DNA of 64,000 nucleotides, taken from Thelephora terrestris. Its lineage: Eukaryota; Basidiomycota; Agaricomycetes; Thelephorales; Thelephoraceae. The notes beneath the pieces were generated by a model. The model had not been told where the DNA came from and searched no databases. It was given only the letters and a program-made list of their open reading frames with translations. The stretch covers positions 62,001 through 126,000 of the forward strand of contig WIUZ02000004.1 in NCBI GenBank assembly GCA_015956445.1, given 5' to 3'. Both the position numbers and the translations under genes were made by a program. Below are positions 1 to 64,000 of this stretch, piece by piece. Within the stretch, counting starts at the first letter, position 1; each line of letters opens with the position of its first letter.

Positions 1-1083
1 AGTTATGAGGGACGTACTTGTGTCATGCATCCATTTATCGAAACCAGGAAGCAGTTGGTCTCGTGAGTGCACAAGAGTGACCGCCTTGTTTGGATAGACG
101 TCTGCAATGTCGGTCGCAAACTCTGTCGAAGTGTCAGAGAGGCTGGTAACAGCGGGGAGATCGGTTGTACTCACGGACACCAAGAGCACCACCTCCAACG
201 ACCAGTATAGAAGTCGCGGCCTTTATCCTGGAGTGGGCTGTTCGTAGCCATTGTCGTGACTTTGTTTTGGTACCGTCGTGCTCGTCCAACAGGAGGGAGT
301 CCTGCGAGCCATTTGGTGTCTGAAACTCTGTGTCAGCTTCGAAGGTGATGTGTGAGGAGGACCACTAACACCAGGGCCGACAGATCGGCTGGGTGACCAG
401 ATATTGATGGGGGCAGGGAGATGTGAGCCCAGTGCGTAGACGAGATAGTCGAAATCCACGTATGATGGGGCATCCAAATCACAGGGTCGGGTCGACAGTC
501 GAGTAAAGTTGATTCTATGGGCCTCTACAGACGTAACGTTGGCGTGAATAAAATCATGACCTTTGACCGACTCCGGTAAGTCAGTGGCGGGGGCACGACC
601 AGGGCAAGCCTTTGGTTTGAATAATTTCGTGTATGGGATGACTAAGGTAATTAAGTCGATTTTTGGATTGCGGTTAAGGTTGACGGAAAGTTACGCACAA
701 GGTTTGTGCTCGTGACCCCGCAGTATAGCGAGACGCGGCAAAGCGTACAAGTCTGCGGCAGCGGACACAATTTTGTCAGGGCCGGGATCAAAAGAAAGGC
801 AGAAAGTGAATCAGGCGAGATCCGACGTACGGGTGAAGTGTCTAGAACGTCCAATTTAGTTTCCAGCACGCGAGAGGTGGTGTGAGTGATACGTACGTGT
901 TCCTTTCAATAACGACGACCCTCCAATCCTCAGGAAGCCTTTCCACGAGTTGGTGGACTGCTCTGTGTCCTATGTGACGTAGGAGGTGAGATGAGTTGGA
1001 TGAGCAGGGTACACGTGGCAGGTTTTGGACTTGCCACCGTAGGAGGCACCGAGTACGACGACGGTCTTTGTAGGTTGATGCAT
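1..1083 (-). CDS. AMID/AIF2-like FAD-dependent oxidoreductase, 5' part
   Basis: Class II FAD/NAD(P)H oxidoreductase of the AMID (AIF-like mitochondrion-associated inducer of death) type. The start is the ATG at 1083-1081, directly before the FAD-binding strand TVVVLGASYGG. Next come RVVVIERNT (end of the Rossmann fold), then LYALPRLAILRGHEHKPFIPY, DYLVYALGSHLPAPI, the NAD(P)H site VVGGGALGVQFA and DIADVYPNKAVTLVHSR near the edge. At least five introns fit these joins. The first seems to use a GC donor (1034 down to 970), which keeps both glycines of SYGG; a GT donor three bases earlier is also in frame but drops one glycine. The C-terminal third lies outside the window. Family members transfer electrons from NAD(P)H and some promote cell death; the role in this fungus is not known. 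The family call is firm, the exon borders less so. Confidence 0.85.
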
Positions 1084-2480
1084 TGGGGGAAGAAGGCGGG
1101 GAGAGGATGAGAATAACTGGGCCTTCGGTCGTGGGCCTCGGACGTAACTGTAAACCGGAGTGGTGGCTGAATGACACGACTAAAATTTTATCAGATAATA
1201 ATTTTGATCCGGTCTTTCCCGATTGAGCAACCTCCGGATCATGCGCCGTTTATGCCGGGGAAAACACACGCAAATACGCGCAATTGGAAGAGTCAAAGAG
1301 TCCTGTGCCCTGTCTCCATAACCTCGACGGGTGCTTGAGCATCTCCCCGCAAGGCGCATGGCTATTCCTGGTTATCTGTGGTCACAAACTGCGCAACACG
1401 CCCGTTCAATTCCTGCGGCCGTACGTTGCAATGGCGCCTTCCAACTACATTGACTTCTTCCAGAAATCCTGACTCGAATTCTCATGAAACTCGCAACTGC
1501 GACAGTAGCAAATGTCGGAACGGGGCTCCAGCCTCCATGTCTCTCCCAATGACAATCGATTGTAATTGCGTGTATTTTAATCACATTTTCATTCATTAAG
1601 TAGCCATCCGCAAAGCTGCGACAGTGTGCACAGGAACATTCGTGGCCTTGTAAGGGAGCCGTCTCTCGACCCCGTCCGTTGCGTCAGGTGTCTGAATCAT
1701 CCTGAACCGCGCATCTCGAACTGCGACTTGAAAACCATCCCAACAACCTGGGAGGTCCGTTCCTGTCCATGGACCGTACTGTGGTAAAAACCTCCGGAAT
1801 ATACGCGAATACCCAAAAGGCCCACTGTGCAGTTGATTCTTTGAAGCTCGTTGGCGAAGGTCAGATTTCCGGCGGTTTGTTGAATCATCCTGAACCAGAG
1901 GGCGACGTTGCCATCGTGTAGTGACTGCACGAAATCGGTTGAATGACGTAGGTGAAGATATTCCAGAGAGACCCGGAATCTTCTAACAAATTGTACTGCA
2001 TAGTGCATAGAACATCTGCAGCGACGGGTGTCCAGACTGATCTCTTTGGACATGCCGGTAGTGAATTATTGTCGGAAGAATGAAATTTTGATCGAAAACG
2101 CGGGCAGGGGTCCACATGTCACAGGTCTATCCGGTTGTATCGAAACGCGGCTTCTGTTGGACGCTAACTCGTCGGTGTGTTGGGCCCGGTAAGTGAGCGC
2201 AAGCTGGGCGCAGGAAATCTGAGAGTGATCCAAGCGGCAGGCAAAAAGGAGGTGATCGAAACGAAAGACACCAACGCCTCGGCTTTGGATCGGAGTTAAG
2301 GACGAGTCGAAGAAATGTTATCTTCGATTCAAGATGTCAAAGTACCTTCCTTGAGCCCCCTTGGCGCGTGAGCAGACTCGGCAGAGTTTCCAAGTGGTGT
2401 GACCCAAGTCAGGTTCCTCTACCATCAGCTTACAAATACGACCATCTTATCTGATAAACACCCTCACCACTTTGGCTGCA
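1084..2480. other. Intergenic region without a recognised gene
   Basis: This is the stretch between the AMID-like gene (minus) and the iron transporter (plus), which diverge. Minus-strand open frames of 118 and 76 codons around 1697-2115 overlap each other and resemble no family I know. It should hold the promoters of both flanking genes. A 16-base direct repeat lies inside. Confidence 0.5.
1693..1896 (+). repeat. 16-base direct repeat, two copies
   Basis: TGAATCATCCTGAACC occurs at 1693-1708 and again at 1881-1896, 188 bases apart and in the same orientation. It could be a regulatory element or the trace of a small duplication. The sequence does not decide between these. Confidence 0.6.
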
Positions 2481-5011
2481 ATGACGGGCACTTATGGTAC
2501 ATTTTCTACCCCGGGCCCTTCCTCCACGGTCGCCACGAGTTCTCGCTGCAGGCAGGATGACGCTCAGTCCACTCATTCCGGAGAACGGGCCGCCTCTATT
2601 GATTACAAACCGCTCCTTGCTCGAGCGGACTCCCACACAGAGGACGCCCCAGTTGAGCAAGATATCGGTGTCACTCGTATTGAGACTCTCTACCGTGTAT
2701 TCGGCTCTGGCAAAGGAAAAGCACCAATCTGGCTCTTCTACGTTTCCATCGGTCTCATTTCATACGCCTACTCACTCAGTGCCAACACCGTTTCAAACTT
2801 CTTTTCCTTCGCCACTTCCGCGTTTGGCAAACACTCTATCCTGGGGACCGTCGAGGTCGCTGTCTACGTCCTCGGCGCCGTTGGTACGCGCGACTTTTTG
2901 ACCCCGGAAACGTTTTCGGTGGCGTAACTGACGTTTGACCCATTTATAGCCAAGCCATTCATCGCCAAATTATCTGACACCACCTCTCGTCCGACCGCGT
3001 ACTTGGTTTCCCTCATTTTCTACGTCCTCGGCTTCATTGTCGTCGCTTCCGCTCAGAATGTCAGTGCGCTGGCGGCTGGTGTGTCTAATCAAATGTTGCG
3101 CCACATAGTGGGTTTGTATTGATCTGCGCCAAATTCAACTACAGGCGAACTCCTGTACACAATCGGTAACACCGGCATCGATCTTGTCACCCACATCTTG
3201 GTAGCGGATATTTCCCCGTTGAAATGGAGGGGCTTCATGACCGCCCTCCCGGCCTCCCCTTACATAGTCAACGCTTTCATTTCGTGAGTGCGGCCATTTC
3301 CTATTCGCCTATGAACGTGGCTCATATCTGGAAATAGAGGATATATTGTTGAGGGCCTTGGTGAGGATGGCTGGCGTTGGGGATATGGCATGTTTGCAGT
3401 CGGTGTCTTCTGATACGCACCTCCCTCAGGCTGACCATTTTCCGACTTCGTTCTACAGATCATCATGCCCACAGTTATGGCTCCTGCCCTTATGGTCCTT
3501 TTCTGGGCAGATATCAAGGCCAAGAAGTTGGGAGTTCTCTCGCTCGCTGCCTCTTCTTACGATGGACGCATTAACAACAAGGAGGAACGTCTCACCTGGT
3601 GGCAACTCACCAGGAACTGGTGGGTGCAAATCGACGCTGTCGGTCTTATCCTCCTGGGAGTCGGCTGGGCATTGGTTCTCCTTCCATTCACGCTCTATAA
3701 AGGCGCCGAGGGGGGATGGGGAAACGGTAAGACGTGCCGTCCGAATCTCTCTCAAGTCTCGATGCAACCCCCTCCTCAGATTCGATCCTTGTCATGTTGG
3801 CTATCGGTGGCGTTTTGTTGGTTTCCTTCATCATTTACGAGACGAAATGGGCCAAACACCCATTGATGCCTCTCCGGGTCCTCAACCGTACCCTCTTGTG
3901 CTGTGTGACCATCGATGTCTTCAATTTCATCACCGGAAACTTGCGCTCAACCTTTTTCTCGAGTTGGGTGTATGTCATCAAGGACTGGTAAGGCTTCAGG
4001 CCCAACGTGGATCAACGCTGTAGGACTTACGCTCGGTGCTAAGGTCCACACAGAACTGGGTGTTCTTCAACAATTCCTCAACTGTCGGCCTCTGTATCTT
4101 CGGTTTGCTTGCCGGCGCCATCCAGCGTGCGACGCATCGTTACAAGGTAGAATTAGAAGCGCTTTCGATATCGCGGGGGTAACCTTCTAATTTCCGCGCA
4201 GTACCTCCAGATATTCGGCCTTGGAATCAAGATAATCGCTGTCGGTCTTCTCTTCTATGCCCGCGGCGAGAACGCAACGTTTGTCATTCCTCCTCCGAGA
4301 GTTTCGGACCGCTGACGGCGTTTGATACAGTGATGTCGCACTTGTCTCGATCCAAATTCTCATTTCCCTCGGCGGTGCATTCATCGTGGTTGGTTCCCGT
4401 GTAGGAACCCAGGCTTCCGTTCCTCACCAGGACCTAGCGACCGTCATCGCTCTGATGGCTCTCTGGACGAGGATCGGTGCAGCCGTTGGAAGTGCCGTTG
4501 CCACCGCTATCTGGAAGTAAGTCACAACCGCCTCATCCCGTGCCATATGACCTAATAAAAACCGGCGCAGCGAAAATATGCCAAAGAACTTGGACAAGTA
4601 CCTGGGTGACAAACTCAGTGCTGAGGAAATCCTGAAGATATTTGGGTCTATCAGGAACGCCAGAACGGCCCCGCCAGAAATCAGAGTTGGCGTCATAAAG
4701 GCCTACGACGACACCATGTATGTTATGTACCTGCCCGCGTTTATCTTGTGTAAGTGTCGCTGTCTTCCACTCGGGTGTGCAAAGGACTGATGATGTCTGA
4801 TCATCGTGCAGGTTTCGTGCCCTTTGTTGTTGCCTTCTTTACCAAGGATTTCTTCCTGGGTGACACTCATAACGCCGTTGAAGGCAAGGTCATCTCCGAT
4901 TCGCAAGAGGCTTTGATTATACCTAGCGACCAAGAGACTGCGGGGGCGAGTCAGGCTGCTCCTGTCGACGATCGCGGTCGCAATGTTAAGCGACGAGCTC
5001 AGAGCGACTAG
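2481..5011 (+). CDS. Siderophore-iron MFS transporter (SIT family)
   Basis: Major facilitator protein of the fungal siderophore-iron transporter family, which imports ferric siderophores across the plasma membrane or an endosome. The ATG at 2481 opens a polar N-terminus. The family block IETLYRVFGSGKGKAPIW follows, then about 14 hydrophobic segments spread over many small exons. Readable blocks include PTAYLVSLIFYVLGF, YTIGNTGIDLVTHILVADI, SPLKWRGFMTALPASPYIVN, EDGWRWGYGMFA, HPLMPLRVLNRT and FFTKDFFLG. The stretch ending in NVKRRAQSD is a hydrophilic cytosolic tail. The long periplasmic loop after RNARTAPPEIRVGVIKAYDDT is typical of SIT proteins. Introns of about 50-60 bases interrupt the frame roughly ten times and none looks damaged. 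No siderophore synthetase or ferric reductase gene lies beside it, so it may take up siderophores made by other organisms. The substrate cannot be told from sequence. Confidence 0.9.
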
Positions 5012-6190
5012 ATCAGGGTGATTTTATTTATCCATATGGCCCACCTAAGCGCCACAGCGGCGGTATAAACTATTCCCTCAACCGTCGATAGACAACCTCC
5101 TAATTGCAGACAAACGAAACAAATTTCTTGGTGTCCTATCCCTGCAGGTTTCTTATGAAAACCCGCGGCTCAGACTGCTGGCAGACGATCGTACATTGGT
5201 GTACAAGACCTACGACCCCGCGCACAGCCCAGCCGGTATGATACATAGCGTTAGCAAGCGGAGTTTGATTGAGGGAGGAGGGGTTTATTGAAGTCTCGCT
5301 GGCTCCCCAACCCGTGAGGGACCGCGGCGGCATGAACTTCGCCTTCCGCGGTAGCCCACCACAGGTGATCGTTTTCAGATGCGAACTACTGTGGTTCAGG
5401 AATATCCGCCAAATGAGTGTACTACGTGGTGGTGCGTACCTCGCAAGCAGAGGACGGCGAAACAGGCGCTCGGTTTAACCGCGCTTACCGAGTAAGGGCT
5501 TTTGATTTCGCGGCCTTTACATCCCACTGCTTTCCCTCGAGAAGTGCGATGGGCTCTAAATCAACCGAGGGTGCGATGAGCTCCACCTTCTTCCAACAAT
5601 CAGAGGGGATGTCCATGTCGTCGGTTGCTTGCTGATGTATGTAGGACTCGATGATCAACAGAGCGGACTGCCGTGAAGAGGAATAGCCTGCGCCGACGTG
5701 TGAAACTGAGCGTTGATAGCGGTACTGTGTCTTTCTCCTACTGCGAATCCAGACTTTGGCCGGGGGCCTGCGTTTTCCTCTCCGTCCCTGTTCTTGAGCG
5801 TTTCCGCCTCGCGGGGGCTTCCACTAACCTTCCCACCTACTACGGCAAAGGTCTCGGCCGCCTTGAGGGGTTCTCCAAAATCGTTCTGCTCATATTTCAA
5901 CTTCCCGCAGCGATTTCACAGTACCGGTGCGATTGTTAGCGTACACTACCGGGCTCTGAATCCATGCGCTGTTCCTACTACTCAGCAACTACACTACCTC
6001 ATGTTGTAAACTACTAGGGGACTGACGAGATCCATCTACACCTCTCGCGGTCCTCCCTACATCATGCGCCTTTGGGTTCCTCTTCTCGGCACAAGTCCTT
6101 CCGTTCTCCACGATCGGTGATGCCCGTTCCAGGTCTCCGTGCAAACCAACATATCCGGGTCCTTCTCTTCAACAGACGACGACAACGGAG
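5012..6190. other. Intergenic region, no gene recognised
   Basis: This stretch lies between the iron transporter and the HAD phosphatase, both on the plus strand. Only short unrelated open frames (under about 100 codons, on both strands) are present and none matches a family I know. It should hold the 3' UTR of the first gene and the promoter of the second. Confidence 0.5.
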
Positions 6191-7390
6191 ATGTCTGAGA
6201 TACCAGAGAGCACACTGCCCTACCCACCCATCCACACAGACAAGAAGTTTGTGGTGTTGACTGATTGGTCGGTTCGACCTCGTTCATAATCCCATCGGAC
6301 CAGCCACTGATCTGGCTTCCTTTTCACTCGCTCGTGATGTGGCCATCTGATGTCCGCAACGCAGGGATGGGACCATCACCAACTATGACTCAAACGACTG
6401 TGGATCATTCTCATGCATCTCTTACGATCCTGTGATTCTGATTCTGATGGACAGACATGACCGATAATATCGGGTACGGAAAGGAGAAGCGGAGGGCAGG
6501 GAACTTGAAGGTGTTGGCCGGAGAAGCAACCTTTAGGTGTGTGTGACGCTCTTGAGGCATGTGTCATTGCTTCAACCGCCGTCGTAGGGATGCTTTCCGT
6601 GAGATGCTGGATAGCGTGGTTGCGAATGGGCACACATTCGATGAATGCAAGGAGCTCTTGAAGAAATGTACGCTTGTTGACGTTTACTATGCTGGGGGGC
6701 TGATTGATTGCGGTTAGCTATAACGCTGGATCAGAGTTTCAGAGAGTTTTATCACTGGTGCAAGGCTAATGATGTGCCAGTCATCGTCGTGTCGAGGTGT
6801 GTCCAATTCTCTCCGAATCTTGGACCGGATAGCTGGACTGGTGTCAAGTGGAATGGCGCCCTTTATCCGAGCCGTTCTGTCCAAGCACATCGGGGATGAG
6901 GAGGCGAATGAAATTGAGATTATCTCGAATGACATCGAGATACAACCTAGCGGGAAGTGGCAAATCAAGTACCGTCATCCGTCAAGGTGGGACGGTCTGT
7001 TGTCTTTCTTGGTGGAATGAAAATTGACCCTCCCGGTAGCGACTACGGCCACGACAAGTCCAGAGCGATCCTGCCATACAGGGAACTTCCCAACCCACCA
7101 ACTCTGTTTTTCTTTGGAGACGGCGTATCAGGTGTGCACGCTTTGACTGCCCTCATGGTCCTGCGGAGCGCTTACGAACGATCAAAACAGACATTTCTGC
7201 TGCGAAGCACGCCGATATCCTTTTCGTGAAGCAAAAGGATGATGGAGAGAATGACTTGGCGACATACTGCACGAGGCTTGGGATTCGACATATCCTGTTC
7301 ACCGATTTCTCGAAAGCACTGCCAGTCGTTCAATCCGTGGTCAAAGGCGAGAGGGGGGTGGATGAAGCGCTGAGCATTATTAAAGCCTAG
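6191..7390 (+). CDS. HAD-superfamily phosphatase (phosphoserine phosphatase-like)
   Basis: Small soluble hydrolase of the haloacid dehalogenase superfamily. The ATG at 6191 leads into KKFVVLTDWDGTITNYDSND, which holds HAD motif I (DWDGT, nucleophile first Asp). This motif is cut by an intron at 6268-6364 that splits the DWD codons. Exons then give YMTDNIGYGKEKRRAGNL, DAFREMLDSVVANG, REFYHWCKANDVPVIVVSSG (motif II, SSG), KWQIKYRHPS, SDYGHDKSRAILPY and FFFGDGVSDISAAKHAD (motif IV, GDGVSD). The gene ends in VVKGERGVDEALSIIKA. Seven introns of roughly 50-100 bases all restore frame. Fungal relatives are annotated as putative phosphoserine phosphatase-like or MtnX-like enzymes. The true substrate is unknown. 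No neighbouring gene points to serine synthesis or methionine salvage. Confidence 0.88.
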
Positions 7391-7716
7391 ATAGAGATAG
7401 AATGCCTACTACATGCGCGTAAGATAGATAGCTGTGGGTTCACGACTGGAAAACTCCAAGTGTACCACGTAGTTCCGCTGAAAATTAAATAGTCGAGGTA
7501 GTGATATAATACCTCAACCGATTATCGTTAAGTAGACCCTGCGTCCTTTAACTATTCCGCCCTTGCAATCATCTCAAACTCCGAGTCTTTATCCTTAAAA
7601 CCAAAGAATCCTCGGAACAGCGCGAATGAAGGGCGGCTCTGCCGTGAATACAAGGGGGGTACAGACACTCTAACTTAAGAATAAAGTAAGTCGTGAAAGA
7701 AGGGAAGGTGAAGTAT
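7391..7716. other. Short convergent intergenic region
   Basis: This is the space between the 3' ends of the HAD phosphatase (plus) and the DUF6699 fusion gene (minus). It is AT-richer than its flanks and must carry both transcript ends. No further gene is seen. Confidence 0.5.
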
Positions 7717-8691
7717 TCAAGGGAGTGAAAAAAGAGGGAAAGAGTATACAACTAACGCCTCCGCGCAAACTCCAGGTAGAGGTGAAGTGGGCCTCGACGC
7801 GGGGCAGGGACCAACCCCGCGAACCATTGTGACAAAACTGCCACTGCGATATGCGAGGGAGAGGATATAGAACTTGTCGAAGATGGCATTGATATCGAGG
7901 ATGGCTGGAAACAACCAGCCGAAGTTCTCCTCGTCGATGCCTTGCGGGAAGAATGCTACGACTCCGAGAAGCCCTCGGGCCCCGGTGCCGAGTTCCCTGA
8001 ACATCGGGGAGGTGAGTGAGAGTTCAATTGTCGCCGCAAGGCTATCGTTGTGCTCCGTCTGAAGCACACCCATTTGACGTCGCTCCCACTCTCCTGCCAG
8101 TCGACTGTTGTCCCACTTGTTCTGTTGTGCAACGGTGGCCAACTCGGAGACCTCGCCGAGGGTGTCGACCCGCCTTGGGTGGTGATAGCGTTCGTCCAGA
8201 GCACGATTGGGCTCGCATTCTTGAATCCGGTGCCTCTTTGCGTGGAGGGTGAGTTTCTTCTGCGCCTCGGTGAACTCCCCCCACTCGCCAGGAGTGATCT
8301 CCGCCCTCAACGATGCGTGGATCGTGGCCGGCACATCGAACACAGTGATGAAGACGTTTGGTATCTTCGGGAGGACGCTGATAGTCCATGGAAGTTGTGG
8401 GGACACCAGTTCCAGTCGCGATGTCGGGGGGCTGGTCGCTGACTCTGCCAGCCTGTCCGTTGTCGTTCCACTCCAATCTTCCACAATAGATCCGAAAGGA
8501 CGCCTGACGTCCCACTGGTGGGCGGCCCCGGCGGGAATCAAAGTGTTGTTTAAATTCAAAGGCTGGGATCCAGCGGGTGGGCGCCTTGTTTCCAAACTGG
8601 GTGTGACGGCGCTCCGCCGGGGCGTCTCTGGCAGAGGGTCTGGGTACAATACCTCGTTGGTGAGGGGGTCTAGGAATCGCACTCCACGCAT
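7717..8691 (-). CDS. DUF6699 protein fused to an NLR winged-helix fragment
   Basis: A 324-codon uninterrupted frame with two parts. Residues 1 to about 195 look like DUF6699, a basidiomycete family of unknown function: VRFLDPLTNEVLYPDPLP near the start, HQWDVRRP, then PTSRLELVSPQLPWTISV, FDVPATIHASLRAEITPGEW, and RYHHPRRVDTLGEVSELATV at the end. From there it runs directly into NLR sequence: QQNKWDNSRLAGEWERR, NDSLAATIELSLTSPMFREL, LLGVVAFFPQGIDEENFGWL and FDKFYILSLAYRSGSFVTM. In mushroom STAND/NLR proteins these form the winged-helix region after the NACHT/NB-ARC core. No P-loop is present, and after FVTM the match stops and an unrelated tail of about 40 residues follows. The start at 8691 is the first ATG after an in-frame stop. 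An extra 5' exon from 8932 is possible. The family assignments are from memory of conserved motifs. Confidence 0.72.
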   Translation of the reverse strand: MRGVRFLDPLTNEVLYPDPLPETPRRSAVTPSLETRRPPAGSQPLNLNNTLIPAGAAHQWDVRRPFGSIVEDWSGTTTDRLAESATSPPTSRLELVSPQLPWTISVLPKIPNVFITVFDVPATIHASLRAEITPGEWGEFTEAQKKLTLHAKRHRIQECEPNRALDERYHHPRRVDTLGEVSELATVAQQNKWDNSRLAGEWERRQMGVLQTEHNDSLAATIELSLTSPMFRELGTGARGLLGVVAFFPQGIDEENFGWLFPAILDINAIFDKFYILSLAYRSGSFVTMVRGVGPCPASRPTSPLPGVCAEALVVYSFPLFSLP

Positions 8692-9521
8692 GACAGCGCT
8701 CGCCTTGCATCAATGCCTTGAAGTAGGCGGTGTACGCCGACTCGGTCCGTCGGTCGAATCACCTTTATGATGGGCCTATGAGACAGATAGAAGACTAGTC
8801 AGTTCACATGGAACATCACATTGTGGATATCACTAGAATTGTGAAAGAGAAAAGGTGAAACAAACCCTACCTGTCTGTGGCAGAGAAAGAATGTTCTTCG
8901 CAAGTCAAACGTGTTGGTTTGGGTGGCGCCATACTGAAGTTCTTGTTCCTTGTCGATACCTCCTTGGAGTGCGAGAATAGACGAGGGAGATGGAGGAACC
9001 CCCACTTGACCCCTCCATTTATAGGGTCGAGGGGTGCGTCAAAGCGCTGCCGTGGCACTCCACACCCGGGTACGAGGGACCGGGCGTTGGCCCTAGAACA
9101 AAGAGATCCAACGGCGAATGGCTTCAAGTGGCCGATCCCAATCCGCGTTCACAGAACGCATGAAGGCTCGAGCGGTACTACATAGGTCCAGGCTTCGTCT
9201 ACGAGGTGGGGCCGTCGATGAGACTGGTAAAGTTCATCACCGTTACAGCGCTGAGGGTGACCGTGGCAGACATGGCTTTGAACAGGGGTTCCTGTAACAA
9301 GGGGTAGGTGGCACGAGCTGAAGTGTCAGGATCACGGTGACCTTGAGGTCGATCACACGGGTCGAGCGCCTGATTTACTTTCCTCACACTCGGCAGGACG
9401 GAACTTGCACCCATTCAGAAGCTATGTGAATTACAGCTGCGCTATTACACTTTAACGCATCAAAACCCTTCGCTATCGTCCGGTGAATCTCTCTGTCCTT
9501 CCTTATCTTCGCCAGCCACAC
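8692..9521. other. Divergent intergenic region with possible 5' exon
   Basis: This stretch separates the DUF6699 fusion gene (minus) from the DHTKD1-like gene (plus). A minus-strand ATG at 8932-8930 starts a short frame (MAPPKPTRLTCEEHSF) that ends at a GT donor near 8870. It could be spliced to the main frame if the acceptor is just before 8697, but this is not certain. The plus-strand start at 9522 is supported by a mitochondrial presequence. Confidence 0.45.
9017..9024 (-). promoter_or_regulatory. Probable TATA box of the DUF6699 fusion gene
   Basis: On the minus strand this reads CTATAAAT in a GC-rich setting, about 85 bases upstream of the possible first ATG at 8932. Position and sequence fit a core promoter; there is no functional proof. 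Confidence 0.45.
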
Positions 9522-12500
9522 ATGCTAAGACACGTCAACATCTCAAGGTCCCCATCTGGCCTCATCTGGAGGACCCTCGGCCCACTTCGTTCGTACCATG
9601 ACGAATCCTTCGGGTTCCGAAAACCTCGGACGTTCACCCACCCTGACTGTGAGTCCCTCTCCAATCCCCCTGGAACTGGCGATATCATACCTAAACTCGG
9701 GAACCAGATAACGAGAAACAGTTACAGAATCGCGTCGAGAACGCTCCATTGTTACAATACGTCGAGGCCTTCCGGACCTTCGGTCATGCAGCTGCGAAGA
9801 TCGACCCGCTCGAGCTACTCCGTCGAGAACGTGTCCCCGCTTTGGATCCCGCACGTTATAACCTTACGGACCTCAGCAAGGAGTACAATGTAAACGGGAT
9901 CATCTGGACCAAACCCGTTGAATCGAACCAAGACCAAGACGAGTGGTGGACGCTTTCCAAGATAACTCAGCACCTTCACGCGACCTACGTCGGAGGGCTA
10001 GCATACGAGTTCAATCATTCTTCTTCCCACGCAGAGGCACTCTGGTTCGCCCATTACCTCGAGTCGAGGAAATGCGATGATCAGTGCGAGCTTCCACCAG
10101 AGAGGAAGAAACGCATCCACGATTTGCTTGCAAGGAGCGAATCCTTTGATCACTTCATGCAGGCAAAGTTCCCCAATTTGAAGAGGTATGGGTTGGAAGG
10201 TGGTGAATCGTTATTGCCTGCCTTGGATACGCTGTTCTCTGTTGCTGCCCAAAGTTCGTCACCTTGTATAATACGCCTAACATCCCTCTCAAACCTTCTT
10301 AGCCGGCATCCGGAACATCGTGTTGGGTAGCGCTCATCGTGGAAGGTTGAACATTCTCACCGAACTACTCGAATATTCCCATACCGCGCTTTTCCACAAG
10401 ATCAAGGGAAACTGTGAGTTCCCAGCGAACTTGGAGGTTTCCGGGGACGCGGTAAGCCACTTGGGTGGGTGTTTGGGCTTCGCTGGACGTCCTTATTGAA
10501 GATCTCACATGATGAGATGTAGTTGCCTCGCCTTGCCTACACTACGAAGGGTCCTCGGAACCGATCAAGGTTTCGCTCCTACCGAACCCCTCCCATCTAG
10601 GTTAGTTTGCATACTGTACGCCACAGCGTAGTTTGAACTCTCACAAACAGAGGCGGTGAATCCCGTGGCCCTCGGCAAGACCAGAGCGAAACAATACTCG
10701 CTCTTGAGGACGTCTCCCGAAGACTGCAAACTCGGCGATAGGGTCATGTGTGTGCAGCTCCACGGGGACGCTTCGTTCGCTGGTCAGGGTGTCATTATGG
10801 AAAGCCTCGGACTGAGCAACCTTCCTCACTACACCACCGGTGGGACCGTCCATATTGTGGTCAAGTAAGCCCTCGTAGTGTCAACCCGAAACCCGGGATG
10901 GGTACTTACCCCGCTCCGCCCCCAGTAACAGGTGGGGCTCGTAGGGAACCCCCTGAATGCTCACTAAACCTAGACGTCTAGCATCGGCTACACAACCCCA
11001 GCTGCAGGTGCTCGATCATCGCTCTACAGTTCGGACATTGGCAAGATGATCAACGCGCCAGTGCTTCATGTCAACGGCGATCATTCGGAAGGTGAAAACC
11101 CCTAAAGCTAAAAGTCTCTTTTGCTGATCACCGCTAACGCCATCGCGGGTTAACTATAACACCATCATACTCGTCGCTCAGATGTCGCTCGGGCGGTCGA
11201 GGCAGCATTTGCGTACAGGAATCATTTCAGGAAGGATGTGATCGTGGATTTGATCGTGTATCGCCGTTGGTCAGTGGTTTCAGACATTGTCCTGTGCTTC
11301 CGTTTTCCAGCTAAAGCCTGGATCTGCATAGGGGACACAACGAACTGGATGAGCCAGCATTCACTCAACCGCTTATGTACTCGAAGATCCGGTCCCGGAG
11401 GTCTGTTCCAGAGTTATATGAGGATCAACTAGTTGTGAGTCTGCAGTATCCCATCACGAAGTCATGACACGAGGGAATAATCCCCTTGTTCCCGTTCTCC
11501 CAAGGCCGATAATATCATGACCGTGGAGGAGATAGCCGAGGTTCGCAAGGTCCATAGAGCGCTGCTTGAAGAAAAGCTTGCGGCTGTCCCGTCTTTCCAA
11601 CCTACCGTTCCAACCCCCAACGGCCTATGGTCTACGATGGTTTGGCCCGCTAGTGAGAAAGCCGAGAAGAACCCTGAGACCGGTGTAAACGAACAAACCC
11701 TCAGGGATGTCGGAAAAGCTAGTGTCACGATATCATCTGAAGGCTTCGTGGGGTTTCTCTCTCGATCACCTTGCCCGCAGCATCCTCATATGATCGCGAC
11801 TTAGGAAATCCATCCTCGTTTGAAACGCCACGTCAACGCCCGTTTGGAGAAGATCGAAGCCGGAAGTGGCCTCGATTGGGCCACCGCAGAAGCCATGGCA
11901 TTTGGATCTCTCATGTTGGAGGGCTATGATGTCAGGATATCCGGACAAGACGTAGGAAGGGGGACTTTCTCGCAAAGGTGCGCAGAGGAGTGGAGATTCC
12001 TGATATCAGGAGGCTCATTACCTGCGAAGGCACGCGATGTTTGTCAGCCAACAGGATGAATCTGTCATCGTTCCCTTGAATACCGAGCTGCAGTGCGACG
12101 CGAAGCTGGAGCTTGCGAATAGTTCTCTGAGCGAATTTGCTGTTATGGGCGTGAGTCATTGCTCGTGTTGTTGAAGAGGCTGGTGTGGCTTACGTGCGAA
12201 ATTGGTAGTTCGAGTATGGCATCAGTTGGGAGCGCCCGACCATTCTACCTATCTGGGAAGCGCAGGTAAAGGTTATGCGTCAAGGGCACGAACGGCTTCT
12301 GACTCTTTCCACTTCACAGTTCGGAGACTTCTTCAATGGTGCGCAAGTGATCATCGACACTTTTATCTCCTCAGCCGAGAGTAAGTTCAGCATCCTCGAC
12401 TTCGCCGACCCTGCGTGCTCAATAGAGGATTCGTAGCGAAATGGCTTCGTCAGAGCGGTATCGTGCTACTCCTTCCCCACGGTCTAGATGGCGCGGGTCC

Positions 12501-13274
12501 GGAACATTCTTCTTCCCGCTTGGAGCGGATGTTACAGGTGGGGATACCGTTGACCGATGGATCGTTGGTGCTGACTGTGATACCCCCGTAGTTATCGAAC
12601 GACCGATATAGTCCCAATCAGGAAGAGCCGAACATCAATATGCACATCACTTTCCCGACGACGCCTGCCCAATATTTCCATTTGTTGAGAAGGCAGATGA
12701 AGAGGAACTATCGGAAACCACTTGTAGCCGCGTCCCCGAAAGGGTTGCTTCGCTTGCCGGTGCGTCACTTCTCCCCGTGTTTTGACCATTTTTTAGTCTC
12801 TGATTCCGGAAGGCTGCAATATCCTCGCTCGAGGAAATGGCTCCCAACACCCGGTTCCGACCCGTCCTAGACGACCCTATCGCCGACACATCCAAGGTCG
12901 ATCGCGTAGTCCTCCTCACCGGAAAACTTTACTACGACCTCGTCAAAGAACGTCAAATCCGCAACCTGTCTGACAGAGTCGCGTTCGTCCGTCTCGAAGA
13001 ACTATCGCCGTTCCCCTTCGACGAACTCCACGCCGCACTGAAGCGGTACACGAAAGCTAGGCAGATCTTATGGGTGCAAGAAGAACCTAAGAACCAAGGA
13101 GCGTTTACGTACATCGAGCCAAGAGTGAACAATCTGTTGGCCGAGGGGCTGAAGACGAAGTTCAGGATCGGCTACAGAGGGAGAGATGAGGATGCTGTTC
13201 CTGCGACTGGGACGGGAGTTGTGTACAAGGCTCAGCAGGAGAAGGTCTTGAAGTCTGCTTTCGAAGGACTTTGA
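9522..13274 (+). CDS. 2-oxoadipate/2-oxoglutarate dehydrogenase E1, DHTKD1 type
   Basis: Thiamine-diphosphate enzyme that decarboxylates 2-oxoadipate (and 2-oxoglutarate) in mitochondria, in lysine and tryptophan breakdown. The ATG at 9522 gives a basic, hydroxylated presequence ([17 protein letters not shown]), followed by [15 protein letters not shown]. Conserved blocks in order are [95 protein letters not shown], then [24 protein letters not shown] and [13 protein letters not shown]. The C-terminus has [16 protein letters not shown] and [17 protein letters not shown]. At least 12 introns occur. One exon is only six bases (TAACAG, 10926-10931), and supplies the second Asn of the GD...NN cofactor motif. 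The lack of the longer OGDH N-terminus favours DHTKD1 over Kgd1. The stop is at 13272-13274. Confidence 0.9.
10926..10931 (+). other. Six-base microexon in the DHTKD1-like gene
   Basis: The preceding exon ends ...GTC AA at 10864 and the next begins at 10982 with C ATC GGC TAC. Direct joining gives VVNIGYTT, which lacks a residue pair found in all OGDH-type E1 enzymes. Inserting TAACAG, which is flanked by an upstream CCCAG acceptor and a downstream GTGGGG donor, gives VVNNSIGYTT and restores the NN of the thiamine-diphosphate/Mg motif. Both flanking introns are 50-61 bases long. Confidence 0.7.
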
Positions 13275-13939
13275 CGGCCGTCGAAAAACGATGGCAGGTG
13301 AAATCACGAAGAGAACGAAGCTGGCTTCCACTCTGCCGCGCGTGGAACGATCATACCACAAGGTCGACGCCATTTTCGATAATATTCAAGACATATATTT
13401 GACAGACGATGTACAACAAAGACGTGGAGTTTGGATTTGATGTTTGTGTTACAGTTTCTTCAGCTTCAATTGCCGAATCCAAGGCGGCATGCTTAAGTGC
13501 CTCTGGAGAAGGAGTGACCAATTACTCCCTTTCGTCTGTGGAGGGCAAAAAGGAATTATTTGATGGATCCCCAGCTTGCTACTGAACCAAAAGTTTTTCG
13601 CCCCGTAGGACTGCCGGACCACGGAAAGCTCAAGGGCAAGTGTTCGAGCAGACATGCGCGCCCAGAAAGTCATGAAAACAGCTCCGTTGCTTTGGGGTCA
13701 CAGGATGGTATTGTAAGTATCGAAGAGAGATCGACATGCAGGGATAAATGTCAATAAGTCATGAGGTGCTGTGCGCTTGTGGTATAAGCTCCATTGAAAG
13801 TGGAGGTTGGCGTGACGGTATGATATAAAGTGTCCTTGGGCGAAAAATGGCATATGCATAGATAACAAATTGCATGGGTGGTAAAACTCGTGGGTTCAAT
13901 GCTGCAGTGGAGTGCGAATTGGAGAAGTCGAGTTGAATG
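13275..13939. other. 3' flank shared with the other metacaspase units
   Basis: This lies between the DHTKD1-like gene and metacaspase A (convergent). From about 13500 it is recognisably like 17130-17584 and 20690-21020, for instance GAAAGCTCAAGGGCAAGT at 13625 and again at 20734, and GGCATATGCATAGA near 13850 and 20930. It therefore belongs to the triplicated segment. A minus-strand frame of 74 codons (13449-13673) has weakly similar counterparts in the other units, but no family is recognised. Confidence 0.55.
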
Positions 13940-15814
13940 TTAGAGCACGACGATTCGGTCCATGTCCTGTGGAAAGGCGGTCAGATGAGGGTAAGGTGAG
14001 GATAAACTGCCTCCAAGACATACGAGTGGCGTTATGCTTCCGAGCTGGAGATCCTGGAAGTTATCCATCTCGAGTCCTGTGTCCTCCTTGACAACCGTGT
14101 CCTCGTAGATCCCGTGCTTTCGATCAGCTTCACGACGATCATGCTCTCGATGAGCGGCGCCGTGCATCTTCGTCGTAAACGAGTGAACATCGTAGCTATT
14201 GAACGGGGGAGTAGACCCTCAGAACCGTCTCGATCGGCTTCCAGGTGAACTTACTTAAGACTCGTCATCAGCTGAGAGTAGGTTAATCGTGGGTTCTTTT
14301 CTGATACGGTGTGTCTAGCGGGTGCGTAAATTTGGAAAGGTGAGATGACCACTCACTCAGAATATCAACCAAATACTGTGAGATCAGGTGTGAGTGATCG
14401 TCGAGACAGCCAGAAGACAGTATAGACGCACTGTTGTCATTGAGAGGCTATCCCCATCGCGTGTGCTTGCATCCCAAGAAATTTGACCGTCGCCGGACGA
14501 CGAGATGGATATCTACCAGAGCCATGGGGGTAAGGTGTAGATTATATGGTTTGGAACCCAACACACCACGTCAGCATGTGGAAGAGCCCCCGAGGTTGGT
14601 TCCATCCGACTGCGACACCACCCATCACATTCAAACAAACGTTCCGGTGATGTACAGCTTCTCCCCTGGAGCAAGCTGGTGTCTTCACCCACTGAAGACG
14701 AGCTCTCCATCGTCTGTACGGCCAAATCGAGACTGAAGAATCTGCCGCCACTTCCCACCGAGGAGCGGGGAAGGCTTAGAGACCGATTAAAAGTGCCCCT
14801 GCAGTTCCTCCTTACTATGTAGGCAGGTACCAGGGAATGAGCGGTTGCGTGCGATGGGACTACGATGGCGACGTACCGTTCCAATTCTGAAGGGTCCTGC
14901 TTCTGCGTGGCCCCTTATTGACCCACGGCCGACATACATTGTTGCAATTGTGATGAGGAAGGTCTGCCTAAAAGTCAGGAACAGCGTGCGTGGGTGTGTA
15001 CAAGAAGACATTACCCAACAGAGTGCCAGAGTGACAACAATCAAAAATCGCAGTGAGGGCCGAACCTTGAGGAAGAGGATCCACCAAACACTCGTGGAGA
15101 TCCTGAATGCGAAGGTCAATAATGCTGTGCTGCAAGGGTTTGTGAGACGCAAGAGACTAACATTGTCCCTAATCTTGGCTCCGTTTGATGCGATGAGGGC
15201 TGGGATGACAGAGGGCTCAATGCCAGATGCAGATGAAATGGTTGAGCAAACTCACCCTCGTCCAAACCGTCTTCTTCGGTGCCCGTCCTGCAGGGCAACT
15301 GGCCAGAATGACCGCTGACTAATTGAGGGGATAGTGTCAGTGTCGATGGTGGTGAGTACGGGGAGGGGGGCGCGTACAGTAGAAGATGCGGCGATTCCCC
15401 GGTTCCGCCCTACGGCACAAACCTCTAATTTCGCGCATCTAGAGGAAATTAAGGTTAGGGTACGAGGATGTTTGGTCCAATCAAGGGAACGGGCGAACTA
15501 AATTGTCCTCCGTTGGTTGCAACCGCTCCTCGGTTCCATCTTCGTCAGTCATCACTGTAATGTCGGCGTCGGCATAGTCCCAATGGTCTAGAAGACACGA
15601 AAGGCCCGTCTGAGTTACGAGTACAGTGGACTGAGAGGAATAATTCACCTTGAATGAATTCTTTGAACTTCTTGACGTTTGGGATAGATGTGGGGATTGG
15701 ATCCAAGACCGCCTGGCCGTTTCCTTCTACTCCGTTGGGATAACCGATCCCAACGAGTAAAGCCTTCTTTTTCGTAGAGCGCCCGCGGGTGGTTGCGCTA
15801 TATTCAACAGTCAT
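13940..15814 (-). CDS. Type I metacaspase, tandem copy A
   Basis: Caspase-like cysteine peptidase (family C14B) that cuts after Arg/Lys; fungal members act in stress responses, protein-aggregate clearance and cell death. The ATG at 15814 begins MTVEYSATTRGRSTKKKALL, so the long Pro/Gln-rich prodomain of most type I metacaspases is absent. Exons give VLDPIPTSIPNVKKFKEFIQ, DADITVMTDEDGTEERL, IREIRGLCRR context, then IFYFSGHSGQLPC with the catalytic His (15302-15316). Next are EEDGLDEALIASNGAKIRDN and SALTAIFDCCHSGTLLGN with the catalytic Cys, the second Cys of DCCHSG (15025-15042). The p10 part has SPERLFECDGWCRSRM, GCLDDHSHLISQYLVDILS and MDNFQDLQLGSITPLV. About ten introns all keep frame and both catalytic residues are present, so the gene looks intact. 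The stop is at 13940-13942. Confidence 0.87.
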
Positions 15815-15910
15815 TATCAAGAGGCAGACCGTGGGAGAGCGGCAGATAATAGAGGGGGGAAGGAGAAGGAGAAGGGGAGAAGTTGGTCAGAGTAGACTCT
15901 CCACCACCCG

Positions 15911-15920
15911 GATTATATAC
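15911..15920 (-). promoter_or_regulatory. TATA box of metacaspase A
   Basis: On the minus strand this reads GTATATAATC within a CCxCCCGG context, about 97 bases upstream of the ATG. The same box sits at nearly the same distance in copies B and C, which supports it as the core promoter. Confidence 0.6.
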
Positions 15921-17130
15921 CGGTTAGTGCACAATGGCGGTGTAAACCCATAGTACCGGCGTGGACGTTGCAGGCAGTCGAACGTATCATGTGGGATGAG
16001 ATTGAGAACGCTGACCACTGAATCGATGAAAGACCAGAACAGGTTTTTGCGGCGGTAATCATGAGTTACAAAATGGAGTACGACTACAGAAGCTGTGCGA
16101 AATGGTCAGATGAGACACAAGGGTGGATCTTTCCACCAGAAAACACGCCTCTCCCTGCAGCTTTGGGCTACGATCATACCTGTGAATTCGTGAGTCCGAG
16201 ATCCACGGATTTTTATGTTGCTCAGCCAAGCAAACCCCTATTTCAGCTTGCGGTCGATCCAGGGTGGAAGCATTTCAGGCTGGCCACATCCAAAGCACGG
16301 GGGCAAGGTGGTCAGACAGAGCCACGTTGGTTTGTGACAGATCGTTTTGTCTTGGCAGATTTTAGGAAACCAATTAACGCCCCAAAGTGAAGGTGACTGC
16401 AGATACCTGTTCACTTCCTTCTTCGGCTCAGGACAAAACCACTTGACTCTTGGCGTGGTGCACAAAACGGACATTGGATCTCCAACGAGACAACGACCAG
16501 CACACCCAGAAACCAGTCTCGACCTCGGCAATATCGATCGAAAGTTAGCCCCGAGTATGTAGCATCAGCCACACGCAATCTCAATATCCAACACTTTTTC
16601 CATGAGGCTGTGCCGCACGTGTCAAGGACAAAAGCTCTCCTTGTGAATATGTAGCCAAGGTGTCCGCCACACGATCGATGGACAGAAGGATGGATCCTGT
16701 GTCACATCCAATTTAAGGCGGGTCTCCCTTCTTGACGGACTATTCCTGGGACTGCCGGAACACGTGTAGGATACTGGCAGTGCTCTTCCGTTTTCAGCGC
16801 TGAGACCATAGAATGCTGGAGGGGTAAGAAAGGCATCGCCTCGAGGCGACCGAAGCACCGTGCGAGCAGTCGTGCGTGGCAATGTTTTGCGTTGGGTGAA
16901 TGGCCGTGAACACTGAAAAGGCGTCCTCACACTATACTTAGCAGTAATGTGGGTTATCCGGGATCTGAACAAATACCGCTGTGCGACTCATCTTTTTGTA
17001 CCGCGGAGCTCGAGAGAAGTACGGGGTGCGGTTGATACGCTTCCGAGTCGCTGTGTTATGATGTCCGCGTGCAAAGAATAACCATACCGTATCTCAATGT
17101 GCCCATGAGCATTGGCTTCGCCAGGCTCAG
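15921..17130. pseudogene. Decayed upstream segment of unit A
   Basis: This is 1.2 kb upstream of metacaspase A. It aligns by eye with 19500-20690 and 22961-24080, yet its open frames (109 codons plus at 16061, 97 minus at 16238, 116 minus at 16622) do not correspond between copies. Fragments such as the minus-strand EPKKEVN recur in A and B. It may be the remains of a second gene that was duplicated with the metacaspase, or simply intergenic DNA. No family is recognised. Confidence 0.4.
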
Positions 17131-17584
17131 ACCGCCGATGTCTTCGCCAATCGATCCAAATCCTGGAAAGCCCCAGGCGATACAAAGGTCGAACATCGAA
17201 CGGTCAGGGTTATGAAAACAGCAGACATGATGGTTTTTCGAAGAGATAGAGATGTGTTGGTTGTCGTAATCGCATATTCACTCATGGACGTTGGATCGAT
17301 AGTGAGGGCCGCCGGACCGTGCGAGGCTTGAGGCGAGCATCTCGGCCGACACACGGAAACGCACAAAGTCATAAAACCGGCTCAGCCACATCAAAGAAGT
17401 AGTATGTCAAAGATAACACAGATAGTTTAGACGTTTGAAACTGGAAATTAGTGCGGTGCTACGATATAAGACATCCGGGGGTGATAAATGCCATATTCAT
17501 AAATGATAAACTGTTTGGGTGAGTGGTATAACCTTGGGACATCGTCACGCTAACGCGTGCGTATAAGGGGAGTCGAGTCGAACT
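17131..17584. other. 3' flank of metacaspase B
   Basis: This is the counterpart of 13500-13939 and 20690-21020. It shares TAAGACATCC/TGTCCTTGG-type and ATGCCATATTCATAAATG-type stretches with those regions. It holds no recognised gene and should include the transcript end of copy B. Confidence 0.45.
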
Positions 17585-19395
17585 TCAAAGCTCGAAAATC
17601 CGGCCCATGTCCTTCCAAAAGCGGTCAGCCGAGGCAAATGTCAGGTCGGGATATTCAAGACGTACGAGCGGCGACAGACTTCCTAGCTGGAGGTCCTGGA
17701 AGTTATCCATCTCGTACTCATCTTCAGGTTTTGTACCCTCAGCTCTATGAACACGTCTCTTTTCCCGATAGTACCTATGCATATCCATCGTATACGAGTG
17801 AACTTTATGGCTATAAAAACGGTGAGAAAATCCCTCAGAGAATCGTTTCAATGGAGTCGTCTTACTTGAGACGCGTCATCAGCTGAGCGTAAGTTATTTG
17901 TGGGCGTTGTTCCGACGAGGTACGTTCTACGGGTATGTCGATCCATGGAGGAGAAACAGAGCCATTAAGGATCTCGATTAAAGACTGCAGAACGGATCGT
18001 GAGTGATAGTGGCGGGAGGCCCGGCAGCCATGATCAACGCACACTCGTCATTGATACGACGTCTCCGTTTCGCGTTACGTCCCAAGAAATCTGATGGTCG
18101 TTAGATGACGAAATAGATATCTACCGAAGCCGATTCAGTAAAAACCAGGGATATCGAATACTCTGAAACCCGACACACCACTTCAGCGTGTTGGGACTCC
18201 TTCCTTTGCTTTCTGTCGCGGCACCACCCATCGCAAAACTGGCGCTCTGGCGACATACACCTTTGTTCGGTGTACGTGTTGAGATCCCCATCCGATAGGG
18301 GTATCTCGCTATGCATGAACCCGAAGATGCTTGGAGAAGGAAGATCGCCTTCGCCGCTCCCCATCCTAGAGCGGGGTTGGTCTAAGGCCTTAGGACGGGT
18401 GACCATCCCGTCCCTTCTGACTGTACACGCGAGGGAGTCAGTGGGCAAGCAATGGATGCACGGTGCCAACGCACCGACGGTGTTACAACGGCTTTTGCTG
18501 TTGCGTTTTCCCTTATTGACCCAAGGGTAATAGACGGAGTTGCACCTGTAATGTCCAAGATCTGCCCAGGTGTAAGTGACGAACAGATAGCAGATCCATA
18601 GGGGGAAGACGTCACCAAGCATGGTACCAGAGTGACAAGAGTCGACAATTGCGGTGAGCGTGGATCCTATGGGAAGGTTCTTCACCAAAATATTGTGTAG
18701 CATCTGAATCGGGGGGTCAAAACTCCCGTATTGGAAGGGTAGGTGTGACACGAAACACTGACATTGTCCCTGATCTTGAACCCGTCGACTGAGATGAGGG
18801 CTAGCATGGCAGAGGGTTCGATACGTAGACATATGAGAGGTTTGGGGATACTCACTCTCGTCCAGATCATCTTCTTCGCTACCCGTCTGGCAAGGTAACT
18901 GGTCAGAATGACCGGCATCTAATCAAGGGGTATTGTATTAGTGGTGGATGCGGGGATGGGAAGGCGCATACAATAGAAAACGCGACGATCCCCTGTGTTC
19001 ACCCCGCGACGTAAGGCTTTCAATTCGCGTTCCTAGAGGATGATATCGTTAGGACACGCTGTCATTTTGCACCTTTGGGGGAAGGGACAAACCAGATTGG
19101 CCTTTGTTGGTCGCAATCTCTCCTCGACTTCAGCCTCGTCAGTCATCACAGTGATGTCGGTATACCCCCAACGTTCTAGCATTGAGGGACTGGGTGAGTC
19201 GTGCATATAGTGAGCTGAGAGAAAGAGTTTACCTTGAATGAAATTCTTGAACATCTCGACGTTTTGGGTAGATGTAGGGATGGGATCCAACACATAGCCG
19301 TCTACCTGTGTTCCGTCGGTATAACTAATCCCCACGAGTAAAGCCTTCTTTGTGGTAGAGGGCTCGCGAGTGGTTTCGATGTAATCAACAGTCAT
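17585..19395 (-). CDS. Type I metacaspase, tandem copy B
   Basis: Second metacaspase. The ATG at 19395 gives MTVDYIETTREPSTTKKALL; an in-frame upstream ATG at 19461 exists, but the paralogues support this one. Exons yield YVLDPIPTSTQNVEMFKNF, YTDITVMTDEAEVEERL, LKALRRGVNTGDRRVFYYAG with GHSDQLPC (catalytic His, 18902-18916), EEDDLDETLISVDGFKIRDN and LTAIVDSCHSGTMLGD (catalytic Cys, 18626-18643). Then come LGHYRCNSVYYPWVNKGKR, SPERQFCDGWCRDRKQ and MDNFQDLQLGSLSPLV near the end. DSCHSG is the classical caspase/metacaspase signature, while A and C read DCC. All introns used (for example GTATGCG...ATTAG inside the His exon join) keep frame. The prodomain is missing as in A and C. It lies head to tail with A and C on the minus strand, and a paralogue-specific role is possible but unproven. 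Confidence 0.87.
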
Positions 19396-19488
19396 CTTCA
19401 AGAAAATTGTAGAAGCACGGCGGGTGTAAGAGGAGGGAAGGGGGAGGCGGATCCTGGTCAAAGTATGGCTATGCTGTCACCGCCCGGG

Positions 19489-19499
19489 TTATATACTGT
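19489..19499 (-). promoter_or_regulatory. TATA box of metacaspase B
   Basis: On the minus strand this is CAGTATATAAC, directly after GACCCCGAACGTCC and next to CCGCCCGGGTT. It lies about 95 bases from the ATG and is near-identical in context to copy C. Confidence 0.62.
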
Positions 19500-20690
19500 T
19501 GACCCCGAACGTCCTAGTTTTTCGAGGTGGAAGCCCCGGGCATTTGCGAGCGGAGTAAGAACCTGCACTGGTGCATGATGTGGACTGAAGTACTGGGGAC
19601 GTGTCGACTTCAACGTCGAGACTTTTGCGAGGATGAGATGGAAACGCGGAACACTGAATCGATCACAATGGCCCAACGCCGGGTTTTTACAGCGATAAGC
19701 GGATGCGCAGGCACAACTCGGAAGATGTGCGGAACGGCCAAATGAGACGTGGATAAACTACTGGGCGAAAGTTCCGTTCGAAAATACGCCTCTGTTTATC
19801 CGTGGGTTCAAGGTCCACAGATTTTCGATGTTTCCTTCTTCAAAGCGTTCTTCACAGCATTTCATTTCGTGATCGACCCATACGGGGCGGTTGTGAAAAC
19901 GTTTCGCCGTGGATCGACTCGCCTTTGCGGATTCTTGGAAACCAACAAACGTCCTTGGTTTCGGTGAATGTAACTATGGATACCCGTTCACTTCTTTCTT
20001 CGGCTCAGCCTCAGCGTCGACAAAGCCAGCTTGAGCCTTGGCACCATGCAAGGCGAGGACGTTGCATCTCGAACGTAACAACGGAGCGAGAGGCAACATC
20101 AAGCATATGAATCGACCACACGCGATGCGCATACCCCATATCGAAAATCCCTGGCAGGATTCCACAAGGCTGTGCAGCGCACCTCGAGAACGCACCTCTC
20201 CTTGTAAATAGCCAAGCGTGGCGTCGGCTGCGCGGGTGACGAGTGAAAACCCCGGTTCCTATGTCACATTAATTCGAATCAGGGCGGCCTTTTCAACAAA
20301 GCGTTGCGAGGACTGTCGAACCGCGTGTAGGGCCCTGTCAGTGCCTTTTCAGTGCTCAGTGATGAGGCATGGAACGTAGTCAAACAGATAAGAAAGGCGC
20401 TGATGCATCGCGCGAGTCATTGTACAGGGCCTAGAAGTAATGTGGGTCGACGGGGATCCGAGTCCTGGGTAGGCATCGGTCTTTACTCGTTCTGTAAGGT
20501 GTGCGCAGCAGCATTGGCGACTCTGGTGCCCGCATCAACCGATTCAAACCCACAAAAACTCCAGGAGGTTCAAAATTCGAACGATGAGTGCGCGTCGTGG
20601 AAGCGGGAGCCACGGAAGTCGGCGTAATTGTTCGTAGGGGAGGCGAACATAGAGGTTTTATTGGAGAATCCGTAATCTCATGGTCGTCAG
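19500..20690. pseudogene. Decayed upstream segment of unit B
   Basis: This matches 15921-17130 and 22961-24080. On the minus strand a frame reads GYLQGEVRSRGALHSL; unit C has GYSQGKVCSRHALHGL in the equivalent place, which suggests a coding past. The frames then diverge and no complete gene remains. No family is recognised. Confidence 0.4.
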
Positions 20691-21020
20691 ATATCGATCA
20701 AGAGAGCACTTCGTCCGGATCGCCAGATCGCGAGAAGCTCAAGGGCAAGTATTTGGGCCGACATGATGATGCACTCCAAGAAGTCACGAAAGCAGCTCAG
20801 TTGCGGTGGGGTTACAGGTTGGTGTCGTAATATACAGGGATGAATATAGATAAGTTAGAGGTATATGCTCCATCGAAACTGGAGATTAACGTGATAGTAT
20901 ATGATAGAAAGCGTCCTTGGGACATAGACGGCATATGCATAGACGACAAGCTTCATGGGTAGTTTAAGTTGGGGGTATCGTTTCGCCGGAGAGTACTCGT
21001 AGGCAGAGTCGAGTTGAGTG
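20691..21020. other. 3' flank of metacaspase C
   Basis: This is the counterpart of the flanks at 13500-13939 and 17131-17584. The stretch TGTCCTTGG then GGCATATGCATAGACGACAA is close to the copy near 13830-13870. No gene is recognised. Confidence 0.45.
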
Positions 21021-22874
21021 TCAAAGCATGAAAATGCGGTCCATGTCCTGTCGCAAAGCGGCCAAATCAGAAAAAGGTGAGAGTAAATCGTGCTCAGGAC
21101 GTACGAGTGGCGTGATACTTCCTAGCTGGAGATCTTGGAAGTTATCCATCTCCCCCTTGTCCTCTTCAGGTGCTACTGCGTTCTTGAAACTTGGGTTCTT
21201 TCTATCAGCTTCACGACGGTCACGCCTCTGTTGCCGAACTACGCTGTGCATCCCCCTCGTAAATGAGTAAACCTTGTGACTATAAAAATCCTTCAGAGCC
21301 GTCTCGATCGACTTGCAAGAGGGCCTTACTTGAGACTCGTCATCAACTGAGAGTAGGTTAATTGCGGGTCTTTTGCTGTAAGGCGTGTTCAGCGGGTTTA
21401 AAATTTGAAAAGGTGAGAGGAAGACATACTAAGGATATCAATCAAAAACTGTGGAATTGGGTGTAAGCGATCATCGAGACAGCCAGGAGCTAGTACAGAC
21501 GCACAGTTGTCATTGAGAGGCTACCACCATCGCGTGTACTTGCGTCGTAAGAGATTTGACCGTCGCCGGACGACGAGATGGATATCTACCGAAGCCATAA
21601 TGGTCAGTTTGCGAGTAGAGGTACGGTTTGGAACTCAACGCACCACGTCAGCATGCGGAAGAGCCCCTATTGTTTGCATCCGCTTGCGACACCACCCATC
21701 ACACTCAAACATGCGTTCCGGCGATGCACACCTTCCCCCGAGGTGCTTGCCGGTGGCTTCATCTGATAGAGGTGCGCGGGCTTGACGGCTCTCCATCGCC
21801 CGTACGACCTGGGTAAGGCTGGGGAATTGGTCGCCACTCCCTATCGAGGACCCAAAAAAAGAGCCCCTGCAGTTCTTTCTCACTGTGCATGCAGGACTTT
21901 AGGACACGAGCAGGTGCACGGGACGGGCGTATGGCAGCGACGCACCATTGTAGTTACAGAGTGATCTGCTGCTGCGTATTCCTTTATTGACCCACGGCCG
22001 ATATACGTTGTTACATTTGAAATGGGGAAGATCTGCCTAGAAATAAGCAATAGTAGATGGCGGATATATCTCGAGTAGACATTACCCAGCAGAGTACCGG
22101 AGTTACAACAATCAAAGATCGCAGTGAGTGCCGAACGTTTTGGAAGGTCCTTCACCAACCACTCGTGGAGGTCCTGAATGGGAGGGTTAACGCTGTGCTG
22201 TAAGGGTCTGTGTAACTCAAGGGACCAACATTGTCCTTGATCTCCAATCCGTCGAGTGGAACGAGGGCTGGCGAGACAGAAGGTTCAATACACGTAGAGA
22301 TATGAGAGGGTTCGAGGCACTCACTCTCGTCCAATCCATCTTCTTCGCTGCCCGACCTGCAAATTGACTGGCTGGAATGACCAGTAACTGATTGGAAGGG
22401 GTGGTATCAGTGTCGTTGGTGAGTGCGGGGGATGGGAAGGCTCATACAATAGAAAATAAGACGGTCTCCTGGTTTCACTCCGCGACGTAAAGCTTCAATT
22501 TGGTGTTTCTGGAGGAAGTCGCCGTTAGAATACGTGAACGTTTGATGCGATTGAGGGAAAGGACGAACAAGGTTGGCTCTTGTTGGTTGCAATCTCTCTT
22601 CAACTCCATCCTCGTCGGTCATTACAGTAATTTCGGCATCAGCATACCCCCGATGTCCTGGAAAGCATGGAGAAACTGCGTGAGTTACGAATACAGTGGT
22701 CAGAGAGGGACCCTCACCTTGGAGGAAATCCTTGAACTTCTTGACGTTTGGGATAGACGTCGGGAGGCGTCCCCACTCTTGACCGCCCCAATTCCGATAA
22801 CTGATCCCAACGAGCAAAGCCCTCTTGGTTGTAGGGCGGCGGCGGATGGTTGCGTTGTAGTTATTGGTCATCAT
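21021..22874 (-). CDS. Type I metacaspase, tandem copy C, altered Cys motif
   Basis: Third metacaspase. Two consecutive ATGs (22874, 22871) open MMTNNYNATIRRRPTTKRAL, followed by LPTSIPNVKKFKDFLQ, ADAEITVMTDEDGVEERL, KHQIEALRRGVKPGDRLIFY and FTGHSSQ (catalytic His, 22371-22385). Then EEDGLDETLVPLDGLEIKDN, LHEWLVKDLPKRSALTAIFD and the Cys motif DCCNSG (22096-22113). The catalytic Cys is kept, but the His that normally follows it is Asn. Later blocks are SPERMFECDGWCRKRM, ILS plus LTYSQLMTSLK-type sequence, and MDNFQDLQLGSITPLV with the end ...RIFML. The gene is otherwise complete, lacks a prodomain and shares its promoter layout with A and B. Whether the Asn change alters activity is unknown. 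Confidence 0.86.
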
Positions 22875-22950
22875 TGAGAAGGAGACCGGAAGGGCCACAG
22901 GTGTCGGAGGGGGGAGGGGGATGTTAGTCAAAGTTAGCTCTCCACCGCCC

Positions 22951-22962
22951 GGGTTATATGCT
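22951..22962 (-). promoter_or_regulatory. TATA box of metacaspase C
   Basis: On the minus strand AGCATATAACCC, next to CGGGCGG, about 79 bases upstream of the first ATG. It is conserved in context with copy B. Confidence 0.58.
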
Positions 22963-24080
22963 GTTGACCCCCAACGTCCTAGTTGCTCGAACGGGGATTC
23001 CTAGCACGTGCGAGCGACGATAAGAGCCCGCACTGGTACACGATTGTGGCATATTCGGTTTAAGAGTGAGTGCATGGTGGCGGTGTTGTTAATGGAACGC
23101 GTGTGGAGGGTGCGGACGGTTGAACAAACCGCGTGGGTGAATCGATCGCAAGGCTGGGGGGGAGTTTTTGCAGCGACAAGGACGAGAATACAACTACAAC
23201 TGCAGAAGCCAAAATGAATGGAGAGACGTCAGTAAACTACCAGATGGACCACCCACCAGAAGATGCGCCCCCCTGCAGCTTTGTGGTATAGCCATTCCTG
23301 TGCATCCATGAGTCTAAGATCCACAGATTTTCCACAGTACTCGGCTCAAAAACCTCTAAAGCGTCCGTCATTGCGTTTCACTTTGCGGTTTTCGGTCGAT
23401 GCAGGGCGGACGCATTCATAGTTGGCCACAGCCATTTGGTGACGTTCCGCTACGGATCAAATTGCCTTGGTGGATTTCCGGAAACCAACAATCGTCCCAT
23501 AGCTTAGGTCAAGCTACCTGTTCACTTCTCTCTTCGGCTCAGTCTCAGGACAAGCCACTCGAGGCTAGGCACAAGGAAGATGGTGGATTTCGAACGTAGC
23601 AATAACAGGTGTATCTGACAATCAGCTGTCTCAGTCTCAACAATGCCGGCGTTGAAGGAACGTTAAGTGTATGCATCGACCGCATGCAATGTTGATGCTC
23701 ATCACCTGGAGTCCCATAAGGCCGTGCAGGGCATGTCTAGAACACACCTTTCCTTGTGAATAGCCAAGCAAGGCGCCAGCCACGCGAGTGACGGACAGGA
23801 AAAACGAAGTCTCTGGCGGTGCTTTTCCAGCGGTGAAACATGGGATTTTGGAGTGGCCAGAAGGGAATTTTCGCGCGAGCCATCGTACTTGGAAATGTCG
23901 ATGAATGGCGACAGAGCGCCCTCTCGACCGAGGAAGAAACGTGGGTCGACGGGGACCCAAGGCCCGGGTAATTTCTCTGCGCAACTCATCTCATTGTGTC
24001 CCAGAGAGAACTACGGGGCGCGGTAGTTACGCTTCGCCGCACTTTTATGTCCGCGCACGAATTCGAAGAAAAGCTACCGT
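22963..24080. pseudogene. Decayed upstream segment of unit C
   Basis: Third copy of the 1.1-kb segment, upstream of metacaspase C. Minus-strand frames of 115 and 95 codons (23637-23989) do not match the frames of the other units over their length. CTCATCT...GAGAGAA.TACGGGG.GCGGT near 23985 is shared with unit A near 16985. It ends near the promoter of the SAM synthetase gene. Confidence 0.4.
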
Positions 24081-24603
24081 GTAGGCACCTCGGATGAACG
24101 TGACCGAACATCCGGCAGTCAGCTGGATGTGCTTCCCTCCTCATCGCTGTTTCGACGGCCGTCCGTCATATTCGCAAGGATTACGCCGACCCTGGGTTCA
24201 CCGTACGATCCTTGCACACACTTTTCTTTTCTTTTCTTTTCTATGGGGCCGGCAACCCTCTGCCGACTTTTGACTCCACCCGTAATTCCACGCGCCCAGT
24301 TCCGTCCCCATGATATGAAACAGATTTGCTTTAGACTTTTGCACACCAGACTCGATAGACAAACACGTAGCGTGAACTCGGAATTTCTTGCAAAAGTGCC
24401 TCAGAGTGATCGAGTGCTCTGGACGCGCCGACGCGGGGCCAAGGCGGGTTGCATTTCCTACGAACGCGAACTGGGGTAGATGGCGTGACAATTAGGTAAG
24501 CCTACTCAAGACCTCACCACAGTCCTGTCTCACAAAAAGGCTCGAGTACTGCGTCAGTTCTTCAAAAATACCCTCCTCCTCTTACTTACAACCTACTCAC
24601 AAA
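24081..24603. promoter_or_regulatory. Upstream region of the SAM synthetase gene
   Basis: This non-duplicated stretch follows the tandem array. It carries a pyrimidine microsatellite at 24221-24240, and a C/T-rich run just before the ATG (ATACCCTCCTCCTCTTACTT), typical of strongly expressed fungal genes. No coding sequence is recognised. Confidence 0.5.
24221..24240 (+). repeat. (CTTTT)4 microsatellite
   Basis: Four perfect CTTTT units, preceded by CACA and followed by CTATGG. It sits about 360 bases upstream of the SAM synthetase ATG. Confidence 0.9.
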
Positions 24604-26095
24604 ATGACTTCCAACGGCAGCGCTCTCACTCGCCCACCTCTCGCCACTGGCCACTTCCTCTTCACCTCAGAGTCTGTTGGTGAAGGTCATCCAGACAAGA
24701 TCTGCGATCAAGTCTCTGACGCTATTGTGCGTATCTCCGGTCATCTCTCCACGCCAATCACTCTGATAAACCAATCTTGTGCAGCTCGATGCCTGCTTGG
24801 AGCAGGACCCGTTCTCCAAGGTCGCCTGTGAGACCGCTACTAAGACCGGTATGATCATGGTCTTTGGTGAAATCTCCACCAAGGCCCAAATCGACTACCA
24901 AAAGGTCATCCGAGAAACCATCAAAGAAATCGGCTACGACGATTCCGAAAAGGGTTTTGACTACAAGACTTGCAATATTCTCGTCGCGATTGAACAGCAA
25001 TCTCCTGATATCGCTCAGGGTCTTGACCACGGTTCCCTCGAGGGCCTTGGCGCTGGTGATCAGGGTCTGATGTTCGGATACGCCACCTCCGAGACCCCAG
25101 AATTGATGCCGCTTACCATCGTTCTCGCCCACAAATTGAACAAGGCCCTCTCCGTGGCCCGCCGGACCGGTGCCCTTCCCTGGCTTCGCCCAGACACCAA
25201 GACCCAGGTCACTATTGAGTATAAGCGCGATGGTGGTGCAGTCATCCCCCTTCGAGTTGACACCGTCGTCGTCTCGACCCAACATTCCGACGATATCACC
25301 ACCGAAGGACTGAGGGAGGAAATATTGGAAAAGATCGTCAAACAAGTCATCCCTGCAGACCTTCGAGACGAGCACACCGTTTACCACGTTAGTAACCGGC
25401 CCTCTCTACCGGAACGCTGACCCTCATGCGATCCCAAAAGATTCAACCATCAGGGCGGTTCGTTATTGGCGGACCCCAGGGTGATGCCGGTTTGACCGGT
25501 CGCAAGATAATCGTCGACACTTACGGTGGATGGGGCGCACACGGCGGTGGCGCCTTCTCTGGCAAGGATTTCTCGAAAGTTGATAGGTCCGCCGCATATA
25601 CCGCTCGTTGGATCGGTGAGCTGAATTCATTGGCGTTTTTTTATTTATTAAACGACTGATCGGTCTTGACTGCAATCATTAGCTAAATCACTCGTCGCCG
25701 CGGGCCTTGCTCAGCGAGTTCTTGTTCAGCTCTCCTATGCTATCGGTGTTGCTGAGCCACTTTCCATCTTCGTTGATTCTTATGGCACCGGAAAGAGGAC
25801 CGACGAGGAGCTTGTCGAGGTAGTTCGCAGTAACTTTGATCTCCGACCTGGTGTGATTGGTATGTTTCGTGACAAAGCATGCGTTATCGCCATTTTCTCA
25901 ACGCGTGTTTTACCCCTCAGTTCGCCAGCTTGATCTGCAGAAGCCCGTGTACCGTAAGACTGCTTCGTACGGTCACTTCGGTATGTTTCCCTTGCCATCC
26001 TTTTCTCGCATCGAAAGACGGGAATTAACCCAAAACTACCCATGTTAGGAAACCCCGAATACACGTGGGAGAAGCCCAAGCAGCTCGTGCTCTAA
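24604..26095 (+). CDS. S-adenosylmethionine synthetase
   Basis: Makes S-adenosylmethionine from methionine and ATP in the cytosol. The ATG at 24604 is followed by [20 protein letters not shown], the universal N-terminal ATP/methionine motif. Further blocks are [99 protein letters not shown], the P-loop-like [29 protein letters not shown] and the end [19 protein letters not shown]. Five introns: the first, 24727-24782, cuts after DAI; the others lie near 25387-25441, 25615-25680, 25858-25919 and 25980-26047. It is full length compared with the family (about 390-400 residues). Gene order with inositol oxygenase downstream on the same strand does not suggest a shared function. Confidence 0.97.
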
Positions 26096-26879
26096 AAGCT
26101 CCAGAATGCTCGTCGTTTCCTCCCTGCGGCGGTGGTGATCTTCCGCGTTTCCGGTTCGTTCGCTTTTGCACCCCCGGAATCATACCCGCGCCACGAGAAT
26201 AATTCGTCTGTCTCTTGCTGTGTCTTGCATCGTACTATTAATACCCGCAATTCGATCCGTTTCGTCTACTCAATGTTAGAATTGAGTGAATGCGAACTGA
26301 ACTGAGATTTGTATTTTGAACTGACCCTTGTGGCGAAATACTGTTACAGCCGCACCCTTGATAGCATTCTACTGAGTGCACGGTCCGAGGGCACATTGGT
26401 CATCCATCTAAGACTCGTCGGCGTCTACAACCGGGGAGCCTCTTCCCATCCATCATCGGTGATTTCGAGAACTCCAAGCGGAGGGTCCTCCCAGTCCTGA
26501 AACAGCACACCACCCTTCGCCTTCTCCATTTTGGGCTCGCTCTGAGCAGATGTACACCAGACGCCTCCGGATTTTGATAATCATCAGCCAGAAATTCGAA
26601 ATCGATAACGGAACGGGTCAAACGGTCGCTTTCAAATCTCACTTCCTCCGACTTCTCTCTAAATGATATCTTGCAGCCTGTCGCCGTTTTCCCAGGATTA
26701 CCACGCAAAAACCCTGCGACCTAATGGCGTTTCCAATCCTCTATATAAAGCATCCATAGCTGCGCTCTAATGGTCTCCTCAACCTGCCTATCCTCAGCGA
26801 AGCTCGCCTCCTCTTGCCACCACCCCTCAACAACAACCGGCCGTTGCTCTCTTTCTATCGTTCGAGCAGAACTTTTGCA
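26096..26879. other. Intergenic region between SAM synthetase and MIOX
   Basis: It holds the 3' UTR of the SAM synthetase gene and the promoter of MIOX. A minus-strand frame of 102 codons at 26400-26708 matches nothing I recognise. CTCTATATAAAGC at 26740-26752 is a good plus-strand TATA box about 130 bases upstream of the MIOX ATG. Confidence 0.55.
26743..26751 (+). promoter_or_regulatory. TATA box of the inositol oxygenase gene
   Basis: CTATATAAAGC on the plus strand, followed by a C/T-rich stretch and the ATG at 26880. This is a consensus TATA sequence at a plausible distance. Confidence 0.6.
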
Positions 26880-28369
26880 ATGCCTTCCGTCGCTCAAGCC
26901 AAGGCTTTCGACGTTTTGTCCGATAACGTTGACGAAGGTACTCGCTAAGCTTGCGATTTGCGGGCCGTGGTTTCTCACACGCTTCCACTTCGTTTCGCGT
27001 GCAGTCAACGTTTTAAAGGGCAAGGTTCATAACGGTGCCGCCTACACCAAAACCACTCCTTCTTGGGACGACGAGTCCGTCTTTGACAAATCCAAGGAGA
27101 AAACGGGCTTCCGTCAGTACGACGAGGCCTGTGACCGTGTCAAAGAGTTCTACCGTGAACAACATGGTGAGCAACTCCCGAAATCTTGTCGCCTAGAGCT
27201 CTTATCTCACCGACCGCTCGGTTGCTTCCCGCTGTTTCAGAGAAGCAAACCGTCGCGTTTAATCTTCGAGTTCGTGAGGAATTCAAGCGAACGGTCAGGG
27301 CGCGAATGAGTATTTGGGAAGCCATAGAGAAGCTTAGCGAGCTCGTCGATGATTCAGATCCGGATGTAAGTGTTTCCCGACCAAGACCCCTTCTCCCAAC
27401 ATTGCACGCGGTCACCCCTTCGCGCTTGTGGGCACCGCGTCCTGTTTTACTTTTCGAAACACTTTTTTGTGTCGCATCAGCGTTCCTGATGTTACCCGGG
27501 TGTTTCCGCCACCACCTCCGTTCGGGTCGGGTTTCTGATCTGTGTTTCTCCTAGACGACCGTCTCTCAGATCGAACACTTGTTACAAACCGCAGAGGCCA
27601 TTCGACGGGATGGAAAGCCGGAATGGATGCAAGTAACCGGACTCGTTCACGATCTGGGAAAACTTTTGTTCTTTTTTGGGTCCCAGGGTCAATGGGACGT
27701 CGTTGGCGATACCTTTGTCGTGGGATGCAAGTTCGCGGATAAGGTCATTTATCCGGAAACGTTCGAGAACAACCCAGACTCTAAGGATCCCGTTTACTCG
27801 ACCGAGTGTGGGGTCTACAAGCCTCACTGTGGATTGGACAACGTTATGTTAAGTTGGGGACATGACGAGGTGAGTGGAGAAAATATTCCATATCCTCCTT
27901 TCCCCATTGCTTGGCTATCTCCGATCCGACCATGGTTGGATTGTGATAAGTGGCTAGAACGCTCCCTCCCTCGCACCCCTGATCGTCGATTGTCCTCTGA
28001 TGCTGATCGGTTGCCTCCCTTTTGTCATTTGCAGTACCTTTACAACGTGCTGAAGAACCAGTGCAGTCTTCCCGAGGCTGGCCTTCATATGATTCGGTAC
28101 CACAGCTTTTACCCGTACGTGGTTTTTTCGTTCTTCCCTTCATACATCACCCCCCTCATGTCATTGGGCATCATGTTTCCAGCTGGCACCGAGAAGGGGC
28201 CTACAGCCATTTGTGCAACGAGGCAGATAAGAAGGCGTTGGCTGCCGTCAGGGCGTTCAACCCTTACGATCTGTACTCCAAATCTGACGAGCCCGTGGAT
28301 CCCAAGAAGCTCAAGCCGTATTACCAAGGGTTGATCTCAAAGTTCTTCCCTCCAGTCCTCGACTGGTAA
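26880..28369 (+). CDS. myo-Inositol oxygenase
   Basis: Di-iron enzyme that opens myo-inositol to D-glucuronate, the first step of inositol breakdown. The ATG at 26880 begins [19 protein letters not shown]. Exons continue with [56 protein letters not shown], and the HD-domain metal motif [11 protein letters not shown] near 27640. Next come [59 protein letters not shown] and the end [13 protein letters not shown]. The HD pair and the later His residues ([16 protein letters not shown]) that bind the two irons are all present. Six introns restore frame; the longest, near 27366-27554, is about 190 bases. The length fits the family. No inositol transporter is beside it. Confidence 0.96.
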
Positions 28370-29098
28370 CCCCGTCGGCAAACGCTCAGGCACCACCTCA
28401 TCTCCATCTCTTCCCGTGGCTTCTGTTCTTCCGCACTCCAAAAATCCCACGACCCGCTAGAAACAACACGCAGACGCGTGTCCATTCAAGAGAGAAATTC
28501 TAGATTATAATTTATAATTCTTCATATGGGCCGACGGAACCGCACAGCACCCACACGCCGTCTGGACATCTCGCCATCCCCGTCTTGTTCTCGTTTGTTT
28601 TCCCCGTTTTTCCTGAACTTTTCGATAGATAGATTCCTCTCGTAGCATTTCTCTCCCTCTCTCTCGTCTATAGCTGTTCTCTCTCATTGCGCATCATAGT
28701 ACGTACTTACTTAGTGTTTAGCTTTTCTGCACATGCTCTGTGGTCCCATTGCAATAGTCCCTAATCTTAATTCAGCTTTCGTCCTTCTCAGATCGATCTG
28801 TCCAGACCGTTCGAAGCCACCCGAGGAGCGCCTCCGTCTCGGATAATGTCAATGAATGACGAAGGCTTCACATATTGTAAACGTGCAATGTTATTTATGG
28901 TATGCATTCGAAGCCAAGTCGCCGATTCAACACCAGGAGAAATTTCGGGGAGTAAGAATAAGCCGATGTTCTCGCGCGGAGTACAACATATATACGGCGG
29001 TAATCAAAAGCACAGTAACGGAAAAGGGAGGGATAGAGAGGTCCTCGCCGAGCCTCTGGAAATTGATGCTCGGACGTCTCGAGAAAAAGGGTGGGTGA
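28370..29098. other. Convergent intergenic region after MIOX
   Basis: It contains the 3' UTRs of MIOX (plus) and the Vps68-like gene (minus). Around 28500-28690 it is rich in TCTCTCTC and T-runs. Short open frames have no recognisable relatives. Confidence 0.5.
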
Positions 29099-29946
29099 TT
29101 AGATGGTCAGGTTGTATTCGTACTCTCCACTGCTACTCTGGGATATCCAAAGCACAACCGCGGAAAGCATAAACCCGATGTTCTGCGAAACGTTGCAGTA
29201 CCCGTAGTATTTGTACATCTCCGGGTAGTCGTTCAGGATGTACTTGAGGATCAAGACGCACTGGGGGGGAACAAAACCGAGCAAGGGTTGCACGCGTCAG
29301 ACACGTTTTAAACACGAGGTGGCGAGGGGATAGGAGGGTTTCAGGTAAATGACATGGGGAAATACTCACGACGCTCCCAGCCAGACCGCCAGCCATCAAG
29401 GCGAAACTGATGAACAAAAATAATCGAGCCCTCCAGACCGCCTTGGAATCGCCGAACCCGTCCTCGCCGCGCACTCGGTCTTTGTCGATCAAGTTGACGA
29501 CGAGCATCCCGAGGAGAGAGCAGATGCCTGGGACCCAGTCGACGAACGTGACGTGTACAAGTACAGGTTCCGTATCGTGCGCAGGTTTGGCGTGCGCCGA
29601 GAGGATCGCAGCATCTAGGAAGGTCCAAACGGCGATGGCAAACTACTCGGGCGGCGCGAAATCCCCGAGGAGACCAACGAGGCACACGCAGTCCCGGGCG
29701 ATAGGAGTCATAAGATCCGACCCATGAGGAAGATCACCCAGGGAGCACAAAGAGGGAAAGAACCAAAGATAAAAGGGTAATCGGTTTTGAGTTCGAGATC
29801 CATTTGCGAATCGGAAAGGTACGCACCAGTGCACCAGCGAGGTAAACACCGGCTGTGCGTTTGTTCCTTCCGACTCCAAGCGTTAAGTTAGGGCATGGGT
29901 TCACACACACCCGGCGCGGGTCGTAGTCAGCGCGCGGTAAGGACAT
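29099..29946 (-). CDS. Vps68/TMEM50 (UPF0220) family membrane protein
   Basis: Small four-helix membrane protein related to yeast Vps68, a vacuolar/endosomal sorting factor, and animal TMEM50. The ATG at 29946 opens MSLPRADYDPRRVCVNPCPN, then KRTAGVYLAGAL. After an intron of about 190 bases come FAIAVWTFLDAAILSAHA, VLVHVTFVDWVPGICSLLG, MLVVNLIDKDRV, ARLFLFISFALMAGGLAGSV, and after a second intron CVLILKYILNDYPEMYKYYG with VSQNIGFMLSAVVLWISQS. HVTFVDWxPGI and VNLIDK are family hallmarks. The three exons together encode about 175 residues, the usual size. It sits 214 bases upstream (in genomic order) of the 3' end of SMC1 on the same strand. Confidence 0.88.
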
Positions 29947-30159
29947 GATTTCGGTTACGGTCGAAAGCTGAGGGGGTGGTGAAGGGAGGATCGCGAGCTG
30001 CGTAACGGCCCCGATCAATCATACACGGATCACGTGGGTATTTGTCACCTCAAACACGTTGTTCGCGACAGGTTTGTGGTGTGAGAAGCCTCAAGGACAC
30101 GAGGAAAACTGATATCATCTCTCAGGAACATCTAGATACAGAGGGTAATAATACGTGAA

Positions 30160-33100
30160 TCACTCGTCATATTGAGTAAGCTATGGAGCGGGGTCAGCAT
30201 GTGTTTCCGGACGGACTAGACAATGGGGATTAACGCAAAAGGAGACTTACATCAAGGGTTAATGTTTGGGAACTGTTCACGTCCTGGTCGCGGTAAATCC
30301 CAACAAGGGAGTTGCTCCGTTCGTACAACGACCCCTTCAAACTGATCACAATGAACTGAAAGGTGTCCGACGAATGTGAACGGATGTAGTTGGCGATCTT
30401 CGCGACGTTGGTATTATCTAACGCCGCATCGACTTCGTCCAATACGAAGAAGGGCGATGGTTGGAAGCTTGAGGTCGCTTCAAGTCAGAAACGAGGCCCT
30501 GGGCCTAGGGGTACAGAAGACGTTTCGTACCTATGAATGGCAAAAAGAAGGGCCAGTGCTGCAATCGTCTTCTCTCCACCAGACAACTGTTCCATATCAC
30601 GGAATCGTTTCATCGGCGGCATAGTGTGATACTTGATGCCTGCAGTGTATGGCTCCTGAAGGCAGCGTCAATCCCGTCATAAACCGTGATGAAGAGAAAT
30701 CGGAGAGGTTTCACCCACGCACCTCGCTATCTTCCAAACTGAGATACGCCACGCCTCCCGTTGGCGCTGCCTTCCCGCGGGTGAGATCCTTGTAGACAGC
30801 GTCAATCCTCTCCGAGACATGGTTGTAAGCCTTCATAAACAGGTCATATCTGGATGGGAAAGGCGACGATCGACGTTAGATTTAGACTGATTCGGCGTGT
30901 ATATGTATCACCTTCTTTGTTTCACATCGTTAAATTGATCACGAGCGTTCTTGGAGTCCTTTCGAGCCCTGTCGGCTTCCTTCTCGGTCTCAACCAGTCT
31001 AGCCTCGACATCGTCCAATCGCTCGACGGCCTTGAGGTTAGGAGCCATCCGTTCAATCTCCGCGGCGACCTTAGCTAAATCTTCGTCAAAGTGGGCTGCA
31101 GCTTCAGGCGAGGAATCCTCCATTTCTTCATCCTCGAGCTCCGAATAATCGACCTCGATACCATAGTCTCGGACCCGTTGGGGGCCCTCGCTCTCGTCTT
31201 CTTCATCTTGGTCTACTTCCATTTCCTCCTCACCACGTAGGTTTTCCTCCATGGGAACATTTTTTAGGTTCCCCTTCAGGAGCGGAATCTGGATTTCATC
31301 CATCCTACAACGCCTGTAGATGGTAGAACGCTCTAAGCCGAGCTTCTCAATTTCACCGTTCTAAATGAGCGTGGTGAGCGTGGTTTCGAAACACTCAACA
31401 ATGGTTTGACGTACCTTGGTTGCAATGTCTTTGAGAACCTGATCGACCGCCTTGGCAGCTTTGTTGAACACCCTTTTTGCCTGCTCAACCTGGGAGGTCC
31501 GGGTATCCAGATCTTCATTTGCTTTAGCGAGGTCCTCCTTGAGTTCTTCAATGCTGGCCTCAGTGTCTCGAATTTCGGCCTCGATCTGACGTTTCATCTG
31601 CTCGTGGCGAACCAGTGCTTCTTCCTCAGTTTGAGTGACGCTGTCGAGATCGTCCAACCTCGCCTGGGCAGCTCGGAGCTGTTCTTCCTCGAACCTCACC
31701 CTGGGACAGGTGAGAGGCCGAAGCGGTCACGAAAATGGAATACACACTGTGTCGTGAGGCGAGCGATTTGTGTGTCAAACCGGTGTCGGGCTTCGCTTAT
31801 TGTTTGGGCGACTCTTAGTTGGCGTTCCTCGTAGTCACGGATGCTGGTAACTCCAATTCTTCGACAGAAATCCGCGAACACACTGTCGTCAGCTTCGCTG
31901 ACAACAGCCTGAAGACTTTCGACTTGTTCGCGCAATTGATCGTGGCTGGCAGTACCAGCGTCGACTTGGGGTGCCAATGCTTTCAATTGGTCTCTTACAT
32001 GCTGCAGTTGCTGTAAGATTCCAGTTCTGCGAAGTCGTGCAGCGTTCTGGGGGAGGGTCAGGATACAAATGTCTCTGGATGCAACCACCTACCAGATCAT
32101 CTCTAGCGACTACCAAGGAGGATTCTATGCGCTCGACCTCAAGAAGCAGAGCCTCGTCTGCCTTCCCTTTCGGCTTTTTGCTCTGGAGATCAGCCATTTG
32201 AGCAACGAGGTTCTCCTTGACGCGAGTCAAACCTACGCAATCTTTCAGACGGTAGCGTTGAATGAAAATAGGCGGACCTACCCTTTACGTCTGTCTCATC
32301 CCACTTCTTTGCGTTGTCACGCGTGCTTCGACCGCCAGTAATCAGACCACTCTTGTGAATCACTGTGCCGTCCAGAGTTACAGCTGTGTTGAAGTCAGAG
32401 GGCGCTAGGACGCTTTTACAGGGGGTCGTGTACCTTTGACCTCCTGGCCCTTGTCGAACACGACATAACGAGCAACGTCCATAGTGTCGCAAACAAGTGC
32501 GTTACCACAGGCGTGCTGAATGGCACGTTCAACAACAGGCTCGTACTGAATAACGTCTACTGCGAGCCTCGCTCCTTTGGCGAAAGATCGGTACTTGTCA
32601 TTGATGGGTTTCACTTGAATGCTGTCGAGAGGGATGAACGTCGCGTGGCCTGCTCGCTGGTTGCGCATATACTGTACGTGACTCTCTTCAGTATTTGTAC
32701 TCCAGCAGATGTAGATCACATGCCTCAATGCAGTCGATGGCAGTCTTTTCCTCATCTACGACAACCGCATCCATATTTCTACCAAGGACGACTGCAACGG
32801 CTAGCTCGTACTTCCTTTGGGTCGGTTTGCATAAATCAACAACACGACCACGGACACCTAAGAGAAAGGTCAGTCGCAGGATCCGGAACATAGAATAAAC
32901 CTGTACCAGGGAAGATTCTCGATAAGTTAGCCAGGGTTTCCTTGAGCTTTGCCTCTTTTTCGGATTCTTGCCGATCGACACTGGCTTGCAAGAGCTGTTG
33001 GAAGATCTCGTTCAACTTTTCGTTTATCTCGGCTTCGAGTTGTCTGCCAGGGGAATAGGCTCAGCGAGATTGGCGTTCAGAGCTGTGAAACGTACTTGAT

Positions 33101-34898
33101 CCGCACACGCTCGGAGTGCTGCTTTTCCAACTCTTGTTTCGTCCCTTTGAGATCCGCATCTAGGTTGCTAACTTTCTTTTCCAGCTACAAAAAGGGATAA
33201 GTTGAGTGGATGCTTATAGGATTGCGGGGCTTACATCGTCAGACTTCTGTTGAACCTCATCCGCCTCACGGTCGAGCTTGGTCCTCTGTTCTTCGAATGT
33301 ATTGACCTTCTCTTTCAGTTGGTCCAAAGAACGGGCTGCCGTCTTTAATTCACGATCCAACGCCTTCAACGACTGCCGCTCGTCAACGGCGAGGACATTT
33401 GCATTAGCTTTCCTGTGACAGAATTAGGAAGGGGTGGTACGTTGGGTTCCGGACCTACAGTCTCCGGTATTCCTCGAGATTCTCTTCGCTAAGTGAAGCA
33501 CTACCCTCCGCAGCCTTACGTTGTTCCTCTGGAACGCGGTTGGAATGTGACCAGAGGATTCGGGAGAGAAAATTCACCTTGTGCTCTGTCTGCCTCTTGG
33601 CGCACTATCTCCAGATCTCTATGGTAAGACGCAATCTTCTCCTGTTTCCTCTCAACATCTTTGGCGACTTGTTCCTTCAATTTGGCGGAGTTGGCCTTCT
33701 TGCGAGTCGCATGGGAGATCTGGGCTTCCGCGGTGACGAGCTCCGGTCTCTATTCCAATCTCATCAACGAATTTTCTGACTGAAATTCACAACAGGACCT
33801 TGCACGTACCTTGGCTTCCAGAGTCTTCTCTGCTCGTTTGAGTTTCTTTTCCTCCCGAGAGACCTCGGTTTTAGCCTTTGCTTGCTCCGTTCGGGCACGA
33901 TCAAGAGCTTGCTGTTGTCGGTGTTGATCCTCTCGAAGGCCGTTGAGAGCCCTACTCTGCTTTTGAATCTCTGACGCATTCGCTTTTAGAGATTCTTCGA
34001 TGTGATACAGTTTGTATAGGGCTCGCCGCAAAATCAGTTCATCCTTCGGGGCATCCAAAACATGAGCAACGGAACGGAACGCATTCGTTGTAGCTCGAAC
34101 CTTGTGTTGGCACAACTTCTCGTATCGGTCGACCTCATTCTTCTGTTCCTTGTACTGCTTGATTTCACCAGTGATACCTCGCCGTTTCGTGAAGTTAAAA
34201 GTGGCATTCTCGGTAGCACGTTCCTGAGCCTCCTTTGCTTTCTCGTATTCTGATGACAGTTCAAGGGAGCCGCTGATCTGCTCAATCAACCGCGTGAGCT
34301 CTTTAGGGGATTGTGAGGCGACTGCTTCGACATCTCCCTGGAAGACCAGGAAGTTCTTCGCTTTGACAAGGATATTGTGAGAGACAAGAGCGGCATTATA
34401 CGCGGAGTAAGTGACGGTCCTGCCGTTAAGTTTGTACTCGGAAGTTCCAGTGGTTGATATCCTGGATGTACAGGTGAGTGGACCAAACATGAAACAAAAC
34501 CCGAAAATGCTCACGTTCTTTGGAAGAGCCACTCCTTCTCTCCGTCGTGAAGCACTGCCAAGACCCATGCCTTCTTGGCCGATGATTCTGGCTCATCATC
34601 TTCGTCAATTTGCTCGGACGGCTCGTCTGGAGGCGCGGCAAGCTTCCTTCCACGGTAGACAAGGTCCTTTAGTTGACTACTTCGCAGTTGGGCACTCTTA
34701 ACTCCGAGAACGAAGGATATGGCATCCATGAGGTTGGATTTCCCGGCCCCATTGGGGCCAATGACTGAGGTGAAGTTTCGGAATGGTCCTATCGTCTGAC
34801 GTCCCCTTGTGGCATCGTCAGCTGAGAGAATCATGGCGTGACTGAATGACCGACCTGTATGATTTGAAGTCGCACACTTCAATCCTCACCAAAGGCAT
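30160..34898 (-). CDS. SMC1: Cohesin subunit SMC1
   Basis: ATPase arm of the cohesin ring, which holds sister chromatids together and shapes chromosomes. The ATG at 34898 begins [15 protein letters not shown], and an intron joins this to [20 protein letters not shown], whose GPNGAGKS is Walker A. Next are [20 protein letters not shown] and an acidic insert typical of Smc1. Then come [20 protein letters not shown] and [20 protein letters not shown], then a long coiled coil, and the hinge around 32400-33050. A second coiled coil leads to the C-terminal head with [20 protein letters not shown] (ABC signature, near 30590) and [20 protein letters not shown] (Walker B, near 30440). [20 protein letters not shown] and a last exon LTQYDE follow. 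About 15 introns. A very acidic patch near 31130-31260 ([20 protein letters not shown]) lies in the coiled coil. It looks intact. Confidence 0.95.
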
Positions 34899-35951
34899 GC
34901 TGGCGAGAGCGTGGTATTCGACGCGTTGTTATCTCAAACTTGACGCGTCGAAGATGTTTGTGGTTCAAGCGGTGACGCGATCGGCCACCATAGACGCTCG
35001 CATCATCATCCTTTCTTCCCACGACCCCCTCTCACTTTAACACTACGGGTCGTGCGCCCAGATTGCCCGCAGTGCTTACGCGTTAGGAGATTTAAAAAAA
35101 TGCGTGGCTCTTGATTGCTGCTGGGTTATTCACCTTAGATGGGAGTCAAGGGTCGACCGCACCACCTGCCCACCTCTAGATTGTTGGCTCCCAGTCTTCA
35201 AATATCATGACTACGAATTCAAGCCGTCAAGTGAGACCTGGTGCCATTCACATGGTCCCATTACTCTGGGAATATCCAGTAAGCTCCCTGAGACATAGAA
35301 GTCCTGTAAGAACACAACCAAACTGCGTTCGCCCTAATCGCACCCTCCTGAGCAATGATTCTTCTCTGAGGATATGTTTTAGCCCCTACGGACGCCTAAC
35401 AATATTGCCGCGTCCCTTTTTGTGGTTGAATATCTGGGGGTGCTCTCCTGATTGGCTACTTTGTCGTGACATATAGAGTTATGTGTCTGGCCTGGCCCCG
35501 ATCGAGTATCAAAGCATACAGCCCCACTGTCACTGCGACACAAGATTCAAAATCTGTGTCCGCTGTTGAGCACCCCAACAACATGCAAGTACAGTCACAA
35601 ATGGCTGGTAAAACCACCCTTCTCGTAGAGTCATTTAACAGCCTCGGAGAGATCTGTCCTTTAACAACGGACCCCGAAAAATTAACTATTCTACCTGCGC
35701 AGCGTATGAGAATAGAAAATCAACCGCATTCTAGATCCTGGAACTCCCATGGCGCTCCCAGGTGTTTCGTATCAATCATTGCGCCTGCAACACGGTTCAT
35801 TCGTGTCCATGGTCTGCGGCGCCTGTGGACATGCAAGCGCTAAACAAGCGTTGTAATCGTGGGAATTTGGAACGACATCACCATCGGGGCCAAGAGGGGG
35901 CGGTCTGGCACTTCGACCAGTCACCATACTTCCACTCGTACAATCGCGACG
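34899..35951. other. Divergent region between SMC1 and the HyuB gene
   Basis: This is where the HyuA half of a normal 5-oxoprolinase gene would be expected upstream of HyuB, but none of its conserved blocks can be read here in any frame. Plus-strand frames of 64-125 codons are unrelated to known families. It must carry the SMC1 promoter and probably that of the HyuB gene. Confidence 0.55.
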
Positions 35952-38114
35952 ATGGGCGAACCAAGGGGGCCCGATCCCATCCTGTTGACGCTCTTTGCCA
36001 ACCGGTTCATGAGTGTAGCTGAAGCCATGGGCCGTAGCCTCCAACAGACTTCTATCAGCACGAATATCAAGGAGCGGCTCGATTTCTCGTGTGCACTATT
36101 TGGGCCTGACGGGGACTTGGTCGCAAATGCCCCGTTCATTCCGATCCACCTGGGAGCAATGAGTTTGTGAGAATCCGACACGATTTTCCTTCGATCGCAT
36201 GGATAACCTCCTGCAGCGCCGTTAAGCATCAAATGAAGCTACATGCAGAAACCTTGAAAGCCGGAGACGTCCTAATGTCGAATTCCCCTCAAGCGGGTGG
36301 ATCGTCAGTGCCAAATGCTGCCCTGCTCCTTTAGAATCTGACCTCTTCTCAAGACATCTCCCCGATATTACCATCATCACTCCAGTATTTGACACAAAAA
36401 CCAACGAAATCATCTTCTTCACCGCTTCTCGTGGTCACCACGCAGATATTGGTGGGATCCTGCCTGGATCCATGCCCCCCACTTCAACCACAATCTTTGA
36501 AGAAGGAGCGAATGTGGAGAGTTTCAAAATCGTCAGTGACGGCATCTTCGACAAGAAGGGCCTAGACAGGTACATGATTGAAATCCCAGCTAGTTACCCC
36601 GGTAGCTCTGGGTGCCGGAATATACGCGATGTGGAGAGCGACTTAAAGGCTGTGCGTTCTCCCACACAATGCCTCATGCCTCAGCTCATTCATCCACCAG
36701 CAAATCGCGGCGAACCATAAGGGGGTTCAGTTGATTCATGCAAGTCAGCATCTAGAATCCCTGGGCGCCAGACTTCTACTGAACCCCATTAGTTACCGAC
36801 GATTACGGTCTAGAAAAGGTTCAAGAGTACATGTACCATATCCGCACTAATGCCGAGATATCGGTACGTAACTTGCTTCGACGAGTGGCGCAGGAAACAG
36901 GCAGAAACACACTCCATGCGATTGATTATCTGGACGATGGCTCTCCGGTAAACGAAATGAACCGTCTATCACGTATCAGTGCTGACAGCGATATAGATTG
37001 AGCTTAAAATCGGTATCGACGAGAAGGAAGGATCCGCAGTCATGGATTTCACTGGAACTGGATGCGAGATCCGTGGGAACCTTAATGCGCCCGAATCAGT
37101 GGTCCATTCCGCCATAATATATTGCATGAGATCAATGCTGGATACGGACATCCCGTTGAACGCGGGCTGTTTGGTCCCTCTACAGAGTAGGTATCTATGC
37201 TTTTTTTCGTAGGCGAATGTCTGACTCTTTATTCAGTAAATATCCCCGCAGGGTCACTGCTTTCTCCGTCGAGGACTGCTGCGGTTTGTGGCGGGAATGT
37301 GTTGACCTCTCAGAGAATCGTAGATGTCGTACTCAAGGCATTTCACGCCTGCGCCGCTAGCCAAGGTTGCACCAAGTAAGTTTCAAAATTGATGTGGATT
37401 GAGAACGACTCCCACGAAAATACTTTCCAGTAACCTCACGTTCGGCGCTGGAGGTAAAGATAAGGATGGGAGGACCACTGCTGGTTGGGGATATTACGAG
37501 ACGATCGCAGGAGGTTCTGGAGCGGGGCCAGGATGGCACGGGACGTCCGGCGTACACACCCACATCACGAATACGAGAATCGGTGATGTAGAACTCTTGG
37601 AACGGAGATACCCCATCATGGTTCACCGGTTCGGCATCAGGCCGAATTCCGGAGGCAAGGGCTTGTGGAGGGGAGGGGATGGTGTGGTCCGAGAGATCGA
37701 AGTATTGCAGTCACTACAGGTTTCCATGCTCTCCGAGGTAAGCATGACCACAATTGCCTATACACACCCTCATTCGGTACGCAGAGGAGAACAAGGCAAC
37801 CGTATGGTATGGATGGCGGAGAGCCTGGGGCACTAGGCAGGAACACGTGGGTTAAGAGAGCTCGGAGGGAAGACGGAGACTATCCGGAAGGAACACAAGG
37901 CGAGCCCGAACCTCGAAAAATCAACATAGGGGGAAAGGCCACGATCCTCATGGGAAAGGGAGATATTTTGCTGATTGAAACTCCGGGAGCAGGAGCATGG
38001 GGGCACATCGAACCGGAACATCTCGGCAGTCCAGAAGACGTTTCTCACTTGAAAGCCTGGGAGCCGAGGGGAAGTCTGAGGAGTAAGTCACAGCCCGAAT
38101 TTGGTGGGTTCTGA
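35952..38114 (+). CDS. Stand-alone HyuB (5-oxoprolinase C-terminal half)
   Basis: Related to the C-terminal half of ATP-dependent 5-oxoprolinase, which opens 5-oxoproline to glutamate in the glutathione cycle, and to HyuB of microbial hydantoinases. The ATG at 35952 lies four codons before [20 protein letters not shown], exactly where the HyuB domain begins. Then [174 protein letters not shown] and [15 protein letters not shown]. Introns restore frame throughout, so this half looks functional. The HyuA half (about 700 residues, with the ATPase fold) is missing upstream. It is either a truncated gene or a separate HyuB subunit needing a HyuA partner elsewhere. Confidence 0.85.
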
Positions 38115-38197
38115 ATGCAGTAAATTCTCCGATGCTGTAAATCACTGTACGGTATTACATTGGATTGGGAACCTCCGTGGACATATCTGAGTTCACG

Positions 38198-41100
38198 TTA
38201 CCGCGTACTACCCGGTTCGCGCCTGTCACCATGATGCATGAACTCATAACATAACTTGCCGGGGCCTACCCCGATGATTTCTTGGACCTGTGATAGTTCG
38301 AGCTGACAAAAGGCCTTGACAGACGAGACCTTGCTCATTACGTGCTTGATGTTCTTGTCTGTGATCTCAGGCAGCGATCGTAATAGCTCTTCAGCCACAG
38401 CGTTTGCTCCCCCGTCCACTTCGGGGTTATCTTCCGCGCCCAACAGAACCGCTCTACCTGGATCTGGTTCGGGGTTATTCGACTTGAGGTCGTTAAATAT
38501 CTCAGCAGTTGCGTGTGGGGAGGACGACCAGATGATGCGAAGTCGCGGGAACGCCAATGTCAGCATCGTGATCTTTTCCTGGAGAGTGGGTGTGTATTCT
38601 GAGGCATTGGTAGGGGTTTTAGACGGGAACTTCCCTTTCCCCTTTGCGTAAGACCTTGCTTCGGTGACATGAACCTGAATAAGTTATGTATATCACTGAG
38701 GCTCCAATTGGCGTTAACCCCATTTACCTCCAATGAAAAGGACTTGTGCTCTTCAAATTCGATGAGCAAGAGCGGATGTTTGTAGTGCACAGACATCAAC
38801 TCGCATTGAGTGTATCTGTGGGCCTCGATGATTAGCGGCATCGTCAACCTCGGTGTAAGAATGTATGCACAGTCGACCGCTGTTGAAGGATGAAACAAGA
38901 TCGGGAATGCTCTTCCGCTCCACACAAATGTCGGGAGTCAGAACGTAGTCGGCAACGGTTAACGTCGCGGGGATAAGCTGCAGCCCCGATGCGTGCAAAA
39001 TCGACGGGAGGCTAGAGCGGAATTCCCGCATGTCCACGATGACCTAGAGGGAAAAGTGTGAATTGGGTATTCAGGGGCGTGATTTGTCGCATAGTTCACC
39101 CTAGGCGGCACCTGACTTATTTCCTTCCTACCACCGGCGAATCGGGTGCTGATGGTCTTGATCACAAGGTCTGAAGATGTCGGTTCCGTCCGAGTGTCTC
39201 CAAGGTATACCGGCATTCTCTATATTTCGGGCGTCAGGTAGCGGTCCAACGTCAGATGTGGTCAACGTACCGCGTGTTCCTCGATCAGTCGTGTGAACGC
39301 ATTTTTCTCCCTTCGCAACCCCAGCAAGTATTTGTGTTCTTCGCTGCATTCCTCGTACATTAGGAAGTATATCCGAAGAGGCAGCCCGGGATTTGAACCT
39401 CGATAGACCTAGCAAATTCTCGGGAAGGATGTACGGATCGGGAAATAAGCAAAATACCTCCATTCTCCTGAGAAATTCTAGGCTAGGGTCAAACATAACG
39501 ACAAAGCGTGGGCGGAGTTCCATCAGCATCATATCGTCAGAGTCGTCAGAGTAGGCGCGGACTATGACAGTTTCTTCCGGCTGCACGAGGCCGTACTTGG
39601 TATCGAAGTCTTGGTCACGCGACAACAGCCCAATGAACTCGACGTCCGGGATCGTTGCTGGATTCTCTCCTGTGACGAGTAGTTCTTCGTCGTCAGCAAC
39701 TATCTGGGTTGCGAGACTAGAGACGATCAGGCCGATGAAGAAGCAGCTTGAATGGTTCTCACAACTCAGCTATGCTCGTAACTTCGTTCACAACATCCTC
39801 CTCCACAGCGGCTTCAGACGGTGCGCCTGTCCTGGTGGATCCAGATGCATCGGGACCCCCTCCACGTATCCTCCTCCTGTTTGCTGCTCGCTTTGCCTTT
39901 TCTTGGTCCTTCTTCATTAGTGCCGCGCTGACAGCGGTTGTCCCTCGAGCGTCTTTGTTCGTATGTGGTCGGTTACTTTGTTTGTTGGAGCCTTGAACCT
40001 CCTCGAGTTTAGCTCTCCACGACAAATAACTCCGAAGTTTCCGTTCCATCATTGCCCGGCCACGTTCACCGGGTTGAAGGCTCCGATCGCAAGTAGACAA
40101 ATACTCGCTGATTGTGGCGGCCGACTGAGATGAAGCTGTCATGACCAAAACCGTATTTGTTCCGGGAGTATCTGGAAGTTATCATTAGAAAGTTACAGGG
40201 GGGGAGAGGCTACGAGAGGCCTCACGTGTCCAGCTCCCGGAGATCTGCAGGGAGCGAATCTCCTCTTCGATCTCATTGAGGATGTCAACCAACCTAGCCC
40301 ACTTCGGTTGTTCTTCCAAGGTTGGTTCCAAACCTTTTGGCCACACTGGCTGCCTGTTTGATTCACGCGCGATCCTACCACCGACGATGCCTTGAATCTC
40401 ATCCAAGGCTTCCCAGGCCTCCTCATCCTCATCTGTTTGCGTGTTTAATGGCTCCTTACTCGAGGTAAGTGAATAGCAACGCCTCTTCCCTTCACGGAAT
40501 ATTATTCCGGCTTGGTCCGTGAGGAGCCAAGGGGATTGGTGGTTCGCGGCACCTTTGGCTGTCGTCACTGAATTTGCAGCCTGGATGGTGTCAAGGTACC
40601 CCAAAAATGCCACAGCGTCATATGTCAGCAGATACCTTGGAAGCGTCATCAGTCCTGGTTTGATCATATGATCATCAACTCACGTTAGGAGGCGTCGAAG
40701 AGCGGCAAGGTCAGCGACCAACTGTTTTGTCCGTGGTCCGACCTTGTGCCACACTGGATCGAGTTGCCTGCGCACGATAGCGTCGAAGGATCGGAAGTAT
40801 GCGTTATCTACATTGAGATCATCAAGGTCGAGCTGTGATCCGATAGGTACGCTTCTGATTGATAATGATGACGCTCACATTCGTGTGGGATCTCTTCAGC
40901 TCTGACATAGTCAAGTTGATGCACTGGATAATGGCACCGTGGATCTCCCTCATCGATTCCGTCAGACCTTGCAACAGTTGAATAATATCGATGCGTTTCT
41001 TCTCCAAAGTCTGTTTGACCTCGTCATGAAACCTGCAGACTATGAGAACAGGACGTAGCCAGAAAGGAGGAAATACCTAGGGTAGATGTGCACGTGGTGT

Positions 41101-41734
41101 ATTTTCAACTCCCTGACAACGTTCCTCAATGGAGCCAATCCGCTGGTGACGTGTTCGGGCTGATCAGAAAAGGCCTTTACGAAAGCCGCCTCATTCCTTT
41201 CGCGCAAGAGTCGGACGATGAACGCTTCTTGTGATAAAGCTGACACTCTAATATCCCTGATTAGTTTACGAACTGCCGCGAGGTCAACTGGTGTCAGACC
41301 TCTCTGCGTGTAATATCATGATCCCAGTTATTAATTCGGTGGGGAGCGTCGACTGCAGCATGTCCACTATCAAAATTTGCGACGTTACAGAAAATATCCC
41401 ACCCCGACGATACAGTTCCTGCCTTCCCGTATGTTGGCGTTGTTCGTGAGGACGAGCGGCCTTCTTACCTCGCTTTTTTGTCTATCTCGAATCCGAGAAT
41501 AGTAAATCCAGGACTCCGGCACCCCAGAAGGTTAAGTTCTTCTCCAATGCCATTCTCCTCCTCCGGGGAAGCATTCACGAGACACACCAATGATTGAGAA
41601 GAATGGTAGATCTGCAGCAATTTACAGACGATCCGGCGTAACCCGAGTCCGTGTGCGAGTAGCAGGAGATCGTTATTTGCAGGGTCGCAGAGTTTATCCG
41701 TTATTGAAACATGGAAAGGGAGTAGAGTCGACAT
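38198..41734 (-). CDS. XPF/Rad1 (Rad16) structure-specific DNA repair endonuclease
   Basis: Catalytic subunit of the ERCC1-XPF type nuclease, which cuts 5' of lesions in nucleotide excision repair and removes cross-links and flaps. The ATG at 41734 gives [20 protein letters not shown] and the degenerate helicase-like N-terminal part ([20 protein letters not shown]). Middle blocks are [52 protein letters not shown], and [20 protein letters not shown]. The ERCC4 nuclease domain reads [37 protein letters not shown], where ERKxxxD near 38900 holds the metal-binding catalytic residues. It continues [18 protein letters not shown] and [20 protein letters not shown]. The C-terminal helix-hairpin-helix is [20 protein letters not shown]. 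It converges on the HyuB gene with only 83 bases between stops and shares a very short promoter with GRC3. Confidence 0.92.
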
Positions 41735-41800
41735 CTCAGTACCAAGATGGTGGGAAGGGAGGGAGGGAGATCGTCAATCAATCACGTGACAGCTCATCTC
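41735..41800. promoter_or_regulatory. 66-base shared start region of XPF and GRC3
   Basis: The XPF ATG (minus, 41734) and the chosen GRC3 ATG (plus, 41801) are separated by only 66 bases, containing a GGGAAGGGAGGGAGGGAG purine run and ATCAATCACGTGACAG with the E-box-like CACGTG at 41784. Any core promoter for one gene must overlap the 5' end of the other. The GRC3 start could be even closer if the in-frame TTG/GTG-type upstream codons were used. Confidence 0.6.
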
Positions 41801-44177
41801 ATGTTGAGCGCGTTTCACGCTCGAAAAGTGCGGCTGGCGGCCGCCTCTGGCGTGCAAGAGCCAGTTGCCTCATCCCTGACGCCCGCCAACCCTGATCTTC
41901 AGTCTCCCGCACCGGGTCACGCTCCTAGGCGTTCACCGCGTAAACGCAAACCAGAATCTGTTCCCGGAAATGATGCAGAGCAACAACGACGAAAAAAGGC
42001 GGATGATCGAAAAATCGAGGACAAAGTTCGGTATTTCGACGCCCCGGTCGACGTACCAGAACCTGGCTCGCGCTCGTTAACGGATGACGACGTTTCGTTA
42101 TCGGATCAGGAGCCTCTCTCACAGGTACACGTGCAACCTCGGCGGGCGTGGTCGCCCAGCCAGCCTTTCCTCGATTCGTCGGACGAAGAAATGGAAACAG
42201 AAGTCGGTGGTGCCCAGGCTGCTAGCGCTTCTGTTCCCGCGCCCACGACTCCGACGTTCTCTGTGGAGATTGGCACCAACACATTTCGTCTTACCCCCGA
42301 AGAATGCTTCGCGCTGGTTGGTCTTGAAGAGCCGGCCACCGCCATAATCCTCCCCGCTCATTCCAACATCACCCTCACAGGGGTGTATCAGCTAACGGTA
42401 CTACAGGGCGCCGTCACGATTATGGGTGTAACCTTGGTGTGCTCGGCCATTTCGCACGCTGTCTTCTCACCCAAACTCTCCCCTATCCCTTGCATTGAGT
42501 CGCTTGGAAACACAGACCCAGCCTCTCCGCTGATCAGCCGTGCGCCTGGCAGGTTACGACCCTGGATCTCACCCGACCACGCTGTTATAGTGATTCGCGC
42601 CCACCCCACTGGAATAGAAGGTCTAGGTCGTGTTATGCGGACGTTCGAAAGCATGTTCCAGCTGTCCAATTCCGCTGCTGATCTCGGGGTGCGCGGTGTA
42701 CGTGTCCACATGGTGCGTGCTTCATTAGGCCTCCAAAAATCAAAAAATTCAATGACCCGGAAGTGGACACAAGAAGAACGAAGCATCCAGCAATTCGTTC
42801 TCCCAAAAACCTGGGACCAGGAAGCTTCTAACCTCCTTGATGCGTGCTCTCGCCTAGAAGAAGGTAACGCCGCAGTTTTCCGGCCAATCATATGCCAGGT
42901 CACAGGTCCAAAGTCTTCTGGGAAAAGCACGTTTGCAAGGATGTTGTCGAACAGACTGACGACGCGGTAGGGGTTTCTGATACTGCGCGATCGCCACAAC
43001 ACTGAAATATGTTTTTATTAGGTTTGCCCAAGTCGCAGTCCTCGACTGCGACCTCGGCCAATCAGAGTTTTCACCTGGTGGAATGGTGGCATTGACCGTC
43101 ATCTCGAAGCCCCTTTTCGGTGTGTGAAGGTTTCATAACGAGTTGGTTTCAGGTCAATGAATTTCCTTAGGCCCTTCATTCGCCCACCTAATCACCCCAC
43201 ATGCGGCACATTTCATCGGTTCCCCCACGCCACGGAATTCTCCCACGCATTACTTGAGCGCAATACAAGCGTTGGTTGAAACGTACAAGCAAGAGCTCGA
43301 GTTTCCCACCGCCCCGCCGACTGGTGACACGCGGATTACCGAAGTCGTCCCTCTTGTAGTAAACACCATGGGGTGGACGAAGGGCCTCGGAGCGGACTTG
43401 AACAAGAAGATCGAAGATATGGTCGAACCTTCTGACGTTTTTGAATTCGAAAACCTTAATCATAATTCCAATTTCGGATCATTCCACCCAACGCCTAACC
43501 CTGGGATACGTCGACGTCATCTGCCGCCCACACAGCCCTTTACCGGAAGTTCCCACACGCCAGCGGAGCTCAGAGCGCTATCTCTTCTGTCCTATTTTCA
43601 CACAGTGCGCCTGTCTGTCCAGGGTGACAACCACGCGGCCCGGCGATGGGAAACAGAAACCCCGCTCTGCGCCAAGGTCCCGTACGACGTCTGTGCGTCT
43701 GTCGCATTTGATAAGGTTATTCTCGCAACTCCCGGAATGGAAGATGTTGTGGTCTCAGAGATCCAGAACGTTCTCAATGGCGCCGTTGTCGCTCTTGTTG
43801 AATCCCTCGAAGCAGACGTCACACACTCACCGAAGGCGGGCGGAGGCGTACATTCACTCTACCAACAAGGAACATCCCCTCCGTCTCCTTTCTCGTCAAA
43901 TTGCTTGGGTCTCGCACTCATCCGATCACTTTCGGCTACGCGGATGCAATTGATCACGCCAGTCCCACCGGAAGTTTTATGCCGCTGTCGAGTCTTGATC
44001 AAGGGTGAGATTGAGGTACCAGTTTGGGGGATGCTGGACTTCCGCGCGGAGAACGATGGGGACGTGGCGGGCGTCGAAATGACAAAGGTCCCGTACCTCA
44101 GATGGGGCAAAACGGAAGGATTAGGTGGGGGGAAGAGGAGAATCCGGCGGAACCTGATGAGGAAAAGTCAGCTGTGA
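41801..44177 (+). CDS. GRC3: GRC3/NOL9 polynucleotide 5'-hydroxyl kinase
   Basis: Clp1-family RNA kinase that phosphorylates 5'-OH ends; in yeast Grc3 works with Las1 to remove ITS2 from pre-rRNA in the nucleolus and also aids Pol I termination. The ATG at 41801 opens MLSAFHARKVRLAAASGVQE, followed by a disordered region with a nuclear-type basic run (RRSPRKRKPE). Then FSVEIGTNTFRLTPEECFAL, LPAHSNITLTGVYQLTVLQG and the P-loop VTGPKSSGKSTFARMLSN near 42900. After introns near 42968-43020 and 43122-43169 come FAQVAVLDCDLGQSEFSPGG (Walker B-like DCDLGQSE) and PSFAHLITPHAAHFIGSPTP. VPLVVNTMGWTKGLGADL follows, and the C-terminal RSLSATRMQLITPVPPEVL and VLIKGEIEVPVWGMLDF. The length and motifs fit a complete protein. 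Confidence 0.92.
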
Positions 44178-44542
44178 TTTGGGGCAAAAATCCTTATCGG
44201 TCTATGTCTCAGTTGTATAGCTCCCGCGACCCGACCGCATTGTTTATGTGACGACATAATGAATGGCACGCATTTCGGCACCGGTGTTGACCCGTCTTTT
44301 CCGATAGAGTACCTCAGTGTAGGTGTACCAAATCGTCTGTTCAATTTTACCTTCCAGATGGAATCTTCACTCTAACGCCTAGTCGAGAGGCCGACGCTCA
44401 CCGATCGGCTGTGGGGAACAACTAGTAGAACTATGAATTGCATCAAACCAGGCTCGTACCCCGGATTACAGAGTGCGGAAATAGATACGGATGACAAGTT
44501 AATCTGACCAAAATAATATAATGAGTTCTACAAATCATGGAA
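44178..44542. other. Convergent intergenic region
   Basis: This 365-base gap separates the GRC3 stop from the cyclophilin stop, and carries both 3' UTRs. No gene is recognised. Confidence 0.5.
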
Positions 44543-45335
44543 TCACTCGGGGAGGACACCGCAACGGTCGATGACGCAAGGAACGCTTGGGCGTCGGCGA
44601 ATATCGTCGCTGGCGTAGCTCTGGATTTTTCGGACCACATCCATCCCCTCAATGCACTCGCCAAAAATGACGTTCCGTTTATCACACCATGTGCAGGGAT
44701 TGGTGGTGATGAAAAACTAGTGAAGAAGAGGGCGGGTGAGCGATGAGTCAAACGCAGAGTCACAGTGTAGCACGTACTTGTGAAGAATTGGTATCAGGGC
44801 CCCTGTTAGCCATGGAGAGCAGCCCTCCGCGGTTGTGTGAATAGCGAAACGACTCGTCTGGAAAAACGAAAGAGGTCAAGCACACGCGGTCCGGGGAAGT
44901 GGTGTTTGTACCTTCGAAACTGGGTCCGTAGATCGAATGGCCACCAGTGCCGTCACGCTCTGGACCGAGATCCCCACCCTGAATCATCATCTGGAGGAGT
45001 TTGTGAGCGGCGGAGAGCGAGTGACGTGACGGGTGACGAACCTCGGGGACGATGCGGTGAAAGTGGCTGCCCTTGTAGCCAAAGCCGCGTTCTCCAGTCG
45101 CGAGTTCGCGGAAGTTGCGAGAGGTTCTTGGGCAGACATCATCATAGAGCTTGAGGACGATCCGTCCGGCGGGCCTGGAGTCGATAGTGACATCGAACTG
45201 CGAGCGGACTAACGTTAGCTCGGGGAACGGATGGAGTGGTGAGGTAAAGACGCACGAATACGTTTCTGAGTGGGGGAGGGAGAGGTGGTCAGCGGCGGAA
45301 GAGGAAGAGGTGAAGGGAACTCACCCGTTGGGCAT
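44543..45335 (-). CDS. Cyclophilin-type peptidyl-prolyl isomerase, altered active site
   Basis: Small single-domain cyclophilin, a cis-trans prolyl isomerase. The ATG at 45335 gives MPNG, a 10-base microexon (45256-45265) adds NVF, and the next exon continues [20 protein letters not shown]. Then [77 protein letters not shown] and [15 protein letters not shown]. The end reads [10 protein letters not shown]. Compared with human cyclophilin A the key Arg55, Gln63, Phe113 and Trp121 are kept, but Phe60 reads Met, Leu122 reads Cys and His126 reads Asn. Fungal CypA relatives normally keep these, so isomerase activity or cyclosporin binding may be changed. Exon joins were inferred from frame and homology. 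A CTC-rich 5' leader precedes the start. Confidence 0.88.
45256..45265 (-). other. Ten-base microexon in the cyclophilin gene
   Basis: Exon 1 ends ATG CCC AAC GG before a GTGAGT donor. The next long exon starts with TTC GAT in phase 0, which does not fit exon 1 directly. The ten bases AAACGTATTC, bounded by CTCAG and GTGCGT, bring the phases together and give MPNGNVFFDVTID, the expected cyclophilin N-terminus. Confidence 0.7.
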
Positions 45336-47066
45336 TGTGAGGAGGAGGAGGAGGAGGAGTGGTGAGGGAAGGAATGCATAGTCAAGGGATTTATATTTCG
45401 AGGACCTTGACGAGCTACAAGAAGTAGCCTAGTTTGTCTCGGCCCATCTACATCAAATCTGACCGGGCGGACCCGTCCGAATGGAGACCGGCTATCCCAC
45501 AGCACCGCGCACATAATAGAAAGTGGATGGACTGAGTGAATAAGTACAGGCTCGCCAAGGGTGAAACTCGGTAGTATCCGAATGTCAGGCTAGCCAGACA
45601 GTATTGTGATCTCCTTCATTCCGGAATAGTTTCTTTTCTGAAAACTTTCGCCTCGGTGATACATTTTACCTGATTTACAAATGTGGATGCGGTAGCAGTG
45701 GATAAGAGATCCCGCGCCACACGCTGATCTCCACGAAGAACGACGGTTGAGTGTAACGCATAATGCACGTTAACGAGCCACTGCATTGTAACAGCCGAGT
45801 CTGATCTTCGCTCATTTGCCTTTCCCCAGACGTGTTTCTCCTCGTCGCGAAGATCCTTTGCCTGCCGGTTTAGACTCTTTAGGGCTACCGCTCATGTTGC
45901 GTCGCTGGCATCCTCAAGCGCGTTTCGTTCTCCAACGCGTTTCACGCCCACGGTCAAGGTAAACACAGGCCACTCTCTGCTATACGTCATTGATGACCGC
46001 CCTCAGGACTGAATGACCTAAATTGAAAGTGATCGAATCTCCTCGTGGACCTCTCACACCTTTGCGGACCACACCCGACACGGTCCCATGAACATTATCG
46101 GGATGACAGCACGGGCCTAATGCGAGGTAAAAACTGCCCAGGAACGCCACGACCCATTTCCTTCTCCCTTCCATTTAGCCACTTGGGACGTACCATCCCC
46201 GTTTGGAATCATGCAGAGTGTCTGACGACTCACTTTATTCTTCATGCTCTCCCCTGGAGGCTGGATCTCTTGCGCCGGCAATCTCCTCGACCATCTTTGC
46301 GGTGATCAACGCAACTGGACCTCATTGCATCTGTGAGGCTGTGGCCATCGTCTGGGACCCGAAGTGCACTAGTAAAGTCACCGCGCGGCGTTCCTCCTTC
46401 ATCGCCCAAAACTTTCTCGGTGTTGAGCAAACCCACCCCTTTCGAAACCGCTAATAACCGGTCCAAAGACGATTTTGCGACATTATTAAGCTGAGTTCGG
46501 CGCTCTGCGTAATTTCAAATAATAATAATCTCCTTCCGGTCATCGGGCACTTGCGCAAACGATGAGGGATCTGGTCAGCTTTCGGGTGCTGCCGCAGGTT
46601 CATGAAATCGGAAGGGGGATCCCGAACCACAAGGATCCATAACCGCGAATTTCAACTCCGATCAGTTTACGTGCAGTAGAGTGGGTCCCGATTGCGGCAA
46701 AACCCTGCCACCACCGGACCCCGAACTCGAACGAGGCCCAACTGACTTGGGCATGAAGCGACTGGCTTGAACATGATACGGCCGATTCCGTAGCATGCGG
46801 TAGTTGTGACCCCCGGCTTTTTCGGTAGTTCACCCAACGCCCCTCGATTCGGACATCGTGGTCTTTCACCGGCTACCTCGTCGGCCGAAGGCTTAAACGG
46901 CAAGGGGTTTGGAGCTCACGGAACTAGAAACTCTTATCCTTGTTACTGTCCTTGTCGGCCGAAATCCAAGGTCGAATGATGGCCATATTCACATATTTTG
47001 GCTTGGGTCGAGAAGATTTCCCAGCTGCTTCTGCTTCTCACCCCCTCTGTAGGGAGCTCTCTTTTC
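45336..47066. other. Gene-poor region between cyclophilin and DHA1 transporter
   Basis: 1.7 kb without a recognised gene, where the two flanking genes diverge. Short frames up to 108 codons occur on both strands but look random. It must hold both promoters. No mobile element was identified in it. Confidence 0.5.
45341..45359 (+). repeat. (GGA)n microsatellite in the cyclophilin 5' leader
   Basis: Six GGA units on the plus strand, read as a TCC-rich tract in the transcript directly upstream of the cyclophilin ATG. Pyrimidine-rich leaders are common in well-expressed fungal genes. Confidence 0.85.
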
Positions 47067-49424
47067 ATGTGCGACCAAACGCTTTGCAACCAAAAGGGAT
47101 CCGTCTCCTCTCGGAACTCGGAGGCGGCCAGCGAGTTGCCAAATAAGGATACACTGGCACACGACCACGACGATTGGCTGTCGTCGAACGCATCGAACGT
47201 CACCCCAAGCACAAATACTGGCGTGCTTATTGTGGACTGGGATGGCCCAGATGATCCATCTAACCCCAAGAAGTAAGTTCGTCCCGTCGATTTACGACCT
47301 CCGTGCGACAGTCGTTGGCTGACCTCCGTTCATTGCAGTTGGTCCTTCAAAAAGAAATGGGGTGCAACCGCCATTGTGTCGGCCTTTGCATTCGTTAGCC
47401 CCGTTTCATCCTCTATGGTGGCCCCAGTCAGCAATCAAATTGCCGCAGAATTTGCGATAACTAGCGAGCCGGTGGTCGCAATAACCGTAACGGCCTTCGT
47501 CTTGGCGCAAGGTAGGACGCATCTACTAGTGAATCGTTTGATAACGTTGATGTCGTTTCACCAAGCTCTGGGCCCACTAGTTTTTGGTCCCATGTCCGAG
47601 GTAAATATATCCTGACAGCGGACACGTTTATCAGCCAGCAATCAACGCTTACCTCTTACCGATTTTGTGCAAATGTTTACTAGCTTTACGGAAGGCAAGT
47701 CACTGAGTTACGGCTCGTGCCGATAAACCAGATCCTGATCGACAATTCAAACTAGGTCCCGTGTCCTCCCAGTCGCTAATGTGTGGTATCTTGGTATGGT
47801 GTTCTCTTTCATATCATTTTCAACGTTCACATCTCGGCAATGTGAATTACGGTCAACTAACTTGTTTGCGCTTGACAGCGTGGAATCTGGGGTGTGGGTT
47901 TGCACGAAATACAGAAGAGTTGATCGCTTTCCGGTTCCTCTCGGGTTTAGGCGGCAGCGCTGCACTTTCCGTACGTATTACCCCACGTGTGTGCTTTGTT
48001 CAAAGCTGATTCGTTGAGTTGGTTGATAGATCTGTGGCGGCGTGATTTCTGACACATGGCTCCCAGAGCAACGGGGGATGGCGATGGGTTTGTACACCCT
48101 CGCCCCGTTTCTCGGACCTGTGGTTGGACCGATGGCGGGTTCTTGGATAGCAGAAAAGTCGACGTGGCAATGGGTTTTCTGGTCGACCAGCATTTTCGAC
48201 GGCTTTGTCCAGCTATTAGGTTTCCTGTACCTGAACGAAAGTACGTATTTCGAGCTCCACATTATGCAAGGTGACTAACTGCTCTCGTTCGTAGCGTATG
48301 CACCCGTTCTGTTGGAGCGCAAAGCGAAGATGATCAGAAAAGTCCTCAGTGATACAGAAAAGGGGTGTCAATTACAGGAAGTCATAACAATCTACACAAG
48401 TGCGGACAGACAGTAAGTCAATCGAGCGCTTTCTGGGCTTCTTTTCTAGACAATAACCACGGCGCTATGGCAGTTGGAAAGTATTGTTCAAGAAGGCACT
48501 CACACGTCCGTTCGTCTTCTTCCGGGAGTGGATTATCCAGATCCTTGGTCTCTACACGATGTTCGTGTACGGACTGCTCTATCTTTTCCTCAATACCTTG
48601 CCGACAATCTTCCGGGAGGTGTACCACGAGAGACCCGGGATTGCCGGACTGAATTACATCGCACTTGGAATCGGTATCACCGGTGCATCGCAGACCTCCG
48701 CAGCCGTCACGGATAAGCTGTACGCCAGATTGAAGGCCAAATACGGAACGGGGAAACCAGAATTCCGGATGTGTAGGTCTCCCCTTCAACTTCCATTCTT
48801 CTCTGAACCTTATTTCCTGATCCCCATTGGATGCCACAGTGGCCCTCTACCCGTCGGGAATCCTGATACCGCTCGGGTTATTGATCACTGGATGGACGGT
48901 CGAGAATAAAGCGCATTGGATTGGTGCGGACGTTGTGGGTGCGATCTGATTATTGGGTTCAATCCGTTGATTTCCCTGGACGTAGGGTCTAACCCTCGTT
49001 GGGGCGGGGGTCATTCTCGTCTTCCAAGGCATTCAAACGTACATTATAGACTCGTACTCGCTGCATTCCGCTTCTGGTGAACCAGCTTCTTCATTCGCTC
49101 GAAGAACCGCTGACTGAGCTTCCTAACGCTTGTAGCCCTCGCCGCAGTTTACGTCCTGCGGTCAATTGCTGGTTTCGGTTTCCCCATATTTGCACCAGAA
49201 TTGTACAAATCCCTGGGCTATGGGTTGGGCAACACGATTTTAGCGGCGGTTGCCTTCGTCATCGGTGTCCCCGCGTGCGTGACATTAGTTCCCTTGACCC
49301 CATCGTAGCTGCCCCTGACTTGAAGGCCCTTAGCCCAATACTACTCTGGAAATTTGGAGAAAGGATACGCAACGCGAGCTTTTACGCCGTAAAGACACCT
49401 CCGCTAACAGGAGGTTTGTGCTGA
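47067..49424 (+). CDS. MFS drug:H+ antiporter (DHA1 family)
   Basis: Proton-driven exporter of the 12-helix DHA1 group (fungal multidrug or polyamine carriers). The ATG at 47067 starts a polar N-terminus ending in the family signature VDWDGPDDPSNPKNW. The helices follow in small exons: KKWGATAIVSAFAFVSPVSS, ITSEPVVAITVTAFVLAQAL, GPLVFGPMSE, a short exon with LYGR, then LTAWNLGCGFARNTEELIAF, RFLSGLGGSAALS, GVISDTWLPEQRGMAMGLYT, LAPFLGPVVGPMAGSWIAEK and TWQWVFWSTSIFDGFVQLLG. The second half has KALTRPFVFFREWIIQILGL, YGLLYLFLNTLPTIFREVYH, RPGIAGLNYIALGIGITGAS and LAAVYVLRSIAGFGFPIFAP. The end reads LLLWKFGERIRNASFYAVKT. About ten introns. The substrate is unknown. A 292-base gap with no gene separates it from the next gene, which converges. 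Confidence 0.87.
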
Positions 49425-49716
49425 GGTATCCCCTTGACATCATATAGACTAGACATCTTTGTATTATATTGAAGTTAGCATCGATCACATAGCAGGTACA
49501 TACAGATTAAGGCAACGGGTGTTCACTATCTTACATACGGTTCCTACAAGGGCGCAATAGGCTACAAGCTGAAATAAGGATAAGCAAGGTATCGCAGGTA
49601 CCACTGGAGTACACCATAACGGACGGTAGGCGCTGCCTGACCAAGAGGTCCAAGTGGAGGACGGGGCATAACAGGCATGATGATCATAAGGGAACCGGGA
49701 CGTGACTAGGACCCTT

Positions 49717-50547
49717 CTAGCGTGCCTTGAGCTGTCTCAACTGTGCCTGGACTTCCCGGATATTTCCTCTGTTCCATTCTCCGACCCAACCCTGTGTACC
49801 GGTTGACCACACTTGGGCGGTGCTAACGGACATGCTGCGACGGTTCCTGACCGCGGGGGTTGGCCGAGCAGTGGCCAAAGGAGTAGGGTGTATCGGAACG
49901 GGGAAGATGAGTTCAGAGGGAACGTTTTCGCCGAAGGTACGGTTAATCTTGCTCATCTTCTTACGTTTTGCGTCCACTTCCTTCTTCTGGTGGAAGAGGG
50001 CGTTGGAGTTTGGGGTCATTGGACTCAGGGGAAAGTCATCAATGTCGAAAGTCGGAGGAGAGGTAAGTGGGCTGAGTTGGGGTTTCTTGATACGGTGGTC
50101 ATCCGGAGATACCAGCACAGGGTTGAGGTGGAGAACGAGGGGAGGTGGACGGTGGACGTCCTTGGACCGGCGAGGCGCAGGGATAGAGCGGGTGGAAGGC
50201 AGATCCACGGAGGATGAAGACATGTTGCCTGGGAGTGAGAGGGATGAAGTGGAAGATGAAGCCGAATGAACCATCGCGGGATATCCAAAGATCGAGGCTT
50301 GGCGGCGTGACCGCTTGAGTGACTTGACCGACTCGGCTGAGGAGGTGGAGGCGAAGGAAGGAGTCGGGGAGCTGGTGCGCGACTCAATGGGAAGGAACGA
50401 GAGCTGAATCTCTGCAGTGGTTTCAAGCAGATAGGGTGTGGTACCAAGGACCTGCCCCAGTTTTCTAGTAGATTTGATTAACCGGGACTTTTGGTTAAAG
50501 TCGAGGTGGTTCGATGTTGGTGGTGGTGGCAAGTAGCTCTGGCTCAT
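49717..50547 (-). CDS. Serine/proline-rich conserved basidiomycete protein
   Basis: A 276-codon uninterrupted frame, unusual among these intron-rich genes. The N-terminus has SRLIKSTRKLGQVLGTTPYL and LLETTAEIQLSFLP; the middle is a low-complexity Ser/Pro-rich stretch (SASSSTSSLSLPGNMSSSSV). The C-terminus has KKMSKINRTFGENVPSELIF, NRRSMSVSTAQVWSTGTQGW and VGEWNRGNIREVQAQLRQLK. The RKLGxVLGTTPxLLE and RTxGENVPxELxF motifs recur, to my memory, in unnamed mushroom proteins. No enzymatic domain or membrane segment is seen. It is probably a mostly disordered cytoplasmic or nuclear protein with two short conserved ends. The function is unknown. Frames on the opposite strand here are shadows. Confidence 0.75.
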   Translation of the reverse strand: MSQSYLPPPPTSNHLDFNQKSRLIKSTRKLGQVLGTTPYLLETTAEIQLSFLPIESRTSSPTPSFASTSSAESVKSLKRSRRQASIFGYPAMVHSASSSTSSLSLPGNMSSSSVDLPSTRSIPAPRRSKDVHRPPPLVLHLNPVLVSPDDHRIKKPQLSPLTSPPTFDIDDFPLSPMTPNSNALFHQKKEVDAKRKKMSKINRTFGENVPSELIFPVPIHPTPLATARPTPAVRNRRSMSVSTAQVWSTGTQGWVGEWNRGNIREVQAQLRQLKAR

Positions 50548-52720
50548 GGTAGTTGCTGCTGTGTAAAGCTGATGGAAGAAGGATGTGCGCGTGAGAGGTT
50601 GCGGATGGAGGGGGATAGACTGTCAAGACTCACTGTGAGGAAGTAAAGGGGATGGTGCAAAGCGTACAATGAAAACAGACCGGTGAAAGGCAGGGGGGTT
50701 ATTATAAGTAGTCGTGAGGGCGTAATGGATGATCGATGATTCAGTGCGTGGAGGCTGGGCGGACGATGAGACAAAAGATCTTGAAGCGAATTCAAATAGG
50801 GACCGTAGCAAACTACAATAAACAATGGCCGTATGGTCCGAATTATATCGGCGTCGTCACGTCGCAGGCCATTGTTCGTCAAAGATGGTCTTTGAGAAGA
50901 AATGCTGATCCACGTGGCTTCGATCAAATTCCTCATTCACCGTCCTCCCGCTTCCTCTTCAGGGGCTTCAATGGCACAGATCCCTCAACTCTTATCGTTT
51001 GGATGAAACGGGCTCATCTACAAGAGAAAGGCATCGATTTCCCCCTCCAAACCATGGGCATGCCTGGATTACTGGTGGGCCTCCAAACCACACCGCTATT
51101 GGCAAATCGCGTCTGCGACCGCCGCAGACCAACAAGAGCCATCACACCATGAATGGCCTTTAATCCTTGGCTCTCGTTTCGCCTTCGTTGGTTATATTAT
51201 TCATTTCCACTCTCGGACACGAGGACCCGGTTTCATAACGCGAAGTGGGCCATGAGCGGGAATCACTCCCTCTAACGGTTCGCAAATAAATTGATAATCT
51301 TCGCGATTTTCACATTTCCATTCGTGCTTCTTCTAGATGCCGTTTCGATGCCTGACTGGAACGTTATATCCGATCGAGGTCAGGTCTAGAAGACGAGATT
51401 GGCCCATAATCAGCGGTCCTTTAAGCTTCGCCTCAGGCGAGGGGAGTCATTTCTGGAGGCCTGGAGAATGAGATGAGCGTTTGCGCTTGGCGGATCAACG
51501 TCAAGGTCCAACGGTTACAGGATTTCTCTGACGTTTGCCCACGAACGCGACTGAACAGCCCACCCAGAGGTAAATCTGAGGGGTATTAGATTTCCCTGTG
51601 TGGTTCTTATGGAGATCACACCCACGTCAGTCAAAGAAGTGCTTCAGCCATCAATGGGAGTCGGTGGGGCGCCCACCTCCGTTACCCAGGTTGAACATCA
51701 CAGCCGGCATCACTGTTCTAAACATCTGTTGACCGCGACAGGTATGCGGTGCACTTGGTATCCGTGGCTGACTCGTGCTTGATGACGACCTATCAAGCAG
51801 TTACCTGGATCTTCGTTCGACCCAAAGAGACTTCGTGACAACGGATAAATTATCCATCCGGTTCTTTGCAGTGAGCACGCGAATGAATACATGAGCCTTC
51901 TTCATGTGTGCCATCCAAAGATATCCTGTCGAAACACGAGACATTCATCGCGAGTCCATTCATTCATAAACTTCCTGTCGCTGTGTTTGATAGTTACATT
52001 ACAATGCATAAACCGCTGTGAGCATACCGGTGACTCACCACTGGTAGTCAGCAATTCAACGAAGGGGACCAGAGAACACGATTAACGGCATCGACGGCTC
52101 TTGTCGGTCTCCAAGCAAGGACCTGCGACGGCGCCAGAGCGTGATAACCGACGTTGGCAAAATGGCATGAAACAGAGGACGTGGCGCTATGGTCATACCT
52201 GGGTCATACGTAGGAGATCATTCGCTGGCTTCGATCTATTCGGCGGTAAGCCACCTCAACGTTACCTTACCAACCGGTGCTCGGGACGATGGGGGCTGGT
52301 GTGTCTTGGAACTTCACAGCCAACGCCCAGCCGAAGGGATCCAGTCTGGGCACTGATCCTCCAGGGTCTGAAGAGACTCAAAACGGCGTGGGGGCCATAG
52401 AAAGGCTTTGGGAGGACTAATAGTCCTGTTAGCCCATAGCCACAACCAAAGTTGGGCTAGTATGGTTGTGGCGCCTGCAACAGCTGCAGTCGAGGCCCCA
52501 TGCGCGACTATAATGAGGACACAGCCGCCATTGCTGAGGGCGCTGGCGCGGCCAATGCCGGATTTTATGTGGCGGAACTGTGATCAGAAACCCCAGAGAT
52601 CATGCATCGTGCATCAACTTTCAACTCGCGCTCAGCACTGGATGATCCAACGTGAGGGTAAACCAACTACCTATCGTGCTGAGAATGCAGTCTTCGTGGA
52701 GTAATCACAATTACAATGGC
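50548..52720. other. Gene-poor region without recognised genes
   Basis: Over 2 kb with only short, unrelated open frames (longest 138 codons at 50736-51152, no recognisable motif). A possible TATA sequence for the serine-rich gene (minus CTTATAATAA) lies near 50700. Near 52414-52471 there are two small inverted repeats. The region could contain degraded transposons, but I could not assign any. Confidence 0.45.
52440..52471 (+). repeat. Short hairpin, CCACAACCA/TGGTTGTGG
   Basis: A perfect nine-base inverted repeat with arms at 52440-52448 and 52463-52471, around a 14-base loop. The palindrome GGACTAATAGTCC sits just upstream at 52414-52426. Both lie about 250 bases from the foldback element below and may be part of older mobile DNA. 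Confidence 0.6.
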
Positions 52721-53292
52721 ACCATTACGGTAGGTGGGATGGCCACGGCTGAATTCCGCGCGATAACTTGCATTAGGTAACCTGCTGGCAAAGTTCTATG
52801 GCCATAGTAATGGGACTTTCGGCCGCGCTCCTGGTCTCCCAGAGTCCCCACCCAATTTTATGATAGCTCAGTACGAAATCTGTATTCTAAATATTTATAG
52901 GACTCTCGAACTTGGGTCCTATTTTCAGAGAACTTATCCTGGGTTGCCGAGTCGCGGCGCGACACGGCTGTCACCGATCGGACCTTAAACCCTGCGGCCG
53001 CCAAATTTAAAGTCCGATTAATCTCGCCACCAGGCGTCGAGGCAATTTTTGGAAGAGAAAAACTCCATTCCACAAATAGAAGAGGCTCTCAGGTGACTCA
53101 AAACAGGAAATCAACTAACTGTATCAGGGTGCATACTACCATAAAAATAAAAAAATGAGTGGGGAGGCACGGCCGAAAGTCCCATCGGACTTTGCCGGCA
53201 GCCGCAGTCAATCAGGTCACGTTACCTAATGCAAGAGTTATCGCAGGTTATCGCGCGGAATTCGGCCGTGGCCATCCTGCCTACCGTAGCAC
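52721..53292. mobile_element. Foldback/MITE-like DNA element
   Basis: Two inverted arms of about 100-120 bases lie at about 52721-52830 and 53170-53292. The left arm has TACGGTAGGTGGGATGGCC, GAATTCCGCGCGATAAC, GCATTAGGTAAC and GGGACTTTCGGCC; the right arm shows the same blocks in the same order on the minus strand. The arms differ by small changes: the right one has an extra GATAACCT-type repeat and a longer stretch after GGTAAC. The core of about 340 bases has no coding capacity. This fits a non-autonomous DNA transposon (MITE). A target-site duplication could not be fixed: the flanks share only the ATGG-type ends. The divergence of the arms suggests an old insertion. Confidence 0.75.
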
Positions 53293-53555
53293 CATACAGC
53301 CCTGGGCTCTCCCGGATGCGAAATGAGGACCTGCCCAGGGTCCTCATTGATTAGATTGCATTATCTAAGTAAAAGAAATTACAGAAAAGATCAAGGATGC
53401 TACGAGGTACACGAGTCATTGGAGATCGTAGAGTCACTCATGGGTGCTTAGAGTTCGTGGAGATGTTCGTGAGAAATCATAAAGAAAACTGTCCGAAGCA
53501 TCAAGCTTCACGGAGTGCAGGAGAACGCGAGGGAGAAGAGGGGCGTTGCGAGTGT

Positions 53556-54985
53556 CTAACCCAACGCCAATGGCAAAAATGGAATCGGATACAAATTTTG
53601 TGTTGTTTCGTTAATGTACTGTTGAGAGAGGCATCAGTGTGATGGCCGGGTGCGAGCGAGAAGGGAACACAAACATTGCGCTTTATGCACATTCCACCTC
53701 CTGAGGGGCTATTCCTGGTATTAATGCATGAATCTGACGAGTTGATGAGAACATACCCAATGTGCGGACAATGGACCTGGGGACGATATGGGATCATGCC
53801 TGGTGAGGGATGAGCATTGGACGTTGGCGTTGGCGAAAACTATGGGCGTTATGTCACCTTTATGGATGTATCTACACATGGCTATGTATGCACGGAATGA
53901 TTATGAGCACAGAAATTTTATAGGGTAAGGGTAATTACTCACCGGTATCACCACCCCACTCATAGACCTTCCCCATTGGTGTTTGATTGTAGACAAAATC
54001 CAGACATGCTTGAGTAGAGTTGTACTGCTGGAGAGAACCAGTGCAATAAACTTCATGCTGTTGACAGATGTCTATGGCTGCTCGAAGATGCATGAGGCCA
54101 TCAACGTCCTTGCATTTGCCGGCAAGTGATCCGAGTTCTTGCTCCAGCTGGGGCTGGAGGAACGGTTTGATGTAGTCCCACGCCCACTCAAGGCGCCGAA
54201 AAGTGATGTCATACTGGGCGATCAATCCAGAAGCATTGTCAAACAGGAACCACACTGTAGCCTCGCTGTAAGACAACTTTTCGATTTATCCTCTGATACT
54301 GCACCTTACCGTCGGTCTGGATGGGGATTGTAACAGGACCCCAATCAAAGCTGCGGAGGCTACTGAACGAGATGATGGGAGGGTTGATGGCTAATTCCCT
54401 GTAATGAATGTATAGGTCAGTCGCCGCCAATGGATGTGCAAGAGGCGGATTGCCAACGTGATTGTCGCATTCCCTGGAACTCCTAGGAGCCTCGTAGTGT
54501 TGATGTTCCCCACGGAAGCAAATAACCCAAAGATATACTACGCAACGGCGTGAGAACGCGCAACGTAAGTGATGGACGATAGTGTGAACCTCAGTATTCA
54601 ACTCCCTGCCTTCATACGAATTTGTGACTAATTCTCGGGGTCAGTAGTGCGACCGCGTATCAGGGAGGGCACCAACACACCATCGACCCTTCCTATGACT
54701 GTGGATGTTGTCGGTGAGAGAACTGCCGAGCCCCGTGTAGGAAGCGTGGACATACCGTCAGGAGTAAACCCAGTGTAGTTGATCTCAGCACTGTTGTTTG
54801 GTAAGACACGAGGCTGCCGAATCCTAAAAACCGAGTACCTACGCAATCTGTTCTATGCGAGGCCAGGTGAAGTCACTGGAGAACTGGGCGACTGCTCCCA
54901 ACATTTGCTGCGCTGTGATGACGGAGTAGGCGGCATGAAAATATACAAGGAAGGAGAGAACAGCGAGCAGGAGGTGGCCAGCCAT
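53556..54985 (-). CDS. Secreted cysteine-containing protein of unknown function
   Basis: The ATG at 54985 starts MAGHLLLAVLSFLVYFHAAY, a clear signal peptide, followed by VITAQQMLGAVAQF and DFTWPRIEQ. Later exons read AEINYTGFTPD, VIGRVDGVLVPSLIR, INPPIISFSSLRSFDWGPVT, ATVWFLFDNASGLIAQYDIT and RRLEWAWDYIKPFLQPQLEQ. Then DICQQHEVYCTGSLQQYNST, ACLDFVYNQTPMGKVYEWGG, DTAMCRYIHKGMIPYRPQVH, CPHIGNSPSGGGMCIKR and a last exon YINETTQNLYPIPFLPLALG with stop at 53556. The ICxxHxxYCTGxxQQY and CxYIHxxMxPxRPxVHCPHIG blocks with spaced Cys are, as far as I recall, shared by unnamed fungal secreted proteins. N-glycosylation sites (NST, NET) fit secretion. One or two middle joins (near 54400-54650) are uncertain. 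The function is unknown. Confidence 0.72.
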
Positions 54986-56082
54986 TATTGGGGAGGGAAT
55001 GGACGGAACGAGGGGCAACTTTCCCGTGGGTCGAGTTTTTGAGGGACACGGACATGCCGATCAGACAAATCGGAACGGAAATTTGTTGGCGTGTTTGTAC
55101 ACGATGCGCGCCCTGTGCCTGTCGGGGGAACGTCACCACACAACCGGCCGTTCAGGAACGTTGTGCTAACAGGGCGCAGACGCCGCGCGTGGTATCAACG
55201 CATTCACCCGCCTAGCGCTTCTCGGTCACCTTTCAGCTCTTTACAACACAATGTAAATCTCGAGGGAGGAAGGGTAGCTATGTTCTTACCATGGTGTCCA
55301 TTCAAAATTAGAACAATCACACCAGGGTGTGGGTAAACGCACACCATCATTCATGCCTCGTTCCAGGTGGAACCTGCATCGTTGCGACCTCGAGGCAGCC
55401 AGAAACGGTTACTGTTTCTCGCATCCCCAGTCGCACACTCTTATCACCCACCGGTGTGTCCTATACCAGGGAACGTTCCCGGTGGCGCCGGAGTTTTGTA
55501 CTTGTTTTGTGCGGTGAAAAAAAATCGGCTCTGGTGGGTGCAGGTTTTCGCATGGTTGACTGCCGTCACAAACGGGTATGCCATCGTGATGTCGGGAGGG
55601 TCAATCGGATGGTCCGCACTCCAGCAAGTGACGAGCTGTGTTCGTCATCGTAAGCCGTCCGGGACCAGGCAAACGTGAGGCAAACGTGTGAGCTAGGCGA
55701 AGATCTGACCAGGGTCGCATTCGACGTTGGTGCTCGATTGAAGCGCGAAGGTTGAAGAGAGATTACCGCCGGTTCACGGCACGAAGAATGACAGCGGCGG
55801 CACGTGACAGTCCAGGTGTCTCCGTTGCGGCTGGTCGGCCTCTCACTCTTCTGCGTCCAAATCGAAAACCACGTAGATCGCGCCAAACCTCCACAACGAT
55901 TATAGAGAGAGTCAAGGTCGACTCGTGTTCCATGATACACTGAGGCATATCTCAACTTAATTTTTCCATACGAAGTGTGTTCTTCCCCTTCGCTATCGAC
56001 GTGACGAACCGCTGACGTGGGGTGTTATATCAGTCTCATAATGTAAACCTCCGCTTCGCCGTTCACTGAACGCTTCTCACAG
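54986..56082. other. Intergenic region upstream of the P5A ATPase
   Basis: About 1.1 kb between two divergently transcribed genes. Frames of up to 129 codons on both strands overlap each other and match nothing recognised. The start exon of the ATPase may lie here: no in-frame ATG was found between the TAA at 56044-56046 and the first conserved residues. Confidence 0.45.
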
Positions 56083-59000
56083 TCGCTGTCTAGGGTTCGC
56101 GTCGACATTCGGTCGTCAGAAATATCCTGGGCAACCCTCCAAACCGCAATTCCATGGTACCTGCATCTGTATACCTTCCCCTTCCTCTCTTTGTACCCAC
56201 TGCTTGCCTATGCATACTACGTCAAGTATGATGATTGGATCCAGAGCGAAGAGTGGACCTTCCTTGCGTGCGTTTCCCTCGGGGCCGGGCATGCTCTCAG
56301 CTTTCTTGTGACGAGATGGAGTACTGCTGCTCGGGCTTGGATCACCTCCTCGAATGTATGCGCGAAAACTCATGTATTTCTGGCATGCGCTGACCATTTC
56401 TAGGCGAGTACACCACAAGCTGCAGACTGCATACGAATCGTACCTGCACCACACAGAGGGAAGGGTGATATTGTCCCCTTGATCAAGAAGAATCCATCCG
56501 ACGTTTCTACCTGGACATTCCAATATCAAAGGGACACCTACGTTGTCGTTAGCTCAAACCCGATCACCTTCAGTCCTCTGGCTTACCCGTGCACCGACAA
56601 ACCCTCTGTCTCTACTTTCGCGAATCCCAAGGGACTCACGCAGAAGAATGCCGAAGAGCTTATCACGCAGTTTGGAAAGAACGAGTTTGATATCCCCATC
56701 CCTACCTTCACGGAACTGTTCTTGGAACATGCCACCGCACCGTTCTTTGTCTTTCAAATATTCTGCGTCGCCCTTTGGTGTTTGGACGAGTATTGGTATT
56801 ATAGCCTCTTCACTCTCTTCATGCTCGTCGTGTTTGAGTGCACTGTTGTGTGGCAGGTACGGATTTTCCTGGTGATACCCGAGAACCCTGTGTTAATTCT
56901 CTCTTTTTCATTTTTTCTTCCAAAGCGACTGAAAACCCTGACTGAGTTCCGTACCATGGCTGTTGCCCCGTTCCCTATCCAATGTATGCGTGGTGGTAAA
57001 TGGGTAACCATTCAAACCGACGAACTCCTTCCAGGAGATGTAGTTTCCGTTGGTAAGATGCTTCCCCCCTTTTCTCTTACGGGCTTTCCTAATCCTGCCT
57101 TAGCACGGCACCAGACCGAAACCACCGTCCCTGCGGACATCCTACTTATCAGGGGTACTTGCATCGTCAACGAAGCTATGTTATCCGGAGAGTCCACCCC
57201 ACTTTTGAAAGAGTCGATAGAATTCCTTGACGAAGCTGAGGAACTCGACGTCGACTCTGCTCATAAAACCGCTATGCTCTTCAGCGGTACCAAGGTTCTA
57301 CAGGCCAGGAGTAGCCAGTCGACCCCTGATGGCGGATGTCTCGGAGTTGTCCAACGCACTGGTTTCGGAACGTCCCAGGGTCAACTCGTCCGTACGATGA
57401 TCTTCTCCACCGAGCGGGTTTCCGCCAATAATATGGAGTCTTTCCTCTTCATCGGCTTCCTACTTATTTTCGCTGTCGCTGCTAGCTGGTATGTATGGAC
57501 AAAAGGTGCGTTTTCGACCCTTTTTTAGCGCCAAAATCGCTTATGTCGTCAAAGGTCTTGAAAGGAACTTGAAGAAATCAAAGCTCCTCCTCGATTGTAT
57601 CCTGATTATCACGAGCGTTGTTCCTCCTGAGCTTCCCATGGAACTTTCCTTGGCTGTGAATGCATCTCTGGTCGCTCTGTCGAAGTTCGGTGAGTTTCTA
57701 TCTTCGTGTCAGATGATCCCATCACTCATTCTGCCAATACAGCAATCTTTTGCACAGAACCTTTCCGGATACCGTTTGCAGGAAGAGTTGATGTTTGTTG
57801 TTTCGATAAGACGGGCACAATCACGGCCACGGACCTTGTCTTGGAGGGGGTGGCTGGCGTCAGGTATATTTGCATTATAGAGGTGCTACTCAATTCTGAC
57901 TGACCGTGCCATAGTCCCGATGGTAAGGTCTTGGTTGACGTGAAGGAGGTGGGAAGGGAGACTGTCCTGACGTTGGCCGCTGCCCATGCACTCGTCAAGC
58001 TCGATGACGGTACTATCGTTGGTGATCCCATGGAGAAGACTACCTTGGATTCAATGAAGTGGACCGTTGGTAACGGTGAATAAGACAAATTCCCTGGATC
58101 GGTTCACCAGGCCTAACTAACCCCCATAGGCGATTCGGTTACCCCCTTGAAGAGTGATGCTCCACATGGCATCAAATTGACCATCCGGCGTCGATTCCAC
58201 TTCTCATCTGCTCTCAAGCGGATGTCCACGGTTTCCGCTCTACCTTCAGGAGAATTAATCGGCGCCGTGAAAGGAGCCCCCGAGACGATCAAGACCATGC
58301 TATCCGTCGTTCCCGAGCACTACGACGAGACTTATAAGTGGTTTATGAGACGTGGAAGCAGGGTTCTCGCTCTCGGGTTCAAGCAAATGCGCGCCTTACC
58401 TACTGCTGCAGTGCGTGAAACGTGTTCTAAACCAGAGTGCCCGACACTTGACCTATCTACAGATTAACAAACTGGCTCGTGATGAGATCGAGAGCGGCCT
58501 GACGTTTGCCGGATTCCTCGTTTTCCATTGCCCCTTGAAACCAGATGCTATAGATTCCCTCAAGATGCTTATTGACTCCTCACATCGGGTAGGCTCAACT
58601 TCCCTGCCGGCGCATCCTTGATACTTACGCTCCCAACAGTGCATCATGATTACTGGGGATAACCCTCTGACGGCTGTCCACGTTGCCACGGACGTGGAAA
58701 TCGTGGACAGAGATGCGCTGATTTTGGACTTGAAAGAGAACCCAAGACATCCTGGTGATCTTGAGTGGAGGACGGTAGACGAAACGAAGATCATCACAGT
58801 AAACCCCGACGAGCCTCTCGATCTGACCCTTTTTGACCGATACGATATCTGTATCACCGGTTCCGCCCTCAAGCAGTATGAAACCCGACCCGAGGCTTGG
58901 AACCATCTCGTTCAGAACTGCTGGGTTTATGCTCGCGTCTCACCCTCGCAGAAGGAATTCATCTTGACGAGCTTGAAGGCCCTCGGATATACCACGTTGA

Positions 59001-60379
59001 TGGCTGGAGACGGTACCAATGACGTCGGGGCGCTGAAGCAGGCCCATATTGGTGTTGCCCTCCTCGATGGCACCCCAGAGGACCTCCAAAAAATCGCAGA
59101 GCACCATCGGCTGGAGCGGATCAAAAAGGTTTACGAGACTCAACTCAACCTTTCTGCTCGATTCAATCAACCACCTCCTCCCGTTCCGCCTGCCATCGCG
59201 CACATGTACCCCGATGTCGTGGCTGCTCAACAAAAAGCTATCGCTGATCAGCAAAATGCTAGGAAGAAAAATCCGCTTGAGAAATTCGACATGGCCTCTA
59301 TTACGGATAAACTCGCCGAGATGGACGGTGACGAAGAAGTCCCAAAAATCAAGCTTGGTGACGCTTCCTGTGCCGCTCCTTTCACCAGTAAACTTTCCAA
59401 TGTGTCTGCGAGTGCGTTCTGTGCTTTTATCAAGCTAATCTTGAACCCAAACTGACCTTGTTTTCTCCAGTTACTTCGATCATCAGGCAGGGACGATGCA
59501 CCCTCGTTGCCACCATCCAGATGTACAAGATCCTCGCCTTGAACTGTTTGATTACAGCGTACAGTCTTAGCGTGCAGTACCTCGATGGAATAAAGTTTGG
59601 CGATTACCAGATCACGATCACCGGAATGCTCATGTCCGTATGCTTCCTGTGCATCTCTCGGGCCAAGGTAAGGACACAATCATACTCATATAACTGTCGT
59701 TAAATGAATATCTCCTCAGCCGGTAGAGAAGTTATCACGGGAAAGGCCACTCGGGAACATCTTCAATTTTTACGTCTTGCTTTCGGTCCTGCTTCAGTTC
59801 GCGCTCCACATCGCGACCATGGTATACATCACCAACTTGTCACATCTTCTGGAACCGTATGTCTTCTCCCTACCCTTCCGTTCGTAAAACTGACCCTGTC
59901 CACAGACGAGAGATAATCGACTTGGAGGCGAAGTTCGAGCCTTCCCTGCTTAACACCGCCATTTACCTTCTCGGTCTATCGCAACAAGTTTCTACATTTG
60001 CGATCAACTACCAGGGCCGACCTTTCCGTGAGGGAATCAGGGAGAACCCTGCTCTTTACTGGGGGTTGGTTGGAGCTGCCGCTGTTGCCTTCTCTGGTTC
60101 AACCGACTTCATGCCAGAGCTCAACCGCTGGTTGCAGATCGTCGAGATGGAGGGCCACGTGAGTGTATCGAGTCTCGGGGTGCGACCACATGCTGACTGT
60201 TATGCCTATAGTTCAAGACCAAGTTAACCGCTATGATGGTCGTTGACTACCTCGGTTGCTGGCTCATCGAGAACGGTTGCAAGTATCTGTTTGCCAACTT
60301 AGAACCGAGAGCTCTAATTACCAAGGGTCGAGAACGCAGAGATCAGAGGCGTTTAGAGGAGGCTAAAAAGGCGCAGTGA
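56083..60379 (+). CDS. SPF1: P5A-type ATPase (Spf1/ATP13A1), ER dislocase
   Basis: P5A transport ATPase of the endoplasmic reticulum, which removes mis-inserted transmembrane helices and affects manganese, sterol and glycan balance. The first readable exon gives [30 protein letters not shown] and [20 protein letters not shown]. Then [80 protein letters not shown], the helix-4 motif [18 protein letters not shown], the phosphorylation loop [20 protein letters not shown] and [20 protein letters not shown], whose hinge motif [20 protein letters not shown] follows. The C-terminal membrane part ends with [16 protein letters not shown]. The PPELP motif and long C-terminal arm-domain insert ([20 protein letters not shown]) are P5A hallmarks. 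DKTGTIT in place of the usual DKTGTLT is a mild change. The start codon is not resolved. Confidence 0.93.
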
Positions 60380-60877
60380 CACTTTTACAATACGAGTTTT
60401 CGACACGCACGAGTACTCGCCCATCACCATTCACTCCTCATGTACTTATATAAGGGGCGTGAACAGGTCTAATTGGAGTCCGCTATTTCAGATACATGAT
60501 GTGATAGGTTTTGGAATGCGTCGAGGGAGGAAACAATTCAGGGTGTCGCGTCGCGAAATGTGGGTCAGGTGTGTAAGTTGTACGCAATCGTCAGTTGTGA
60601 AAATGAATTATTGGATGATGAATGTCGCTCGCGTCCCAGGTTCATTCGAAAGCGCTTGTTCAGAGAGTCATGGATATGTGACGGTTCGTTTTGCAGGCGC
60701 GTGGTGACCATCAAAGTGGATGATGAGGGTCCTGGGCCAGGGTGTTACCCGCCCCCGATCGTCGAGGTACGATTGTATGGCATGGTTCTTCGTGATCTGA
60801 TTGTTGAAGCTATAAGGTTAATGCACGGTAGTGCAGTTAGGAAGCAATTCATCAGGTAAATAGGAGTGTGCTGTCAA
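60380..60877. other. Convergent intergenic region
   Basis: Carries the 3' ends of the P5A ATPase (plus) and the Ppo-type gene (minus). Open frames of 82-99 codons here have no recognisable relatives and are probably random. Confidence 0.5.
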
Positions 60878-63800
60878 TCACCTTCCCATGTCGGCTGGTT
60901 GGTTGGGTCGTCTCACAAGGTCGTCGCGGGTAAACACAGCTCGGAGAATTTCAACTGTCGTCTGAAACAGGGGGTTTAAAAATCCGCACGAGTTCATCAA
61001 GTTCGGAATGCCTAGATACGGACCTTTTCGAAGAACGCGGGATCCAACAACCTGCAAAGAGTCAGAATCATGTTATCCGAGAAGACAAAACCTTACCCGT
61101 AATCCTCTAGAGGAGTCTCGGTCGGTCTTACACCGAGGATTTGTTTGTCCCAATAATGACCGAGGTCTTGGAGGTCTGCAGCCACGATGATTAGAAGTGG
61201 GTTGCCATGCATGGAATCCCAGCTTCTTACGCAGTGCTTCTCTGATCAACGAAATCACTTCTCCGTCGCCCCTCACATCCCTTGGATGAAGGTTCTTGTG
61301 AACGCCGTTCACTTTCGAATTATTGAAGATGTAATTGATGACGAGAGCGACTGCCTTTGAGTATAAGGCGGCAGTGGCTGCTGTCTCCATGAACACGCTG
61401 GCAGCCACGCTCTTGGGCCCACCGAACACTCTGCTCAGACGCCTCATCAGAGAATCAGGCTCCGAAGGGTTTATTTTCGGAAAACACTTCAACGCGTTGA
61501 ACTGGGAGATATGGGAACTGAGCGTCGGTGTAGCACAGGAGCGAAGGGTCACGTACCAGCCCGTCCGCTGAGTCCCGAAGGAGCACTTCGATCAGCAAGC
61601 TGAACCTGTGGACGGTTTCAGCGGATGCTTTGTGTAATGCCCAGTCCCTTGAACTGTCGACGTTCGCGAATATATAACTAGAATGTCACTGGGTCAGCTT
61701 CGTGTGGCCCAATCCTCTCAAGTCAAACGTACTCAGCAACTTCTGAGAAGGCATTATACACATCCTTCGGATCGACATCCCCTCTAAGATTTGTTGGAGT
61801 ACTTATAGATAGATCTACCTTCTCCACGTCGTTAGCGGCATGGAGGTGTTGGGAAATTACAATCTCACGATTTCCTCCGTAATCCAATAAATTGGAACAA
61901 GATTCACAACATCTCCAACGATGTTCAAATGCCGCGTCGTCGATTCGAGATCCAACGCAAACCTTTCCTCAATCAATCTGTTCGTAATATTGAAGAACGA
62001 GTATGCGGAGTGATCCACTTCCCTGCTTGAGAACAATGGCTTCTTCACCTATATCGCAGTAAGTTGGATATCTAGGAGCACGGCTGCGTGGACGTACGCT
62101 GACGAGTGGATAAGGAAAAAGTTTCTGCACGCGATTCTCGATGCTCCCCAGCCCAAGGGGTGTTTTAATTGGCCTTGTCCAAGTGTAATCGTCCTCCGAT
62201 GAGCAGCCCAGCTTCCCAATGTACTCGCGCATAGTTTCCGGCACCATGAATGGGAAATGAGCATATGCAGAGCCCGGTGGGTAGTACTCTGGTAAATGGC
62301 GGAAGAGGAGCTTAGACAGCATCCCCCCAAATGAACCATCGTTCTCATCGACTTGACAGTCATTGTATCCCCAGGTGGTCAAGTTGGGCGCTACACGGCG
62401 CTTTCGTCAGTCTAATATCATGCACGTCGACAGATCTACGTACGAGTGAGCTCCGTCGTCATAAAGCGATCGCCCCTCGTAAGACAAATAGCATCTGAGA
62501 GAATTGCTCTTGAAATCGTATATCCGGGGCAGAGGCCAGCCCCAGGCATTGGAACCTTAGTTTCCTCAGCTTGTAGGCCAACCTGTAAGCACTTGAGTAG
62601 ACTAGAGGTGGGATGGACGAGTGCTCATACATGTAGTTCCAGGTGATCGATGTCTTGGTACAAGTTGGCGGCAGCCTGATAGATCTCGGGGTTCGGGTTC
62701 CATTCCTCGAAGCTCTCGTAGGCTACACAGGCATGTCAGCCGTTTGGTTGCGATCTGATAAAAAATGATCCCACGTCTGAGACCAACGAACTTCCTGAAC
62801 TCGTTTAGTGAACACGCTCCCCACGCTCTCCCCTGTTCGATTCCCATGATTTCAATTACTCGCAGGACACTGGGGATTCCGCGAGCCTTGAACGCAGATG
62901 CAGCCGACTCCGTTGCACTTTGAAGATAGTTCGCAATGTCCGCATCTTCGAAAGAACCGTCTGGCCCACGGTCGAGACTGGGGAGCTTGAGCAACGAACC
63001 CTATGTGGTTCACGAGACCACTTACCCTCCAAAAGTCCACGCTTTAACATCGGGACCAGGCAGCATGGCTTTGCCTGCTGCTACTTGGAATTCTGCAACG
63101 GTAATCTACTACCGGGTTAGAGAATGACGGAAAAGACTGACACTTTTTACCTGATCCCACTCCTTACCCGGGAACAGTTTCTTGAAAACCTGCTCCGTCC
63201 ACGACGTATCTTGCTGAGATGTGCACGCATGCCATCGATACAGAAGGTTGAATTCAATAGAGACGACGTTCCCTTCGCCTCGGGGTATGAGAGAATGGTC
63301 GAAGTCTCTGGCGAACTGGAAAAAGTGAGTTCAATGGCTGGCGAAACATTGTGGCAGTGGCAGTAGTCACCTCCAGCGGGTTCAACCTCCACGTCGACCC
63401 GTCTCGAACCAGTCCGAGGATTACGCCAATATAGTCACGCACAATCACTTGCATGAAGAACGCAGTGTTCACCAATCTCGCGCGATTGAAAATTTCATCA
63501 TCCTGGGCAGTTTTCGCGGTAGGATCAGCGATGGGTAAGGGTAAAAAAGTAGATTTCTCGTTAATGCTTAGCATCTTGTCCGCGATATGCTACGGACTGT
63601 TATGAGGAACACCCTCCTGGGACGAGTGGGAAACTCACGTTGTGATTCCGGGAGAATATGATGAGAAGTGCGCCGACAGATGGTGGCATAGATAGCAACC
63701 TGGGATCTGCGAAAGTATCGTTCCAAATCTTTCCTGATCCATCCAGTCGTCGAACGGAGTTAACCTGCTCCTCAGATCTGCCATACAGGGGGCCGAGGTC

Positions 63801-64000
63801 AAGGTAGCTGTTTGCATCATTGATAGACCAATCGGCGTGACTGGTATAAAACACGGTGTGAATTAGCAGATTAGCGAACGCAAAGAAGTGGCTCGATAAC
63901 CCTCCAGGGTGGGCAACGAACTGGTCCCGGCGCAAGAGGGTGTCGAAAACCGTAGCTGCGTCGGGAAGATGCGAGGCTGGGATTGTTGTGCTCGTTGGGA
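60878..64000 (-). CDS. Ppo-type fatty acid dioxygenase/P450 fusion, partial
   Basis: Psi-producing oxygenase (linoleate diol synthase family): an N-terminal animal-type heme peroxidase oxidises linoleate and a C-terminal P450 rearranges the hydroperoxide to oxylipins that control sporulation. The 5' end is outside the window. Readable from the edge: DAATVFDTLLRRDQFVAHPG, FFAFANLLIHTVFYTSHADW, INDANSYLDLGPLYGRSEEQ, SVGALLIIFSRNHN, RLVNTAFFMQVIVRDYIGVI, then EFNLLYRWHACTSQQDTSWT with the catalytic Tyr and proximal His of YRWH (near 63230). LPGPDVKAWTF, YESFEEWNPNPEIYQAAANL and LELHVGLQAEE follow. The P450 half has VNLVPIYWITEEIV, GDGEVISLIREALR (ExxR region) and a final TTVEILRAVFTRDDLVRRPN. 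Between the last two only about 45-60 residues fit, and a CxG heme loop cannot be read. The dioxygenase half looks sound. Confidence 0.88.

Follow-up and report, generated by a model that had tools for sequence, protein, structure and literature searches.

Three metacaspase-like genes, A, B, and C, lie on the minus strand within the window, the 64,000-nt stretch of Thelephora terrestris DNA analysed here (C34:62001-126000 of a 40.6 Mb, 60-contig genome), between the genes for 2-oxoglutarate dehydrogenase and S-adenosylmethionine synthetase (Table 1). A sequence-only reading had described three head-to-tail units of about 3.5 kb with one minus-strand metacaspase each, and proposed that self-alignment should give three parallel diagonals. 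This layout is borne out by a blastn comparison of positions 12001-26000 with the window (E up to 1e-4), in which all 12 matches were same-strand, and by the in-register distance between copies (3464-3611 bases). The A-C diagonal is single and long (13613-15918 with 20722-22959, 70%, E 0.0); those of A-B and B-C are patchy, the longest patches being 15004-15869 with 18605-19447 (E 1e-99) and 18496-19583 with 21967-23049 (E 7e-128), respectively. The homology is not confined to the genes but continues into the spacers, so that the copies have flanks in common. Five spacer ORFs, selected from among those present, matched nothing in Pfam at E up to 1, and Rfam at its gathering threshold had no match across the window.

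Table 1. Features of the metacaspase-like array and its flanks (positions in the window).
Feature	Position	Strand	Basis and remarks
Flank: 2-oxoglutarate dehydrogenase C-terminal exon	12804..13274	+	Pfam PF16870, E 4.5e-50
Unit A (gene and upstream spacer homology)	13613..16685	-	self-blastn; approximate boundaries
Metacaspase-like gene A	13940..15814	-	13 exons, 394 aa, DCCHSG; hand-made spliced model; Pfam PF00656, E 5e-16
Gene A exons	15814-15649, 15587-15499, 15438-15378, 15318-15256, 15199-15162, 15102-15015, 14963-14877, 14814-14567, 14512-14432, 14375-14357, 14300-14255, 14195-14024, 13966-13940	-	
TATATAA, copy A	15913..15919	-	105 nt upstream of ATG
Unit B	17435..20241	-	self-blastn; approximate boundaries, patchy matches
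Metacaspase-like gene B	17585..19395	-	12 exons, 397 aa, DSCHSG; hand-made spliced model; Pfam PF00656, E 4e-17
TATATAA, copy B	19489..19495	-	100 nt upstream of ATG
Unit C	20722..23798	-	self-blastn; approximate boundaries
Metacaspase-like gene C	21021..22874	-	13 exons, 389 aa, DCCNSG; hand-made spliced model; Pfam PF00656, E 6e-19
CATATAA, copy C	22954..22960	-	its ATATAA 85 nt upstream of ATG
Flank: S-adenosylmethionine synthetase exon	24770..25420	+	Pfam PF02772, E 9e-44; PF00438, E 2e-27

The splice sites of all three genes were picked by hand from an alignment of the copies, with open frames in mind; the models have no internal stops, but this is therefore partly by construction. All modelled introns are GT-AG and 50-63 nt long, the last one in B ending in AAG. 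Intron positions, earlier described as the same throughout, agree at all but one: intron 10, present in A and C, has lost its donor and acceptor sites in B, where the stretch is open and, from alignment and model together, would be coding, adding 18 codons within exon 17984-17866. The conserved TATA promoter of the sequence-only reading was found as TATATAA in A and B and CATATAA in C, followed in each case by CCGGG(T/C)GGTG and lying 85-105 nt before the ATG.

All three putative proteins exceed the Pfam cut-off for Peptidase_C14 (PF00656; 59.5-69.0 bits), which, together with the stop-free models and the dN/dS values below, upholds the description of three intact genes. As had been claimed, the His-Cys dyad of family C14 is present in every copy: the histidine, in a GHS motif, is His109 in A and His106 in both B and C, and the cysteine is Cys162 in A (DCCHSG), Cys159 in B (DSCHSG), and Cys159 in C (DCCNSG). 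The residue after the catalytic Cys is Asn in C and His in the other two.

The predicted proteins start shortly before the first caspase strand, with ALLVGI beginning at residue 18 (A and B) or 19 (C) of the models, so that there is no room for the Pro-rich or zinc-finger prodomain associated with type I metacaspases. Its absence had been proposed from the sequence, and the models agree. Assignment to type I, also proposed, is harder to sustain in full. The best-scoring solved chains for all three proteins are type I, namely yeast Mca1 (4f6o) and Candida glabrata metacaspase-1 (7qp0), at E 4e-28 to 9e-21; these have the same dyad and calcium ligands, and a second, weak stretch of the copies matches their p10 part. 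However, both are known as prodomain-bearing enzymes, and both have the Asp and Cys of the S1 pocket that the array lacks. The stretch between the catalytic Cys and p10 also differs in length (113-116 residues in the copies vs. 78 in 4f6o). The linker thus exceeds that of 4f6o by 35-38 residues, which is less than the type II-specific insertion of about 70 residues (PMC4357240). Type II metacaspases are described as having no prodomain and a longer linker (PMC9820594); in the two alignments that show the type II Arabidopsis metacaspase-4 (6w8s), only the p20 part aligned, and that enzyme, unlike the array, keeps the ND motif discussed below. Type I forms "can contain" N-terminal motifs, in the wording of PMC5756287, and prodomain-less type I forms are counted in bacteria, archaea, and phytoplankton (PMC9820594). 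A metacaspase of the basidiomycete Rhizoctonia solani (RS107_6, 301 aa) is, judging by its length, too short for a long prodomain, but unlike the array it keeps ND, in the peptide GCINDSNNLCEFLVR (PMC10143347).

The array is old and has been under purifying selection on average. Protein identities are 56% (A-B), 66% (A-C), and 56% (B-C), introns are 60-68% identical between copies, and dS is 0.80-0.95. With copies this diverged, a recent triplication is ruled out by the dS and protein identity values. Pairwise dN/dS (NG86, 400 bootstraps) is 0.376 for A-B (0.28-0.50), 0.275 for A-C (0.19-0.39), and 0.384 for B-C (0.28-0.53), with every interval below 1, and NG86 and YN00 as implemented in Biopython put whole-length values at 0.28-0.39; these are averages, compatible with relaxation on a single branch.

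The copies may not have a single history along their length. Of 826 sites that pair two copies to the exclusion of the third, 364 unite A with C, 272 B with C, and 190 A with B, but the commonest pair shifts along the alignment, so the simple duplication order (A with C) that identity alone would give is not trusted. Scanned in 16 blocks of 50 such sites (the final 26 omitted), BC is commonest in the upstream and promoter part (two blocks) and AB in exon 1 (one block); the next block is almost even, BC is then mildly commonest around exons 3-4 (three blocks), and AC thereafter (nine blocks). None of 5000 shuffles matched this heterogeneity. It suggests recombination or conversion between copies, which would be the best account, although regional differences in rate could contribute to such a mosaic or mimic it.

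The calcium site is largely preserved. The ligands reported for the C. glabrata enzyme are Gly196, Asp198, Asp214, Thr242, and Asp245 (PMC9622860). Equivalents of the three aspartates and the threonine are found in all copies, and that of Gly196 in two, so that A and C have all five and B lacks just this one. In T. brucei MCA2 numbering, Asp173, Asp189, and Asp220 all have equivalents in the three copies, while the Asp190 position has Asn in all of them and Asp in all seven comparators. In the samarium-bound T. brucei structure, Asp190 acts as a ligand, but the list given for the C. glabrata structure with calcium does not include it. On the residues kept, calcium activation and catalysis by A, B, and C look possible.

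The S1 pocket of the array differs from that of the comparators. The Arg/Lys preference that sets metacaspases apart from caspases is ascribed to acidic S1 residues, the potential pocket in Trypanosoma brucei MCA2 being formed by Cys92, Asp95, Ser156, and Asp211 (PMC4357240). The array was compared here with four solved chains and three metacaspases of the same genome, the latter as hand-joined exon pieces; no array relative from another mushroom-forming species is in this set of seven. Of the two acidic residues, Asp211 is kept in all three copies, while Asp95 is replaced by Asn in all three and is Asp in 7/7 comparators. The Cys92 position has Ser in every copy vs. Cys in every comparator, and that of Ser156, which is Ser in all seven, varies across the array (Ser, Ala, and Thr in A, B, and C, respectively). 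T. brucei MCA2 itself (4afr) resembles the array in its core, the catalytic His, and Asp211, and its D-C-A, taken as Cys213Ala, would correspond to D-C-C as in A and C; it differs in keeping Cys92, Asp95, and Asp190, and its N-terminal region is a supposed gatekeeper (PMC4357240). In HMMER alignments with solved chains, the ND of Mca1 falls opposite PN in C, with the same pairing in A; gap placement in this stretch varies for B, so its S1 assignment rests on the multiple alignment. We take the Asp95 position to correspond to the P1-binding Arg of caspases.

Relatives elsewhere give some perspective on this change. None was confirmed among 73 pattern matches in bacterial and archaeal genome contigs. 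Five distant relatives were found among 376 pattern matches in viral contigs, and were used for reading the S1 motif only: by eye, Asp is kept in all four of these loci that span the position, but the four are near-identical to one another and have Pro at the Cys92 position. PMC9820594 terms invariant the Asp residues that form the calcium site and the predicted P1 pocket, and also describes archaeal metacaspases as varying at two S1 positions, so that drift in this pocket has a precedent. No comparable S1 change was mentioned among the papers listed by the literature searches, some of them with broader queries, which is weak evidence of absence.

Within the genome, at least six genes have a C14 domain: the trio and three canonical metacaspases (C34:1.30 Mb, C12:1.653 Mb, and C59:1.153 Mb). 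A further match, on C9, is barely above the PF00656 cut-off. The canonical three have the C14 p20 core in common with the array, but they keep the ND motif, and in raw translations read by eye all three have a Pro/Gln-rich stretch before the core (one with C-x-x-C). Of the C14 genes found, only those of the array are therefore predicted to lack a prodomain. No further array-type member appeared among the matches listed for the DNA of A or for proteins A, B, and C: outside the array these comprise the canonical C12 gene and a single weak match on C1 (30% identity, E 0.04), which was put down to chance and not taken as a relative. Since the PF00656 genome search misses even the array, with its short exons, other intron-rich members may escape it. 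Agaricomycetes may often carry several metacaspases. One or two genes are given for most fungi in PMC13208671.

Taken together, these features suggest that the tandem array is old and encodes three functional C14 cysteine peptidases of the metacaspase fold, paralogues without prodomains that have an altered S1 pocket and a laxer preference at P1; we lean toward this reading tentatively, at a little short of even confidence. The enzymes would be switched on by calcium and, with no prodomain, would be neither held back nor targeted through one. Since the pocket is one acidic residue short, Arg or Lys at P1 would be preferred less strictly than by ordinary metacaspases, or a neutral residue might be accepted; to this extent, the strict Arg/Lys preference looks weakened. 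The pocket change probably predates the triplication, although conversion could also have spread it among the copies, which selection would since have maintained, with some mixing between them. Finally, the long linker between p20 and p10 may help activation, but this is a guess. According to PMC5756287, type I auto-processing never takes place between p20 and p10, contrary to such a role, while Yca1 is described as processed in the linker (PMC9820594).

It had also been proposed that the paralogues might differ in their triggers or targets. The S1 changes, including the Ser/Ala/Thr difference at the Ser156 position, lend indirect support to a difference in targets. In a stronger form of the idea, which we consider possible but on the unlikely side, this branch would have given up Arg/Lys specificity through the Asp95-to-Asn and Cys92-to-Ser replacements, made ahead of the triplication, leaving three calcium-switched peptidases with mutually different new preferences and no prodomain control. 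Two points count against the reading favoured above: loss of a residue reported as important for substrate binding and/or activity (PMC4357240) could equally abolish activity, and the Asp190 position, Asp in every comparator, is Asn throughout the array.

A more conservative alternative, to which we give the same rather low weight, and which is in line with the sequence-only reading, is that these are ordinary Arg/Lys-specific metacaspases, duplicated in tandem, each acting in stress or cell death in a somewhat different context, with a tolerated pocket change that has no effect at P1. The metacaspase family is linked to stress and cell death, and retention of the dyad, Asp211, and most calcium ligands is what this alternative would predict. 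Fungal members in particular are tied to these processes in the literature (including PMC9820594 and PMC13208671), and the archaeal variation at two S1 positions (PMC9820594) would fit as well. One argument against it is the consistency of the change: the Asp95 equivalent is replaced in all three copies and kept in all comparators, the three canonical paralogues of this genome included.

As a further possibility, which seems distinctly improbable, the three proteins might be weak proteases or pseudo-proteases, serving as binding partners or decoys that regulate the canonical, prodomain-bearing metacaspases. Every copy is changed at Cys92, Asp95, and Asp190; B and C are also changed at Ser156, and C has a substitution directly following its catalytic Cys. 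These changes could be read this way, and purifying selection fits a scaffold too. However, pseudo-proteases usually lose one catalytic residue, and here both are kept in all three copies.

Decaying or non-expressed duplicates are very improbable, despite the lost splice sites and the AAG-ending intron of B: the models, though made with hand-picked splice sites, are free of stops and frameshifts, dN/dS stays well under 1 whichever two copies are compared, the lost intron of B is in frame and open, and the TATA block is kept throughout; a pseudogene reading was rejected in view of the intact models and these dN/dS values.

Tandem expansion alone is ordinary; the moderately interesting part is the S1-pocket change that the copies have in common. 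Should Asn prove usual at this position in Agaricomycetes, it would be an ordinary feature of the lineage. On the reading we favour, a natural trio in which the dyad and most calcium-site residues are in place, but one of the two pocket Asp residues is missing, would offer a test of which residue sets specificity, and could show if metacaspase families in fungi diversify by target and not by dose.

Copy B of the three-gene array has lost both the donor and the acceptor of intron 10, splice sites that are present in copies A and C (paralogue alignment and hand-made spliced models). In the hand-made model of B, the length and frame of the former intron allow it to be read as 18 additional codons; by comparison with its paralogues, this stretch of copy B is a predicted exon made from intron sequence.

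All three copies have a linker motif, C-x-SPER-x-F-(E)-CDGWCR, in exon 8 (the linker being the stretch between the p20 and p10 parts), and all three have EMDNFQDLQLGS close to the C-terminus, in the C-terminal exons.

Outside the array, three canonical metacaspases (on contigs C34, C12, and C59) have Pro/Gln-rich N-terminal stretches; in the C59 gene, exons read by hand, the catalytic Cys is apparently followed by CHSSS, not CHSGS. A further locus, on C9, matches positions 149-223 of the Peptidase_C14 profile (PF00656), at 23.5 bits against a cut-off of 21.4.

Locations of the features discussed
Feature	Location	Strand	Method
Former intron 10 inside copy B exon	window 17866-17984	minus	paralogue comparison
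Similar upstream spacer patches	window 16133-16685, 19899-20241, 23253-23798		self-blastn
PF00656 match in long open frame (L002)	C9:310256-313477		Pfam profile search
Canonical metacaspase (L001)	C34:1302346-1305627		
Canonical metacaspase (L026/L029)	C12		
Canonical metacaspase (L028)	C59		

Upstream spacers of the array units share patches with 67-80% similarity between units (self-blastn). Selected spacer ORFs had no Pfam matches, and a search of the window with Rfam gave none at all; the patches may be upstream control elements or gene relics.
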